From assembly GCA_945273835.1 (NCBI GenBank), contig CALYPL010000012.1, forward strand, positions 1 to 64,000: a DNA stretch of 64,000 nt, given 5' to 3'. The notes beneath the pieces were generated by a model. That model had not been told where the DNA came from and made no database searches. It was given only the letters and a program-made list of their open reading frames with translations. The stretch comes from an uncultured Dysgonomonas sp. (lineage in GTDB: Bacteria > Bacteroidota > Bacteroidia > Bacteroidales > Dysgonomonadaceae). The translations under genes and the position numbers were made by a program. Positions 1-64,000 of this stretch are shown here, piece after piece; the first letter of the stretch is position 1, and each line of letters begins with the position of its first letter.

Positions 1-1532
1 CGGTTATTATAAATTGTTTGTGGTGAATAGCGTAAAAAAGACGCAATTCGTGAACTGTCATCTATACCCAAACGTATAAGAGCAAAAATTCGTAAATCAC
101 GGTTTAGTTTATTTCCGTTTTTAGGTACTATCTTCTCATCGGGAAGCAAGAGCTTATTAAAATCATCTATAAAAGTAGGAAACAATTTCAGAAAAGCTCT
201 GTCGAAATTATCAAAAAACTCATCTAATTCTGTTTCTAAGGCACGTGTTGAATTTACCAAACGATAAAGATCATCCACTTGTTTGGCTATTAACTTTCGT
301 TTTACGGTTTCTCTGTATTTATACAGTTTGTTGATATAAGAAGAACACAGGTCGATAAACAATCCGATATACTCTTCCTTCGTTTGATTCGATTCGTTTA
401 ATTTTTGATTGAGGTTGTTAAGCTCATCATTTAATTTATGCAATTCGGAACGACCTTTTTTAACTATTCGCATCTGATTATACACATACATTAATAATCC
501 GATAGTGACAACTGATAATATGGTAATGGCGATCAGGGCAAAAGTTATCTTAAGTTTCTCATTCTCGCTTTTAGCCTGATATGCTTTTACTATAATTGGC
601 ATTTTATCCGAAATCTGTACGATGCGTAAACGATTGTTATAGAAACGAGCATCTTCCATCGAGCATTGTATATATCTATAAGCACGATCTAAATTTTCGG
701 GTTGATTTTGAAACAAGTATAAAGCTAACTCCTGCATGGCAAGATTTTCTTTCAATGGACATATTTGATCTGAAATAGAAGCTAATACTAAAAACTGTTC
801 GTACATGCTATCATTAGCAAAACGATGGTATATATTAGCAATGTCATACGTTATAATGGCATACAAACGTGTATTTACTTTAATAGAAGGATATATCTTC
901 AGAAAAATATCCAAAGCCTCAGCAAGTTTACCATCGTGCAGTAATATTTTTCCCCTGTAATAATCATACCTCTCTGATCCGATAGGAAGAACAGAAAAAA
1001 CAGAATCACGATAAAGCCCTTCGGTCTTCCGATAATAAGGTGTATATAAGCTGTCATTCGTGTATTCTCCTGCCGCATAATATGCCCATTCTGAAACAGA
1101 ATAGTATTCGTTTAATAAAGAAGTGTCTAATTGCGTGCGGTTTATTTTTTTAAGATTGTCTATCGACTCAAGATACATTCCGGTTGTAGATAATAACATG
1201 GATAGGTTGATAGTCGTTTCATCTTTATATTTCTGTATGTTCAGCTTTTCAGCAAGTTTCTTATTATAAAGCACATAATGAATCGCTGAATCGTAACGAT
1301 AGGTATTATATTCTTTATAAATATCGTTGTTTATTTTATATCGTTGTTCATCTGAAAGATCGGCATTCAGAAGTATGCGGAGACTGTCTATGCGGACTTC
1401 CTTCATATCCATATAATATTGCCTGTCTCTTATTTTATCATCAAGTTGTTTCAGCAAACTATTTCTGTTATCTGCAAAAACTGTTGACATAAAGATTATT
1501 GAAAGCAGGATAAATACGGCTAACCTTTTCAT
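1..1532 (-). CDS. DUF6377-like regulator protein, signal peptide + TPR-like region + TM helix + C-terminal region (partial, runs off left edge)
   Basis: Not in ORF track. Reverse strand reads MKRLAVFILLSIIFMSTVFADNRNSLLKQLDDKIRDRQYYMDMKEVRIDSLRILL... with a TM segment (ITFALIAITILSVVTIGLLMYVYNQM), then EEYIGLFIDLCSSYINKLYKYRETVKRKL and ...SSRIASFLRYSPQTIYNNR at the edge; resembles Bacteroidota DUF6377 proteins. Confidence 0.7.
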   Translation of the reverse strand, partial: MKRLAVFILLSIIFMSTVFADNRNSLLKQLDDKIRDRQYYMDMKEVRIDSLRILLNADLSDEQRYKINNDIYKEYNTYRYDSAIHYVLYNKKLAEKLNIQKYKDETTINLSMLLSTTGMYLESIDNLKKINRTQLDTSLLNEYYSVSEWAYYAAGEYTNDSLYTPYYRKTEGLYRDSVFSVLPIGSERYDYYRGKILLHDGKLAEALDIFLKIYPSIKVNTRLYAIITYDIANIYHRFANDSMYEQFLVLASISDQICPLKENLAMQELALYLFQNQPENLDRAYRYIQCSMEDARFYNNRLRIVQISDKMPIIVKAYQAKSENEKLKITFALIAITILSVVTIGLLMYVYNQMRIVKKGRSELHKLNDELNNLNQKLNESNQTKEEYIGLFIDLCSSYINKLYKYRETVKRKLIAKQVDDLYRLVNSTRALETELDEFFDNFDRAFLKLFPTFIDDFNKLLLPDEKIVPKNGNKLNRDLRIFALIRLGIDDSSRIASFLRYSPQTIYNN

Positions 1533-1730
1533 TAATATTTGTTTTTCAGTTATTACAGCCTAAATATACAATTATTATTCAATTTTTTAACAACTTTAAT
1601 CTACCTGTTATTAATTATCCGATTTTACAACTATCAGATAATGAGTTCTATTTTTCCAATATTAGACATTAACCATCTACTTATTAACTACCCGCAACAA
1701 AATTGATTGCACTCTACTCATAGCTTTGCA

Positions 1731-1738
1731 GCAAACCG
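1731..1738 (+). promoter_or_regulatory. Candidate Bacteroidota -7 box (TAGCTTTG, TAnnTTTG consensus)
   Basis: TAGCTTTG about 28 nt before the ATG at 1767; no clear -33 TTTG. Confidence 0.4.
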
Positions 1739-1766
1739 ATAGATTTAACCTAAATTACATTGAACC

Positions 1767-4055
1767 ATGAAATCTATACTAAAATCTTTAATTATTATTG
1801 GAATATTTTGCATATCCGGAAATATAGGAGGAAAAAATAAGGAACAAACTGACTCAATAAAAGCAAAACCGGCAGAAAGCGATCGCAATGTAATGCTGAA
1901 TGCTTCTAATGCCAACGGACCCCGCCAGATATCGATAGGACTTCCGAGCGAAGATGTGAGTGTATATGAAAATGGCTTGCCTGCAGTATATTCATCAGCC
2001 GTTCAAGGTCTATCTACTCATTGGCGCGCGGATGCCAGTCTGAAAAAAGTCGGACTAATGCAAATAAACGAAACCGCTATAGCTACCGGCAACATAGCAT
2101 ACGCAGTCAACTCTTTTTCCTGTATCGGGTCGGACAATTTTCAAGGAGTATTCAATTACAACACCAACCACTTCGGCTTGCAACGTTTCGACTTGGGTAC
2201 ATCAGGAGCTATCAACAAAGACTGGCTATATGCGGGAAGTATCTATCAGAATTTCGATCCCGGAAGTTTCAAGCTACGATTTACGGACTATTGGGACAGA
2301 ACACAAATCTATAAAGCAGCTGTTACCCGCAAATTGGGTACAAGAGGAACAATCACCCTGCAATATAAATATTCCAATTCACGCCGTTTAGAGCAAATCG
2401 TTGAGATGGCACCATTTATATATGTGGGAGACGGCAGTGTAAAAGAAGTTCCCGGATTTTCACTTGGAACAAGTTCATACACTCCCATCGAAGGACGTTT
2501 CCGAACATTGGATATGCGTAGTGGGAAAGTATCGGACGTAGGATTAAATGATGAATCACAAAACCATGGTAATGAACTGATGCTGAACTCTAATTACACA
2601 TTTGACAATGGACTTCAGTGGAAATTGAATGCTAAGATAATGAAATCATTTAACAGCTATGTATGGATAGGCGCGCCCTCTATTAATAAAGTTATTAATG
2701 GTATTGAAGAGGGTACAGAAAACAATCCGGATGCAAATATCTATTATATTAACGGGACAGAAGACAAGTTTACGGGCATGAAACAAAACCGAATTGCCAG
2801 TTTCCATTATGGCAACATAAAATCAGCAATGATAACTTCTGAATTGCTTCATACCATATCTGCACATAAATTAAGGCTGGGCATCAATCAATGGTATTAC
2901 AGCGCTTTATATTGGTCTAACACCATTCGTTTCGACCACGATGTCAAGGAATATCCAACTATGCTATCTCATTCTGAAAACTCGGCGCAGGTCAGCAATT
3001 ATGCCATGAATCATGGCGGTAATGAATATTATGACGGCAATGAAAATAAATTAGCACTTTACATGACGGATAACTGGGATTTATCCGAGAAACTGAATAT
3101 CTATTTGGGAACACGTGCCGAATATTATAGATATAGGGGAAAGAACCTGCCTTATGCCCGTTTTGACAATTTCCATATTGGTGCAACCATTCCTGAAAAA
3201 CAAATTATAGTAAAGCCAATTGATTTCAAAGGCGACTATTTCAACTATGCGCTGGCTGCAACAGTGACTTATCGCCTGACTGACAATCTTGGATTGACAG
3301 CCGACGGAACAATGGTGACACGACGCCCAAGACTCGAAGACTTTGCGACACCTGATTATCCATCTACAAAACAAACTCAAATCAAATTAGGACGTGCGGG
3401 AATCTTTTTCAACAATAATTGGGTTAACCTCACATCGCTTGTTTCCTATATTGGAAAGACTAATAACCGCACAGTGGTAAATATAAGCCACCCTACACCC
3501 GGCAACAGCGAAACCATGGCTTCGGCTTTCAACTACGACATTAAAACAATAGGATGGACTACCGACGCAGTCATTAAGCCTTTCACTAACTTCAATTTAC
3601 ATCTTTTGTTCACATATCAAAAACCTACATACAAAAAGTTTGAAACTACTGTGACTTTCTCTGATGGAATGAGCAAGCGTATTAATGCCACAGGAAATAA
3701 TGTGACAGAAATTCCTGAAATACTTATTGAAATTGACCCGAGTTATAACATAGCCAATAAAATAAATATCTGGACAAGTTTCCGCTATTTCAGCAAAACA
3801 TATGCCAATCTGAGCAATGCACTATATTTTAACGGACACTGGGAAACCTTTGGTGGTGTCAATTATAAAGTGAACGAATCTCTATCAATCGGTGCAACAG
3901 TCATCAATTTCCTAAATCAGACAGGAGCAACCGGAACCATTGCCGGATCAGAACTCATACAAAAAGATGAAGCCGAGCGATTTAAAAATACGTGGATGGC
4001 AGGAAAATATATCCGTCCATTTACCATGGAATTTTCAGCTTCAATAAAATTCTAA
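1767..4055 (+). CDS. TonB-dependent receptor-like outer membrane protein
   Basis: Signal peptide, plug-like segment (RQISIGLPSEDVSVYENGLPAVY), beta-barrel repeats, C-terminal FTMEFSASIKF. Confidence 0.75.
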   Translation: MKSILKSLIIIGIFCISGNIGGKNKEQTDSIKAKPAESDRNVMLNASNANGPRQISIGLPSEDVSVYENGLPAVYSSAVQGLSTHWRADASLKKVGLMQINETAIATGNIAYAVNSFSCIGSDNFQGVFNYNTNHFGLQRFDLGTSGAINKDWLYAGSIYQNFDPGSFKLRFTDYWDRTQIYKAAVTRKLGTRGTITLQYKYSNSRRLEQIVEMAPFIYVGDGSVKEVPGFSLGTSSYTPIEGRFRTLDMRSGKVSDVGLNDESQNHGNELMLNSNYTFDNGLQWKLNAKIMKSFNSYVWIGAPSINKVINGIEEGTENNPDANIYYINGTEDKFTGMKQNRIASFHYGNIKSAMITSELLHTISAHKLRLGINQWYYSALYWSNTIRFDHDVKEYPTMLSHSENSAQVSNYAMNHGGNEYYDGNENKLALYMTDNWDLSEKLNIYLGTRAEYYRYRGKNLPYARFDNFHIGATIPEKQIIVKPIDFKGDYFNYALAATVTYRLTDNLGLTADGTMVTRRPRLEDFATPDYPSTKQTQIKLGRAGIFFNNNWVNLTSLVSYIGKTNNRTVVNISHPTPGNSETMASAFNYDIKTIGWTTDAVIKPFTNFNLHLLFTYQKPTYKKFETTVTFSDGMSKRINATGNNVTEIPEILIEIDPSYNIANKINIWTSFRYFSKTYANLSNALYFNGHWETFGGVNYKVNESLSIGATVINFLNQTGATGTIAGSELIQKDEAERFKNTWMAGKYIRPFTMEFSASIKF

Positions 4056-4084
4056 ACAATCATCTTATTTTAAAACATATTATT

Positions 4085-6280
4085 ATGAAAAGCCTAACCA
4101 TTTTATTTTTACTTCTGATAACCTCAATAACGAGCATGAAGGCAGAGCAGGCAACTATAAGAATCTCAACAGCTGAAACAGATTTAATACTGAAAACCGC
4201 TCCTAACGGCAGATTATATCAGGCTTATTTGGGTGAAAAATTAATTAACGAATCTGAGACACAATCATTATCTTACTATATCACCCACCCTGCTTCTGAC
4301 GGTGCAGTAACACCGCGCGGCTGGGAAGTATATCCTGTATCGGGAGGCGAGGATTACTTCGAGCCTGCATTCGCCATACAGCATAACGATGGTAACATGA
4401 CTTCTTATCTATATTATCAGTCTCACGAGGTACAGGATATAGACAGCAATACGAAAAAAACAATTATAAAGCTCGCCGACGATAAATATCCTGTACAGGT
4501 GACTTTATATTATGTAACGTTTGCTAAAGAGAATGTAATAAAATCATGGACTGAGATAAAACACAATGAGAAAAAAGCCGTAAAAATCAGTCAATACGCT
4601 TCATCTATGTTATACTTCGAAAGTCCGAAATATTTTCTGAACGAGTATAGCGGTGATTGGGCAAAAGAAGTACAATTGAGTACACAAGAATTGAAATTTG
4701 GGAAAAAGCTGATTGATACTAAGCTCGGCTCACGCGCGGCAATGCACGCTTACCCGTTCTTTCAGTTAGGACTGGGACAGGAAGTACAAGAAAATCAGGG
4801 TACAGTACTGGTCGGAACAATCGGCTGGACCGGAAACTTTCGTTTCACTTTCGAAATAGATAATGTAAACAATCTGCGAGTAATATCTGGCATTAATCCT
4901 TATGCATCCACTTATGAATTAAAACCGAATGAGATATTTAAAACGCCCGAATTTATTTATACGCTAAGCTACAAAGGTGCAGGAAAAGCAAGCCGTGACA
5001 TCAGTGCATGGGCATTAAAATATCAGCTTAAAGATGGACAGGGCGACCGACTTACTCTGTTGAATAACTGGGAGGCAACAGGACCAAACTTTGATGAAAA
5101 CATATTAGGAGAGTGGATGCATGAAGCCCACGATCTTGGTGTAGATATGTTCCTGCTCGATGACGGATGGTTTGGTAATAAATATCCACGATTTGATGAT
5201 AAAAGAGCATTAGGTGATTGGGAACCTACACACAGCAAACTTCCCAACGGTATTCCGGGACTTGTAACCAAAGCTAAAGAAGCCGGAGTAAAATTCGGTC
5301 TTTGGGTAGAGCCTGAAATGATAAACCCTAAAAGTGAATTATTTGAAAAGCACCCCGATTGGGCTATTATGCAACCGAACAGAGAACCTTACTATTATAG
5401 ACATCAGTTGGTATTAGACCTCAGCAATCCGGCGGTGCAAGATTTTTCGTTCGGAGTGATAGATAAGATTCTTAGAGAAAACCCTGATTTGGCATATCTA
5501 AAATGGGATTGTAACAGTCCTATAACAAATATTTATTCTCCATATCTGAAAGACAAACAGAACCATTTATATATTGATCATGTTCGTGGCGTGTACAATA
5601 TTTTGAAACGTGTGACAGAAAAATATCCGCATGTCGAAATCATGATGTGTTCGGGAGGCGGTGCGCGGTGTGATTATGAAGCATTGAAATATTTTAGTGA
5701 ATTCTGGTGTAGTGACAATACCGACCCCGTGGACAGATTATATATTCAGTGGAATTATTCTAAATTTTTCCCAATCAAAGCCATGGCGGCCCATGTAACC
5801 AGCTGGAACAAGTCGGCAAGCATCAAATTTCGCACCGATGTTGCCATGATGTGTAAATTAGGGTTTGATATTAGCCTCAAAGAATTGTCAGACGATGAAA
5901 AAGAATTTTGCAAAACAGCAGTAAAAAACTATAATTCTTTGAAAAAAGTAATACTGGATGGAAATTTCTATCGCTTAGTATCTCCCTATGACGGCAACCA
6001 TACTTCCGTTCTGCACGTCAGCAAGAATCAAGATAAAGCAGTTCTGTTCGCTTACGATATATTCCCGGCATTTAAGGAAAAATTATATCCTATTAAAGCG
6101 GAAGGTCTGAATGCCGAAAAGCTATACAGAATTAAAGAAATTAATCTGATGCCCAATATGAAATCCACATTAGCGGATGACGGAAAAGTATATTCCGGTG
6201 ATTATCTAATGAAAGTAGGTATTAATGCTTTTTCGTCAGACCGAATGAGCAGTAAAGTGATTGAACTTACTGCCGAATAA
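4085..6280 (+). CDS. Alpha-galactosidase, glycoside hydrolase family 36
   Basis: MFLLDDGWFGNKYPRFDDKRALGDWEPTHSKLPNGIPGLVTKAKEAGVKFGLWVEPEMINPKS and LAYLKWDCN motifs. Start moved from 3992 to 4085 (MKSLTILFLLLITSITSMKAE signal peptide). Confidence 0.9.
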   Translation: MKSLTILFLLLITSITSMKAEQATIRISTAETDLILKTAPNGRLYQAYLGEKLINESETQSLSYYITHPASDGAVTPRGWEVYPVSGGEDYFEPAFAIQHNDGNMTSYLYYQSHEVQDIDSNTKKTIIKLADDKYPVQVTLYYVTFAKENVIKSWTEIKHNEKKAVKISQYASSMLYFESPKYFLNEYSGDWAKEVQLSTQELKFGKKLIDTKLGSRAAMHAYPFFQLGLGQEVQENQGTVLVGTIGWTGNFRFTFEIDNVNNLRVISGINPYASTYELKPNEIFKTPEFIYTLSYKGAGKASRDISAWALKYQLKDGQGDRLTLLNNWEATGPNFDENILGEWMHEAHDLGVDMFLLDDGWFGNKYPRFDDKRALGDWEPTHSKLPNGIPGLVTKAKEAGVKFGLWVEPEMINPKSELFEKHPDWAIMQPNREPYYYRHQLVLDLSNPAVQDFSFGVIDKILRENPDLAYLKWDCNSPITNIYSPYLKDKQNHLYIDHVRGVYNILKRVTEKYPHVEIMMCSGGGARCDYEALKYFSEFWCSDNTDPVDRLYIQWNYSKFFPIKAMAAHVTSWNKSASIKFRTDVAMMCKLGFDISLKELSDDEKEFCKTAVKNYNSLKKVILDGNFYRLVSPYDGNHTSVLHVSKNQDKAVLFAYDIFPAFKEKLYPIKAEGLNAEKLYRIKEINLMPNMKSTLADDGKVYSGDYLMKVGINAFSSDRMSSKVIELTAE

Positions 6281-6302
6281 ATCTTAAATAATTTACTATT
6301 GA

Positions 6303-6334
6303 AGAAAAGACTGCATAATTAATGCAGTCTTTTG
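6303..6334 (+). terminator. Intrinsic terminator
   Basis: AAAGACTGCAT-AATT-ATGCAGTCTTTT inverted repeat just after the GH36 stop. Confidence 0.75.
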
Positions 6335-6497
6335 CTATTTATGCAACACATGCCAATAAAATTATATTAGCTAAAGTATAGCGTTCTGATCATTAAACCG
6401 AACCTCTGATAGAAGATTAGCACCTGATAAAAACCAGATACATTTTGATTTCAAAATATTCTTGCATACTAATAACAATTAAAAGAATAAAAACACC

Positions 6498-6505
6498 TAA
6501 CTTTG
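6498..6505 (+). promoter_or_regulatory. -7 promoter box TAACTTTG upstream of riboswitch 1
   Basis: TAnnTTTG match immediately upstream of the riboswitch. Confidence 0.5.
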
Positions 6506-6510
6506 TATTG

Positions 6511-6712
6511 TTTTGGTGGTGCTGATCTTGCCAAGATTAGGACTGAAAAGGGAATCAGGTGAAAATCCTGAACAGACCCGCTGCTGTAAGTTTCGATAAG
6601 ATTTCGGTAAACCACGAGCCACTGTCTGTTAAAGATGGGAAGGCTACCGAGATGAAACAAGTCAGAAGACCTGCCAAAATAATAGTTATTAAAGCTCGCG
6701 GTTTAGGCTTAA
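6511..6712 (+). ncRNA. Cobalamin riboswitch 1, upstream of cbiL-btuFCD-cbiJD
   Basis: AAAAGGGAATCAGGTGAAAATCCTGAACAGACCCGCTGCTGTAAG ... GCCACTG ... GGGAAGGC ... AGTCAGAAGACCTGCC (B12 box), then hairpin AAGCT-CGCGGTTTA-GGCTT as candidate P13. Confidence 0.93.
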
Positions 6713-6801
6713 AACATCTTGATTGGACTTCAATCCGTTCTTTTTAGATATCCTTTACTAAAAGCATCGTGTATCAACTCTATCATTAAGATTGATTTAT
6801 A

Positions 6802-7509
6802 ATGATGTATCAACCAGTACAATTTGTATCGTTAGGTCCCGGTGATCCTGACCTGTTAACAATAAAAGCCCTAAAGGCTTTACAACAAGCTGATATCATT
6901 TTTTATCCTGCCACAGCCAACAAAACGGGAAAGATTTCATCACGTGCGTTGGATATTCTTACCTATCACGAAATACCTGCAACCAAACTCAGTTCGTTCA
7001 ATCTTCCGATGAGTAAAAACCGTTCTGCGGCAATAGAATCTTATCAGACGGTAGCTGATGAAATTGAAAAGAAATACCATGCGGGATACAAAACCGCTAT
7101 CGTGGCTGAAGGCGATGCCGGATTTTTTTCTTCCATACATTATGTATACGACTATCTTGAGAGCCGACAAGTGCAAGTTAAGCACATAGCCGGAATACCC
7201 GCGTTTATTGCATGCGGAGCTTTAGCGGGAATACATATTGTGAAACAAGAAGAACAATTAATTGTTATACCCGGAACAGCTTCAGAAAATGAATTAAAAG
7301 CATATCTGAAATCGGGAAAAACTATTGTGATTATGAAAGTATCTCAATGTAAAGAAGATATAAAATCACTAATCTGCAATAATTCTGAACACACTTATCA
7401 TTATTTTGAAAACGCGGGAGTGACCGACAAAGAATTTTATACGACCAATACCGAAAACATAATTAACAGAGAAATACCATATTTCTCATTAATGATCATC
7501 AAACCATGA
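6802..7509 (+). CDS. cbiL: Precorrin-2/cobalt-factor II C20-methyltransferase
   Basis: VQFVSLGPGDPDLLTIKALKALQQADIIFYPAT; VAEGDAGFFSS; B12-cluster context. Confidence 0.9.
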   Translation: MMYQPVQFVSLGPGDPDLLTIKALKALQQADIIFYPATANKTGKISSRALDILTYHEIPATKLSSFNLPMSKNRSAAIESYQTVADEIEKKYHAGYKTAIVAEGDAGFFSSIHYVYDYLESRQVQVKHIAGIPAFIACGALAGIHIVKQEEQLIVIPGTASENELKAYLKSGKTIVIMKVSQCKEDIKSLICNNSEHTYHYFENAGVTDKEFYTTNTENIINREIPYFSLMIIKP

Positions 7510-8648
7510 AACTAAGAACAATCATATTCATCACATTGGTTAGTTTGTTTAGCTTCTCCTGCGGACACAAACAAAATCAGCCTACGGATCACCATTCAGA
7601 AATACACAGTGATACAACACACATACACATCAAATATGCCAAAGGGCTGTCAATAAGCTATCACAAAAATTACAAGCTCGTGGAAATAAGTGATCCTGAG
7701 GGCAAAAATGAAACAATATACCGCTATGCATTGATTAATAAAGGTCAATCTAAAGATAGTATACCCAAAGAATACACAATCATTGAAACACCTGTACAGA
7801 AAGTCATCTGTATGACAACCCTGCAATTGTCTAATTTCATAAAACTTGATGCACTCGATAAAGTTGTTGGAATGACAAGCACAAATTACCTCTTCAACAA
7901 ACAGATGAAACAGCAGATTGAAGCAGGTAAGACAGCCAGAATAGGGATAGAAGGCAATTTCGATAACGAATTAATCCTTTCCCTTACTCCCGATTTAATA
8001 CTTGTTTCGCCTTTCAAACGTGGAGGATATGAGAGCATCAAAGATTTAGATATCCCCTTAGTTACTTTCCTCGGCTATAAAGAAACCACGCCGTTAGGTC
8101 AAGCAGAATGGATTAAGTTTACAGCTTTGTTGCTGGGTATGGAAAGTAAAGCAGACACGATGTTTCAGGCAATTGAAAAAAGGTATAATGAATTGACTAC
8201 TTTGACATCATCAATAACTAAGAAACCGACTGTACTAAGCGGAGAAATGCGTTCAGGAAACTGGTATGTAGTAGGAGGAAAAAGCTATCTGGCACAACAA
8301 TTTCGTGATGCAGGAGCAGAATATTTTCTAAAAGACAATGATGAAACCGGAGGTATCAATTTAGATTTTGAGACAGTATATTCAAAAGGGGCGAATGCCG
8401 ATTACTGGCGATTGCTCGTAAGCCATACAGGAGATTATACCTATGATATCTTAAAACAGAGTGATGCCCGATACGCCGATTTCAAATCCTTTAAAGATAA
8501 AAAAATCGTATATTGTAACCTAAGACAAAAACCGTTTTACGAGAATACCCCCGTAGAGCCTGAAGTTGTGCTTGCAGACCTGATAAAGGCATTCTACCCC
8601 GATTTGTTGCCCGACTACAAACCGGTTTATTACGAGATTCTGAAATAA
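7506..8648 (+). CDS. ABC transporter substrate-binding lipoprotein (BtuF/FhuD-type) with His-rich N-terminus
   Basis: Lipobox-like SFSCGHK; His-rich stretch; KVVGMTSTNYL, PDLILVSPFK; followed by FecCD permease and ATPase. Confidence 0.85.
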   Translation: MKLRTIIFITLVSLFSFSCGHKQNQPTDHHSEIHSDTTHIHIKYAKGLSISYHKNYKLVEISDPEGKNETIYRYALINKGQSKDSIPKEYTIIETPVQKVICMTTLQLSNFIKLDALDKVVGMTSTNYLFNKQMKQQIEAGKTARIGIEGNFDNELILSLTPDLILVSPFKRGGYESIKDLDIPLVTFLGYKETTPLGQAEWIKFTALLLGMESKADTMFQAIEKRYNELTTLTSSITKKPTVLSGEMRSGNWYVVGGKSYLAQQFRDAGAEYFLKDNDETGGINLDFETVYSKGANADYWRLLVSHTGDYTYDILKQSDARYADFKSFKDKKIVYCNLRQKPFYENTPVEPEVVLADLIKAFYPDLLPDYKPVYYEILK

Positions 8649-8654
8649 GCTGTC

Positions 8655-9698
8655 ATGACAAGAGGACGTAAAGACATAATTTTACTGACTGTAATACTGC
8701 TGACAATAATCCTGTTCTTTTTCCTTAATTTATTGTTAGGAACAATATCCATTCCCTTGCATTCAATTTGGAACATCGTTTGGGGAGTAGGTAATGAGTC
8801 CGAGATATGGCAAAACATTATTTGGAAAACCCGTTTTCCACAAACGCTGACAGCTCTTATTGCCGGAGCAGGGTTGTCCATAAGCGGACTGCAGATGCAA
8901 ACGGTTTTCCGTAATCCATTGGCAGGACCATCTGAATTGGGTATAAGTTCAGGCGCAAGTTTAGGAGTGGCTCTCATGATATTACTTTCGGGGAGTATCG
9001 GAGGAGTGGCCTTAAGTAAAATCGGGATCTTCGGAGAAATTGCCGTTTCATTTGCAGCCATTATCGGGGCAATGGTCGTTATGGCTATTATCATAGCTAT
9101 ATCACAGCGCATTAAGGGCAATGTCATATTACTTATCATTGGTGTGATGATTGGCTATATTGCCACAGCGATAATAGGAGTATTGAAGTTTTTCAGCAAT
9201 GACGAAGACGTAAGAGCTTATGTGATATGGGGATTAGGCAGCTTTTCGAAAGTTTCGGGCAATCAGGTATATACATTCCTATATATGATGATTATCCTCA
9301 TCCTCTTATCGTTCCTGCTTATCAAAACGCTCAATCTTATGCTGCTCGGCGAAGGATACGCGCGTAGTCTCGGTCTCAATATAAAACGAGCAAGATTATA
9401 TATCATACTAAGCTCATGCTTACTCACAGCGATTGTAACAGCCTATTGCGGGCCCATCGTTTTTTTAGGTCTGGCAGTACCACATTTGTGCAGAACAATC
9501 TTTAGAACATCCGACCATCGCATACTTATGCCCGCCGTGATGCTCACAGGTTCATCACTTGCCTTATTATGCAATCTGATAGCACGCATGCCGGGATTTG
9601 AAGGAGCATTACCAATCAATTCCGTTACAGCGCTCATCGGTGCACCCATTGTTATATCTGTTCTTTTCAGTAAACGAAGAAATGAGATTACAATATGA
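8655..9698 (+). CDS. btuC: FecCD/BtuC family ABC permease
   Basis: RFPQTLTALIAGAGLSISGLQMQTVFRNPLAGPSELGISSGASLGVA; FLGLAVPHLCR. Confidence 0.9.
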   Translation: MTRGRKDIILLTVILLTIILFFFLNLLLGTISIPLHSIWNIVWGVGNESEIWQNIIWKTRFPQTLTALIAGAGLSISGLQMQTVFRNPLAGPSELGISSGASLGVALMILLSGSIGGVALSKIGIFGEIAVSFAAIIGAMVVMAIIIAISQRIKGNVILLIIGVMIGYIATAIIGVLKFFSNDEDVRAYVIWGLGSFSKVSGNQVYTFLYMMIILILLSFLLIKTLNLMLLGEGYARSLGLNIKRARLYIILSSCLLTAIVTAYCGPIVFLGLAVPHLCRTIFRTSDHRILMPAVMLTGSSLALLCNLIARMPGFEGALPINSVTALIGAPIVISVLFSKRRNEITI

Positions 9699-10693
9699 AA
9701 AGACAATCCATACATATTAATAATCTGACAATCGGCTATAAGACAAGAGGTCATGATAAAGTCGTTGTCTCAAACATAAACGCCGATATACTTAGCGGAG
9801 AATTAACTTGCCTATTAGGAGCAAATGGCGTTGGAAAATCCACCCTACTCCGAACCCTATCATCTTTCCAACCCAAATTAGCAGGAGAAATATATCTGCA
9901 AGATAAAGAAATAAGCCTTTATACAGAAAAGCAACTTTCGAGCCTCATAGCGGTAGTTCTTACCGAGAAGTGCGATATTAAGAATATGACCGCACGAGAA
10001 ATGATAGGACTGGGGCGAAGTCCTTATACAGGTTTTTGGGGCAAGCTGTCAAAGGAAGATAACCTGATAGTAGATAAAGCTATATCATTGGTCAGAATAG
10101 AAAATCTTGCTGAAAGGACAGTAGACACGTTAAGTGATGGTGAACGTCAGAAAGTAATGATAGCAAAAGCATTGGCACAGGAAACACCGATCATCTTTCT
10201 GGATGAACCGACTGCTTTTCTGGATTTTCCAAGTAAAGTTGAAATTATGCAACTCCTGCACAGATTATCACGTGCGACCGGAAAAATAATCTTCTTATCG
10301 ACACACGATTTGGAACTGGCATTACAAATTGCCGATCGCATCTGGCTCATGGATAAACATTCAGGTTTACGCATAGGCATCCCCGAAGATCTTTCGCTTG
10401 ACGGAAGCCTGAGCAAATTTTTTGCCCGTGAAGGAATTGTCTTCGATCCGTCCACAGGCTTGTTCCGTATTGAAAACGTCTGTAATCGAAGAATTAAACT
10501 GACAGGTCAAGGACACAAATACACAATGATTCGTAAAGCCCTGAACCGTAATAATATCATGGCTGAACGAGATATAGACAGTGAATGCTCAATTTTGATA
10601 GAAGACAATACCTATAAATTGTATACCGAAGATGGGCAAACCTTTACAGTCAATACAATAGACGAACTTTTAACACATCTGATAGAATTATGA
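9695..10693 (+). CDS. btuD: ABC transporter ATP-binding protein (BtuD/FecE-type) with C-terminal extension
   Basis: Walker A LLGANGVGKSTLL, signature LSDGERQKVMIAKAL, Walker B IIFLDEPTAFLD. Confidence 0.9.
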   Translation: MKRQSIHINNLTIGYKTRGHDKVVVSNINADILSGELTCLLGANGVGKSTLLRTLSSFQPKLAGEIYLQDKEISLYTEKQLSSLIAVVLTEKCDIKNMTAREMIGLGRSPYTGFWGKLSKEDNLIVDKAISLVRIENLAERTVDTLSDGERQKVMIAKALAQETPIIFLDEPTAFLDFPSKVEIMQLLHRLSRATGKIIFLSTHDLELALQIADRIWLMDKHSGLRIGIPEDLSLDGSLSKFFAREGIVFDPSTGLFRIENVCNRRIKLTGQGHKYTMIRKALNRNNIMAERDIDSECSILIEDNTYKLYTEDGQTFTVNTIDELLTHLIEL

Positions 10694-12513
10694 TACTTAT
10701 ATTCGGAGGTACAACAGAAGGCAGATATGCGGCACGAGTATGTGATGAAGCGCATAAACCTTATTATTATTCTACGAAAGGCGACGCTCAGCAGTTAGAT
10801 AGCATGAATGCAGTCAGACTGACCGGAGCTTTAAATAATGAGGCTATGACTGCAATTTGTACGGACAACAATATCAAATTAATTGTGGATGCGGCACATC
10901 CTTTTGCCGAACTGTTGCATGAGACTATTAAAGATGTTTCCGAATCTCTCCATATACCTGTCATACGCTATGAACGTAGTTACCCCGAACAAGACGATAA
11001 TCTCATATGGTTCGACTCATACTCCGAAGCTGTGGATTATTTGCAGAAGAACAACATCGAAAACCTTTTAGCTCTTACAGGAGTAAATACCATTGGCAAG
11101 CTCAAACCTTATTGGTCACAACATCCATGCTGGTTCAGAATACTTGATCGGGACGAGTCGAGAGCGATAGCCACTAAAGAAGGTTTTCCTATGGATCGGA
11201 TACTTTATTACAATCATGAAGGCGATGAAGTTTCTCTATTTGAACAATACAAACCACAAGCCGTAATCACCAAAGAAAGCGGCGAATCGGGAGGTTTCAA
11301 CAGCAAAGCTGAAGCTGCGAAAAAACTAAATATTCCGATGCTTGTTGTAAAACGCCCTCCCCTATCCGATAAGTTTATTTCTGTTTACGGTGAACACGGA
11401 TTGCGCAAAACGATTGAAAAACTATTACCCGATTTCTTCGAGCTAAAGACCGGCTATACCACCGGCACATGCGCCACAGCAGCTACTAAAGCGGCTTTAA
11501 TAGCTTTATTGACAAACGAGCCTGTCGAAAAGGTTAGTGTTACGCTTCCTAATGGCGAACAAGTAATGATACCTATTTACAATACTCAGATTGAAGGTTC
11601 GAAAGTGACCTCAACCGTAGTCAAAGATTCGGGCGATGACCCTGACATTACAAATGGTAAGCAGATATGCTCGACTGTAAATTTGAATTTGGAACATAAA
11701 GGAGTCAGATTTCTTCAAGGGGAAGGGGTTGGAGTGATAACTCTACCCGGACTCGGTATAGAAATCGGACAACCGGCTATCAATTCTACCCCTCGTCAGA
11801 TGATGAAGCGTGAAGTGTTTAAAGTTTTTCGCCACCATCAGGACAGACTACCTGAACAAGGTCTTAAAACAGGTGTCGACGTGACAATTTCAGTTCCTAA
11901 TGGCAAAGAAATCGCATTAAAAACTTTCAATCCTAAACTCGGCATCGAAGGTGGAATATCCATTATAGGCACTTCTGGCATAGTCAAACCCTTCTCATCA
12001 GAGGCATTTATCAACTCAATTCGGAGGGAGATGCAGGTAGCCAAAGCGTTAGGATGTAAACAAGTTGTCATCAATTCAGGGGCAAAAAGCGAGAGATACG
12101 TCAAAGCCCTTTATCCTGAACTGCCATCTCAGGGGTTTATTCATTACGGTAACTTTATCGGCGAAACAATTAAAATTGCTTCCGAACTGCAATTCAAAGC
12201 GGTTACAATGGGCATCATGATCGGTAAAGCTGTTAAACTTGCTGAAGGATCGCTTGATACGCACAGTAAGAAAGTAGTTATGAATAAAGACTTTATGGCA
12301 GAGATTGCACGCAACACAGGATATTCGGAATCTGTTCAGTCCGAAATACAGAATATTACTATGGCACGTCAGTTGTGGGATATTATCCCTGCTGATAATC
12401 AATTATTCTTCAAACGCTTGATCGAAAAATGTCATCAAACTTGCGATCATCTTTTGCCTGATGGTAAGCTGACAATTTTATTGATAGACGAAGAAGGTAA
12501 AATTTTATATTAG
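10690..12513 (+). CDS. cbiJD: Fusion: precorrin-6A reductase (CbiJ/CobK) + cobalt-precorrin-5B C1-methyltransferase (CbiD)
   Basis: N-term ILIFGGTTEGRYAARVCDEA ... VDAAHPFA (CobK); C-term LKTGYTTGTCATAATKAAL ... LEIGQPAINSTPRQMM (CbiD). Confidence 0.92.
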   Translation: MILIFGGTTEGRYAARVCDEAHKPYYYSTKGDAQQLDSMNAVRLTGALNNEAMTAICTDNNIKLIVDAAHPFAELLHETIKDVSESLHIPVIRYERSYPEQDDNLIWFDSYSEAVDYLQKNNIENLLALTGVNTIGKLKPYWSQHPCWFRILDRDESRAIATKEGFPMDRILYYNHEGDEVSLFEQYKPQAVITKESGESGGFNSKAEAAKKLNIPMLVVKRPPLSDKFISVYGEHGLRKTIEKLLPDFFELKTGYTTGTCATAATKAALIALLTNEPVEKVSVTLPNGEQVMIPIYNTQIEGSKVTSTVVKDSGDDPDITNGKQICSTVNLNLEHKGVRFLQGEGVGVITLPGLGIEIGQPAINSTPRQMMKREVFKVFRHHQDRLPEQGLKTGVDVTISVPNGKEIALKTFNPKLGIEGGISIIGTSGIVKPFSSEAFINSIRREMQVAKALGCKQVVINSGAKSERYVKALYPELPSQGFIHYGNFIGETIKIASELQFKAVTMGIMIGKAVKLAEGSLDTHSKKVVMNKDFMAEIARNTGYSESVQSEIQNITMARQLWDIIPADNQLFFKRLIEKCHQTCDHLLPDGKLTILLIDEEGKILY

Positions 12514-13031
12514 CAGTCAAATACAACTATCTCTCCGTATTGCGGCATCAGATCAAAAGTAGATTTAATGTCCGCCTGTCCAAAATATACCCTTGCGCAG
12601 CTAATCACGCCTCCATGAGTAAATATCAGCTTGTTATCTTCCTTATCTTGTTTGATCATATCAAGAAAGTTACTTACTCGCTGATACATCTGCGCAAATG
12701 ATTCGCCATGAGGAGGAGGAACATTCACCCAATCTTCTTCCCAAATGGTCATATCCAGATCATCCCAAAGGTGCATTTCCCAATCTCCCATATGAATTTC
12801 TTTCAATCGGTCATGAAACTCAGCCACATCGCCGTATCCACAAAATTCAGCCAGTTTACGACAGCGGCTCAACGGGCTTGAATAGATCGATCCGAAATTT
12901 ATACCTTGTAAATTTTGTTTCACGATACTTGCTTCTTCAGCAAAGGTTTCTGCCAACGGCACATTGGTTTGTCCGTAACAAGTTCCTTTAGGCACTCCTA
13001 CCGATGTATGCCTGACCATATAAATTTTCAT
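12510..13031 (-). CDS. cobC: Alpha-ribazole phosphatase, histidine phosphatase family
   Basis: MKIYMVRHTSVGVPKGTCYGQTNVPLA; FTHGGVI. Start trimmed from 13043 to MKIYMVRH. Confidence 0.85.
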   Translation of the reverse strand: MKIYMVRHTSVGVPKGTCYGQTNVPLAETFAEEASIVKQNLQGINFGSIYSSPLSRCRKLAEFCGYGDVAEFHDRLKEIHMGDWEMHLWDDLDMTIWEEDWVNVPPPHGESFAQMYQRVSNFLDMIKQDKEDNKLIFTHGGVISCARVYFGQADIKSTFDLMPQYGEIVVFDC

Positions 13032-13789
13032 ATAAAATCGCAATTCTGTAAAATAACTATTCCAAGATAAAATGATAATTCAGTCAACAAGAACATAGCC
13101 CCGCAACAATCGCCGGTATATCCACCTATTCGTTTTTTCATGATAATCACAAGCAAAGCAAATACGATTAACGGTAATAAAACCGCCGACCAAGACTTGC
13201 AATTCAAGAGTAATATCAGCGGTAATAAACCGAATATCGCGGATATAACAAAAGGCTTGATTGACATTATCTTATAGACTACCTTATTCTTACTGGTTTC
13301 TGCCGTACGTGCATAAGGTAAAAAAAGTGTTACTAAAGAACTTATTAGTTTACATAAAGGATCGGCAGATAATATAGCAAGGCAAACTAATGGCAGACCA
13401 ATCTGATACAGCAAATTGTAGAGTATTAAATAATAAAATATCAACCCTAACACCCCATATGTTCCGATGTGTGAGTCTTTCATTATTTCGAGAATACGCT
13501 CACGTGTTGTTCCGCCTCCAAGTCCGTCAAAAAAATCGGCTAAACCATCTTCATGCAATGCGCCTGTTATTAATAATCTGGAAACCATAGCCAGAATAAC
13601 CGCCACTTGTAAAGGCAATATTTGGGCTGATATCCATAAAACGCCTGACATGACACCCGCCGTTAGCCATCCTGCCACAGACCAATAGTTGATAACTTGC
13701 CTGTAACATTCGTTGGGTACATTAAAAGCCTTCAGCCGCCAAAAGGGAAGGCGTGTGAAAAACACAAAAGCGGCTGCTATATCCTTCAT
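13028..13789 (-). CDS. cobS: Adenosylcobinamide-GDP ribazoletransferase
   Basis: AAAFVFFTRLPFWR; TGALHEDGLADFFDGLGGGTTRERILEIMKDSHIGTYG; GGYTGDCCGA. Confidence 0.95.
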   Translation of the reverse strand: MKDIAAAFVFFTRLPFWRLKAFNVPNECYRQVINYWSVAGWLTAGVMSGVLWISAQILPLQVAVILAMVSRLLITGALHEDGLADFFDGLGGGTTRERILEIMKDSHIGTYGVLGLIFYYLILYNLLYQIGLPLVCLAILSADPLCKLISSLVTLFLPYARTAETSKNKVVYKIMSIKPFVISAIFGLLPLILLLNCKSWSAVLLPLIVFALLVIIMKKRIGGYTGDCCGAMFLLTELSFYLGIVILQNCDFI

Positions 13790-13798
13790 TTTTTTATA

Positions 13799-14845
13799 TT
13801 ATTTAAAATATTTGGTAACACGGATAGATTTGAATGAATTCATTTCATTAATCATCCTGACGGCAGAATCTACAATGGGATATGCACAGATAGCTCCTGT
13901 TCCTTCTCCTAACCGTAAGCCTAAGTTAAGAAGCGGTTTAGCTCCAAGATAATCCAAAAGTAACTTATGTCCGGCTTCGTCTCCCTGATGTCCAAACACG
14001 GCATAATATAGTATATTGTTATTTATGCATGAAGCCGCAAGCATGCAAGCGGTCATGATAAAACCGTCGACAAGTATCACCATATTAAGTTCGGCGGCTC
14101 TGAGCATTGCTCCTACTGTCATTACCATTTCAAAACCGCCAAAATAACGCATCAGGTCTTCAGTCGAGCCATCTCCTTGATAGTTCTCCTGTGCTTTTTT
14201 CAGCACGTTATATTTATGTTCAAGTATATTGCCCGAATTGTCGCATCCTGCTCCAACACATAGTTTAAGGTCTATCCCTGTCATGCACGACATCCATAAT
14301 GCCGATGATGAAGTATTGGTTATTCCCATCTCTCCGAAACTGATAATATTACAGCCTTTGTCGTAGCAATCTTGTGTACACTCCGCACCGTATTGCAGGG
14401 CAAGTTCCATTTCTTGCCGGGTCATAGCTGCTTCATACAGATAGTTACGGGTCATCTTACCAATTTTTTTGTTTATGATGGGATCATCTGCTTTGAAATC
14501 AAAATTGACACCTGCATCCACGACTTTTAGTTCAAACCCATGTTGGCGTGACAAAAAATTAATGCCTGCTCCTCCTGCCCAGAAATTTTCAATCATCTGG
14601 TAGGTAACTTCTTGGGGTGACGGACTGACCCCTTCGGCTGCTATGCCATGATCGCCTGCAAAAACGATGTGATTAGGATGCAATAGTTTGGGTTCGAGCG
14701 TCTGCTGAATCAAACCGATCTGCAATGCCAATTCTTCAATTCTACCTAACGAGCCTTTGGGTTTGGTCAGATCGTTTATTTTATCAATCAATTGGGAACG
14801 AATTCCCTCATCGGGCTTTTTGATTTCAAAACGTAAATTACTCAT
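13799..14845 (-). CDS. cobT: Nicotinate-nucleotide--dimethylbenzimidazole phosphoribosyltransferase
   Basis: [49 protein letters not shown]. Confidence 0.95.
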
Positions 14846-14892
14846 ATAATCTATTCATTTAATAATCAATCTCATATACTGATTTTAAGTTA

Positions 14893-14900
14893 CAAAAGTA
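14893..14900 (-). promoter_or_regulatory. Candidate internal -7 box (TACTTTTG) upstream of cobT
   Basis: TAnnTTTG on the minus strand in the 133-nt cobU-cobT gap; no clear -33 TTTG. Confidence 0.35.
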
Positions 14901-14978
14901 ACACTTTTCAGCACTTTTTACTCTGATTCTATATGGTGTAAATTTTATACTCAATGCACTTCAATACAGATAATCAAA

Positions 14979-15488
14979 CTATTTAATGTTTACGGGTATT
15001 CCCGAAACCATCAATAATACTTTATCTGCTTTAGAGGCTATATATTGATTGAGCCAGCCTTGCAAATCGGCAAATTTACGCTGGATTTCATTTTGCGACA
15101 TTTCACCCATACCAATTTCATTGGTAACAAATATGAATCGTGCATTCTGATCGGTAAATTTATCAAATTCGTCTTTAAGGGCTGTTAATGCATGTTCTAC
15201 ATCGGAGTCCAGATCGAAAAAGTAATTTGTAGCCCACAATGTCACACAATCTACCAACACAACTCTGTTTTCGACTTTATGACGGCTAAGCTCCTTGTCT
15301 TCTTCAATATTAGTCCACTCACGCCCTCTGTTTGCTTTATGTCGTTCTATACGCTTGCGATGCTCTTCGTCCCAGATACGTGATGTGGCTAAATAGATCG
15401 GATTTTCTGAATACGAAAGAGCTAATTTTTCGGCATAACTGCTTTTTCCTGAACGTTGCCCTCCCGTAACAAGAATTATTTCTTTCAT
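14979..15488 (-). CDS. cobU: Adenosylcobinamide kinase / adenosylcobinamide-phosphate guanylyltransferase
   Basis: ILVTGGQRSGKSSYAEKLA; YLATSRIWDEEHRKRIERHKANRG. Confidence 0.95.
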   Translation of the reverse strand: MKEIILVTGGQRSGKSSYAEKLALSYSENPIYLATSRIWDEEHRKRIERHKANRGREWTNIEEDKELSRHKVENRVVLVDCVTLWATNYFFDLDSDVEHALTALKDEFDKFTDQNARFIFVTNEIGMGEMSQNEIQRKFADLQGWLNQYIASKADKVLLMVSGIPVNIK

Positions 15489-17308
15489 CTTCTGAAAAGG
15501 TGTTTAAATTCATCAGCGTATAATCTTGACAGTCCTTTACGATTATCTATCGCTTCGCCGATAACAAGCATGGTTGTCAATTTCAGTTTATTTTCTTTGA
15601 CTATCTTAGCCAAATCTTTCAGTTCGCCTCTATATATACGCTCATCTTTCCATGTCAGCTTATAGCAAGCGGCAACAGGTGTTTCGGGCGGATAATGTAC
15701 TAACAATTCTCGTTGTACATCATCTACAATGCTTGCGCTCAGAAAAATACACATTGTACTTTGTGACTGAGCAAGCATATGCAATTTTTCTTTTTCAGGC
15801 ATCATTGTACGACCTTCACCACGTGTTAAGATTATTGTCTGCACTTTTTCAGGTATTGTAAACTGCGAACGCAAAGCGGCGGCAGCTGCCTGAAACGATG
15901 ATATTCCGGGTGTGATATGGTAAGACATGCCATATTGGTCAAAAAATGCCATCTGTTCTTGTATCGCGCCATAGATGCAAGGATCGCCTGTATGCAATCG
16001 TACAACAAGAAGCCCTCTGTCATAGAATGACTTCATGACTGTAAATTGTTCTTCTAAGTTCATCGAAGCGGAACTTAAAACTGTTGCTCCTTGTTTAGCG
16101 TAATATGTAAGTTCAACGGGTACAAGGCTACCTGCATATAAAATCAGATCTGCTGCTTCGAGAAAATATTTTCCTTTTACGGAGACTAATTCGGGATCGC
16201 CGGGTCCTGCACCTACAATCTCGATGTGTCCTTTTCTGATCACATCGTTTTGAATTGCGACTGCAAATGTAAAATCGTTACCTTCGGATAGCTTGCCTTT
16301 ATTTTTTTCAAGGATTAGTGTTCCCATACCCGCGCTTTTTATGGCTGTGGATTCTGATACGCCTTGTACGCTTGTCACTTCCTCAACCTTGGCTGAAGGA
16401 TTGGCTACTTCAATGTCTTTCAGATCGTCTGCGGAATATATATTAGCCGGAATACCTCCAAAAGCCTGTTGCAAATCTTTTATAAGTGGTTCGTCTTTTT
16501 TCAGTTCAATTGTCGAAATATCTTTTATTGATGCCGGCGATATCCCTTTTTCGAGCAATTTTTGTGAAATGAATTCAGCTATTCCATCCGATTTACAGTC
16601 TTTGCGACAACCTACTCCCATATGTAACACCTTGGGTCGGTAGTATATTGTTTGTATTGTACTTTGATAGACACATGGAGACACGGCTATAAGTAAGTCG
16701 TACTTTGAGAGATCAATCTCATCAAATTTATAATAAACATCCACATATCGGGGTTTGCTTCGCTCAAGATAGGCTGTGCCTTTATCCTTTATATCTAACA
16801 GCAAAGCAGTAGGCTTGCCATTTACAAACGTTGTTAAGGGGTGATTAAAATTATCGCAGTTCGATTCTGTTATCCATCCGTATTTTTTTCCAATTGTATC
16901 TAATGCCCAAACTCCCAAATTATCGCTTTGAGTGGTAATAACTGCTTCTCCGCCAATGATTCGGGCAATACGCTCGGTCAATTCGTTAGCACCGCCTACA
17001 TGTCCTGATAACACTGAAATTACATATCTGCCTGTACTGTCTATATTAATGATTGCGGGATCAAAATGCTTGTCTTTTATATATGGGGCGACTGATCGAA
17101 CACATATACCCATTGCACCAATGAATACAAGGGCTGAACACTCATCAAAAACATTTTTCACACAATCTTCAATGCTATGAATTTTAATGCAGTCTTCTTG
17201 ATCTGATTTTGTATAAATTAGTGAATCGGTAATTTCAGATTTTATAGTTCGAGCCAGATTAAGGCTACTTTCTGATATGGGAATAATGGCAAGTGTCACT
17301 TTCTTCAT
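15485..17308 (-). CDS. cbiGF: Fusion: cobalt-precorrin-5A hydrolase (CbiG) + precorrin-4 C11-methyltransferase (CbiF)
   Basis: N-term VLSGHVGGANELTERIA, HMGVGCRKDCKSDGIAEFI (CbiG); C-term IEIVGAGPGDPELVSVKGKYFLEAADLILYAGSLV (CbiF). Confidence 0.93.
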   Translation of the reverse strand: MKKVTLAIIPISESSLNLARTIKSEITDSLIYTKSDQEDCIKIHSIEDCVKNVFDECSALVFIGAMGICVRSVAPYIKDKHFDPAIINIDSTGRYVISVLSGHVGGANELTERIARIIGGEAVITTQSDNLGVWALDTIGKKYGWITESNCDNFNHPLTTFVNGKPTALLLDIKDKGTAYLERSKPRYVDVYYKFDEIDLSKYDLLIAVSPCVYQSTIQTIYYRPKVLHMGVGCRKDCKSDGIAEFISQKLLEKGISPASIKDISTIELKKDEPLIKDLQQAFGGIPANIYSADDLKDIEVANPSAKVEEVTSVQGVSESTAIKSAGMGTLILEKNKGKLSEGNDFTFAVAIQNDVIRKGHIEIVGAGPGDPELVSVKGKYFLEAADLILYAGSLVPVELTYYAKQGATVLSSASMNLEEQFTVMKSFYDRGLLVVRLHTGDPCIYGAIQEQMAFFDQYGMSYHITPGISSFQAAAAALRSQFTIPEKVQTIILTRGEGRTMMPEKEKLHMLAQSQSTMCIFLSASIVDDVQRELLVHYPPETPVAACYKLTWKDERIYRGELKDLAKIVKENKLKLTTMLVIGEAIDNRKGLSRLYADEFKHLFRR

Positions 17309-18492
17309 TTCCTGCCTCCTTTCATTACATGGATCATATTAAAATCATCTATTTTTATTTCTATATCTTCTATCAAATCTAAATTATTTTCGGTCAAAGC
17401 ATCCATAAACATTTCTCGGCTTTCATCGGATACTGCATTGAAAACGACTGAAGCATTGACGTTCAACACTCCACATATTTTTGCCATGATTTCCTTCATC
17501 ATACCTCCATGACCTCCTATAAATACGGCATCCGGTCGTGGAATTGTGTTGATGTCGATGTCTATAAAATCGCCTATAAACGGCACAATTCCGGGTGTTC
17601 CGAATTTCCTTGAATTACTGTCTATAAGGTCTGTGCCTTCTGTTCTTTTCTCAAATGCAAAAACCTGAAGGTGTGGAAACTGCATTTTGGCTTCGATCGA
17701 CACTGATCCTGTACAGAAGCCCACATCCCAGAATACTTCTTTGTCTCGTAAGTCTAACATACTCAACGAAAGCAATCTAATAGGCATTTTTGTAATCATT
17801 TTTGTTCTGCCATTGAGCAGGTTAAAATCGCTCTCGGGGATGCCTAACGGTCTGTGGCGTACATGCTTTTTACGTAATATGATATTATTGGGAAATTTAA
17901 ATGTTTTGCTTTTTATTTCATCCAGTTCATAGGTATCAAAATGCTCCGACTCCTGATTACCTAATAGTTCACCAACAGCCATTGTATAATTGTCGTATCC
18001 GTAATAGAGCATTCTGTCGGCAATTGTTTGGGGAGTATGCTCACGATTATCTGTCAGCACCCCTATTTTGTCGTATCCTGTTATCAGCGCTTCATCGAAT
18101 TTATGCCACGGACGACCTGTCAGCGAAACGATATGCATATCCTGATAGGGCATCAGAAGTCTGTGTGCCAACAATTGTAATGAGTTAAAATACGGATATA
18201 AAATAATCTCGGCATCAGGCATCATTCGTTCGATGGTATTTGCAAAACCGAAGAATAAGGGGTCGCCCGAAGCGAAAACTACAACTTCTTCAATTGATTG
18301 ATAACGCTCAAATACATTTTTCAACGGTATTTTAATTTCAATCCATTGATAACCGACCGGCAATAATTCTTTCACTATATCGTGATGCCTCGATCCTCCC
18401 GAAAAAACAGTATGTGATTTAATCACATCCATTATTTCAGGTTTGAAATGCTGCACCTTATTATCATCTATTCCTAAGACATAAAATTTCAT
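17305..18492 (-). CDS. cbiET: Bifunctional precorrin-6Y C5,15-methyltransferase / decarboxylase (CbiE-CbiT)
   Basis: VFASGDPLFFGFANTI (CbiE); VFWDVGFCTGSVSIEA, FIGGHGG (CbiT). Confidence 0.92.
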   Translation of the reverse strand: MKFYVLGIDDNKVQHFKPEIMDVIKSHTVFSGGSRHHDIVKELLPVGYQWIEIKIPLKNVFERYQSIEEVVVFASGDPLFFGFANTIERMMPDAEIILYPYFNSLQLLAHRLLMPYQDMHIVSLTGRPWHKFDEALITGYDKIGVLTDNREHTPQTIADRMLYYGYDNYTMAVGELLGNQESEHFDTYELDEIKSKTFKFPNNIILRKKHVRHRPLGIPESDFNLLNGRTKMITKMPIRLLSLSMLDLRDKEVFWDVGFCTGSVSIEAKMQFPHLQVFAFEKRTEGTDLIDSNSRKFGTPGIVPFIGDFIDIDINTIPRPDAVFIGGHGGMMKEIMAKICGVLNVNASVVFNAVSDESREMFMDALTENNLDLIEDIEIKIDDFNMIHVMKGGRK

Positions 18493-19436
18493 ATCATCAT
18501 ATAATTTATCAATATCCCCACAAATATTATAGGGATAAGCATCAATACTTCACATCTTCTGTTAATTGTGATGGCTTTGTTCATATCCTTTAGCGTCAAC
18601 AGACGGTCGTTATCGCCAATATATGGTTTGTTTACCAATGTTCCGAAATAGATGTTTGGACCACCAAAACGGCAATTCAGAATACCTGCCAAAGCCGATT
18701 CGGGAAATCCCGAATTGGGACTGGCGTGATTTTTAGCATATTGCTTTACAAATGAGAATACATGTAAATCACCGTTACATATAATCATCAGCAAAGCTGT
18801 CAGACGTGCCGGAATATAATTAGCGATATCGTCTATACGTGCTGCCCAACACCCAAATTGTTTGTAACGTTCGGATTTATATCCGATCATGGAATCAAGT
18901 GTGTTGATCATTTTGTACATCATCATTCCCGGAACTCCAAGAAGCATATACCAAAACATGGGTGCAATGACTCCATCGCTTAAATTTTCGGATAATGTTT
19001 CAAGCCCTGCGGTACGTATTTGTTGTGCTGATAAATTTGATGTGTCACGTCCCACGATACGTGCAACCTGCTTTCGTCCGTCATCTACCGAACGGTCAAC
19101 TGCTTTGAATACGCCTTTTACTTCGTCAGTCAGCGTTTTACCCGCAAGACAATAGAAAATTATAATGGTATTGAAAGCTATCGAAAGCCAAAAATTAATG
19201 TGTAATAATGTATAAGTGATCAAACCTGTTATTGCAAAGACCAACACAATCAACATGATTGAGAAAACAGCGCCTTTTAGCATGCGCCTTTTGCCATTAT
19301 TGAGTTTTTTCTCTCCCCACGCTATTATTTTACCAAATAGCACGACGGGATGAGGCAAGCTGATTGGGTCACCGAACAATCGGTCGAGCAACCAACCGAT
19401 CAGCATGGGCAATATGATATACAAAGCTATATCCAT
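18489..19436 (-). CDS. cbiB: Adenosylcobinamide-phosphate synthase
   Basis: GWLLDRLFGDPISLPHPVVLFGKII; RIVGRDTSNLSAQQIRTAGLETLSENLSDGVIAPMFW. Confidence 0.95.
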   Translation of the reverse strand: MDIALYIILPMLIGWLLDRLFGDPISLPHPVVLFGKIIAWGEKKLNNGKRRMLKGAVFSIMLIVLVFAITGLITYTLLHINFWLSIAFNTIIIFYCLAGKTLTDEVKGVFKAVDRSVDDGRKQVARIVGRDTSNLSAQQIRTAGLETLSENLSDGVIAPMFWYMLLGVPGMMMYKMINTLDSMIGYKSERYKQFGCWAARIDDIANYIPARLTALLMIICNGDLHVFSFVKQYAKNHASPNSGFPESALAGILNCRFGGPNIYFGTLVNKPYIGDNDRLLTLKDMNKAITINRRCEVLMLIPIIFVGILINYMMI

Positions 19437-20425
19437 TCTTTAATAGCTTTTACCAAATTATTATTTTCATCCGGCGATTGGGTTGCTAAACGAAAATAGT
19501 GTTCATCCAACCCTCTGAAATTTGAAGCGTCACGTATCAGTATTCCATGTTTATTAATCAGGTAATTTTTTAAATCGGACGCTTTTTTATCTGACAATTT
19601 ACATAAAAAGAAATGTGTATTGGTTGGCATAACTGTTAAGCCTTTTATATTCTTCAATGTGTGCATAAATCGGCTTGTTTCTGACAGATAGGTACTTAAT
19701 TCTATACATGTTTCCTGTCCGAGCAAATATTTACCTGCTGTTATCGCCAATGCGTTCACAGACCAGGGTTGCTTATAAGCTGTAATTTTCTTAATCAAGT
19801 CTTCGCAAGCCGTGATATACCCTAATCGTAATCCGGGTATGGCATATGATTTTGTTAGAGAATGCAATACTATGAGATTTTCATGGCTGATATTTTCGTC
19901 TGCTGTAAAAGTAAATTTTCTGTCCGTAAACGCTTCATAAGACTGGTCTATGATAAATAATACTGACGGATGTTCAGAAATGTAGTTGTCTAAAAACTTT
20001 TTATCGTAAGCACTTCCTGTCGGGTTATTGGGGTTGCAGAGCCAGATTAAATCAACTCCATCTCCGATTTCGACAAGTGTAGTCGCATAAGATAATTGAT
20101 GTTTATTGTTACGGCAAGCATCTTCATATTCACTGAATGTAGGGGTAATTATCAACGAACGCATTCCTGCGAAAGTCTGGGCTATCAGATATATGGCTTC
20201 GGTGGCACCATTTGTTACCAACACATGATCGGATTTTACACCGCTACGCACAGCCAATTGCTCCGTTAATGAATTGGCATCGGGTTCAGGATATGAATGT
20301 ATAACATTCATATGCCTGCTTAAGTACGCATCAAAAGCAGCGGCATCAAAACTGTTACATATATTGGAACTGAAATTGCTTACAATCTTCTTTCCGTGTA
20401 TATCATCTCCGTGGCCGTTAATCAT
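19427..20425 (-). CDS. cobD: Threonine-phosphate decarboxylase-like PLP aminotransferase
   Basis: CNPNNPTGSAYD; HSLTKSYAIPGLRLGY; B12-cluster context. Confidence 0.88.
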   Translation of the reverse strand: MINGHGDDIHGKKIVSNFSSNICNSFDAAAFDAYLSRHMNVIHSYPEPDANSLTEQLAVRSGVKSDHVLVTNGATEAIYLIAQTFAGMRSLIITPTFSEYEDACRNNKHQLSYATTLVEIGDGVDLIWLCNPNNPTGSAYDKKFLDNYISEHPSVLFIIDQSYEAFTDRKFTFTADENISHENLIVLHSLTKSYAIPGLRLGYITACEDLIKKITAYKQPWSVNALAITAGKYLLGQETCIELSTYLSETSRFMHTLKNIKGLTVMPTNTHFFLCKLSDKKASDLKNYLINKHGILIRDASNFRGLDEHYFRLATQSPDENNNLVKAIKEWI

Positions 20426-21902
20426 TCGCTATAATTTTATATACAAGCGACATATCTACATATTTGCGGATGTGATCAGCCAGCTTGTCATATTGATTTT
20501 CTTTGAATTGTTGATAATCGAAAGTGGTGTTATTTAATTTGTCGGAATAGGGCGAAAGGATATAATCTATGACTGGTTTATTATCCAGTATACCGTGAAT
20601 GTATGTGCCGAAACATTTTGGATCAACCTGACAACCGTCTTCAGTTCCGTCATCAAGCCTGTTTACGGCTGAACATGTTGCGTCTTTTAAAGGTTTTGAA
20701 ACACCCATGTGTATTTCATAACCTTGACAATCGGAGTTTTCTCCCTGAAATGTGAATTTAACCTGACGTGTCACTTTTTCTCCTCCTATTTCTGTCGAAA
20801 TGGGCAACAGACCTAATCCGGGTAATCGGTCTATATCTCCTTCTATATGTTGGGGGTCACAGACATCTTGTCCCATCATCTGGTAACCGCCACAAATACC
20901 GATTACGCTTGCTCCGTCTTTCTTTGCCTGAATAATGCTTTGGGCAACTCCATTTTTTCTTAATTCATAGAGGTCGGCAATTGTGTTTTTGCTTCCGGGT
21001 ATGATCAATATATCAGCCTTTTTTATTTCCTCCGTATTATTTGTATAAAAAAGATGGACACGTGGATCACGCTCAAGCACATTAAAATCGGTGAAGTTAG
21101 AAAGATGGCGCAATAATATTACGGCTATATTAATCTTTCCTTCAGTGGCTTGCAAATTCTTTGCTTGCAACATCACCGAATCTTCTTCTTCTATATAGAT
21201 GTCTTTGTAATACGGCACGACACCGATAACAGGCACGCCGCAAAGGTTCTCCAGCATTTGTATTCCTGAATGGAACAATCGGATATCTCCTCTGAATTTG
21301 TTTATAAGAATGCCTTTAACATATTTGCGTTCTTCTTCGGTCAATAACATCATCGAACCGTAAACCGACGCAAAGACCCCTCCTCTATCTATATCGGCGA
21401 CAATGATAACGTTGGCTCCGGCATGTATAGCCATCGGCATATTAACCAAATCAGTATCTCGTAAGTTAATCTCCGATATACTGCCTGCTCCTTCCATCAC
21501 AATCGGATTATACCGCATTGCCAATCTGTCGAAAGCATCATTGACCGCACCACGGAATTTTTCCCGACCGTCAGTCTTAAAATACTGATAGGCATCTTGA
21601 TTTCCGTAGGGTTTTCCGTTCAGAACGACTTGACAGACTTTATCGGAAGATGGTTTCAGCAATATCGGGTTCATATCTGTATGGCAGTCTATACCCGCCG
21701 CCTCTGCTTGTACGGCTTGCGCACGCCCGATTTCCAATCCTTCAGGTGTGGCATATGAGTTTAATGCCATATTCTGAGCTTTGAAAGGTGCCGGATGATA
21801 GCCATCTTGTTTGAATATCCGACAAAAAGCTGTGGCAATAATGCTTTTACCGACATCACTGCCTGTGCCGACAAACATAATCGGTTCTAATTTTTTCTTC
21901 AT
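20418..21902 (-). CDS. cbiP: Cobyric acid synthase
   Basis: PIMFVGTGSDVGKSIIATAFCRIFKQDG; FKAQNMALNSYATPEGLEIGRAQAVQAEAAG; GICGGYQMMG. Confidence 0.96.
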   Translation of the reverse strand: MKKKLEPIMFVGTGSDVGKSIIATAFCRIFKQDGYHPAPFKAQNMALNSYATPEGLEIGRAQAVQAEAAGIDCHTDMNPILLKPSSDKVCQVVLNGKPYGNQDAYQYFKTDGREKFRGAVNDAFDRLAMRYNPIVMEGAGSISEINLRDTDLVNMPMAIHAGANVIIVADIDRGGVFASVYGSMMLLTEEERKYVKGILINKFRGDIRLFHSGIQMLENLCGVPVIGVVPYYKDIYIEEEDSVMLQAKNLQATEGKINIAVILLRHLSNFTDFNVLERDPRVHLFYTNNTEEIKKADILIIPGSKNTIADLYELRKNGVAQSIIQAKKDGASVIGICGGYQMMGQDVCDPQHIEGDIDRLPGLGLLPISTEIGGEKVTRQVKFTFQGENSDCQGYEIHMGVSKPLKDATCSAVNRLDDGTEDGCQVDPKCFGTYIHGILDNKPVIDYILSPYSDKLNNTTFDYQQFKENQYDKLADHIRKYVDMSLVYKIIAND

Positions 21903-21926
21903 GTCTAAATATCTGCCTGAAGGCTA

Positions 21927-23339
21927 TTATACATCTCTGCCCGGTTTCAATTGTTGCGCGTCATCGAATGTTAATATCGAATTGACGAGTGTTGCCGCCA
22001 GATTGCTTCCGCCTTTACGTCCGTCCACAATCAGTTTCGGTATATTTTTAAATGGTTTGAGCATGTGCTTGGATTCTTTTACATTCACAAATCCGACCGG
22101 CGCACCTATTACACCTGCAGGATGGGCTTTGCCTTTGCGTATCAATTCGCATAATTCCATCAAAGCTGTGGGTGCATTACCGAAAGCATATAAAGCATCA
22201 GGATGTTCTTCGACAGCGAGACGTATTCCTGCCTGTGTACGGGTTATGCCTTTGTCTTTTGCCATATCCGCCACTCGTGGATCGTGTAAATAACATTTTG
22301 CTTCGATGCCAAGCCGTTCCAAAGCTCCTTTGCGTATTCCGGAAGTAACCATCGTCACATCTGTGATGATGTATTTAATCCGACCGTCTGTACACTGATT
22401 GTGTAATTGCTCTACTGCTCCTTCGTCGGAAATGAAAACATTTTCCATATCGAAATCTGCTGTTGTATGAATCGCATGCAATAATGCCCACTTTTTATCT
22501 AACGGAATATTGCGATTTTTTAATTCTCCGTCAATTGTTCTGAAACTACGTATCATTATATCTTGTCCCAGATTTTTTGCTCCGTTATCGGCATCTTCAC
22601 GATAATATCCCCGAGGGGTGATAAATTTGGTATCGGGTGATATATATGATTGAGAATTTCCGATTATAAGAATCGTAAACATATCCACTTCTTCGGGGTC
22701 TAATTCTTTTAAAGTCGTGAGCTTCACTTCCTGATCGTCACGCCCTGCCTGTCTCACATATCCGACAGGTGTATCGGGTGAACGGTCTTGTAAGAATATT
22801 TCGAGCAAACGATAGAGTTGCCAATATCTGCCTTTACTTTTGGGGTTGTAAACGGCTGTAACAAAATCGGCTACGGAAGCGGCTTTTATACGCTTTTCAA
22901 TTCTGTCCCAAGGCGTCATTAAATCCGAAAGGGATATGACACAGAAGTCATGACCGATTGGGCATCCCAATAAAGCGGCGGCTTTCTGAAAGGCACTGAT
23001 TCCGGGTAAGACTTCTATTTCGACATCGCTTTTGCGTTCTACTTTCATTTCGTACACAAGCGGACACATTCCGTATATACCTGCATCGCCCGAACTTATG
23101 ACACAAACTGTCTTTCCTTGTTCGGCATATTCAAATGCCTGTATAGCACGTTCTCGTTCTTTTTTCATACCCGTGTCTATACATAGGGCATCGTCTTTTG
23201 TTATATTTTCTATAAATTGAAAATAATATTTATATCCGACTATGACATCTGATATTTTTATGGCATCTAATACTGCCGGTGTAATATCTTCTTTTGAACC
23301 CGGACCTATTCCGGCAACAATAATTTTTCCTGACAACAT
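21927..23339 (-). CDS. cbiHC: Fusion: precorrin-3B C17-methyltransferase (CbiH/CobJ) + precorrin-8X methylmutase (CbiC/CobH)
   Basis: VAGIGPGSKEDITPAVLDAIKISDVIVGYKYY (CbiH); HTTADFDMENVFISDEGA, ITDVTMVTSGI, PAGVIGAPVGFVNVKESK (CbiC). Confidence 0.94.
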   Translation of the reverse strand: MLSGKIIVAGIGPGSKEDITPAVLDAIKISDVIVGYKYYFQFIENITKDDALCIDTGMKKERERAIQAFEYAEQGKTVCVISSGDAGIYGMCPLVYEMKVERKSDVEIEVLPGISAFQKAAALLGCPIGHDFCVISLSDLMTPWDRIEKRIKAASVADFVTAVYNPKSKGRYWQLYRLLEIFLQDRSPDTPVGYVRQAGRDDQEVKLTTLKELDPEEVDMFTILIIGNSQSYISPDTKFITPRGYYREDADNGAKNLGQDIMIRSFRTIDGELKNRNIPLDKKWALLHAIHTTADFDMENVFISDEGAVEQLHNQCTDGRIKYIITDVTMVTSGIRKGALERLGIEAKCYLHDPRVADMAKDKGITRTQAGIRLAVEEHPDALYAFGNAPTALMELCELIRKGKAHPAGVIGAPVGFVNVKESKHMLKPFKNIPKLIVDGRKGGSNLAATLVNSILTFDDAQQLKPGRDV

Positions 23340-23364
23340 ATTATTTATATGAAATTGTAACTAT

Positions 23365-24828
23365 CTATTTTTTTAATCTTTTGAATTTTCGTTTTAGATA
23401 TCTTATGCCCAACATCACTCCCGTCAATGAAACAAGTAATCCTCCAAGCATGGTTGTCCATACAATGATATTCCATAGACGAGGACGTTCGACCAAGAAT
23501 TTGATATTGAAACAATGAATGCCCTGATACAACCATTTACGCAATCTTGTGTTGGTGTTGTAATTTGTAATTTCACCCGTCTCAGGGTTCACATAATGTA
23601 TATTACCATCGGCATCGTTTACCTTAACTTTATAAACAGGCAAAGGCAGCTGACGTCGCTGATTGACATAATAATTATCGTATTCTGTCATCAGTTCGAT
23701 GGTAAAAGGCTCTGCGTGTATTTCTTTCATTCTTGCTTCTACCCTATTTTTATCGAGCAAAAGCCTGCCGACTGTATCGGCAGATGCATCGAACAGCATC
23801 ACTTGTCCATCAATAAAAGTCTTGTAAACCGGCATATTGCCGAATCCTGCCCATTCTAAACTTTTTATTCTGCCTGAATAGGTTTCTATTATTCGACGGT
23901 AATCGAGTTTATATTTACTCGCTTCAACAGGCATACTATCGTCAGAAACTGCAGTGGCAATATCTTTGTTATGTGTTTTCACAAGCCATTGTGGCACTTT
24001 CTGCAATGACATCATACCGCTGAATATATATGTGAAAACAAATAGCCCAAAAACTGAGCCTAATATGTGATGCCATTTATATTTGAATTTCCGATATGGT
24101 GTGCCATATTTCTTTTTAGACTTGTAATAAATGCAAAATGAACGTATGCCGAGTACAATTCCGAACAGGCACATCAGGCTTCCTAAACCCGCCAAAGGTA
24201 TTACAATGGCTTTCCATAAATCCGCATCTTGTCGGATACGTGTAAAATAAACCCAGTGTGGTATAGCTCCCACCCAAGACCAGAACCGTGAATCTTTATC
24301 GGTAAATTGCAATACCTCGCCTGTGCGTGATGATACGTACAATTGATGTCTGGCTTTATCTGAGAAATAAAATTTATAGATCGGAAATTCCGCCCGTAAT
24401 CTACTGAAAGGTATCCATTGCTCAAGATCATAAAGGGTGTCGATTCGAGCTATTTGAGTATCACTCCAACGCTTTGCGTATTGACACCACTGTTCATGGT
24501 TCATGAGTTCTTTTTTTGTCAACTGATCAGCGACAGCTACACGTGTTATAGTGTCTGAATTAGTCACAAAGAAATGAGGTTCACCGATATTTGAATTCAA
24601 TTCAATTTTGGTATTCCTGACACCGGCAAAACGATATTCATCTATCGGAGGTAAACTGTCCGAAGCACAAAGACTATCCATTCTTGCCATACGATCGGAT
24701 TTAGTAACCCTCGGAAAGTAATGGTATATCAGTACTAATCCCGATATAAACCACATGACAAAAAGGATACTAAATATTGTACCCAACAATCGGTGTAAGC
24801 CGTAAATTATTTTTTTCAATTTCTTCAT
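23365..24828 (-). CDS. PepSY-associated transmembrane protein
   Basis: Four or more TM helices (LHRLLGTIFSILFVMWFISGLVLIYHYFP; YKWHHILGSVFGLFVFTYIFSGMMS) with YYVNQRRQLPLPVYKVKVNDADGNIHYVNPETGEI (PepSY-like). Confidence 0.85.
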   Translation of the reverse strand: MKKLKKIIYGLHRLLGTIFSILFVMWFISGLVLIYHYFPRVTKSDRMARMDSLCASDSLPPIDEYRFAGVRNTKIELNSNIGEPHFFVTNSDTITRVAVADQLTKKELMNHEQWCQYAKRWSDTQIARIDTLYDLEQWIPFSRLRAEFPIYKFYFSDKARHQLYVSSRTGEVLQFTDKDSRFWSWVGAIPHWVYFTRIRQDADLWKAIVIPLAGLGSLMCLFGIVLGIRSFCIYYKSKKKYGTPYRKFKYKWHHILGSVFGLFVFTYIFSGMMSLQKVPQWLVKTHNKDIATAVSDDSMPVEASKYKLDYRRIIETYSGRIKSLEWAGFGNMPVYKTFIDGQVMLFDASADTVGRLLLDKNRVEARMKEIHAEPFTIELMTEYDNYYVNQRRQLPLPVYKVKVNDADGNIHYVNPETGEITNYNTNTRLRKWLYQGIHCFNIKFLVERPRLWNIIVWTTMLGGLLVSLTGVMLGIRYLKRKFKRLKK

Positions 24829-24962
24829 CTCAACTGAGAAACCGAAAGGTTAGAATTTACCAATTTCCATTTTAATGGTTGTAATTTTAAAGCTCTTGTA
24901 CTGCATCGTCAATATTTCAGACTTTCTTGATTGTACCTAAAACTTAATAATGATGCAGGGTA

Positions 24963-25898
24963 TTATTCTTCGGATGTCATTTTTTCGCCTGTCTTTTCGT
25001 AAACTGATTTTTTCTCCATGATATCAAGTTTACGGTTATGGCTTGTGAACTGCATATGGGAAACTATTATATCCTGAATGCCTTTATTCTGTCCAAGTCC
25101 TTCCATTTTAACTGATACGTTGTAACCCTCTTTTTCCAACATTTCTTTCCAATCAATCGTAATGTCGTTTTTGGCGTGTTCACCCGCCACAAACATAAAT
25201 GGAACGAGTATTACATCCTTCAATCCAGACTTTTTCAATTGATTCAACATATCATCGTATTCGGGATAACCCTCAATTGTACCGACAATGAAATTATTAA
25301 AGCCTTTTGCCTTCAACATATAGTCAAGCATGGCATATTGAGCTGTTGTAGGATCGTAAGTACCATGTCCGACCAAAACATAGGCTTTATTTTTATCCGC
25401 ATCTGCAGTTATCACATTTATAACTAACTCGTAATCATGTGGGTCATAAAGCAAAGGATTGCCGATACGTATATCCTTGAAAAGTCCTTTTACTTCATCA
25501 ACATTTCTGATCAGCGACTCCATTTCCACTCCTTGAATTATAGTGGAGCCTTGAACAAGAACATGCGTATACCCTTCTTTATGAAGTTGTTGCAGTGCTT
25601 CGAGCGGATTTAATTTCACAATTCCCCTATCAGATAATCGCTTTATTATTATGCGTGATGTATAGGCTTCACGAACTTCGACATCCGGAAATTGTTTTTT
25701 CACTCTTTCATTCAGAGCATCTATTGTCAGCGCGCGTGTATCGCTGTGTGTTGTACCGAAATGAACCATCAATATGGCGGCTTTATCTCCTTTCTGCATC
25801 GAACCGAAAAAATCGGAATGTACATATTGCGCGCCGTGCGCAAATAAACTTAACGCGGAAAGCCATATCAGAAACGATAGACAGATAGTTTTCATCAT
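24963..25898 (-). CDS. cbiK: CbiK-type sirohydrochlorin cobaltochelatase with N-terminal signal peptide
   Basis: Signal peptide MMKTICLSFLIWLSALSLFAHGAQ; AILMVHFGTTHSDTRALTIDALNERVKKQFPDVEVREAYTSRIIIKRL; candidate metal/catalytic motifs VGHGT, IEGYPEYDD, AGEHAKNDI. Confidence 0.9.
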   Translation of the reverse strand: MMKTICLSFLIWLSALSLFAHGAQYVHSDFFGSMQKGDKAAILMVHFGTTHSDTRALTIDALNERVKKQFPDVEVREAYTSRIIIKRLSDRGIVKLNPLEALQQLHKEGYTHVLVQGSTIIQGVEMESLIRNVDEVKGLFKDIRIGNPLLYDPHDYELVINVITADADKNKAYVLVGHGTYDPTTAQYAMLDYMLKAKGFNNFIVGTIEGYPEYDDMLNQLKKSGLKDVILVPFMFVAGEHAKNDITIDWKEMLEKEGYNVSVKMEGLGQNKGIQDIIVSHMQFTSHNRKLDIMEKKSVYEKTGEKMTSEE

Positions 25899-25907
25899 TA
25901 ATATTTT

Positions 25908-28091
25908 TTATTTGGAAAATTTAATTGCCATGCTTACATATACCACACGTCCGGGCGAAAGTGTAGCGTAATTAACTCCATAAGGACGATCGTCAACGAA
26001 GTTGAAAATATTTTCGATCCCGAAGCCCGGTTCAAGAGATAAGCCATTGAAGTTTTTCAGTTTGTGACGGGTCGATATATTCCATAGATTAATGTTTCGT
26101 CCGTCATTGGCTTTGTAATAACGCCTGCTTTGCAAACGTCCGTTGAAGTTGATGTTAGAATCCACAATCCACCATTTTTTATTCCAATTGGCATTAATGG
26201 TTCCCGTGTGTTTGCTGATCTTCTCCAATTCATTACCAGTATCAAAGTCTTTTGAATCTATATAGCTGTACCCTAAGCCAAGACTGAGACCATATCCGAA
26301 ATAGGAATTAAGATTTACATCCAATCCTTTGATTTTGACTTTAGAGGCATTTGCATATTTTCTAACATTATCATATTTGCCTTCAAGGTCGGCAGGTATT
26401 GATTCTAAGTCGACCAACTTAATGAGATTTTTCACGTCATTGATATAGCTACTGACTGATAAGCTCAAAAAGCTGTTATAATACTCTGCATTGATTGAGT
26501 AATAATTTGATGATTCGGGATCAAGTTTTTCATTTGCCAGCATCAATGTTTTTTTGCCACTACTGCTTATGTCTTCCTTATTGCTATAAAGGTATTTAAG
26601 ATCAGGGGCTTTATATCCTGCGGAATAGGATGCACGGAAATTAAAATTTCCGAAAGAATACATAGCCGCTAACTTGGGTGTAAAACGATTTTTGAATGTC
26701 TCATTGTACAGGTATCTGAAACCGGGCACAAATTGCAATTTTTTATTTAACAAACGAATTTCATCCTGAGCATAAAACGACAAGGTGTAAACATCTCGTG
26801 AGCCATCGGCGATGTCAGTTACACTATTCAGATAATTGAGCTGATATTGTGTTCCTAAAGTTATTCGGTTCATATCGCCTGCACTTAATGAGCCTTTAAG
26901 GTTCGCATCATAATATTTCTGACGACGGACAAAAACTTTTTCTCCGTTCTGATAAGGCTTGCTGTCTCTGATATAAATCTTATCATGATCGAAATTGTCC
27001 ATATACATATCAAGATTAATGATAGCTTTTTTCTTAACCAGATATTTTCCACCTGTTGCTACTGAATAGTCTTCATATTTCAGATTATAAGCCTGATCTT
27101 TGGGGTTACGTTTCAATTGCCTGTCAAACAGATTGCCTTCGAGATAAAAACTCATTGCATTGCTTGCATCAACCGTAAATCGTTGGTTCAAAACATCAGA
27201 ATAAAACGCATTAACCGGTCTTTTATAAGTATCTTTCAATTTACCTTTACTAAATTCCTGCGGATTAAGTTGCCAACCGTGTGACTGATTACGCTGAAAG
27301 GATGTGGATGAACCAAGCCATTTTGTATTTACGTCTATATTAAATGCTTGCGTAAACTGCCCCCATTCTGCATAACGTGTGTTAGAGCTGATGGATAAAA
27401 AATCTTTCGGCTTGTCTGTAATGATATTTATCACACCGCCCATTGCCTCTGAACCATACAAAGAGGATGCCGCGCCTTTCAGAATCTCTATCCGTTTGAT
27501 ATTAGACATATTTATGCGTGACAGATCAATGTTTCCCGAAACATCTCCTGCCAGCCTTTTACCATTTATCATAATGATGACATATCTGTTACTCAAACCA
27601 TTGAGCTGAAGGTAAGAACCCATTGCATTGGGGGTAAAAGAGAGTGAAGGGGTAAGTGCCATCATGGTATTTTCAAAAGAACCGAAACTTACGTTCCGAA
27701 TTTCTTTTTGCGAAATAATATCTACCGCCACAGGAGCATTTTTCAGTCTGTTATGCGTACCTGTACCTGTTACAACCACTTCGTTTAGTTTGAGTGGAGA
27801 ATCATTGAGTGTTATTCTCAGATTTTCTTCGCTCTTATCGACTAATGTATGTTTTCCTTCGTAATTCATTGAAGAAACCCGCAGAGAATATTTGCCTTCG
27901 GGTACATTATTAAGTACAAAGTCGCCTTCGGAATCCGTAACTGTACCTATATTGGTATATTCTAACCAGACATTGGCATTGGTTATGGGTCTTCCTGAAT
28001 TATTGGTTACTTTACCCCGAAAGATCATTTGCGCAAATGCAAAATTTACAGCGCAACTAAGACAGGCTGTCAACAATAATTTTCGAAACAT
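25908..28091 (-). CDS. TonB-dependent receptor (BtuB-like) with N-terminal CarboxypepD_reg-like domain
   Basis: FRGKVTNNSGRPITNANVWLEYTNIGTVTDSEGDFVLNNVPEGKYSLRVSS; plug EVVVTGTGTHNRLKNAPVAVDIISQKEI; IEILKGAASSLYGSEAMGGVINIIT; follows a B12 riboswitch. Confidence 0.9.
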   Translation of the reverse strand: MFRKLLLTACLSCAVNFAFAQMIFRGKVTNNSGRPITNANVWLEYTNIGTVTDSEGDFVLNNVPEGKYSLRVSSMNYEGKHTLVDKSEENLRITLNDSPLKLNEVVVTGTGTHNRLKNAPVAVDIISQKEIRNVSFGSFENTMMALTPSLSFTPNAMGSYLQLNGLSNRYVIIMINGKRLAGDVSGNIDLSRINMSNIKRIEILKGAASSLYGSEAMGGVINIITDKPKDFLSISSNTRYAEWGQFTQAFNIDVNTKWLGSSTSFQRNQSHGWQLNPQEFSKGKLKDTYKRPVNAFYSDVLNQRFTVDASNAMSFYLEGNLFDRQLKRNPKDQAYNLKYEDYSVATGGKYLVKKKAIINLDMYMDNFDHDKIYIRDSKPYQNGEKVFVRRQKYYDANLKGSLSAGDMNRITLGTQYQLNYLNSVTDIADGSRDVYTLSFYAQDEIRLLNKKLQFVPGFRYLYNETFKNRFTPKLAAMYSFGNFNFRASYSAGYKAPDLKYLYSNKEDISSSGKKTLMLANEKLDPESSNYYSINAEYYNSFLSLSVSSYINDVKNLIKLVDLESIPADLEGKYDNVRKYANASKVKIKGLDVNLNSYFGYGLSLGLGYSYIDSKDFDTGNELEKISKHTGTINANWNKKWWIVDSNINFNGRLQSRRYYKANDGRNINLWNISTRHKLKNFNGLSLEPGFGIENIFNFVDDRPYGVNYATLSPGRVVYVSMAIKFSK

Positions 28092-28111
28092 ATAAATTGC
28101 ATGTAGTTAAT

Positions 28112-28394
28112 AACTATACTCCTGACCCCGAGAATACCGATTACAAAGCTGTTAGGCAGGTTTCCTGACTTGCTCTATCTCTGAATACCCTTCCCATCCG
28201 ATCAGTCCTACTTCCCTGCATACGACGAACCTAAATTCAGACAAACAGGCTTCAGACCAATTAAAGACAGTGGTTTAAAGTATCATTCAAAGATTTATAC
28301 ATGAGCTTACAGTAGCGGGCACTGTTCCGGACTCTAACCGGATTCCCTTTTAATGTGACAGACGAACGCCTGACGACATCACCTAAACCATGAG
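28112..28394 (-). ncRNA. Cobalamin riboswitch 2, upstream of the TonB receptor/cbiK/cob operon
   Basis: Minus strand: AAAAGGGAATCCGGTTAGAGTCCGGAACAGTGCCCGCTACTGTAAG ... CCACTGTCTT ... GGGAAGGG ... AAGTCAGGAAACCTGCC, then hairpin with CGGGGTCA loop. Confidence 0.95.
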
Positions 28395-28402
28395 CAAAAG
28401 TA
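28395..28402 (-). promoter_or_regulatory. -7 box TACTTTTG upstream of riboswitch 2
   Basis: TAnnTTTG on the minus strand immediately before the riboswitch. Confidence 0.5.
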
Positions 28403-28478
28403 AGCCTTTTTGATAAGATAACGGCTAATTATATAAAAAAATATAGTATAAATTAGCTTCAAAAACATTCTGCTTTTA

Positions 28479-28486
28479 TACTTTTG
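28479..28486 (+). promoter_or_regulatory. -7 box TACTTTTG upstream of cbiA
   Basis: TAnnTTTG 24 nt before the cbiA ATG. Confidence 0.5.
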
Positions 28487-28509
28487 TTTTACAATCAATA
28501 TACACGTTC

Positions 28510-29817
28510 ATGAATAGACAATCCCAATTCCTAATCGGGGCAGCCAATTCCGGCTCAGGAAAAACAACTATAACCATCGGATTACTGAAAGCGTTAAAAA
28601 AAAGAGGCATGAAAATTCAGCCTTTCAAATGTGGACCCGATTATATAGATACTAAATTTCATGAGGCGGCAGCTCAAAATCCATCCATCAATCTTGACCA
28701 ATTCTTGTCATCAGAGCAACATATTGAATATCTGTTCAATAAGTATTCGCAAGACAAAGATGTTTCGATTGTCGAAGGAGTTATGGGACTGTTCGACGGA
28801 TATAATAAAATGGAGGGTAGCAGTGCCCGAATCGCCCAAATACTTGATATACCTGTTATACTTGTTGTCAATGCAAAATCAATGGCATATTCATCAGCGG
28901 CTTTACTTTACGGTTTCAAAAATTTTTATCCTCAGATCAAAGTTAAAGGTGTTATATTCAATTTTGTGGGATCGGAAAGTCATTACAGCTTTCTCAAAGA
29001 TGCTTGCGATGATGTAGGCATCGAGGCATTGGGTTATCTACCAAAAAACATTGAGATTGAAACTCCCTCAAGGCATTTGGGATTAAGCCTCGACGGTGAA
29101 AAACAATTCGATAAACTTGCGAATAAAATAGCTGATCTTGTTGAAAAAACCCTGGATATCGACCGTCTTCTCGAAATATCTTCAAAAGAAAGAGAAAAAC
29201 AAATAATTAAACCCAAAGCTGTAAACAGTCCGAAAATCAAAATAGCTGTTGCACGTGATGCCGCATTCAACTTTGTTTATCACGAGAATATAGAATATCT
29301 GAAACAATTGGGAGAGGTAATATTTTTCAGTCCGATCAAAGACAATAAATTACCGGATACGGACTTACTATATCTTCCGGGCGGATATCCCGAATTATAC
29401 TTATCAGAATTAGCCGCTAATAATTCGATGAAACACAGCATTGAAACCTATATTGAAAACGGAGGAAAGGCTATCGCCGAATGCGGGGGTATGATGTATT
29501 TATCTGAATCAATTACCGATCAGCAAGGCAATACATACCCAATGGCAGGACTTTTAAAGCAAAAAACAACCATGATGCAAATGAAGCTCAAACTGGGTTA
29601 CAGAAAATTCTGCTATAATCAACTTCAATTGGCAGGACACGAGTTTCACTATTCTGCCATCGAAGAAAATTGTACTAACGCTGAAACGGATATATCTATT
29701 TACAATGCTAAAGGGCAACCCGCAAATACAAAATTGTTCAGATATAAAAACCTGATAGCCGGATATACTCATATTTATTGGGCTGAAATGGAAAATTTAA
29801 TGGATATTTTTAATTAA
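28510..29817 (+). CDS. cbiA: Cobyrinic acid a,c-diamide synthase
   Basis: FLIGAANSGSGKTTITIGLLKALKKRGMKIQPFKCGPDYIDTKFHE; YLPGGYPELYLSELAANNSM. Confidence 0.95.
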   Translation: MNRQSQFLIGAANSGSGKTTITIGLLKALKKRGMKIQPFKCGPDYIDTKFHEAAAQNPSINLDQFLSSEQHIEYLFNKYSQDKDVSIVEGVMGLFDGYNKMEGSSARIAQILDIPVILVVNAKSMAYSSAALLYGFKNFYPQIKVKGVIFNFVGSESHYSFLKDACDDVGIEALGYLPKNIEIETPSRHLGLSLDGEKQFDKLANKIADLVEKTLDIDRLLEISSKEREKQIIKPKAVNSPKIKIAVARDAAFNFVYHENIEYLKQLGEVIFFSPIKDNKLPDTDLLYLPGGYPELYLSELAANNSMKHSIETYIENGGKAIAECGGMMYLSESITDQQGNTYPMAGLLKQKTTMMQMKLKLGYRKFCYNQLQLAGHEFHYSAIEENCTNAETDISIYNAKGQPANTKLFRYKNLIAGYTHIYWAEMENLMDIFN

Positions 29818-29825
29818 CTATCGAA

Positions 29826-30410
29826 ATGAAGATTTACACACGCACGGGCGATAAGGGTAAAACAGGTATTCACGGAGGGCAACGGGTTGAAAAAGACGAT
29901 ATACGTATAGAAGCTAACGGATGTCTTGACGAGCTAAACAGCATGATCGGGGTTGTGCGTTCATTCTTACCCTCGGAGCATGAATATGACAACATACTTT
30001 TCAAGATACAATCTGATATGATGGTCATAATGTCACATGTGGCGACTCCATCACAAATCAGAGACCAAAATCCGAATGTGTTAAATTCCAACATCGTCTC
30101 CGAATGCGAATCAATAATAGACTCTTACTTAACAAAGCTGGAAGAAAGCCGTTTTTTTGTGCTTCCCGGCGGTAATCTTATATCAGCTCATCTCCAATTG
30201 GCAAGAACCATAGCCCGACGTTGTGAACGGCGTTTATGGACACTCACTAAAATTGACGAAGTTCCGGATCTTATATTGCAATATATAAATCGTTTATCGG
30301 ACTTGTTATTTGTGATGGCACGATACGAAATGCAATCACAAGGACAAATGGAAGAAAAATGGCAGCATTTTATGTACAAACCAAAACGAGCTGCAAAAAA
30401 AGAAGAGTAG
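29826..30410 (+). CDS. ATP:cob(I)alamin adenosyltransferase, PduO type
   Basis: MKIYTRTGDKGKTGIHGGQRVEKDDIRIEANGCLDELNSMIG; LPGG..ISAHLQLARTIARRCERRLWTL. Confidence 0.94.
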   Translation: MKIYTRTGDKGKTGIHGGQRVEKDDIRIEANGCLDELNSMIGVVRSFLPSEHEYDNILFKIQSDMMVIMSHVATPSQIRDQNPNVLNSNIVSECESIIDSYLTKLEESRFFVLPGGNLISAHLQLARTIARRCERRLWTLTKIDEVPDLILQYINRLSDLLFVMARYEMQSQGQMEEKWQHFMYKPKRAAKKEE

Positions 30411-30428
30411 CCGACCGGACTACTCTTT
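30403..30428. terminator. Terminator hairpin between convergent genes
   Basis: AGAGTAG-ccgaccgga-CTACTCT followed by TT, spanning the PduO-type gene stop. Confidence 0.55.
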
Positions 30429-30469
30429 AAAAATATTTTATCAGATTTTAACACTTATCACTGACAAGA

Positions 30470-32782
30470 TCAGAGCTTAAAGATGGTTGTAAAAGTAAAA
30501 CTACGTCCCGGTTCGGGCAACCATTGTATGCTGTTCTCGGCAGATTTAGAATAATGCTTATCGAAGATATTATCAACATTTAGTTGCAATGACCAATTTT
30601 TGTAACTGTAACTCGACATGGCATTACCTATGAATGCTCCGGCAAAAGGCATTTTGTTAGCAAGGTCGGCATAAGACTTACTCGCATAATCAAAACCAAT
30701 ACCCAACTTAAACAATTTTTTTGCAGAGGCATTATTGAAAAATAACCATCCGAAAGCAGTATTAACTGGTGCATAAGCAAGGTAATTACCTTTCAGATTT
30801 GATTTAGAAACTGAAGTATTGGAGAATTCTCCCGCTTTGGTAATAATCAGGGCATAACCTGCATTAAAGTCGATGTACTTCATCGGAGCATATTTGGCTT
30901 CAATTTCAAACCCTTTTGAATTGATGCGTCCGACTTGTCCGAATACGGTTTTGCCCTCAATGTTTTTACCAAGATTCTGTACTATATTAGTTTTTTCGAT
31001 GTAGAATGTAGAAAATTCAACAGCAAGGTTATTATGTACTCTCGAATGTATTCCGACTTCGTACTGAACACCTTTTTCAGGGTCATAAACTTTTCCTGTC
31101 GAATTAGGCTCAACTACCTTGCCATTGCTGTTCAGGTAAACATTTTTTGAATCGCCAACGGTTCTGACAGGTTTAAATGAGTTTGACACAGAAGCATATA
31201 CTCTGTTATTTTTGGCGAATTCATAAACCAGCCCAACTTTGTAAGTAAAAGCATTATCATTCAGCGTACTTTCATCACCTCTCTTGGTAACATTCTTGTT
31301 GTCATCAATCTGGTCTGTTCTGATATCTCTTTTAAACATATTGTATCTTAATGCAAGCATCATAGATAAATTATCCAAGATTGTGATATTATCAAAGGCT
31401 GAAATTGTGTTATAATATTCTTTATAGCGGATGATATTCGTAAACTTAGCGTCCAGATATCCGGGATTGGTTATAGGATTATATATCGACATTACAGTTG
31501 TGGTGGCAGGTCCTGAAAATTTACTTCCCTGCCATCTCTTAAGATAGAAATGAGAAAAATCGTAACCGAAAGACACAACATGTTTCATTCCCAACAGGTT
31601 AAGATTACCTTGCAATTCAATCTGGTTGCCTACATAATAGTTATCGTAGTCGAAATGAAAAGGTTCTCTTTTGATTGAGTCCACGCTGATATAAATTTTC
31701 TCATCGCCGTTCATATAATAATCTTTATAGATACCCGGCGTTTTGGTTGTCAGATGTGAAAACTCTTCCGATTGCAAATAACTTAATGTATTATAAGAAA
31801 TTCCGACTTGTTCCCTCAACTTCCATTTGTCAGAAAAAAGATGTTCCCAAACATTTGTTGACGAGATATGTTTGTCGTTGAGATGATCATCTACATAAGT
31901 ATAATTAGTTTTCTTCCAGTTAAGTCCTTTGGGGATATCACCTGTTGAATATATTTTTTGATCATTCTCATCATATATATCATCTTTAAAACGTGGTATT
32001 CCCGGATCGGTATGCACACGATTATCGTATGCAATGGCTGAAAAATGGAACTTATTTCTCAAATCGGGCGAATAATCGAAGGCAAGATATACATTATTTG
32101 ATTTTTTAGAATTGTCACGCCATCCGTCACTACTGACACCCGAAAAATCAAGTCTGAAATTTACTTTATCGGACAAAGCTCCCGAAGCACCTACCTGTGC
32201 CGAATAAGTATGCCAACTTCCGCCTGAAAGTCTCGCATCAAGGCTTGTCTTTGGCGATGGTTGTTTATAAAGCAGGTTGACAACGCCTCCGATGGCTGAA
32301 TAACCTGACATTGCGGAGGCAGGTCCTTTCAGTACTTCAATCTGGTCCACACCCACAAATGTTGATGTCGGAGCTGATGAATACACCTGAAAACGTTCGT
32401 CTCTGATACCGTTTGAAAGCACCACAACTCCATCTAAACCGCGCGCACGGAATATCTGAAAGCCGCCATAAGCGTTTAAAACTCTAAGTCCGGTGGTTGT
32501 CTTGTTTAACCCCAACATATCTTTGATATTCAAATCATTCAAAGTCTTAGATTTAACAACTGAAACCGTCAGAGGGGTTTGTTCGATGGGAACAGGTAAT
32601 TTTGAAACACTCATTTTTTTAGTTTGGCGACCTATCACCACTTGTTCTTTCAACTCGATGTCAGAACTAAAATCCACCGAATCTTTAGAAAAAGGTTCCG
32701 CACCATCGGTCAACATTTTGCTACCGGCAAAAACAGGCGTCGCCAGTAATAAATACAAGCATGGAATAAACAGCTTTTTCAT
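30470..32782 (-). CDS. TonB-dependent siderophore-receptor-like outer membrane protein (FecA/FhuE-like)
   Basis: PIEQTPLTVSVVKSKTLNDLNIKDMLGLNKTTTGLRV; FRARGLDGVVVLSNGIRDERF; IEVLKGPASAMSGYSAIGGVVNLLYKQP; C-term PGRSFTFTTIFKL. Confidence 0.9.
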   Translation of the reverse strand: MKKLFIPCLYLLLATPVFAGSKMLTDGAEPFSKDSVDFSSDIELKEQVVIGRQTKKMSVSKLPVPIEQTPLTVSVVKSKTLNDLNIKDMLGLNKTTTGLRVLNAYGGFQIFRARGLDGVVVLSNGIRDERFQVYSSAPTSTFVGVDQIEVLKGPASAMSGYSAIGGVVNLLYKQPSPKTSLDARLSGGSWHTYSAQVGASGALSDKVNFRLDFSGVSSDGWRDNSKKSNNVYLAFDYSPDLRNKFHFSAIAYDNRVHTDPGIPRFKDDIYDENDQKIYSTGDIPKGLNWKKTNYTYVDDHLNDKHISSTNVWEHLFSDKWKLREQVGISYNTLSYLQSEEFSHLTTKTPGIYKDYYMNGDEKIYISVDSIKREPFHFDYDNYYVGNQIELQGNLNLLGMKHVVSFGYDFSHFYLKRWQGSKFSGPATTTVMSIYNPITNPGYLDAKFTNIIRYKEYYNTISAFDNITILDNLSMMLALRYNMFKRDIRTDQIDDNKNVTKRGDESTLNDNAFTYKVGLVYEFAKNNRVYASVSNSFKPVRTVGDSKNVYLNSNGKVVEPNSTGKVYDPEKGVQYEVGIHSRVHNNLAVEFSTFYIEKTNIVQNLGKNIEGKTVFGQVGRINSKGFEIEAKYAPMKYIDFNAGYALIITKAGEFSNTSVSKSNLKGNYLAYAPVNTAFGWLFFNNASAKKLFKLGIGFDYASKSYADLANKMPFAGAFIGNAMSSYSYKNWSLQLNVDNIFDKHYSKSAENSIQWLPEPGRSFTFTTIFKL

Positions 32783-33141
32783 TCTTACTTCATTTAATTT
32801 TAATATCTAATTTTCTCAATCATTCAAAATTCATTATCGAGCTGTAACATAAATCTTTCGGCTGTAAACGGCTATTTCGGAATACATCAGCGAGTGACTG
32901 AATTATACGATATGTTAATGACGTTACTGATACTATAAACATGTTCTGATAGTTAAACGAATTTAACACACCTGTTTAAGTAATTCACATGCTCATTAAC
33001 CTTAGCAGCCATAGACAAAATGACTTTATGGTACATGTAAATACAATTAAAAGTTTATCACAGAACAATATCTGTTTATGCCCAATGGAGCGAGGTTCAT
33101 ACTTGTTCAAGCTATTCGACAAACAGAATTATGTAAGAATT

Positions 33142-33362
33142 TACTCCTGACCCCGGGAGTGCGTTCTAAAATTTGTTCATGGCAGGTTTCCTGACTTGTT
33201 CTCTTTTTAACGGTCTTCCCTCTAATGTTTTTAGAAGTGACAATTGGATTTGTTAAAAAGACTAAAGAACTTACAGTAGCGGGCACTGTTCCGGACTCTG
33301 ACCGGATTCCCTTTCATCGCTTATCAGAAAAATAAGCAACTCACCATATTCGGATGTAAAGG
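33142..33362 (-). ncRNA. Cobalamin riboswitch 3, upstream of the siderophore-type TonB receptor
   Basis: Minus strand: AAAGGGAATCCGGTCAGAGTCCGGAACAGTGCCCGCTACTGTAAG ... GGGAAGACC ... CAAGTCAGGAAACCTGCC, then hairpin ACTCC-CGGGGTCA-GGAGT. Confidence 0.95.
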
Positions 33363-33525
33363 TAATATTTTTATTTATTTATAACGTATGCTAACTAAAG
33401 AACTATTAATTATTTTGGCTGTACAGCTCATTAAATTTAAATCAAAAACACTCCGAATCTAAGTCCTGATGAGGGAATGCACAGTTTAAATAAATTTTGA
33501 ATTATTGAAAAAATATTCTGAAAAA

Positions 33526-35592
33526 TTATTTACGGTGGTCAGTAATTTCAAAATTTGCCACAGCTTGTTTTAATAAAACAGAATCGAATTGGTTGACACG
33601 TTCTAATTCAAATTGATGATTTTCGTGTTTTTTTACTAAAAATTGTTCGACTTTTCGTACCGGCGACAATATTGTTAAAATATCATTCTTCCAATAACCT
33701 AAATTCTGATAGGTAGCCACAAAAGCCCTCGACTGATAATCGGACATGAAAACATCTTTTCCGTAGAATTCTGAATCGTATGAAAAATGAAGCAACCCGA
33801 ACAATGTGGGCATCAGGTCGATCTGAGAAACCAGCGTATTGATTTTACGAGGTTTAATAAAACCGGGCGCATAAATAAATGCAGGTATGTGATATTTGTC
33901 TAAAGGGATTTCAGTTTTGCCTGCACTTGATGCGCAATGATCTGCCACAACAACAAAAACTGTATTATTGAACCAAGGTTGCTTGCGTGCTTCCTTTATA
34001 AACATACCGATAGCATAGTCAGTGTATTTAATTCCGCCTTTGCGGGATTTAATGGTAGGCGGAATATCAATCCGCCCATCGGGATAGGTGAATGGACGAT
34101 GATTGCTGACCGTCATTATGTGTCCGAAAAATGGTTTACCCGATTCTGCATCTTGATTGAATATTTTGATTGCTTTTCTGAACATATCTTCATCACAGAC
34201 ACCCCAGATATTGCTAAAGGTTATCTCGTTTTTCGTAAAATTATTTTTATCTATGACTTGATATCCATTTCCGCCGAAAAAGGATTTCATATTATCGAAA
34301 TAGCTGTCACCACCATACAGATATTGGACGCTGTACCCTCTATCTTTCAATACTTTTCCGGTTGAGAAAAGATCAGCGTTATCGGCTCGTTTAATGACAC
34401 TACCACCCGGGCAAGGCGGAAGGCATAAGGTCACAGCTTCTAACCCTCTGACTGTTCTATTGCCTGTTGCGTACATTTCATCAAAGACAAGGCTTTCGTT
34501 AATCAGACTATCTATATTGGGTGTAATATTATCATCGTTTCCATATCGGCGGAGGTTAGATGCACTAAGACTTTCGACTGTTATCAGTATGATATTTTTC
34601 CGAATTTCAGGCAACGAATCTCTTATTTGCTGCACATTGTTTGGTGCAATGCGTCCGTATAGATTGTTAAGTATATGTACTGCTTCGTCTTTGGGGATAG
34701 TCACATAAAAATCTGAATAGCATAACTCACTATTCGTAAACGCTACACAGAAACGATGTATTCCGTTAGCCTGTAAATCGTTATAAAAAACATTTTCCCG
34801 ATCTTGGAAACGTGTATCGAACTGAAGTGTCACATATGCACTTATTGCTAATAGAAAATAAATAATTGAAGCAATAACTTTATTCTTGAACGAGGGATAT
34901 GTAACAAACATATCCTTTTCTTTTCGCAATAAAAAGTATGTAATCGCCCCTGCCAATACGAATAGAACTGAGAATAACGGAACGATGGGATAAGATTCTC
35001 GGATATTACCGATAACTTCATTTGTATAGATAAGATAATCAACAGCTATAAAGTTATATCGGACACCAAATTCGTCCCAGAAAAAATATTCCCCGATGGC
35101 AATAAACAGAATTGCTCCAACATATATGAATATCACCAAACCGTAACAAATTTTGCTCCATGTATCTCTTATCTTCGGGATAAAAAGCCGAAGACCGAAG
35201 CTGATAAATTTATATGCAAGCAAGCCTTTAACGATTTTAGGAACCGCACTGCCGTATTCATCAAAAACAGTATTGAATAAACAGACATATGCTAATGCCA
35301 CTCCGATTAATGCGAAAATGATATATCCCCAAGGACTTTTGTATTTGGAACGTGACATGAATACAAGACATAACCAAAGAAAGAAAAATCCGATAATGGA
35401 TATACAAAAGTCATTGATTGCTCCCAGAAAGAAGATTTGCAGTAAGTCTGTACATGAAAAATTAAACTGCGTCTGTTGGTTACTTAAAAGAACAACACGG
35501 GTTATTAAACCGATAATAAGATAGAAGCAGGTCAACTTGAAAAAAGGGTTAAGAAAGAAGCGGTATTTTTCTAAGACATTATTGTTTTTCAT
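33526..35592 (-). CDS. LTA synthase family sulfatase-like protein
   Basis: N-terminal TM helices; NIILITVESLSASNLRRYGN; TVFVVVADHCASSAG; HIPAFIYAPG. Confidence 0.88.
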   Translation of the reverse strand: MKNNNVLEKYRFFLNPFFKLTCFYLIIGLITRVVLLSNQQTQFNFSCTDLLQIFFLGAINDFCISIIGFFFLWLCLVFMSRSKYKSPWGYIIFALIGVALAYVCLFNTVFDEYGSAVPKIVKGLLAYKFISFGLRLFIPKIRDTWSKICYGLVIFIYVGAILFIAIGEYFFWDEFGVRYNFIAVDYLIYTNEVIGNIRESYPIVPLFSVLFVLAGAITYFLLRKEKDMFVTYPSFKNKVIASIIYFLLAISAYVTLQFDTRFQDRENVFYNDLQANGIHRFCVAFTNSELCYSDFYVTIPKDEAVHILNNLYGRIAPNNVQQIRDSLPEIRKNIILITVESLSASNLRRYGNDDNITPNIDSLINESLVFDEMYATGNRTVRGLEAVTLCLPPCPGGSVIKRADNADLFSTGKVLKDRGYSVQYLYGGDSYFDNMKSFFGGNGYQVIDKNNFTKNEITFSNIWGVCDEDMFRKAIKIFNQDAESGKPFFGHIMTVSNHRPFTYPDGRIDIPPTIKSRKGGIKYTDYAIGMFIKEARKQPWFNNTVFVVVADHCASSAGKTEIPLDKYHIPAFIYAPGFIKPRKINTLVSQIDLMPTLFGLLHFSYDSEFYGKDVFMSDYQSRAFVATYQNLGYWKNDILTILSPVRKVEQFLVKKHENHQFELERVNQFDSVLLKQAVANFEITDHRK

Positions 35593-35605
35593 TCTTACAT
35601 TATAT

Positions 35606-36499
35606 TTAAGGCACTAAAACATTCAAGCCTCTATGGATCAATCTTATATTAATATTTTTACCTGTATAAACAGCGTTACCGTCAAGGTGCATCACACCCT
35701 CATTTTCTCTCTCGATAAGAGCTTCGCTGCAAATAAGTTCATGTAAATTGGGATTATTATTGATGCGTTTTGTAAATATATCGAAAGCCGTACGGGGTAC
35801 ATCTGTGAAAGATAAAGGGTTCAGTATGGCAATGTTCATCATACCATCGCTAATATCGGCGTTAGGAGCAATATAGGCATTGTTACCATATTGAGACGCA
35901 TTAGCACAGGTGATTGTAAAAGCCTTCCCCCTAAATGAACCATCGGTAGTGATAACGTTGTATTGTTCAGGCTCGAAACGTAAAAATGTATCGAACATAT
36001 TTTTGGCATACATCATTATACCACGTTTCTTTGTGCTGAGAGCTTTTTCACTCACGAGCGCATCATAGCCCACTCCACATGTACAGAAGAACAAATTATC
36101 ATTGGCTATACCATAATCAATGGCAATCACTTTTTTTTGCCTCAACACACCAATGGCTTTATCAACACCCATCGGTATGCGCAAATGTCTGGCTAAACCA
36201 TTACCCGATCCTGATGGGATAATACCCAAAGCAACATCTGTCCCCACCAATGCTTGTGCAACTTCGTTGATAGTGCCGTCCCCTCCTACCGCTATAATGA
36301 AACGAACACCACGCTTTACGGCTTCTGATGCAATCTGTGTGGCATGCCGGGAATAGCGGGTATAGAAAAAGCGAACTGAATATTCTTCATTAAGATCGGA
36401 TAAGAGGTTCACGATTTTTTTCTTCGACCCTGTACCTGAAATCGGATTAACAATCACAAAAATCTCATCTGCGGAAAAGTAGTTGTTTTCCATTACCAT
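35606..36499 (-). CDS. Diacylglycerol kinase family lipid kinase (YegS-like)
   Basis: FVIVNPISGTGSKKKI; AVGGDGTINEVAQALVGTDVALGIIPSGSGNGLARHLRIP. Confidence 0.92.
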   Translation of the reverse strand: MVMENNYFSADEIFVIVNPISGTGSKKKIVNLLSDLNEEYSVRFFYTRYSRHATQIASEAVKRGVRFIIAVGGDGTINEVAQALVGTDVALGIIPSGSGNGLARHLRIPMGVDKAIGVLRQKKVIAIDYGIANDNLFFCTCGVGYDALVSEKALSTKKRGIMMYAKNMFDTFLRFEPEQYNVITTDGSFRGKAFTITCANASQYGNNAYIAPNADISDGMMNIAILNPLSFTDVPRTAFDIFTKRINNNPNLHELICSEALIERENEGVMHLDGNAVYTGKNINIRLIHRGLNVLVP

Positions 36500-36711
36500 G
36501 CTTTTATAATGAATACAGATACATTTAAACGCTGCCGATGGAGGATGGTGAGGAAATCGTTTTCAGAGGGAAAAAGATATTCAAACATGGTATTATGAGA
36601 TTTTTGTTAAAACTTCCACAAAGAAGCATCGGAGATTTTGTAGAAATTTAGAATTCGCATTATTAAAATCTTAAAAATGTTAAATTCAAACTTTCTACTA
36701 AATGTTTATCA

Positions 36712-36719
36712 TAGATTTG
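36712..36719 (+). promoter_or_regulatory. Candidate -7 box (TAGATTTG)
   Basis: TAnnTTTG in the region upstream of the response regulator. Confidence 0.3.
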
Positions 36720-36830
36720 CCTCCTGATCATGAAAACGGAACTTCAATACAATTTCAACTCTGATTGAACTTATACTCAAACCAAACCGATACCTACAAT
36801 CTGAATATTGATTGTCATATTAACTGAAAC

Positions 36831-37505
36831 ATGAAAATATTGATTATTGAAGATGAAAGGGAACTTTCGCAGAATATCAAGAAATATCTTTCGACTGAAA
36901 ATTATGTTTGTGAACAAGCCTATAATTTTGATGAAGCACTGGACAAAATCACACTCTACTCTTATGACTGTATTTTGCTCGATCTGAATTTGCCGGGTGG
37001 CGACGGACTTAAGATTGTTGAAGAAATAAAAAGACGACGTATCGAAAGCGGTATCATCATTTTATCGGCAAGGGGAACTTTAGACGACCGTCTGGAGGGG
37101 CTGAAAATCGGTGCGGACGATTATTTGTCAAAACCTTTTCCGTTGTCTGAATTGAGTATGCGGATATATGCTTTATTACGCCGTCGAAATTTCTACAACA
37201 ACAACGTCATAAAATCCAATGAAATCGAAATAGACCTACTCGCCAAAACCGTGAAAGCGAATGATCTGAATATCGTTTTAACTAAATCTGAATATGAACT
37301 CCTGTTATATCTGGTAAGCAATAAAAACAGAGTTATCTCTAAAAACGCGATTGCCGAGCATCTGTCAGGAGACATGGCAGATATGCTCGACAGTCAGAAC
37401 TTCGTATATGCGCATATCAAGAATCTGAAAGCTAAACTTGCCGAAGCCAGTAGTCTCAATCATATAAGAAATGTTTACGGAACAGGGTATCAATGGGAAG
37501 AATGA
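36831..37505 (+). CDS. OmpR-family response regulator
   Basis: MKILIIEDERELSQNIKKYLS; LDLNLPGGDGL; ADDYLSKPF; C-terminal winged helix. Confidence 0.95.
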   Translation: MKILIIEDERELSQNIKKYLSTENYVCEQAYNFDEALDKITLYSYDCILLDLNLPGGDGLKIVEEIKRRRIESGIIILSARGTLDDRLEGLKIGADDYLSKPFPLSELSMRIYALLRRRNFYNNNVIKSNEIEIDLLAKTVKANDLNIVLTKSEYELLLYLVSNKNRVISKNAIAEHLSGDMADMLDSQNFVYAHIKNLKAKLAEASSLNHIRNVYGTGYQWEE

Positions 37506-38794
37506 AAAGTCTGTTAAATAAAAGTACCGACCATTTTACCATTTCAACAATCATAATATTGATTTGTTGCTCTCCGCTTTTCTTCATCATTATGAAACAT
37601 TTCTATGCTGAAGATTTGGATGAACTGATCATCTTCAGAAGCGATGAATTTGTGGCCGACCATCTGCCGCAATTCAGCATCAATGAAATTTCTATCTGGA
37701 ATAATTATAATGAAGATATGTGCATTGTATCAGCTGACGAAGCAACCAATCTATCCATAAAAGATATGCACCACGTGGTTCAAAAACCTTTTTTTAATAA
37801 AGCCGAAGGGCATGAGGTGGACTATCGGGTATTCAGTAGAAATATTGAGATTGAGGGTAAACCTTACATTCTTTTGTCACGTATTGCTATGATTGAAGAT
37901 AAAGATCTGATCAGAACTCTTGCGGGACAATATGGCATTTTATTTTTAGTGTTGTTTGTATGTATGTTTGTTGTACAAAGAATCATGTCGAAAAGGTTGT
38001 GGAAACCTTTTTACAACAGTTTGTCAAAAGTTGAAAAATTTGATCTTGAGCGTGGCAATATCCCCAAATTCAGAAATACACAGGTCAAAGAATTTGACAG
38101 ACTGAATACTATATTAACTAATTTAATCGACAATAATTTAAGGGCTTACAATCAGCAAAAAGAGTTTGTACAGAATGCTTCGCACGAATTGCAAACTCCT
38201 TTAGCCGTTTTTCAGAGCAAGCTGGATGTTTTCTTCCAAGATCCCAATCTTACAAAAGAGCAAGTAGAAACCATTCATTCTCTTTATGATATTTTATCGA
38301 GAATGACACGCCTCAATAAGAATCTGCTTTTATTGGCAAGGATAGATAATAATCAATTTAATGAGACTGAAAATATAGATTTTAACAAGATATTGCTGAA
38401 GCAACTGGACAATCTGAAACCGTTGGCTGAAAGTGAAAACATTGCTATCACGACACATCTTTCTGAACATATCATCCTGAAAGCAAACAAAATACTTCTT
38501 GAAAGTCTTATCAACAATCTGGTTGTCAACGCCATCAGCCACAATATAAGCAACGGTAACGCCCGAATCGTTATAACACTTAACAGTGATTTTTTCGCAA
38601 TCCAAAACACGAGCGACACTTTACCTTTAGACAAAGAAAAAATATTCCGACGTTTTAGCCGTACATCGGAAAACAGGAAAGGTAACGGAATGGGGTTATC
38701 TATTGCATATCAAATATGCAAATTGCATAACTGGCAATTAAATTATAAATACTCCGACAGTATGCACTGCTTTGTAATCTATTTTAATAATTAA
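37493..38794 (+). CDS. Sensor histidine kinase
   Basis: FVQNASHELQTPLAVFQSKLDV; GNGMGLSIAYQICKLHNW; two TM helices. Start may be at 37502. Confidence 0.95.
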   Translation: MGRMKSLLNKSTDHFTISTIIILICCSPLFFIIMKHFYAEDLDELIIFRSDEFVADHLPQFSINEISIWNNYNEDMCIVSADEATNLSIKDMHHVVQKPFFNKAEGHEVDYRVFSRNIEIEGKPYILLSRIAMIEDKDLIRTLAGQYGILFLVLFVCMFVVQRIMSKRLWKPFYNSLSKVEKFDLERGNIPKFRNTQVKEFDRLNTILTNLIDNNLRAYNQQKEFVQNASHELQTPLAVFQSKLDVFFQDPNLTKEQVETIHSLYDILSRMTRLNKNLLLLARIDNNQFNETENIDFNKILLKQLDNLKPLAESENIAITTHLSEHIILKANKILLESLINNLVVNAISHNISNGNARIVITLNSDFFAIQNTSDTLPLDKEKIFRRFSRTSENRKGNGMGLSIAYQICKLHNWQLNYKYSDSMHCFVIYFNN

Positions 38795-40851
38795 TCAGAG
38801 CCAAGTTTTTGCACTTTATAAATATCAATGTTATTTACAGGATAATCAATACTTTGCAGATAGCTGTATGTGGTAACTCCTCTTACAAGAATACGTTTAT
38901 CTAAAGGTATTTTTCCATAAACTTTGAGAAAATTTTCTACACACGAGGGCGAGCTAAAAACAATGACATCCACCGAATTTAAATCAACTTTTCGTACAGC
39001 TTCCGGCATGGTGTTGCGATAAGCAATTACTGTTTCGACTGATAGACCTATATCTTTCAACCCCTTAGGTATGATTTCCAACGCCAGATCAGATCTTGGC
39101 ACTAATACATGCCCGCTGATCTGATGTTTTCTGAACATCTCGACAACTCCTGCCGAATCTTCATTTTCAGCCTGAAAATCAGCTATGATGCCATGTTTCA
39201 AAAGCTCTTGTGAGGTGGTTTTTCCTATCGAAAAGATTTTCATTTCCCGTAAATGTCTGCAATCTATACCCGTTTGCAACATTTCTTCAAAGAAATAATG
39301 CACAGTGTTTCTGCTTGTGAAAAGCAGATTTTGAAATTCTTTCAGACGAGATATTTTAGTTCTTAACTGATCTTTATTTTCAAGAGGTTGAATTTCGATG
39401 AGCGGAGTATGTACAATTTTCCCCAAATGCGCATAAGGTGCAATATCGAGACCTGTAACAAGAATATTTTTACGGGAATTGATTTCTTTAGCTGTTTTAA
39501 ATCTCAAATCAACAACTTTACCGACAATAACAATAATCGGGGTTGGGAATTGTATCTCTTCATCGGATAGCTCTTTCAGCGTATAAAAAAATTCTTTCTG
39601 ATCTGGTCGTGAAACATTATGCACAAGCGCAACAGGTGTATCTGCATCACGACCTTGTGCAAGCATAGCCTTGGTGATTTCTCTAATCCTACTGCCGGCC
39701 ATATACAGCACAAGTGTGTCTGTTTCCGGTATTTGCTGACCATGCAAAGCATGACCTGATACAAATGCCAATGAAGAGGCTATATCTCTATGTGTCAACG
39801 GAATCTTACAAACTGAGGCTAAAGCGTTAGCCGTTGATATACCCGGAATAACTTCGACTTCTATTAGGTTACTTTGCAAGTACTCGACTTCTTCGCCTCC
39901 GTGAGCAAAAATCATCGGATCGCCGCCTTTAAGCCGTACAATGGTTTTTCCGTCGAAAGCACTGTTTACTAAAAGGGTGTTTATATCTTTTTGTTCTTTG
40001 GAATGTACGCCTTTTCGCTTTCCGACATAAACAGTATCCATATTTTCCAAATCTTCAAATACTGACTTATCTATCAGATCGTCATAATATATAATATCAG
40101 CTATTGCCAATAATTTTCGTCCTTTGACAGTCATCAACTCCGGATCGCCCGGACCTGCTCCCACCAAATATACTTTTCCCAACGATGGACGAAAATCTAT
40201 CTTTCTGAATAGCTCAGCTAAATCGGTTCTTCCTTTTTTGGCTACAACTGCCAATGAGCCTTGAAGGGGATGTGTTTCAAACGGTAAAATTTCCGAAATA
40301 CGATCCTCAAGACCTAAACGTTTTAACGCACAGGTAGCCACAATAACTGCATCGTAATCTCCTTTATCTGCCTGTTCCAAGCGTTCTTCTATGGTTCCAC
40401 GAATCCCTTTCAAAACTAAATGAGGATTGGCAAGATTTAATTCAGACTTTCTTTTCGCCGAACTTGTACCCACAATTGTACCGTCAGGTAATTGATTTAA
40501 TTTATTAAAGGGCAATCCTTTTCGACATACAAGCGAGTCGCTGTTATCGACCCGATGTGTAAGGGCTATGATCTCTAAACCTTGGGGCAAAGGGTATGGT
40601 AAATCTTTTGCTGAATGGATTGCTACATCGGCTTTTTCGTCCAACAGCAAAAAATCGAGTTCTTTTGTAAAAAAATCGGCAGGTATGTTGTCATTCAACA
40701 AGGAAATATCTTTGTGATTGTCGCCATATGATTGTAATGAAATCAATTCATATTCTACATCTGTTAATAAATCAAAGACTTCTTCCACTTGCCTGAGGGC
40801 AAGATTACTCTTGCGGCTTGCAACAATAAGTTTCTTATTCATAATCATCAA
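38791..40851 (-). CDS. Trifunctional fusion: truncated HemC-like domain + uroporphyrinogen-III C-methyltransferase (CobA/SUMT) + uroporphyrinogen-III synthase (HemD)
   Basis: N-term LIVASRKSNLALRQVEEV, VAIHSAKDLPYPLPQGLEI, IVGTSSAKRKSEL, YDAVIVATCALKRLGLEDRI (HemC domains 1/2); VYLVGAGPGDPELMTVKGRKLLAIADIIYYDDLI, RLKGGDPMIFAHGGEE (SUMT); FTSRNTVHYFFEEM, IFSIGKTTSQEL, VIVFSSPSCVENFL (HemD). Confidence 0.93.
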   Translation of the reverse strand: MMIMNKKLIVASRKSNLALRQVEEVFDLLTDVEYELISLQSYGDNHKDISLLNDNIPADFFTKELDFLLLDEKADVAIHSAKDLPYPLPQGLEIIALTHRVDNSDSLVCRKGLPFNKLNQLPDGTIVGTSSAKRKSELNLANPHLVLKGIRGTIEERLEQADKGDYDAVIVATCALKRLGLEDRISEILPFETHPLQGSLAVVAKKGRTDLAELFRKIDFRPSLGKVYLVGAGPGDPELMTVKGRKLLAIADIIYYDDLIDKSVFEDLENMDTVYVGKRKGVHSKEQKDINTLLVNSAFDGKTIVRLKGGDPMIFAHGGEEVEYLQSNLIEVEVIPGISTANALASVCKIPLTHRDIASSLAFVSGHALHGQQIPETDTLVLYMAGSRIREITKAMLAQGRDADTPVALVHNVSRPDQKEFFYTLKELSDEEIQFPTPIIVIVGKVVDLRFKTAKEINSRKNILVTGLDIAPYAHLGKIVHTPLIEIQPLENKDQLRTKISRLKEFQNLLFTSRNTVHYFFEEMLQTGIDCRHLREMKIFSIGKTTSQELLKHGIIADFQAENEDSAGVVEMFRKHQISGHVLVPRSDLALEIIPKGLKDIGLSVETVIAYRNTMPEAVRKVDLNSVDVIVFSSPSCVENFLKVYGKIPLDKRILVRGVTTYSYLQSIDYPVNNIDIYKVQKLGSD

Positions 40852-41312
40852 TTATTGTCTATTATCAGAATATCGTCATCAATCAATTTCTGTATCTGAT
40901 TCCTGATATTTATGGCATGTTTACAACTGTTGCCGTTTGTTCCTATCGCAATCGTTATTTCGCCATTTTTACAGATAGCAGGGGATACAAAAGTTGATTT
41001 TTCGGGATTATCACAAACTGAATAGAGTATATTCCTGCTTTCGCACTCCTCCCCTATCTTGTTGTTCAGCTCTGTGTCGTCCGTGCAGGCATAGACCATA
41101 AAAAAGCCATCTGCATCGCCAAGCTGATATTCACGCTTGAAAAAAGTGAACTGATAATTCTGCAATTCGTCACATATAACGGGCGATATAACGGTTATTC
41201 TTGAGGTGAAACGTGATAAGCCTTTAGCTTTTAATAAGGCAGCTTTACCACCGCCGACAATCAAAATATCTCGGTCATAAAGATTTACTAAAAGAGGTGC
41301 AAATTGCTTCAT
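40848..41312 (-). CDS. Precorrin-2 dehydrogenase / Met8-like (short form)
   Basis: DILIVGGGKAALLKAKGLSRFTSRITVISP; YSVCDNPEKSTFVSPAICKNGEITIAIGTNG. Confidence 0.9.
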   Translation of the reverse strand: MKQFAPLLVNLYDRDILIVGGGKAALLKAKGLSRFTSRITVISPVICDELQNYQFTFFKREYQLGDADGFFMVYACTDDTELNNKIGEECESRNILYSVCDNPEKSTFVSPAICKNGEITIAIGTNGNSCKHAINIRNQIQKLIDDDILIIDNN

Positions 41313-41314
41313 TC

Positions 41315-42787
41315 TTATTTATTTTTATAGTTCCTTGTCCGACTCATTATTTCTTTTAATCCGACAGCATTATTGAGTTGATAAATTGAGTAGGCAATTG
41401 AAATCAATAAAATCGTTATGGAGATTGCCAACCAATATTGTATTTTATATTGAGCAGCATAAAATGTTACCAGTATAAGCGCAATACAAACCATAAATAT
41501 TTTTATGTTTATTACATCCCATCTGAAAGCAATTAAATTTCGGAGTACGAAATATATTATGATGAGATAAGATATATAAGCAATCATATAAGCTATTCCA
41601 ACAGAATCGAGCGAATAATAAGGAAATAACAAATAGATACTGAGCAAATATATTACACTATACATTGTGTCGCAAATGAAATATAATAAACCTTTGCCTT
41701 TGGCAAGCAAGACAAAGCCGAGAGACCATGTCATAACCTTAAAGAAAATACCTATTGTCCGCCAATTCAAAAGTGTATAGGCCGACTGAAAACTATCGGC
41801 ATACAATAGGGAGAGCAGAATTTTAGAACTCAACAATAAAAATATTATAACCGGCAGTGAAATAATTAATAGAATATAAACCTGTTCATTGATCAGTGTC
41901 CTTATCTTACTGTTGTCATCACAGATCAAACTCAGGCGTGGATAAAAATCCACACTTATTGATTTCAGGATAAGCGTAAGATAGACATTTGTAATCGTCC
42001 ATGCTGCCTGCAATAAACCTAATTGCTCCAGCCCTGCTCTATTTATAATCAAAGACCTGACCATAAATAACGCTATCTGAGTTTGAATAGCGGCTAAAAT
42101 GATAAAAAAGCCGATTCTAAGGATAAATCGTCCCTCACTCAAAAGGTCTTTAAAAGAAATGGTTACAATCCTTACACCTATCTTTTTCCGATAATACAAT
42201 GTGCAGACGTAAGTGATGATACTAAAGAAAATGAGTACCGGAACAATTCCCTCTATACCATAGTAATAATAAAGAGGGATCATAACCACCAATCCGAATA
42301 AATTGGCAATGACACCCGATTTAATTATGTAACCTATTTGCCTTAATCCCTGTAAGATAACAAGTTCTCCTAAAGCGAGGATATTAAAGATAAGACAAAC
42401 CGACAAACATGCAATATTTAAGCTGTAAGCATCGCTATTAAACGCCCATCTGCTTATTTTAGAGCAAAACAGAATGCAAAGTAACCCTCCTGATATGGCT
42501 AATCCCCAAGACCATTTATAAATAACCGAAATCTTGTTCATCAGGCGTTCCGAGTCTTCTGATACAGCTGCAATTTCCCTTACTCCTGTGGTATCTATAC
42601 CAAGACTGGTTATAGATTTGATAAGGTCTAATGTGGATTGGTAAATACTTATCAATCCTATTCCCGTATTGCCGAGCAGAATTGCGATAAGTTTGTTGCG
42701 AACGATGCCAATCAATACATTGATGATTTGCGCACCGCCCAAAAGTCCCGTAGAGCGTATTATCTGAAAATACGATTTTTTACGCAC
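41315..42787 (-). CDS. Wzx-like polysaccharide/O-antigen flippase (MVF/MATE-like), GTG start
   Basis: Multiple TM helices; IRSTGLLGGAQIINVLIGIVRNKLIAILLGNTGIGLISIYQS. The start codon at 42787 is GTG. Confidence 0.85.
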   Translation of the reverse strand: MRKKSYFQIIRSTGLLGGAQIINVLIGIVRNKLIAILLGNTGIGLISIYQSTLDLIKSITSLGIDTTGVREIAAVSEDSERLMNKISVIYKWSWGLAISGGLLCILFCSKISRWAFNSDAYSLNIACLSVCLIFNILALGELVILQGLRQIGYIIKSGVIANLFGLVVMIPLYYYYGIEGIVPVLIFFSIITYVCTLYYRKKIGVRIVTISFKDLLSEGRFILRIGFFIILAAIQTQIALFMVRSLIINRAGLEQLGLLQAAWTITNVYLTLILKSISVDFYPRLSLICDDNSKIRTLINEQVYILLIISLPVIIFLLLSSKILLSLLYADSFQSAYTLLNWRTIGIFFKVMTWSLGFVLLAKGKGLLYFICDTMYSVIYLLSIYLLFPYYSLDSVGIAYMIAYISYLIIIYFVLRNLIAFRWDVINIKIFMVCIALILVTFYAAQYKIQYWLAISITILLISIAYSIYQLNNAVGLKEIMSRTRNYKNK

Positions 42788-42905
42788 CGTAAAATTGAAT
42801 ATTACGAGTTATTATTTCCGCAGAAAGTTCTTTGAAAATTACATTCAGAGTATATTTCATAAATTTATATTCTTTAATATCAGTCGTATTATATCTAAAA
42901 TTCAT
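42780..42905 (-). CDS. Possible 41-aa small ORF between riboswitch 4 and the flippase
   Basis: MNFRYNTTDIKEYKFMKYTLNVIFKELSAEIITRNIQFYGA; stop overlaps the flippase GTG start (GGTGCGTAA). Below the ORF track length cutoff. Confidence 0.25.
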   Translation of the reverse strand: MNFRYNTTDIKEYKFMKYTLNVIFKELSAEIITRNIQFYGA

Positions 42906-43045
42906 CACAACATCAATTTTTTATAAGAAACAAAATTCACTGAACAATAATGGTCTGATATGAATTATCTTTCACAATTTAAAATAAGTCACTTCCTTGA
43001 TTTGATACTAAAATAACGATGAGTAACAAGCATGTCACACAACCT

Positions 43046-43255
43046 CTTCTATTCCTGGAAGATAGATGTTCTAATAACTATTTGGCAGGTTTTCTGGCTC
43101 TCCTCTGGCTGACGCCTTCCCATTCACGGACGAACAGTGGCAAAAGATTGTCAACCAACAAAAATGAGGATCACAGCTGCAGGAACAGCTCCGGTTTTTC
43201 ACAGGATTCCCTCTTTATTCTCATCGCAATGAATACGCAATGCAAAACCAAATTT
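43046..43255 (-). ncRNA. Cobalamin riboswitch 4, upstream of the flippase-met8-hemC'/cobA/hemD operon
   Basis: Minus strand: AGAGGGAATCCTGTGAAAAACCGGAGCTGTTCCTGCAGCTGTGATCC ... CCACTG ... GGGAAGGC ... GAGCCAGAAAACCTGCC; hairpin TCTAT-CTTCCAGGA-ATAGA downstream. Confidence 0.93.
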
Positions 43256-43260
43256 CGCAG

Positions 43261-43268
43261 CAAAGATA
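43261..43268 (-). promoter_or_regulatory. -7 box TATCTTTG upstream of riboswitch 4
   Basis: TAnnTTTG on the minus strand just before the riboswitch. Confidence 0.45.
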
Positions 43269-43401
43269 TTAAAGAATATCAGATGAAGAAATATTTCACA
43301 AATATAAATATTAGGCTCTGCAATTCTGATAATCAACCTCAAATAAAAAAATATTTATATGCCTGTTAGTATATTACATTTATTAGGAGACTCATAGACA
43401 C

Positions 43402-43430
43402 AAAAAAAGCCAACATATTATAATGTTGAC
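43402..43430 (-). terminator. Intrinsic terminator downstream of tRNA-Met
   Basis: Minus strand GTCAACAT-TATAAT-ATGTTGGC followed by TTTTTTT. Confidence 0.6.
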
Positions 43431-43437
43431 TTTTCCG

Positions 43438-43511
43438 TAGCGAGAGGGGGGCATGATCCCCCGACCTCACGATTATGAATCGTGCGCTCTAACCAACTGA
43501 GCTATCTCGCC
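43438..43511 (-). tRNA. tRNA-Met(CAT)
   Basis: GGCGAGATAGCTCAGTTGGTTAGAGCGCACGATTCATAATCGTGAGGTCGGGGGATCATGCCCCCCTCTCGCTA folds to a 74-nt cloverleaf; anticodon loop TTCATAA; CCA not encoded. Confidence 0.93.
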
Positions 43512-43685
43512 ATTACCTTATTAGCGGTTGCAAAAGTAGAAGAATAATCTTAACAAAACAAGAGTGTTGAGAAAAAAAGCACAAAAAAAATTCATAATTA
43601 CACGTTTTTGTCCAATTTATTTAAGCAAGATCGATAAAATAAATAAATGTTATCCCCCATATTCGGCATAAATAGTTCTTTTTAC

Positions 43686-43693
43686 TAATTTTG
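43686..43693 (+). promoter_or_regulatory. Candidate -7 box (TAATTTTG) upstream of lptF/G-like gene
   Basis: TAnnTTTG 29 nt before the CDS start region. Confidence 0.4.
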
Positions 43694-43715
43694 TAAATAA
43701 TAAAATTGCCTAAGA

Positions 43716-45755
43716 TTGCTCATGTTTAGGATCAAACGACTCTATATTTTTATAATACAAGCATTTACGCCCTATTTCGCAATGACTTTGGGTATATGTC
43801 TTTTCATTATCCTCATGCAGTTCTTATGGGTACAAATCGAAAATTTTGTTGGAAAAGGTATAGATATTCCAGTACTGGCAGAACTTTTCTTATATGCCGC
43901 ACTAAGTTTTGTGCCAATGGCATTGCCTCTCGCCATATTGCTTGCATCGTTAATGACCTTTGGCGGTTTGGGCGAAAGGCTCGAACTTTTAGCCATTAAA
44001 GCATCCGGAGTATCTTTGCTTAGAGCAATGAAACCATTAATAGTATTGATGATCCTGATAACCATCGGCTCATTCCTTTTTCAGAACGAAGTCACGCCAC
44101 GCATCAATATAAAGTTCAGAACATTACTTTTCTCCATCAAACAGAAATCTCCCGAGCTTGATATACCCGAAGGGGCTTTTTACAACGGCATCGATAAATA
44201 CAGCATATACGTGAAAAGGAAAGACAAAGAGACACGTATGCTTCACGATGTAATGATTTACGATGCAAGCAACGGCTTCGACAAATTATCTGTGATTGTA
44301 TGTGATTCTGCTAAGATGCGCACGGCCGAAGATAAAACATTTCTTTTACTGACACTGTATAACGGGCAAGACTTCTCCATGATGTCTAAAAAGAATAACT
44401 ACCGCACAAACCCGTTTTCGACAAACGAGCAGTATGTGATTCGTGAGAGCTTTAAGAAAAAAGAAATGATACGCCTCTTCGATACAAATTTCAATAGAAT
44501 GGACGAGTCGATTTATGAAGGGATGCAAATTGCAAAAAACGTCAGCAGACTGACTCACGACATTGATTCGATGCGCATTGTACTTGACAGTTTAAATAAA
44601 ATTGACAGAAAGATTGTTTTCAATAACTATTATGTATACAATAACGATAATATTAACAAGACTTCAGAAAAAAACGATCAGATACCTGAAACTTTAAAAG
44701 AGAATAACATAAATAAAAAATCTGAGCGAATAAGTCTTGATTCACTCATGAATACTCTCAGAGAAGATGACAAACTAAGAATTTTCGAAAGTGCTGCCGC
44801 AATCGCCGAAAACAACACCAACACCTTTATTTTTCAGACAATGCCAAAATCTTCATTACAGAAGAATATACGTTTTCATGAAGTCGAAAGGTCACACAAA
44901 TTTGCGCTGGCATTCGCCTGCATCGTCTTCTTTTTCATAGGTGCCCCATTAGGGGCAATTATCCGTAAAGGCGGAATCGGGATGCCTGTTGTCATTTCTG
45001 TGATTTTCTTCATTATTTATCACATCTTGGATAATGTAGGTCTAAAAATGGCGCAAAATGGAGTTTGTGCAATCTGGCAAGGTGTTTGGCTTAGTTCCAT
45101 AATACTTTTCCCGATAGGCATTTTCCTCAGCTATAAAGCAGTAAACGATTCAGCATTATTCAATACTGAAGCATACGGTAAGTTTTTACGAAAAATACTT
45201 TTCATACGTCCTCGTTTAATTGATGAAAGTGAAACACAAATCAACCTTGAGGAAATTAAAGACTTAAGTGTATATGATAACCACAAACAACTGATTGCCG
45301 ACCTTTCCGTGTTAGACAATAACATGCTGAAAGACGTTATAAAAAATTATAAACAATACAGATATAGTCCGATAGTACAGCCCATAGGTTTAAGTATTCT
45401 TAAATCAAGAGGAGATAATCTGTCTGATATTAAGCTCCGAAATTTACATATAGAGGACGCACAGTTCAATCTCAAAGAGTTTATCAAAAACACTAAATTC
45501 GCCATATTATCACTTATAAGCGCATTTATAGCGATTATATTTCATCCATTCATATACATTTCGTTCGTAATCTATACCCTATTCATTATCAGGGCATGGT
45601 TAAATTATCTCGATTTTTATCATGCGATTAATCATAAACAAAATACAGGTAAACTCACAATTAAAACATTGATATTTTATGTTTTAAGTATAGTTTTTGT
45701 TTTTTACCTGAAGAATGAAATGACAAAAGAACTTAAAAACTTAGAGCATCATTAG
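43716..45755 (+). CDS. LptF/LptG family permease (YjgP/YjgQ)
   Basis: [72 protein letters not shown]. Confidence 0.93.
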
Positions 45756-45765
45756 ATATAAAAAT

Positions 45766-46983
45766 ATGACTGATATAAAATTAAATACAATAGACGAAGC
45801 CGTTTGGGAAATAAAAAAAGGCAATTTTGTAATAGTGGTAGACGATGAAGATCGCGAAAATGAAGGCGATCTGGTCTTAGCCGCAGAAGATATTACTCCC
45901 GAGAAAGTCAACTTTATGGAAACTTATGCAAGAGGACTTCTCTGCGTACCAATGTCTGGCAAACGTTGTGATCAGCTTAATCTACCGATGATGGTTGCTA
46001 ATAACACGTCTACACATTCAACACCATTTACTGTTTCAGTTGATTTATTGACCCATAACTGTACCACGGGAATATCGGCGCACGACCGAGCCGAAACTAT
46101 TCTTGCATTGGCTAATCCCTCTACTCCCCCCGAAGACTTAGGACGTCCAGGTCATGTCTTCCCATTGAGAGCCAACGAAAAAGGAGTACTTGGACGTATA
46201 GGCCATACCGAAGCATCAATTGATTTAGCTCTTTTAGCCGGAAAAGAACCTGTGGCCGTTCTTATAGAAATAAAAAAAGAAGACGGAGAAATGGCTCGTT
46301 TACCAATGCTGAAAAAATTTGCAACAGAACACAATATAAAAATTATTTCCATTGCCGATTTGATTAGATACCGACTTCAATATGAATCACTTATTGAAAG
46401 AGGAATCGAAGTTAAGATGCCAACCGAATTCGGTGATTTTCAAATGATACCTTTTCAACAAAAATCCAATGGGCTTACACACGTGGCATTAATCAAAGGA
46501 AGTTGGGATAAGGACGAACCTATTTTAGTGCGTGTACATTCATCCTGCGTGACGGGTGACATATTCGGTTCAAAACGTTGTGAATGTGGCGAACAGTTGC
46601 ACAAGGCCATGCAGATGGTTCAGGACGAAGGAAAAGGTGTGATTGTATATCTCAATCAGGAAGGACGAGGCATCGGGCTTATGGCTAAAATGGAAGCTTA
46701 TAAATTGCAGGAACAAGGTTTTGACACTGTTGACGCCAATCTGCATCTCGGTTATAAAGCAGACGAACGTGATTATGGCGTTGGTGCCGCTATCCTGCAT
46801 AGTCTTGGTGTTACAAAAATGAGGCTAATAACTAACAACCCCATCAAGCGTGTAGGATTAGAATCGTTTGGTCTCGAAGTAACAGAAAATGTACCAATAG
46901 AAGTAGTTCCGAACAAGTATAACGAATTCTATATGCATACCAAAAAAGAGCGCATGGGGCATGATCTGCATAATGTAGACTAA
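45766..46983 (+). CDS. ribBA: Bifunctional 3,4-dihydroxy-2-butanone-4-phosphate synthase / GTP cyclohydrolase II
   Basis: [61 protein letters not shown]. Confidence 0.97.
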
Positions 46984-47015
46984 AAATATTCACACATCCA
47001 AATCATATTGAAGCT

Positions 47016-48209
47016 ATGAACCAAGTTTCTGTACGTATAGCCAGTCTTGCCGAGTCTGAAACACTGGCAATGTCGCAAAAAAGCAATGAGCTAAAAGCAA
47101 AAGGAATAGATGTTATTAATCTGAGTGTTGGTGAACCCGATTTCAATACGCCTGAGCATATTAAAGATGCTGCAAAAAAAGCTATTGACGACAACTTTTC
47201 ATTTTATACACCTGTTGGCGGATATCTATCACTGCGTAAGGCTATATGTGAGAAACTCAAAAGAGAAAACAATCTCGATTACACGCCCGCGCAAATCGTA
47301 TGTTCAAACGGAGCAAAACAATCAGTATGTAATACCCTTTTGAGTGTTGTAAATCCAGGCGACGAAGTTATCATCCCTACACCGTCATGGGTCAGCTACG
47401 TCGAAATGGTAAAACTTGCAGAAGGGAGGGTGGTAGAAATACATGCCGGAATTGAACAGGATTTTAAAATCACACCACAACAATTGGAAGCGGCTATTAC
47501 CCCAAAATCGAAAGCGATTTTGTTATGCTCACCCTCCAATCCTACTGGTAGTGTTTATTCAAAAATAGAACTTGAAAGATTGGCAAATGTATTAGCCAAA
47601 CATCCTCAAATAACAATCATATCGGACGAAATATATGAACATATCAATTATGTTGGTAAACACGAAAGTATTGCTCAATTTGAAAACGTTCGTGATCGTG
47701 TCGTAATTATAAACGGAGTATCTAAGGCTTACGCCATGACAGGCTGGCGACTTGGTTGGATAGCAGCTCCTAAATGGCTTGCTGACGCTTGTAATAAGTT
47801 ACAGGGGCAATATACCTCTGCTCCTTCATCTATTGCACAAAAGGCTGCCGAAGCAGCATATCTTTCGTCTCAAAAATGTATTACCGATATGCGACAAGCA
47901 TTTAACAGACGACGTGATTTGATTGTAAAACTTGCATCAGAAATTGAAGGTCTAAAAGTAAATAAACCTGACGGGGCATTTTATATATTTCCGAAATGCA
48001 GCAGTTATTTCGGCAAATCTTATAATGGCAAAACAATTAATACTTCTACCGATCTGGCTATGTTTCTGCTTGAAGAAGGACATGTAGCGAGTGTGGGAGG
48101 AGTTGCTTTCGGCGCACCCGATTGCATTCGATTCTCTTATGCCACATCTGACGAAAATATTATAGAAGCCATGAGTCGGGTAAAAGCTACATTGGCTAAA
48201 TTAAAATAG
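47016..48209 (+). CDS. Pyridoxal-phosphate aspartate aminotransferase
   Basis: NLSVGEPDFNTPEHI; CSPSNPTGSVYS; NGVSKAYAMTGWRLGW. Confidence 0.94.
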   Translation: MNQVSVRIASLAESETLAMSQKSNELKAKGIDVINLSVGEPDFNTPEHIKDAAKKAIDDNFSFYTPVGGYLSLRKAICEKLKRENNLDYTPAQIVCSNGAKQSVCNTLLSVVNPGDEVIIPTPSWVSYVEMVKLAEGRVVEIHAGIEQDFKITPQQLEAAITPKSKAILLCSPSNPTGSVYSKIELERLANVLAKHPQITIISDEIYEHINYVGKHESIAQFENVRDRVVIINGVSKAYAMTGWRLGWIAAPKWLADACNKLQGQYTSAPSSIAQKAAEAAYLSSQKCITDMRQAFNRRRDLIVKLASEIEGLKVNKPDGAFYIFPKCSSYFGKSYNGKTINTSTDLAMFLLEEGHVASVGGVAFGAPDCIRFSYATSDENIIEAMSRVKATLAKLK

Positions 48210-48263
48210 ATTTATATTCATATTTTGTAATTTAAATTTAATTTCATAAACTACATAAAAAAT

Positions 48264-48293
48264 ACACCCCGTATGAACATTCATACGGGGTGT
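48264..48293. terminator. Bidirectional terminator between convergent aminotransferase and glnN
   Basis: Perfect 13-bp stem ACACCCCGTATGA-ACAT-TCATACGGGGTGT. Confidence 0.85.
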
Positions 48294-48315
48294 TATTTAT
48301 AAAGACATTCACTAA

Positions 48316-50493
48316 TTATCTTACAAATAGTAATTCACGATATTTAGGTAAAGGCCACATTTCATTATCAACAATCAATTCAAGTTTATCGATATGGTAA
48401 CGTATTTCATCTAAATAAGGAGCAACTGAATCATGATAAGCTACGGCTTTCTCACGTTCGCTCTCAATATTGTTAGCAGCTTTTCGGGCATCAAGCATTT
48501 CATGAACTTTAGCATTGATTGCATTAACATGAGTAGAAACTTTTTCAATCAAACGAAGCTGTTCAGCACCAAGAGTTTTATAATCATCCGATATTTCTTT
48601 CAATTTAGCAACATTGGTGATCAGTAAAGATTGATATCTGATTGCAACAGGAATGATGTGGTTAAGAGCCAAATCGCCTAATACACGAGATTCAATTTGT
48701 AATTTTTTGGTGTAAGTTTCCCACTTCACTTCGTTACGTGCATGAAGCTCTACTTCTGATAATATACCTGTAAATGTTTTTATACTTTGTTTAGATGTAT
48801 AACTATCAAAAATCACAGGTACACTTGTTTCGCAATCAAGATCACGAGTTTTAGCTTCGGCTTTCCATTCTTCACTATAACCATTGCCGTTAAAACGAAT
48901 AGGGCGTGACTCCTTAATATACTTTTTCAACACTTCATACAAGGCTTCTTCTTTTGATTTACCTTTATTGATCAATTCATCAACTTCTGCTTTAAATACT
49001 CTTAATTGTTCGGCAACAGACGCGTTTAAAGCAGTCATAGCTGAAGCACAGTTTGCAGATGAACCCACAGCACGGAACTCAAAGCGGTTTCCTGTAAATG
49101 CGAATGGCGAAGTACGGTTGCGGTCAGTATTATCAAGTAAGATTTCAGGAATTTGACCTACTCCTAACTTAATCTGTTTTTTAGCATCAACCACAATTGC
49201 ATCTTTTACTGAGCTTTTCTCAAACTTATCAAGAATATCGCTTACCTGTGTTCCCAAAAATACAGAAATAATAGCCGGAGGTGCTTCATTTGCTCCTAAA
49301 CGATGAGCATTGGTAGCTGATGATATGGAGGCTTTTAAAAGCGCGTTATTTTTATGAACAGCGGCAAGTATATTTACGACAAATGTTATGAAACGTAAAT
49401 TCTCAATCTGATCTTTACCGGGCGACAGCAGGTTTATACCGGTATTTGTTCCCAATGACCAGTTATTATGTTTTCCCGATCCATTGATTCCTTTGAATGG
49501 TTTCTCATGGAAAAGGACTCTGAATGAATGGCGGCGAGCCACTTTGTCCATCAATGACATCACCAATAAATTATGATCATTAGCTAAATTACACTCTTCG
49601 TAAATCGGTGCTAATTCAAACTGATTAGGTGCTACCTCATTGTGACGTGTTTTAACCGGAATACCAAGAGCATAAGATTCGTATTCAAGGTCTTCCATAA
49701 ATTTTTGCACACGTTCCGGGATAGAACCAAAGTAATGGTCTTCCAATTGCTGGTTTTTAGAGCTTTCATGGCTCATCAATGTTCTTCCTGTAAGGGCAAG
49801 GTCTGGACGGGCTGCATACAAATCTTCGTCAACAAGAAAATATTCCTGCTCCCAACCCAAATAAGAATAACATTTGGTTACGTCTTCGTTAAAATAACGC
49901 ACAACATCACTCGCAGCTTTATCAACAGCTGTAATTGACTTCAGCAAAGGCGTCTTATAGTCAAGCGATTCACCTGTATAAGAGATAAAGATTGTTGGAA
50001 TACAAAGCGTATCACCCATGATAAACGCTGGTGATGAAGGATCCCAAGCAGAATATCCACGTGCTTCAAATGTATTACGCAACCCTCCTGACGGGAAGCT
50101 CGAAGCATCAGGTTCTTGTTGAGCAAGCAGCTTACCGCTAAATTCTTCGATTAGCCCGCCATTTCCGTCATGTTCAATAAATGCATCATGCTTTTCGGCA
50201 GTACCATCAGTCAAAGGCTGGAACCAGTGAGTATAATGAGTAGCACCATTCTCTAAGGCCCACATACGCATGCCGGCAGCAACGTGTTCGGCTAAGTTGC
50301 GATTGACGGTCTCTCCATTTTCTATAGCGTTCTGGATAGCCTTATAAGTTTCTTTTGACAGATACTTAATCATAGCCTTCTGATTGAATACATTTTCGCC
50401 ATAGTATTCAGAGGTTTTGCGTCCGGGTTTCTTAACTTCTACAGGCTTGCGGTTAGAAGCTGCTGCCACTGCTTTAAAACGTAACTTTGACAT
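48316..50493 (-). CDS. glnN: Glutamine synthetase type III
   Basis: HYTHWFQPLTDGTAEKHDAF; YLGWEQEYFLVDEDL; RHNEVAPNQFELAPIYEECNLA; GINGSGKHNNWSLGTNTGINLL. Confidence 0.97.
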   Translation of the reverse strand: MSKLRFKAVAAASNRKPVEVKKPGRKTSEYYGENVFNQKAMIKYLSKETYKAIQNAIENGETVNRNLAEHVAAGMRMWALENGATHYTHWFQPLTDGTAEKHDAFIEHDGNGGLIEEFSGKLLAQQEPDASSFPSGGLRNTFEARGYSAWDPSSPAFIMGDTLCIPTIFISYTGESLDYKTPLLKSITAVDKAASDVVRYFNEDVTKCYSYLGWEQEYFLVDEDLYAARPDLALTGRTLMSHESSKNQQLEDHYFGSIPERVQKFMEDLEYESYALGIPVKTRHNEVAPNQFELAPIYEECNLANDHNLLVMSLMDKVARRHSFRVLFHEKPFKGINGSGKHNNWSLGTNTGINLLSPGKDQIENLRFITFVVNILAAVHKNNALLKASISSATNAHRLGANEAPPAIISVFLGTQVSDILDKFEKSSVKDAIVVDAKKQIKLGVGQIPEILLDNTDRNRTSPFAFTGNRFEFRAVGSSANCASAMTALNASVAEQLRVFKAEVDELINKGKSKEEALYEVLKKYIKESRPIRFNGNGYSEEWKAEAKTRDLDCETSVPVIFDSYTSKQSIKTFTGILSEVELHARNEVKWETYTKKLQIESRVLGDLALNHIIPVAIRYQSLLITNVAKLKEISDDYKTLGAEQLRLIEKVSTHVNAINAKVHEMLDARKAANNIESEREKAVAYHDSVAPYLDEIRYHIDKLELIVDNEMWPLPKYRELLFVR

Positions 50494-50530
50494 AAATTTT
50501 GTTTTTGGTTTTATAAAACTTTCTTATCTT

Positions 50531-51760
50531 TTATAATGAAATATTCTTTAGTCGACTGATGGCTTCTTTGGTATTTTCCAAAGTATTGAATGCGGTGAGT
50601 CGGAGATATCCTTCTCCGCTCGGACCAAACCCTACTCCGGGTGTACCTACAATATTCAATTCGTTGAGCAAATAATCAAAGAATCCCCATGAAGTAAGCC
50701 CTTCTGGTGTTTTTACCCAAATATATGGTGAGTTAACTCCTCCATATACTTTCAATCCTTGTTGTGATAGTCCTTCACGGATAATTCGGGCATTATTTAA
50801 ATAATATTCAATTGTGCTTCTTATTTGCTTTTTTCCTTCGGCTGAAAAACATGCTTCTGCTGCTCTTTGAATAATATAAGGCACACCGTTGAATTTTGTA
50901 GTGTGCCTTCTGTTCCATAATTTATTGAGAGATACTTTTTCGCCTGATTTTGTATAACCCATCAATGATTTTGGAATTACTGTGTATGCACATCTTGTTC
51001 CTGTGAAGCCTGCTGTCTTTGAAAAACTACGAAACTCAATCGCCACTTCTTTTGCTCCTTCTATTTCGTAGATACTGTGCGGCACATCTTTTTCTGTTAT
51101 GAATGCTTCGTATGCTCCATCGAAAAGAATCAGGGCTTTATTTTTTAAAGCATAATCGACCCAAACTTTAAGCTGATCTTTTGTCAGCGTTGTGCCTGTG
51201 GGATTATTGGGATAACATAAATATATTATGTCTACTTTTTCTTTGGGTAATTCTGGAACGAAATCGTTTTCCGATGTACATGGAACATAAACTAATTTAT
51301 TCCATTTGTTATTAACTAAATCTCCGGCTCGTCCTGCCATCACGTTAGTGTCTACATAGACCGGATATACGGGATCGGTTACCGCAACAACATTATCTGC
51401 TCCAAGAATGTCGCCAATATTACCTGTATCGCTTTTAGAGCCATCACTCACAAATATTTCGTCAGCTTCTATATTAAGACCATTTGATTTATAGTCATTT
51501 TCTAATATAGCGTTTACGAGAAAGTCGTATCCTTGTTCAGGTCCGTAGCCTCTGAATGTGGATGCATCTCCCATTTCATCAACCGCTTTATGCAAAGCCT
51601 GAATTATGGATGATGGTAATGGTTTTGTTACGTCGCCTATACCTAAGCGTATGATTTTGGCATCAGGATTTGAAGCCTTGAATTCTTCTACTTTACGGGC
51701 AATATCCGAAAAAAGATAGCTACCGGGTAATTTTGTATAATTTTCGTTTACTAATATCAT
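50531..51760 (-). CDS. dapL: LL-diaminopimelate aminotransferase
   Basis: [73 protein letters not shown]. Confidence 0.97.
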
Positions 51761-51787
51761 TCTTTATTATTTGATTTTTTTCGTAAA

Positions 51788-52630
51788 TTAAATTTTAAGA
51801 GTACCTTCAAAAACAGTTACAGCTTCGCCTGTCATATATACATGGTTATTGCTTTCACGCCATTCAATATTGAGGTCTCCTCCTAATAAGTGTATTGTAA
51901 CTTTACGGTCTGTCAAGCCGTTTAATGAGGCTGCTACTGCTGCAGCGCAAGCTCCTGTACCGCAAGCCAACGTTTCGCCTGCTCCACGCTCCCAAACACG
52001 CATATTCAGATTATTGCCGTCTATAACTTCAATAAATTCGGTATTTGTTTTACGTGGAAATATCGGATTCTTTTCAAATTTAGGTCCTAAAACAGGTAAA
52101 TCCAATTTATCAATATCTTTGGTAAATGTTACGGCATGCGGGTTTCCCATTGAAACACAGGTAACTTCCCAGATTTTACCATCTATATCTAATGGATAAT
52201 TTATGACCGGTTTTGAATCAACGTTTACCGGAATAAGTTGCGGATCGAGAATGGGTTCTCCCATATCAACTGTTATTTTCCGTGATTTGGCATCACCGTC
52301 TAATAAGGTAATGTATTTTGTTCCTGCAAGCGTTTCAAGTGTGATTTCTTTTTTAGATGTCAGACCATTGTCATAAACAAATTTACCAACACATCTCGAA
52401 GCATTTCCGCACATTTCGGCTTCTGACCCATCAGAATTAAACATTTGCATTCTGAAATCGCATGTTTCGGACGGCAGAATCAGTACCAAACCATCTGAAC
52501 CTATACCAAAATTACGATTGCTGAGTTTTATGGCTAATTCGCCCGGATTATCTATTTTATGCTGAAATCCGTTTATGTAAATGTAATCATTGCCAGCTCC
52601 GTGCATTTTGGTAAATTTCAGCTCTTTCAT
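51788..52630 (-). CDS. dapF: Diaminopimelate epimerase
   Basis: FTKMHGAGNDYIYI; GSEAEMCGNASRC; ERGAGETLACGTGACA. Confidence 0.97.
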   Translation of the reverse strand: MKELKFTKMHGAGNDYIYINGFQHKIDNPGELAIKLSNRNFGIGSDGLVLILPSETCDFRMQMFNSDGSEAEMCGNASRCVGKFVYDNGLTSKKEITLETLAGTKYITLLDGDAKSRKITVDMGEPILDPQLIPVNVDSKPVINYPLDIDGKIWEVTCVSMGNPHAVTFTKDIDKLDLPVLGPKFEKNPIFPRKTNTEFIEVIDGNNLNMRVWERGAGETLACGTGACAAAVAASLNGLTDRKVTIHLLGGDLNIEWRESNNHVYMTGEAVTVFEGTLKI

Positions 52631-52965
52631 CTATTTTATAATTAGGACTTTAACGTTAATTGTATAAAACTGCTTTGTTTTGATACAAATTTCGCGCAAA
52701 TTATTTGATTTTACAAAAAAGGCATGACATTTTTTCATCTTTCTAATGCTAAAATATCTTTTTTTAGCACAAAGTGATATAATTAAATCAAAAAGATATA
52801 TCAAATAGTGATCTCAAAAAAAACGTAAGATTAGAGCTATTTTCAGACTAAAATAGATAGTAATATGATATTTAATCAGAAGGTTAAATCCGATAAATAT
52901 AGTTCGTTATATTTAACATACTGCTAACTATTTCTTTACTGGTAGAATCATTATGAGAGTTTTAT

Positions 52966-54186
52966 TTAATGCTTTATGGTCACTTTTAAATGGTTATTCA
53001 GTTTGCTTAGTTCAGATTGTACGCGCTCGATGAATTCATCTTCTGTTTTTACTTGATTTTCTTCAAGTTCCCAAGTAGCCATGAAATAATATTCGGTATA
53101 ATTGTTCTCCGGGTTTAAGACTATAACGTAGTTGAGAGAATCTTCTGCAATGGTTTTTAATTGCTTATTCTTAAATAGTATAGCCAATCCTTGCATATCA
53201 TTATTAAGGCTTTGCTTATCAAATGTAGCAATGTAAGTCCATTCCTCGTCCGGCGTTCCGACTTTCAACTCTCCTTGTTTTAATTTTATAATTCCTGTTG
53301 CTATATTATCAAGCGTTTTATCGGTTTTAATTTCTATATGAGAAGCATTACTACCCGCATCAATTGAAATCAACGAAACCAAATTACATTTCTGTCCGTC
53401 AACATCCAATCCATGATAGATAGTTTTTACTTGCGATCTTAATTTACCGTCTGATTGAATTATACATGTTGTGCTATCTCTATTTTCTAAACGTTGAGCG
53501 TGTTCTCCATTCCACAAAGCTATTGTTCCTAAACCGAGTGACTTACCGACTTTTAAATTATCCATTCCCCACGACGCAAGTTTATGATAATTGTCATAAC
53601 CATCTACGCCTACGGATGGCAACACAATACCTGATGTTGTCTTGGCAAATACATCTATCGCATTACGATTATCAAGGTAATAACGATAAGCTACTCTGTC
53701 GCTCTCCCACCCCGGTCCTTCAAATTTGAGATAATAGGAGTGATCTCTGAACGTGCCGGGAAGTGTTATTCTATTCACTCCTACCCATGAATATTCTCCT
53801 ACATATTTGTTTCCCTCAAAATGTCCGCCTATTTTATGTGTCAGTTCGGCATGTGTGCGTTTAGGATAAGTTTCAGAAGTACCCTGCTCTATCAATATGG
53901 TTAATTTCTCTCCACTTTTAATCTCTGAAATAGGTATAAGAGCTTTTTGATGACCTTTCAAATCTGTTATGATTTCAACGGGAGTTATCGAATTGTTAAC
54001 CAAAGCACGATATTCTCCTACTGAAAGATTTAATTTTTCTACGGGAATTTCAAGGGTATAATCTCTTATCGTTTTTCCTGAGTTGGCAAGTATTAAAGTC
54101 CTCTGTGTTTGGGCATTTAAATTAATTGTAAGTACAAATGCAAGAATAAAAATAATGCAGAATGTGAATGATACTGAGCTTTTCAT
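52966..54186 (-). CDS. DUF4861-family secreted protein
   Basis: Signal peptide; GPGWESDRVAYRYYLDNRNAIDVFAKTTSGIVLPSVGVDGYDNYHKLASWGMDNLKVGKSLGLG. Confidence 0.8.
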   Translation of the reverse strand: MKSSVSFTFCIIFILAFVLTINLNAQTQRTLILANSGKTIRDYTLEIPVEKLNLSVGEYRALVNNSITPVEIITDLKGHQKALIPISEIKSGEKLTILIEQGTSETYPKRTHAELTHKIGGHFEGNKYVGEYSWVGVNRITLPGTFRDHSYYLKFEGPGWESDRVAYRYYLDNRNAIDVFAKTTSGIVLPSVGVDGYDNYHKLASWGMDNLKVGKSLGLGTIALWNGEHAQRLENRDSTTCIIQSDGKLRSQVKTIYHGLDVDGQKCNLVSLISIDAGSNASHIEIKTDKTLDNIATGIIKLKQGELKVGTPDEEWTYIATFDKQSLNNDMQGLAILFKNKQLKTIAEDSLNYVIVLNPENNYTEYYFMATWELEENQVKTEDEFIERVQSELSKLNNHLKVTIKH

Positions 54187-54266
54187 ATTAGATTTCGGTA
54201 TTAGTGTGCTATCTGATCAGGTATTATCGAAGAACAAAGTTAGCATTAAAAATTGGGGATAATTGA

Positions 54267-55733
54267 CTAACCTAGAAAATCAATCAGATTTCTGCTATTC
54301 ATAGCCTCTTCGCCCAATTGAGTTGCTGCCAAATCTCCTGCTAAACCATGATTATAAACTCCTAAAATAGCCGCATAAACGGATGAATAGCCGCGAGCCA
54401 TCAGACCGGTTATATATCCAGCCAACACATCTCCGCTTCCTCCTTTAGCCATACCGCTATTGCCGGTTGAATTAAAATAAAACTGACCTTCGGGTGTACA
54501 GATCATTGTATGTGCGCCTTTAACTATAACAACAGATTGTAACTGTTTAGCCAACTCGCTTGCTAGTTCCAATTTATGCTGTTCATCACGCCACTCTCCG
54601 ACCAATCTTTTCAATTCTCCCAGATGCGGAGTGAGAACCGAACCTTTAGGGATATATTTGAATAAACTTCTGTGCTCTGATAGAATATTTAAAGCATCAG
54701 CATCAATAAGCATTGGCTGTCTTACAATTGACAATAATAACTCCAAAGCCTCAACGGTCTCTTCAGATTGTCCGATACCACAGCCAATACCCACAACTGA
54801 ATAGTTGGACAGATTATCCGGCAATTCGGAAAAAGAAGTACCGTTATCGAGACTCAACATGGCTGACGGAAATGTAAGCTGAGCGGCAAGTCTTTCGGTA
54901 TGTGGCAAATGTAGTGTAACTAATCCGCATCCCGATCGTAATGCCCCTCCAACAGCAAGTATAGCTGCACCCATTTTACTTTGTGATCCACAAATCAGCA
55001 ACGCATGACCATAAGTGTTTTTATGAGCAAACTTTTGACGCGGCTTACGTATCTTTTTTATGAAATCATCAGTCAGATAAAAATATGGCGATTGCACTTT
55101 ATCTAAAACCTGATGATCAGATTTACCATTCAGAAGAACTATTTGTCCACCACAATCACCGGCTTCAGGCAACAACAAAGCTAATCTCGGAAATAAGAAA
55201 CATACTGTAATATCGGCATGGATAATTGAAGTTAAGGTATTATTTCCAAATTCTGATCGCATTCCGGAAGGCAGATCAAGTGAAATAACTTTGTTTGATA
55301 ATGTATTGACTGTTTCAATTAAGCTCAACTCAGGGTCTTTTGCACCTCCGTCAACAAAGGCTTTACATATCGCATCAATAATTACATAGTTACGGATGGT
55401 AATTTCATCTATATCTTTCAAGTATTTTATATCGGAAGGAAGTCTATGGTAATTTAAGCTACAATTATAGCTCATTACTTTAGCATCAAAGATAGGATAA
55501 ACTGTGCAATCATATCCTGCTTTATGCATCATTCCGGCAACGGCAAGACCGATGGCACCTTTCTCGTCTCTCCCTATAATGAACAATAATGATTGATTGT
55601 GCGATATATTTTTAGAAACCCAATTAGCAATCGACAGAGAAACTTTTTCAATCAACAACTGTGGATTAATCAATTCATTTTCCACAGTAAACATCTCAAC
55701 TTCTTTCATTTGTCTGTCAATAAGAATTTTCAT
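54267..55733 (-). CDS. nnr: Bifunctional NAD(P)H-hydrate epimerase / ADP-dependent dehydratase
   Basis: HKNTYGHALLICGSQSKMGAAILAVGGALRSGCGLVT; STGNSGMAKGGSGDVLAGYITGL. Confidence 0.94.
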   Translation of the reverse strand: MKILIDRQMKEVEMFTVENELINPQLLIEKVSLSIANWVSKNISHNQSLLFIIGRDEKGAIGLAVAGMMHKAGYDCTVYPIFDAKVMSYNCSLNYHRLPSDIKYLKDIDEITIRNYVIIDAICKAFVDGGAKDPELSLIETVNTLSNKVISLDLPSGMRSEFGNNTLTSIIHADITVCFLFPRLALLLPEAGDCGGQIVLLNGKSDHQVLDKVQSPYFYLTDDFIKKIRKPRQKFAHKNTYGHALLICGSQSKMGAAILAVGGALRSGCGLVTLHLPHTERLAAQLTFPSAMLSLDNGTSFSELPDNLSNYSVVGIGCGIGQSEETVEALELLLSIVRQPMLIDADALNILSEHRSLFKYIPKGSVLTPHLGELKRLVGEWRDEQHKLELASELAKQLQSVVIVKGAHTMICTPEGQFYFNSTGNSGMAKGGSGDVLAGYITGLMARGYSSVYAAILGVYNHGLAGDLAATQLGEEAMNSRNLIDFLG

Positions 55734-55748
55734 AATCCATGCAATAAA

Positions 55749-55862
55749 ATGATTGAATCAACACTTCAAGAGTGTGTGATAATAGACAATACAATAGTTA
55801 AAACATTTAAGGTTCATAAAAAGTTTGGTATGGAAGACTTAACAACGGGCTGGCACTACTAA
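55749..55862 (+). CDS. Possible 37-aa small ORF or gene remnant
   Basis: MIESTLQECVIIDNTIVKTFKVHKKFGMEDLTTGWHY between two minus-strand genes; 3' end of track ORF 55593..55862. Confidence 0.2.
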   Translation: MIESTLQECVIIDNTIVKTFKVHKKFGMEDLTTGWHY

Positions 55863-55906
55863 TTAATTAGTAGCCTAAGTAAATTGGGATTAACAGATGT
55901 TGATTA

Positions 55907-56650
55907 TTAAGCGTTAGTTTTCTTTTTAATAAGACCAAACATGCGTCTTATACGCATGATGAGAACACCGAATACACCTTCGGTAAAAATACCTGAACTC
56001 ATTTTAGATTCTCCGAAGACTCGGTTAATAAAGATTATAGATACTTCTTTGATCTTGAAGCCAAAGCAATAAGCTAAATATTTCATCTCCACTTGGAAAG
56101 CATATCCTTTGAAGCGAATATCATCCAAGTTGATTGTTTGCAAGACTTTGCGCCTGTAACAAACAAAACCGGCGGTTGTATCGTGTATTTTCATTCCGGT
56201 GATAATACGTACGTACTTAGAGGCAAAATAAGACATCATGACACGCCCCATAGGCCAGTTAACGACATTTACGCCAGAGCAATAGCGGGAACCTACAGCA
56301 AGATCAGCTCCTTCCTCTGCGCATGCCTTATGCAGACGAATAAGATCGTTCGGATTATGTGAGAAATCGGCATCCATCTCAAATACGTATTCATAATTAC
56401 GCTCTAATGCCCATTTGAAACCGGTAATATATGCTGTGCCAAGCCCAAGTTTGCCTTCTCGCTGTATTAAAAACAATTGTTTTGAAAAATCACGTTGCAA
56501 TGCTTTTACAACATCAGCAGTACCATCGGGTGAATTGTCATCAATTATAAGGATGTCAAACGGCATGCTCAAACCAAATACAGCTCTGATTATTGCCTCA
56601 ATATTTTCTTTTTCTTTATAAGTGGGTATTATAACTAACGAGTCCGACAT
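55907..56650 (-). CDS. Polyprenol monophosphomannose synthase-like glycosyltransferase family 2
   Basis: VIIPTYKEKENIEAII; LIIDDNSPDGTADVV; EMDADFSHNPNDL; GSRYCSGVNVVNWP. Confidence 0.93.
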   Translation of the reverse strand: MSDSLVIIPTYKEKENIEAIIRAVFGLSMPFDILIIDDNSPDGTADVVKALQRDFSKQLFLIQREGKLGLGTAYITGFKWALERNYEYVFEMDADFSHNPNDLIRLHKACAEEGADLAVGSRYCSGVNVVNWPMGRVMMSYFASKYVRIITGMKIHDTTAGFVCYRRKVLQTINLDDIRFKGYAFQVEMKYLAYCFGFKIKEVSIIFINRVFGESKMSSGIFTEGVFGVLIMRIRRMFGLIKKKTNA

Positions 56651-56751
56651 ATTATACTGTAGATTATTACTTCTAACTCTCCAAAAGTAATTAATTTATG
56701 CGGCCTAAAATAATAAATATTACTGAAAAATAACAAAATGAATTAAACTCT

Positions 56752-57438
56752 CTATTGAGCATTGCCGGATTGTTTTATGGCCCTCAACATTTCTCTTTTG
56801 CCCGGAGGGCCGGGTAAACGTTCAACCATAAAACCGGAATGTTGCATCCGTCTTCTCACTTCGCCCTTAGCGCAATAGGTAACCAATATAGCGTCGTCAT
56901 TCATTAGCGAATATAAATAGTCAAATATTTCCTGACTCCACATTTCGGGTTGTTTATCAGGTGCAAAAGCATCGAAGTAAACCAAATCAATACCAGGAAT
57001 AAAGTTAAAATCGAATTGTGTCAAATCGGCCTCTATTTTTGTAAGTGAAAAATCCTGTGTAATTTTAACTGTCTTATTCCAAGCTGCTTCATGCAATTTA
57101 ACAAACAAATCTGCATCTACAGCATTTAGTTGATTCGGATAATTAAGTTTTTCAACAACTTTGCAAGGCAATGGATTGGCTTCTATGCTTAAATATTGTA
57201 TTTTTTTATCAGTGTTTATTGTATCTTCTAAGGTCAGATAAGCATTCAGACCAGTACCGAAGCCTATTTCAAAGATTGTTACATACGATTTTCTACAGTA
57301 ATGCAATCCTGTCTCAATATACACATGCTTCGATTCCTGTATAGCACCATTTGTAGAATGGTAATGCTCATCGAGAGCCGGGATAAATAGGGTATGCGAA
57401 CCGTCAGCCGTTAATTCAATATCAACTCCATCCATCAA
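56752..57438 (-). CDS. mnmD: tRNA 5-methylaminomethyl-2-thiouridine methyltransferase, MnmD-type
   Basis: FEIGFGTGLNAYLTL; DLVYFDAFAPDKQPEMWSQEIF; CAKGEVRRRMQHSGFMVERLPGPPGKREMLRA. Confidence 0.93.
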   Translation of the reverse strand: MMDGVDIELTADGSHTLFIPALDEHYHSTNGAIQESKHVYIETGLHYCRKSYVTIFEIGFGTGLNAYLTLEDTINTDKKIQYLSIEANPLPCKVVEKLNYPNQLNAVDADLFVKLHEAAWNKTVKITQDFSLTKIEADLTQFDFNFIPGIDLVYFDAFAPDKQPEMWSQEIFDYLYSLMNDDAILVTYCAKGEVRRRMQHSGFMVERLPGPPGKREMLRAIKQSGNAQ

Positions 57439-57447
57439 TAGCGAATT

Positions 57448-57930
57448 TCAACAAGGTTTCTCGATAAGAGCAACTGCATAAGCGGTCACACCATCTTCAC
57501 GACCTACAAATCCCATTTTTTCTGATGTGGTAGCTTTTATAGAGATATTATCAATATCGGTTTCAAGTATTTCAGCCAATATGGTTTGCATGGATGGTAT
57601 ATGCGGATTAATCTTCGGACGTTCGGCGCAAACGGTAGCGTCTATATTTCCAATCCTATATCCTTTACTTATTATCAATAGATTTACTTTCTTTAGTAAC
57701 AACTTACTGTCTATATTCTTATATTCGCCCGCCGTATCGGGAAAATGAAATCCTATATCTCGCATATTAGCTGCACCAAGTATAGCGTCACATATGGCAT
57801 GAATTAACACATCAGCGTCAGAATGTCCTAACAGACCTTTCTCATGCTCTATTTTAACTCCTCCCAACCATAGGTCACGCCCTTCAACAAGGCAATGGAC
57901 ATCATAGCCAAAGCCAATACGTACTTTCAT
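57448..57930 (-). CDS. ispF: 2-C-methyl-D-erythritol 2,4-cyclodiphosphate synthase
   Basis: VRIGFGYDVHCLVEGRDLWLGGV; GLLGHSDADVLIHAICDAILGAA; SIKATTSEKMGFVGREDG. Start trimmed from 57978. Confidence 0.96.
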   Translation of the reverse strand: MKVRIGFGYDVHCLVEGRDLWLGGVKIEHEKGLLGHSDADVLIHAICDAILGAANMRDIGFHFPDTAGEYKNIDSKLLLKKVNLLIISKGYRIGNIDATVCAERPKINPHIPSMQTILAEILETDIDNISIKATTSEKMGFVGREDGVTAYAVALIEKPC

Positions 57931-57940
57931 AAAATATTTA

Positions 57941-59107
57941 TTAAAACATATTTCGTAACGCATCCATATCGAATGCAAGCGACAAACGCAACGTTTTATC
58001 TAATGGATTGTTTGTTTTGGTCGATAGCAGATAAGCTGCGTCCAACTGAAGCGCTTTAAACTTAAAACCGGCTCCAAAGGTAAAGTACTGGCGATTACCT
58101 TTCATCTGGTTTTCATAGAAATATCCACTACGAACTTTAAATTTATCATCCCAATCATATTCTGCCCCGAACGACAGGTTTATCTCTTTCATTTCTTCAG
58201 AGAAGCCACCGGGAGCATCGCCAAACGATTTGAAGATTCCTGAGAAAATATTGGTATTCTGATAATCATCATAACGTTTTCTGAAATCGGAGTCACTCTC
58301 GCCATCTTTTTTGATAGGGGGAGTTGGAACAAGCAATTTGTTCAAATCCAAACTAAATGAGAGTGTACTGACATCATTCATCGGATACATCAACGAACCA
58401 CCTAAACGCAGATTGGTCGGTAAGAAATATTTGGTGTTACCTCCGTCATTTGAGATTTTACCTCCAATATTTGAAATGTTGAATCCGAAGCTCAACAAAC
58501 TTTCTGAATTTCCGATATTGTGATAGGATTCGTTATATCCTGCTATATCCGCTGCAAATGAGTTACCTGCTGAACTCTCCTCATCTGCACCTGAATAATC
58601 GGCACGTATGTATCGGATAGTTACAGCTCCCGAAAAATTGCTTGTCAACTTACGTGAATAGGTCAAATCGGCAGAAAGTTCATATGGAGCCATTTTATTG
58701 ACAAATAAGCCTTCTGCATCAGTTAGCTGAATATCCCCTACATGGAAATAACGAAAGGATGCACTTATGGCCTGATTATTTTCAGAGCCTAATTTATAAT
58801 ATCCTAATCCTTCCATTAACGAAATATCATCAACTATACTTCTTAACCAAGGTGTGTATGTTACTGCAACTCCTCCTCTACTGATTGCAAAAGCGTATTT
58901 GGCAGGATTCCAATGTTGCGAATAAATATCAGGAGCGGTTGCTACTCCTGCGTCCCCCATCCCTCCGGCACGTGCATCGGGCGTAATCTGCAACGATGGC
59001 ATAGCTGTACGTATCGGGTTGAATTTTTTGTCACCTTGTGCAGTCAAGCTCATAGACGGCAAAAGAACCGCAGAGGCAAGTAAAGTTTTGAATATAAAAT
59101 TCTTCAT
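57941..59107 (-). CDS. porV: PorV (LptO)-like outer membrane protein of the type IX secretion system
   Basis: RTAMPSLQITPDARAGGMGDAGVATAPDIYSQHWNPAKYAFAISRGGVAVTYTPWLR. Confidence 0.93.
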   Translation of the reverse strand: MKNFIFKTLLASAVLLPSMSLTAQGDKKFNPIRTAMPSLQITPDARAGGMGDAGVATAPDIYSQHWNPAKYAFAISRGGVAVTYTPWLRSIVDDISLMEGLGYYKLGSENNQAISASFRYFHVGDIQLTDAEGLFVNKMAPYELSADLTYSRKLTSNFSGAVTIRYIRADYSGADEESSAGNSFAADIAGYNESYHNIGNSESLLSFGFNISNIGGKISNDGGNTKYFLPTNLRLGGSLMYPMNDVSTLSFSLDLNKLLVPTPPIKKDGESDSDFRKRYDDYQNTNIFSGIFKSFGDAPGGFSEEMKEINLSFGAEYDWDDKFKVRSGYFYENQMKGNRQYFTFGAGFKFKALQLDAAYLLSTKTNNPLDKTLRLSLAFDMDALRNMF

Positions 59108-59216
59108 CTGTGTATGGCTGTTTTAAATATTTACTATCTGTTAGATTGATACATATTATCAAACTACAATTTAGCTTTTTTATTATCTACCATACAAAAA
59201 TTAACGATTTATTTTC

Positions 59217-59831
59217 TCAACAAATATCAAGATTCAACACTTCGTCCCCCTCGAGATATCCTTTAAGATTGTCTCCTATCAACACTTTTCCTGCTCCGGC
59301 GGGTGTTCCTGTAAATATAAGATCACCGGTCTTCAAGGTAAAAAATGTACTTGCATATGCGATAATCTCATCTATGGAACGAATCATTTGGCTACTGTTT
59401 CCGTCCTGCACAATATGACCATTGATTTTCAGGCTGAAATTAATGTTGTTGATTTCAGCTCCAAAGGTTTCTTTTGACACGAATTTTCCTATTGCTGCCG
59501 AATTATCAAATGCTTTGGATATCTCCCAAGGCAACCCTTTGCGCTTAAGTTCAGATTGCAAATCACGAGCTGTGAAATCAATGCCTACCGTAATGTCCTC
59601 GTAATAACGATGGGCAAAGCGTTCGGCTATATTTTTCCCCATCTTGTTTATTTTCACAACAATCTCTGTCTCATAATGGACGTCGGATGTAAAATCGGGA
59701 ATATAAAACCGCTTTTCGTCATTGTGCAGAATAGCGGTATCAGGCTTCAGAAACAACACGGGGGTTGCGTCTGAAGATATTTCTTCCGAATTCTCCCCCC
59801 TGTAATTCTGACCAATACAGATTATTTTCAT
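59217..59831 (-). CDS. Fumarylacetoacetate hydrolase family protein
   Basis: MKIICIGQNY; FLKPDTAIL; YETEIVVKINKMGKNI; VGIDFTARDLQ; DLIFTGTPAGAG. Confidence 0.92.
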   Translation of the reverse strand: MKIICIGQNYRGENSEEISSDATPVLFLKPDTAILHNDEKRFYIPDFTSDVHYETEIVVKINKMGKNIAERFAHRYYEDITVGIDFTARDLQSELKRKGLPWEISKAFDNSAAIGKFVSKETFGAEINNINFSLKINGHIVQDGNSSQMIRSIDEIIAYASTFFTLKTGDLIFTGTPAGAGKVLIGDNLKGYLEGDEVLNLDIC

Positions 59832-59870
59832 TAATCTTTTATCTTAAATCAACTACTAAAATCAAAGGTT

Positions 59871-60932
59871 TTACTTATTCAATACATCAATTTGTTGACG
59901 TACTGATTCTTCATGAATGGCTTCGAGTACGATACGCATAAATTCGCTATCCATCCCCATTTTAACTGCTTCGCCAATACGTTTTTGTAATATCTCATCA
60001 TAACGGTTTGTCTGAACCACTGCCATATTGTGCTCTTTCTTATAAGTTCCGATTTCTCTTGAAACACGCATGCGCTTAGCCAAAAGTTCGAGCAACTGAT
60101 CGTCAATTTCATCAATCTGATAGCGTAGTTGAGACAAATCTTCTGTTGTTTGTTTAAAATCTCGAATGATCAACGAATCCAGAATCTGCTTCAATCTGTC
60201 GGGTGTAACTTGTTGCGAAGCATCGCTCCATGCTGTGTCGGGATCACAATGAGTTTCAATAATCAAACCGTCATAATTCAAATCCATTGCACGCTGGCTT
60301 AGTGGTTCGATCAAATCCCGACGACCTCCGATATGGCTTGGATCGCAGATTATTGGTAGATCGGGGTAACGTCGTTTCAGCTCGATAGGTATATGCCACT
60401 GTGGAAGATTGCGATAGATTTTTTTGTCGTATGAACTGAACCCTCTATGGATAGCTCCTAATTTGGTAATCCCAACTTTGCTTAAACGCTCAAATGCGCC
60501 AATCCATAATTCGAGATCAGGATTCACAGGGTTTTTAATCAGCACGGGAATATCAACACCTTGTAAAGCCTCTGCTATCTCCTGAACTGCAAACGGGTTG
60601 GCAGTTGTGCGTGCGCCAATCCAAAGCATATCAATACCATATTTGAGTGCTTCATATACATGTTTCTGTGTAGCAACTTCAGTCGATACGTACATTCCGG
60701 TTTCTTGTCGTACTTTTTTAAGCCAAGCCAATCCTTCGCTACCAACTCCTTCAAAACCTCCGGGTTTTGTGCGGGGTTTCCATATTCCCGCGCGAAGAAT
60801 TTTTATACCGTTAGCCGCCAACTGACGTGCTGTTTTCATTACCTGTTCTTCTGTTTCAGCACTACAAGGTCCTGCAATAACCAAGGGTCTCTTAGCTTCT
60901 ACTCCGGGTAGTAAAATTGATTCTAATTTCAT
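59871..60932 (-). CDS. Bifunctional 3-deoxy-7-phosphoheptulonate synthase / chorismate mutase
   Basis: LVIAGPCSAETEEQVMKTA; RAGIWKPRTKPGGFEGVG; LPIICDPSHIGGRRDLI; LRYQIDEIDDQLLELLAKRMRVSREIG. Confidence 0.96.
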   Translation of the reverse strand: MKLESILLPGVEAKRPLVIAGPCSAETEEQVMKTARQLAANGIKILRAGIWKPRTKPGGFEGVGSEGLAWLKKVRQETGMYVSTEVATQKHVYEALKYGIDMLWIGARTTANPFAVQEIAEALQGVDIPVLIKNPVNPDLELWIGAFERLSKVGITKLGAIHRGFSSYDKKIYRNLPQWHIPIELKRRYPDLPIICDPSHIGGRRDLIEPLSQRAMDLNYDGLIIETHCDPDTAWSDASQQVTPDRLKQILDSLIIRDFKQTTEDLSQLRYQIDEIDDQLLELLAKRMRVSREIGTYKKEHNMAVVQTNRYDEILQKRIGEAVKMGMDSEFMRIVLEAIHEESVRQQIDVLNK

Positions 60933-61097
60933 TGTCTTATTTATTTAATTATTTATATTTTCTTAAAAATCAGCATTTAACACGTAAAAAAGTAACATAA
61001 GTAACAAAAATCAGGGTGTTTTATCAATATATCCATTCATTAGACTTTAAATCAGTCAATCATCTAATAAATAGATAATAAAATCAAACCTTACAAA

Positions 61098-62285
61098 CTA
61101 AATTACTTTCTTTATCCGTTCTTTTGCTTCCTGAAGCATCTCTTCATTACAGCAAAGAGAGATTCGGATATAACGTTCTCCGCGACTACCGAATATAGAT
61201 CCGGGGGTAATAAAGACGTGGGCATTATATAAAATATGATCAGCCAATTCTTCACTGCTTTTATATTTATCGGGAATTTTACCCCAGAAGAACATACCGA
61301 CCTGATTTTCGTCATACGAACATCCCAGCATGTCCATTATTTCTTTAGCATAGACACGTCTTCGGGCATATAAATCGATATTATTTTCACGGTGCCACAC
61401 GTTAGAATTGTTGAGAGCTGCAATGGCAGCGTCCTGCATAGGTTTGAGTATACCGCTTTCTACATTGGTCAGTACTTTCAATATCCATTCTATGAATTGA
61501 GCATTGGATACAATCATTCCTAATCGCCATCCGGGCATGTTATGCGATTTACTCATCGAATTGAGTTCGATACAAATATCTTTTGATCCCTCAATCTGTA
61601 AAATACTCAACGGATTTTCATTCAGTATCATACTGTAAGGATTATCATGCACGATGATGATACCATGCTTCTTACCAAAGTCAACAAGTTTCTGAAAAAG
61701 TTCAAGCGAACCATTTGCTCCGGTAGGCATATTGGGATAGTTAGTCCACATTAATTTGATGTTAGCCAAATCCATCTTTTCCAAAGCATCAAAATCGGGT
61801 TGCCAGCCGTTATTTTCATCCAAATCGTAGGTGTGAATATCTGCTCCTATTAATCGGCTCACGGATGTGTAAGTCGGATAACCGGGATTAGGGACCAAAA
61901 CTCCATCGCCGGGGTTAAGAAACGCCATAGATATAAACATAATGCCTTCTTTTGATCCGATCAAGGGTTGAATCTCTTTTTTAGGGTCAAGTTCAACACC
62001 ATACGTTTTTTTATAAAAGTTGGCAATAGCTTTTCGCAATTCAATAGTACCTACATGCGGTTGGTATCCGTGTGCTTTCTTATCGTTAGCCGATCGGCAT
62101 AACTCGTCAATTGTTTGCTGCGATGGTGGCATATCCGGACTGCCTATTCCCAGACTTATCACATTTTTTCCCTGAGCGTTCATCTCAGCAATCTCTTTCA
62201 ATTTGATCGAGAAATAATATTCACTTACTGTATTAAGTCTGTCAGCGGGAACTATTTGTTTCATAACTGTATTTTTATAATCCAT
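61098..62285 (-). CDS. Class I/II aminotransferase (pheA operon)
   Basis: ISLGIGSPDMPPSQQTI; NYPNMPTGANGSLELF; ELNSMSKSHNMPGWRLGM. Confidence 0.93.
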   Translation of the reverse strand: MDYKNTVMKQIVPADRLNTVSEYYFSIKLKEIAEMNAQGKNVISLGIGSPDMPPSQQTIDELCRSANDKKAHGYQPHVGTIELRKAIANFYKKTYGVELDPKKEIQPLIGSKEGIMFISMAFLNPGDGVLVPNPGYPTYTSVSRLIGADIHTYDLDENNGWQPDFDALEKMDLANIKLMWTNYPNMPTGANGSLELFQKLVDFGKKHGIIIVHDNPYSMILNENPLSILQIEGSKDICIELNSMSKSHNMPGWRLGMIVSNAQFIEWILKVLTNVESGILKPMQDAAIAALNNSNVWHRENNIDLYARRRVYAKEIMDMLGCSYDENQVGMFFWGKIPDKYKSSEELADHILYNAHVFITPGSIFGSRGERYIRISLCCNEEMLQEAKERIKKVI

Positions 62286-62311
62286 TAACCAATGACATAT
62301 ATGCTTTGCAC

Positions 62312-63154
62312 TTATTCTTCACTCTGTCGCCCTTCGGGGTATACTCCCAATATAAGCAGCTCGTTTGTCAGCGGACGTATTGCGTTTAGCGACTGACGAT
62401 ATCGGGTCAGGTCAGCAAATTTGAGATCGACATAAAACTGATATTCCCACTCTCGTCCCAATATAGGAAGCGATTGTATTTTTGTAAGATTTATATTGTA
62501 GAATGAAAATACCGACAGCACATGAGATAAACTACCCTCGGTATGTGCGGTTGTGAAAACGATGGAAGATTTATTCAAAACTTCGTTCTTCTGCATATCA
62601 TCTACAATCCACGGATTAGCGAAAATAAGAAAGCGAGTGAAATTGTGCTTATTTGTTTCAATTCCCCTCGCCAGTATTTCTAATCCGTAAATTTCGGCAG
62701 CTCTCTCACTGCAAATGGCAGCATGCCCCATCAACAGTTTGTCGGCAATATCACGAGCCGCCAAAGCCGTATCTTCGTGTTCTACTACTTTAACATCCTT
62801 CAGTTTATCTAAAAAATCGGTGCATTGCATCAATGCTATCGGATGAGATTGTACTTCTTTTATATCATCAATTGTTTGCCCCGGCATTGCTGCCAGACAA
62901 TGGGATATGCGTTGTTTGTACTCTCCGGCTATGGGTAATTTACAGTTTTTCAGTAAGTCGTAATTCGGAAGTAAGCTACCTGCAATTGTATTTTCGATAG
63001 CCATTATACCTATACAGTTGGGGTCTTTTTCTATAACATGAAAAATATCACGAAAGGTTACGCATGGGATTATCTCAACTTCCTCGTTAAAAAAGTTTTC
63101 CGCGGCAATACCATGATATGCACCTAAACCGCCCTGTATGGCAACCTTCTTCAT
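62312..63154 (-). CDS. pheA: Prephenate dehydratase
   Basis: VAIQGGLGAYHGIAAENFF; IMAIENTIAGSLLPNYDLL; NKHNFTRFLIF; GSLSHVLSVFSFYNINLTKIQSLP (ACT domain). Confidence 0.95.
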   Translation of the reverse strand: MKKVAIQGGLGAYHGIAAENFFNEEVEIIPCVTFRDIFHVIEKDPNCIGIMAIENTIAGSLLPNYDLLKNCKLPIAGEYKQRISHCLAAMPGQTIDDIKEVQSHPIALMQCTDFLDKLKDVKVVEHEDTALAARDIADKLLMGHAAICSERAAEIYGLEILARGIETNKHNFTRFLIFANPWIVDDMQKNEVLNKSSIVFTTAHTEGSLSHVLSVFSFYNINLTKIQSLPILGREWEYQFYVDLKFADLTRYRQSLNAIRPLTNELLILGVYPEGRQSEE

Positions 63155-63174
63155 ATAATTTAATTTTTAGACTT

Positions 63175-63205
63175 AAAAAAAAATCCTGCCGTTTCAGCGG
63201 CAGGA
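63175..63205 (-). terminator. Attenuator terminator upstream of pheA
   Basis: Minus strand TCCTGCCG-CTGAAA-CGGCAGGA then nine T, about 20 nt before the pheA ATG. Confidence 0.92.
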
Positions 63206-63253
63206 CTTTTGTATATTTTTGTACTTAATTTTTTATTCTGAATACTCATACAT

Positions 63254-63263
63254 AAATCCTGCC
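63254..63263 (-). promoter_or_regulatory. Anti-terminator arm (GGCAGGATTT), duplicate of the terminator 3' arm
   Basis: Plus-strand AAATCCTGCC occurs at 63254..63263 and 63181..63190; the upstream copy begins one base after the leader-peptide stop. Confidence 0.85.
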
Positions 63264-63264
63264 T

Positions 63265-63321
63265 TTACCTTTTAAAAAAGTAAAAGAAAAAATAGAAATA
63301 TGTATAAGATAGACAATGCAT
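63265..63321 (-). CDS. Phe/Tyr-rich leader peptide MHCLSYTYFYFFFYFFKR
   Basis: ATG CAT TGT CTA TCT TAT ACA TAT TTC TAT TTT TTC TTT TAC TTT TTT AAA AGG TAA: 6 Phe + 4 Tyr in 18 codons. Too short for the ORF track. Confidence 0.88.
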   Translation of the reverse strand: MHCLSYTYFYFFFYFFKR

Positions 63322-63349
63322 TCTTCAATTCTTTTGTATGAACTTGTTA

Positions 63350-63379
63350 CAAAAGTAATTCTTTTTTTGAAAAAACAAA
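63350..63379 (-). promoter_or_regulatory. Bacteroidota housekeeping promoter for the phe leader: -33 TTTG, 18-nt spacer, -7 TACTTTTG
   Basis: Minus strand TTTG-TTTTTTCAAAAAAAGAAT-TACTTTTG, matching TTTG/TAnnTTTG; leader ATG lies 28 nt after the -7 box. Confidence 0.8.
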
Positions 63380-63798
63380 TATATTCGACAATTATTTTAA
63401 GAGTTTAAAACAATCGTCATATTTCCCTAACTCTCAATAGCTTTAATAAACATGAAGCAATAAAAACCGGCATGGCTCAAAAACAAGCCAAACGAGTGCA
63501 GCGGCTCATCTACAATAAGTATTGACTAATAAAATGGCTAAAAATAGTAAGCTGAAAAAAAGTTTACAACTCATCCTATTTTATTGATATATCAGAAAAT
63601 AGTCAATATTTTTTTATAAATTTAGGGCAGAATAGTTAAAAGGCATAAATCTAAAATAACGAATACTAAAATTGAAATAAATTACTTTTCACATAGGCTT
63701 TTTCAATATTCCTGAATATGCTGATAAAGTCTTGCTTCTGAAAAAATAAAATCAAATATAATTTCTATGATTTCATAACCTTATTGAATTTAGAAGAT

Positions 63799-64000
63799 AT
63801 GACAAAAAAAATTTTATCATTATTTCTATTAAGTATTATAATGATGCTTAATATAAATGCAAAAGAAAAAGACGAAAGTCATGTAATTCCCACTGTTACG
63901 CCTAAAAGACCGGCAGGACAAACAGATGTATTGCAATTAACTTGCCCGCCGATACCAACTGTCAGAGTTGCCTTTATCGGTTTAGGAATGCGCGGCCCGG
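63799..64000 (+). CDS. Gfo/Idh/MocA-family glycosidase, GH109-like (partial, runs off right edge)
   Basis: MTKKILSLFLLSIIMMLNINAKEKDESHVIPTVTPKRPAGQTDVLQLTCPPIPTVRVAFIGLGMRGP; Rossmann start plus signal peptide. Confidence 0.75.
   Translation, partial: MTKKILSLFLLSIIMMLNINAKEKDESHVIPTVTPKRPAGQTDVLQLTCPPIPTVRVAFIGLGMRGP

Follow-up and report, generated by a model that had tools for sequence, protein, structure and literature searches.

The window analysed here, a stretch of 64,000 nucleotides from an uncultured Dysgonomonas sp., carries on its minus strand an operon for the synthesis of aromatic amino acids, and the question raised by this locus is what lies between the promoter and the first gene, pheA, and how it might govern transcription of the operon. 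A preliminary description had listed a promoter, a short reading frame rich in Phe and Tyr codons, and a terminator whose 5' arm could pair elsewhere. Direct reading of the minus strand found all of these elements in place, correct to the base; they are given below together with the genes of the operon and a further pair of segments.

63350 to 63379, minus strand: promoter of the Bacteroidota type, TTTG (63376-63379), an 18-nt spacer and TACTTTTG (63350-63357); from the sequence.
63265 to 63321, minus strand: leader ORF of 18 codons and a stop, MHCLSYTYFYFFFYFFKR-TAA; from the sequence, a Phe/Tyr-rich leader being conserved across the family.
63276 to 63305, minus strand: segment 1, within the leader ORF, with outer strand AUACAUA (63305-63299) and inner strand CUUUUACUUUU (63286-63276); from the fold and the alignment.
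63248 to 63273, minus strand: partner of segment 1 in the 1:2 hairpin, AAAAGGUAAAG (63273-63263) and UAUGUAU (63254-63248), flanking arm 2; from the fold and the alignment.
63254 to 63263, minus strand: arm 2, GGCAGGATTT, antiterminator partner of arm 3; from the comparison of helix 2:3.
63198 to 63210, minus strand: arm 3, AAAAGTCCTGCCG, common to antiterminator and terminator; from the comparisons of helices 3:4 and 2:3.
63175 to 63210, minus strand: intrinsic terminator, AAAAGTCCTGCCG-CTGAAA-CGGCAGGATTTTTTTTT, formed by arms 3:4 and T9; from the sequence and the comparison of helix 3:4.
63181 to 63190, minus strand: repeat of GGCAGGATTT within arm 4, the 3' strand of the terminator; from the sequence.
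62312 to 63154, minus strand: pheA, prephenate dehydratase (PF00800, E = 2.9e-53).
61098 to 62285, minus strand: class I/II aminotransferase of the operon (PF00155, E = 9e-63).
59871 to 60932, minus strand: DAHP synthase-chorismate mutase fusion (PF00793 and PF01817).

The promoter does have the form TTTG, 18-nt spacer, TAnnTTTG, and 10 of the 18 leader codons specify Phe or Tyr (6 Phe and 4 Tyr). GGCAGGATTT begins one base past the leader TAA, and the pheA ATG, at 63154, lies 20 nt past the terminator, both as first described. The terminator and the exact repeat in its 3' arm were likewise found as described, but the stem is longer than had been given, with 13 pairs if A-U and G-U are counted. 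This terminator (63210-63175) sits between the leader ORF and the first gene of the operon, and the leader is rich in codons for what the operon downstream produces; from its domain content, the pheA operon makes the amino acids that would be sensed. The gene next after that for the DAHP synthase-chorismate mutase is fumarylacetoacetate hydrolase-like. There is one copy of the attenuator in the window.

A second hairpin had been overlooked. In the predicted fold (z = -4.2) a hairpin that involves the leader coding sequence encloses arm 2, its pairings being AUACAUA/UAUGUAU and CUUUUACUUUU/AAAAGGUAAAG; since segment 2 can thus also pair with the coding sequence, the locus has the full set of 1:2, 2:3 and 3:4 helices. 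On the strength of the sequence comparisons and modelling described here, the element is very probably a ribosome-mediated transcription attenuator of the pheA - aminotransferase - DAHP synthase/chorismate mutase operon, responsive to charged tRNA-Phe and probably also to charged tRNA-Tyr. Transcription would start from the promoter listed above. With ample Phe and Tyr, the ribosome would reach the stop codon and cover arm 2, leaving arms 3:4 to form the terminator, at which transcription in the cell should end. If either amino acid were short, the ribosome would stall on the Phe/Tyr codons and cover segment 1; the free arm 2 could then capture arm 3 as it emerges, so that no terminator would form and pheA would be transcribed. 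Such a response to starvation would require transcription and translation to be coupled.

The effect of ribosome position upon the choice of helix was modelled on transcripts ending immediately past arm 3, with the ribosome represented by an unpaired footprint that extends 12 nt from the start of the A-site codon. In this treatment, which is one of equilibrium rather than kinetics and in which the footprint is assumed, the probability of the 2:3 helix, P(2:3), had a mean of 0.93 when a Phe or Tyr codon occupied the A site and exceeded 0.5 in every one of 814 cases from 87 sequences. With the ribosome at the stop codon P(2:3) was 0.00 in 76/76 stop codons examined. In the window, P(2:3) was 1.0 through F16, the last Phe, then fell to 0.71 at K17, 0.28 at R18 and 0 at the stop, so that the run of Phe and Tyr codons gives out right at the switch point. 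The logic originally proposed, in which a ribosome at the stop codon leads to termination and one stalled on Phe/Tyr codons to readthrough, is thus reproduced in silico across the 87 sequences, the choice of helix following the position of the ribosome. When no ribosome was present the antiterminator was favoured in 65% of sequences, including that of the window (P(2:3) = 1.0), and so an untranslated leader should read through there. For the same reason the 1:2 helix may, on this model, be of little importance in this species.

The preliminary description had proposed comparison with the pheA upstream regions of relatives, and this was carried out in the family, Dysgonomonas and its relatives. 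pheA is present in 88/101 family genomes, and the leader, arm 2 and terminator were found upstream of it in 88 of the 90 loci examined. The two exceptions are L050, which ends at a contig edge, and L074, which has a different upstream region. In the latter (genome G040) the sequence upstream of pheA is entirely different and the leader is lost, as if by rearrangement. The full TTTG-(17-21)-TAnnTTTG promoter motif was present upstream in 54/90 loci, compared to 0.9% of shuffles, and its -7 part alone in 88/90. Typical leader peptides of the family are MKNFSYTYFFFFYFYFKR and MNNSVFAFSFWFYFYFSR.

Helices were compared on an alignment of 87 family sequences, with shuffled and slid controls; sequences were placed by a TTTTAYTTT core, and 2 of the 90 loci were dropped for want of it. 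In helix 3:4, 99.2% of cells were paired and 54 were double-changed; in helix 2:3, 95.8% were paired, with 5 pairs changed on both sides; and in helix 1:2 the figures were 92.3% and 8. Paired cells and covariation scores were above both sets of controls for all three helices. Since arm 3 is the partner of arm 2 as well as of arm 4, any change must be matched in three places, and such matching is observed, for example where GGCAGGA with TCCTGCC is replaced by AACGGGA with TCCCGTC. The claim that arm 2 competes for the 5' arm of the terminator, making antiterminator and terminator mutually exclusive, is borne out by the fact that both helices are kept by compensatory changes.

The element extends well beyond the family. 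A covariance model for the Phe/Tyr leader, R1, matched at E <= 0.001 in 91 of the 294 genomes of the order that were searched; weaker matches include chance ones. A second R1 match in the genome of the window (G000:C36:6797-6906, 45 bits) proved to be a terminator after an unrelated gene, and for this reason R1 matches weaker than about 50 bits were accepted as leaders only after inspection. A test less open to bias began from PheA itself, which was found in 88 of the 198 genomes of the order searched for it, and 73 upstream regions entered the scoring. Of these 73, nearly half of which had first been fetched through R1 matches, 64 had one or more Phe/Tyr-rich ORFs with a terminator after them, compared to 0 of 730 shuffles; by this automatic rule the other 9 regions were without a leader. 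A lower estimate, in which all unscored genomes except three family members are taken to lack the element, is 67/88 (76%). In most Bacteroidales examined, including gut Bacteroides, pheA is thus preceded by a predicted leader attenuator.

Among the named taxa in which the element stands directly before pheA are Bacteroides fragilis, B. xylanisolvens, B. finegoldii, B. nordii and B. clarus, together with Phocaeicola, Paraprevotella xylaniphila, Tannerella, Muribaculaceae and Petrimonas and, outside the order, Niastella caeni and Segetibacter. The named genomes were scanned by a leader-like pattern, so that this list tells which taxa carry the element and not how frequent it is; 9 of the 77 scorable loci from the scan had no pheA nearby, and the majority of them resemble chance matches. 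When the whole phylum was searched, further families of the class also proved to have leaders ahead of pheA (L185, L187 and L188, for example). In a set of 119 leaders with 47 distinct arm pairs, the greater part of them taken from other families, 86% have arms 2 and 3 complementary at no fewer than 6.5 of 7 positions, compared to 2.9% in shuffles. Outside the phylum, a look-alike was seen in Deltaproteobacteria bacterium Smac51 (L194, around position 3550), where an ORF ending ...SFSDWLIANWFGFFYFYFRGRVA* followed by a terminator lies upstream of DAHP synthase, PheA and aminotransferase homologues; it could have arisen by transfer or by convergence.

In at least 12 of the 73 regions of the order, two leaders, each with its own terminator, were found before pheA by the automatic rule. 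Tandem leaders were seen at L101, L103, L107, L108, L116, L132, L133, L135, L138, L139, L145, L147, L152 and L154; at L101, L103, L116, L138, L139, L147 and L154, for example, the second Phe/Tyr-rich ORF, with its terminator, follows the first terminator and precedes pheA. With two attenuators in series, their effects on termination would multiply, and the response should be steeper.

Codon content and the make-up of the operon suggest that Tyr is sensed in addition to Phe, and it is on this point that the principal alternative turns. The attenuator could sense Phe only, or a general slowing of translation, with the Tyr codons kept for UAC pairing in segment 1 or by drift. The UUUUAC repeats of the leader do pair with GUAAA in the inner 1:2 helix, which would give UAC a structural role, and the leader of one genome of the order (G115) has a Phe-rich core with almost no Tyr. 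Furthermore, tyrA (prephenate dehydrogenase) is gone from this operon: it lies detached on another contig of the genome (L125:1493-2266), and no Phe/Tyr leader was seen in the DNA before it there. Against this, each of the 87 family leaders contains 2 to 5 Tyr codons (mean 3.2, compared to 6.1 for Phe), some of them outside the inner helix, and Tyr is retained in other families where the arms are different. In addition, tyrA lies in the operon region, no more than 5.2 kb downstream, in all 13 Bacteroidales loci with enough DNA. It is absent from the corresponding region in four Chitinophagales-type loci, and in one relative of the same family (L163) another gene separates it from the operon. 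Since tyrA is outside the operon here and inside it in most relatives, the Tyr codons of the window leader may be partly ancestral. An attenuator blind to Tyr is, on this evidence, possible but rather doubtful, and sensing of both amino acids is preferred. At L120, L122, L128, L150 and L157 the same kind of leader stands ahead of an aminotransferase or DAHP synthase/chorismate mutase gene instead of pheA; the attenuator would seem to stay with the operon when its first gene changes.

Alternatively, the leader peptide might have a function of its own as a small protein that acts in trans, as has been suggested for peTrpL, with the terminator a separate feature. Trans-acting leader peptides have been described (PMC7298713), and the peptide is very similar across genera, as in the ending ...KVEREFVCIK in Bacteroides. 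However, its tail is free to change and the stop codon shifts across arm 2 between species, the same sequence also encodes covarying RNA helices, and in the loci examined in detail the leader is always upstream of pheA or of a gene of the same operon. It is therefore very improbable that a small protein accounts for the element, while a role of the peptide in addition to attenuation is possible. The stop lies beyond arm 2 at L008, L012, L017, L031, L047, L084, L085 and L086 and at Bacteroides loci such as L209, where the peptide runs on over arm 2 (...KSKTGFCM at L017, and the Bacteroides ending above). There a ribosome would be expected to run on through arm 2 instead of halting before it, and the masking of arm 2 by a ribosome that has finished is less obvious than in the window.

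When the 246 nt preceding pheA were put through 20,000 dinucleotide shuffles, a comparably Phe/Tyr-rich ORF occurred in 14 and an ORF followed by exact arms and a T-run in 11, while the Phe/Tyr-rich ORF together with the exact arm arrangement occurred in none. Phe is readily encoded by T-rich DNA and small ORFs are common, but the idea that a T-rich stretch encoding Phe and Tyr lies by accident beside an unrelated terminator can hardly be entertained given these shuffles, the 0/730 at the level of the order, and the compensatory changes that maintain three mutually exclusive helices.

The attenuator reading can be widened: a single type of attenuator would read both amino acids, shortage of either opening an operon that makes both; as a control of the pheA operon it would be widespread, and perhaps ancestral, in Bacteroidales and beyond, duplicated in tandem in several lineages, and would imply working transcription-translation coupling in the phylum. 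The case for this wider proposal is evenly balanced. It concerns an RNA that, in every locus searched, falls below the thresholds of all families of Rfam release 15 and yet stands ahead of pheA in most Bacteroidales examined, Bacteroides fragilis included, and which would provide this order with a defined aromatic amino-acid sensor. Because the mechanism needs coupling, transcription-translation coupling in Bacteroidota would become directly testable. The mixed Phe/Tyr codons and tandem copies also offer natural material on how attenuators integrate two signals or sharpen a response.

In the enterobacterial pheL/pheA system a Phe-rich leader peptide precedes mutually exclusive antiterminator and terminator helices, with pheA downstream, and the window leader resembles it in anatomy and predicted working. 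The two differ in that Phe and Tyr codons are mixed here, whereas pheL of E. coli is Phe-rich and without Tyr, and in that the operon includes a gene for the DAHP synthase-chorismate mutase and, among relatives, tyrA as well. Against the Rfam family Phe_leader (RF01859) the window scores 30.8 bits, below the gathering threshold of 55, and so the leader is not a member of it. No family of Rfam release 15 reached threshold in any leader locus searched, relatives included; weak matches in the window (Thr_leader, PyrR, GibS, BTnc231 and others) were below threshold and non-specific.

The preliminary description knew of no characterised aromatic attenuator in this lineage, but two published cases show that the lineage is not empty. 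One is the Bacteroid-trp RNA (RF01692; Weinberg et al. 2010, PMC2864571), a cis-regulatory RNA of Bacteroidetes for an aromatic amino acid. With Trp codons and a different operon, it is a sister case to the Phe/Tyr leader. RF01692 (threshold 49 bits) was not matched in the window region at E values as high as 10, nor was it found in this genome, and it was above threshold in 13 of the 31 genomes of a sample of relatives. Trp-rich leaders (...NTYWWRYLQLTKS) at L158 and L160 were matched by R1 at about 50 bits, and that at L160 overlaps an RF01692 match (G102:C26).

The other case, the closest earlier report and one from the same phylum and for the same gene, comes from Flavobacterium psychrophilum, where a conserved structured 5' element without Rfam matches precedes pheA (Guerin et al. 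2021, PMC9723704). That transcriptome paper describes it as conserved in Flavobacteriaceae and offers leader-peptide clues for amino-acid operons generally; its main text gives no pheA sequence, peptide or helices, and the element is probably the same system. In the literature searched, no characterised Bacteroidota pheA attenuator was found beyond this report, and earlier predictions may exist in Vitreschak 2004 and Lopatovskaya 2010. Compared to the main text of the Flavobacterium report, the present work adds a wider distribution, the mixed Phe/Tyr codons, covariation and the tandem copies. A serial arrangement has a precedent in the Salmonella mgtCBR operon, described as preceded by two short ORFs and attenuation signals in series (PMC3641672); the operon and signals described there are different, whereas both copies of the Bacteroidales tandems are Phe/Tyr-rich. 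The less usual features of the element are its mixed Phe and Tyr codons, ahead of an operon for Phe and Tyr, and its tandem copies.
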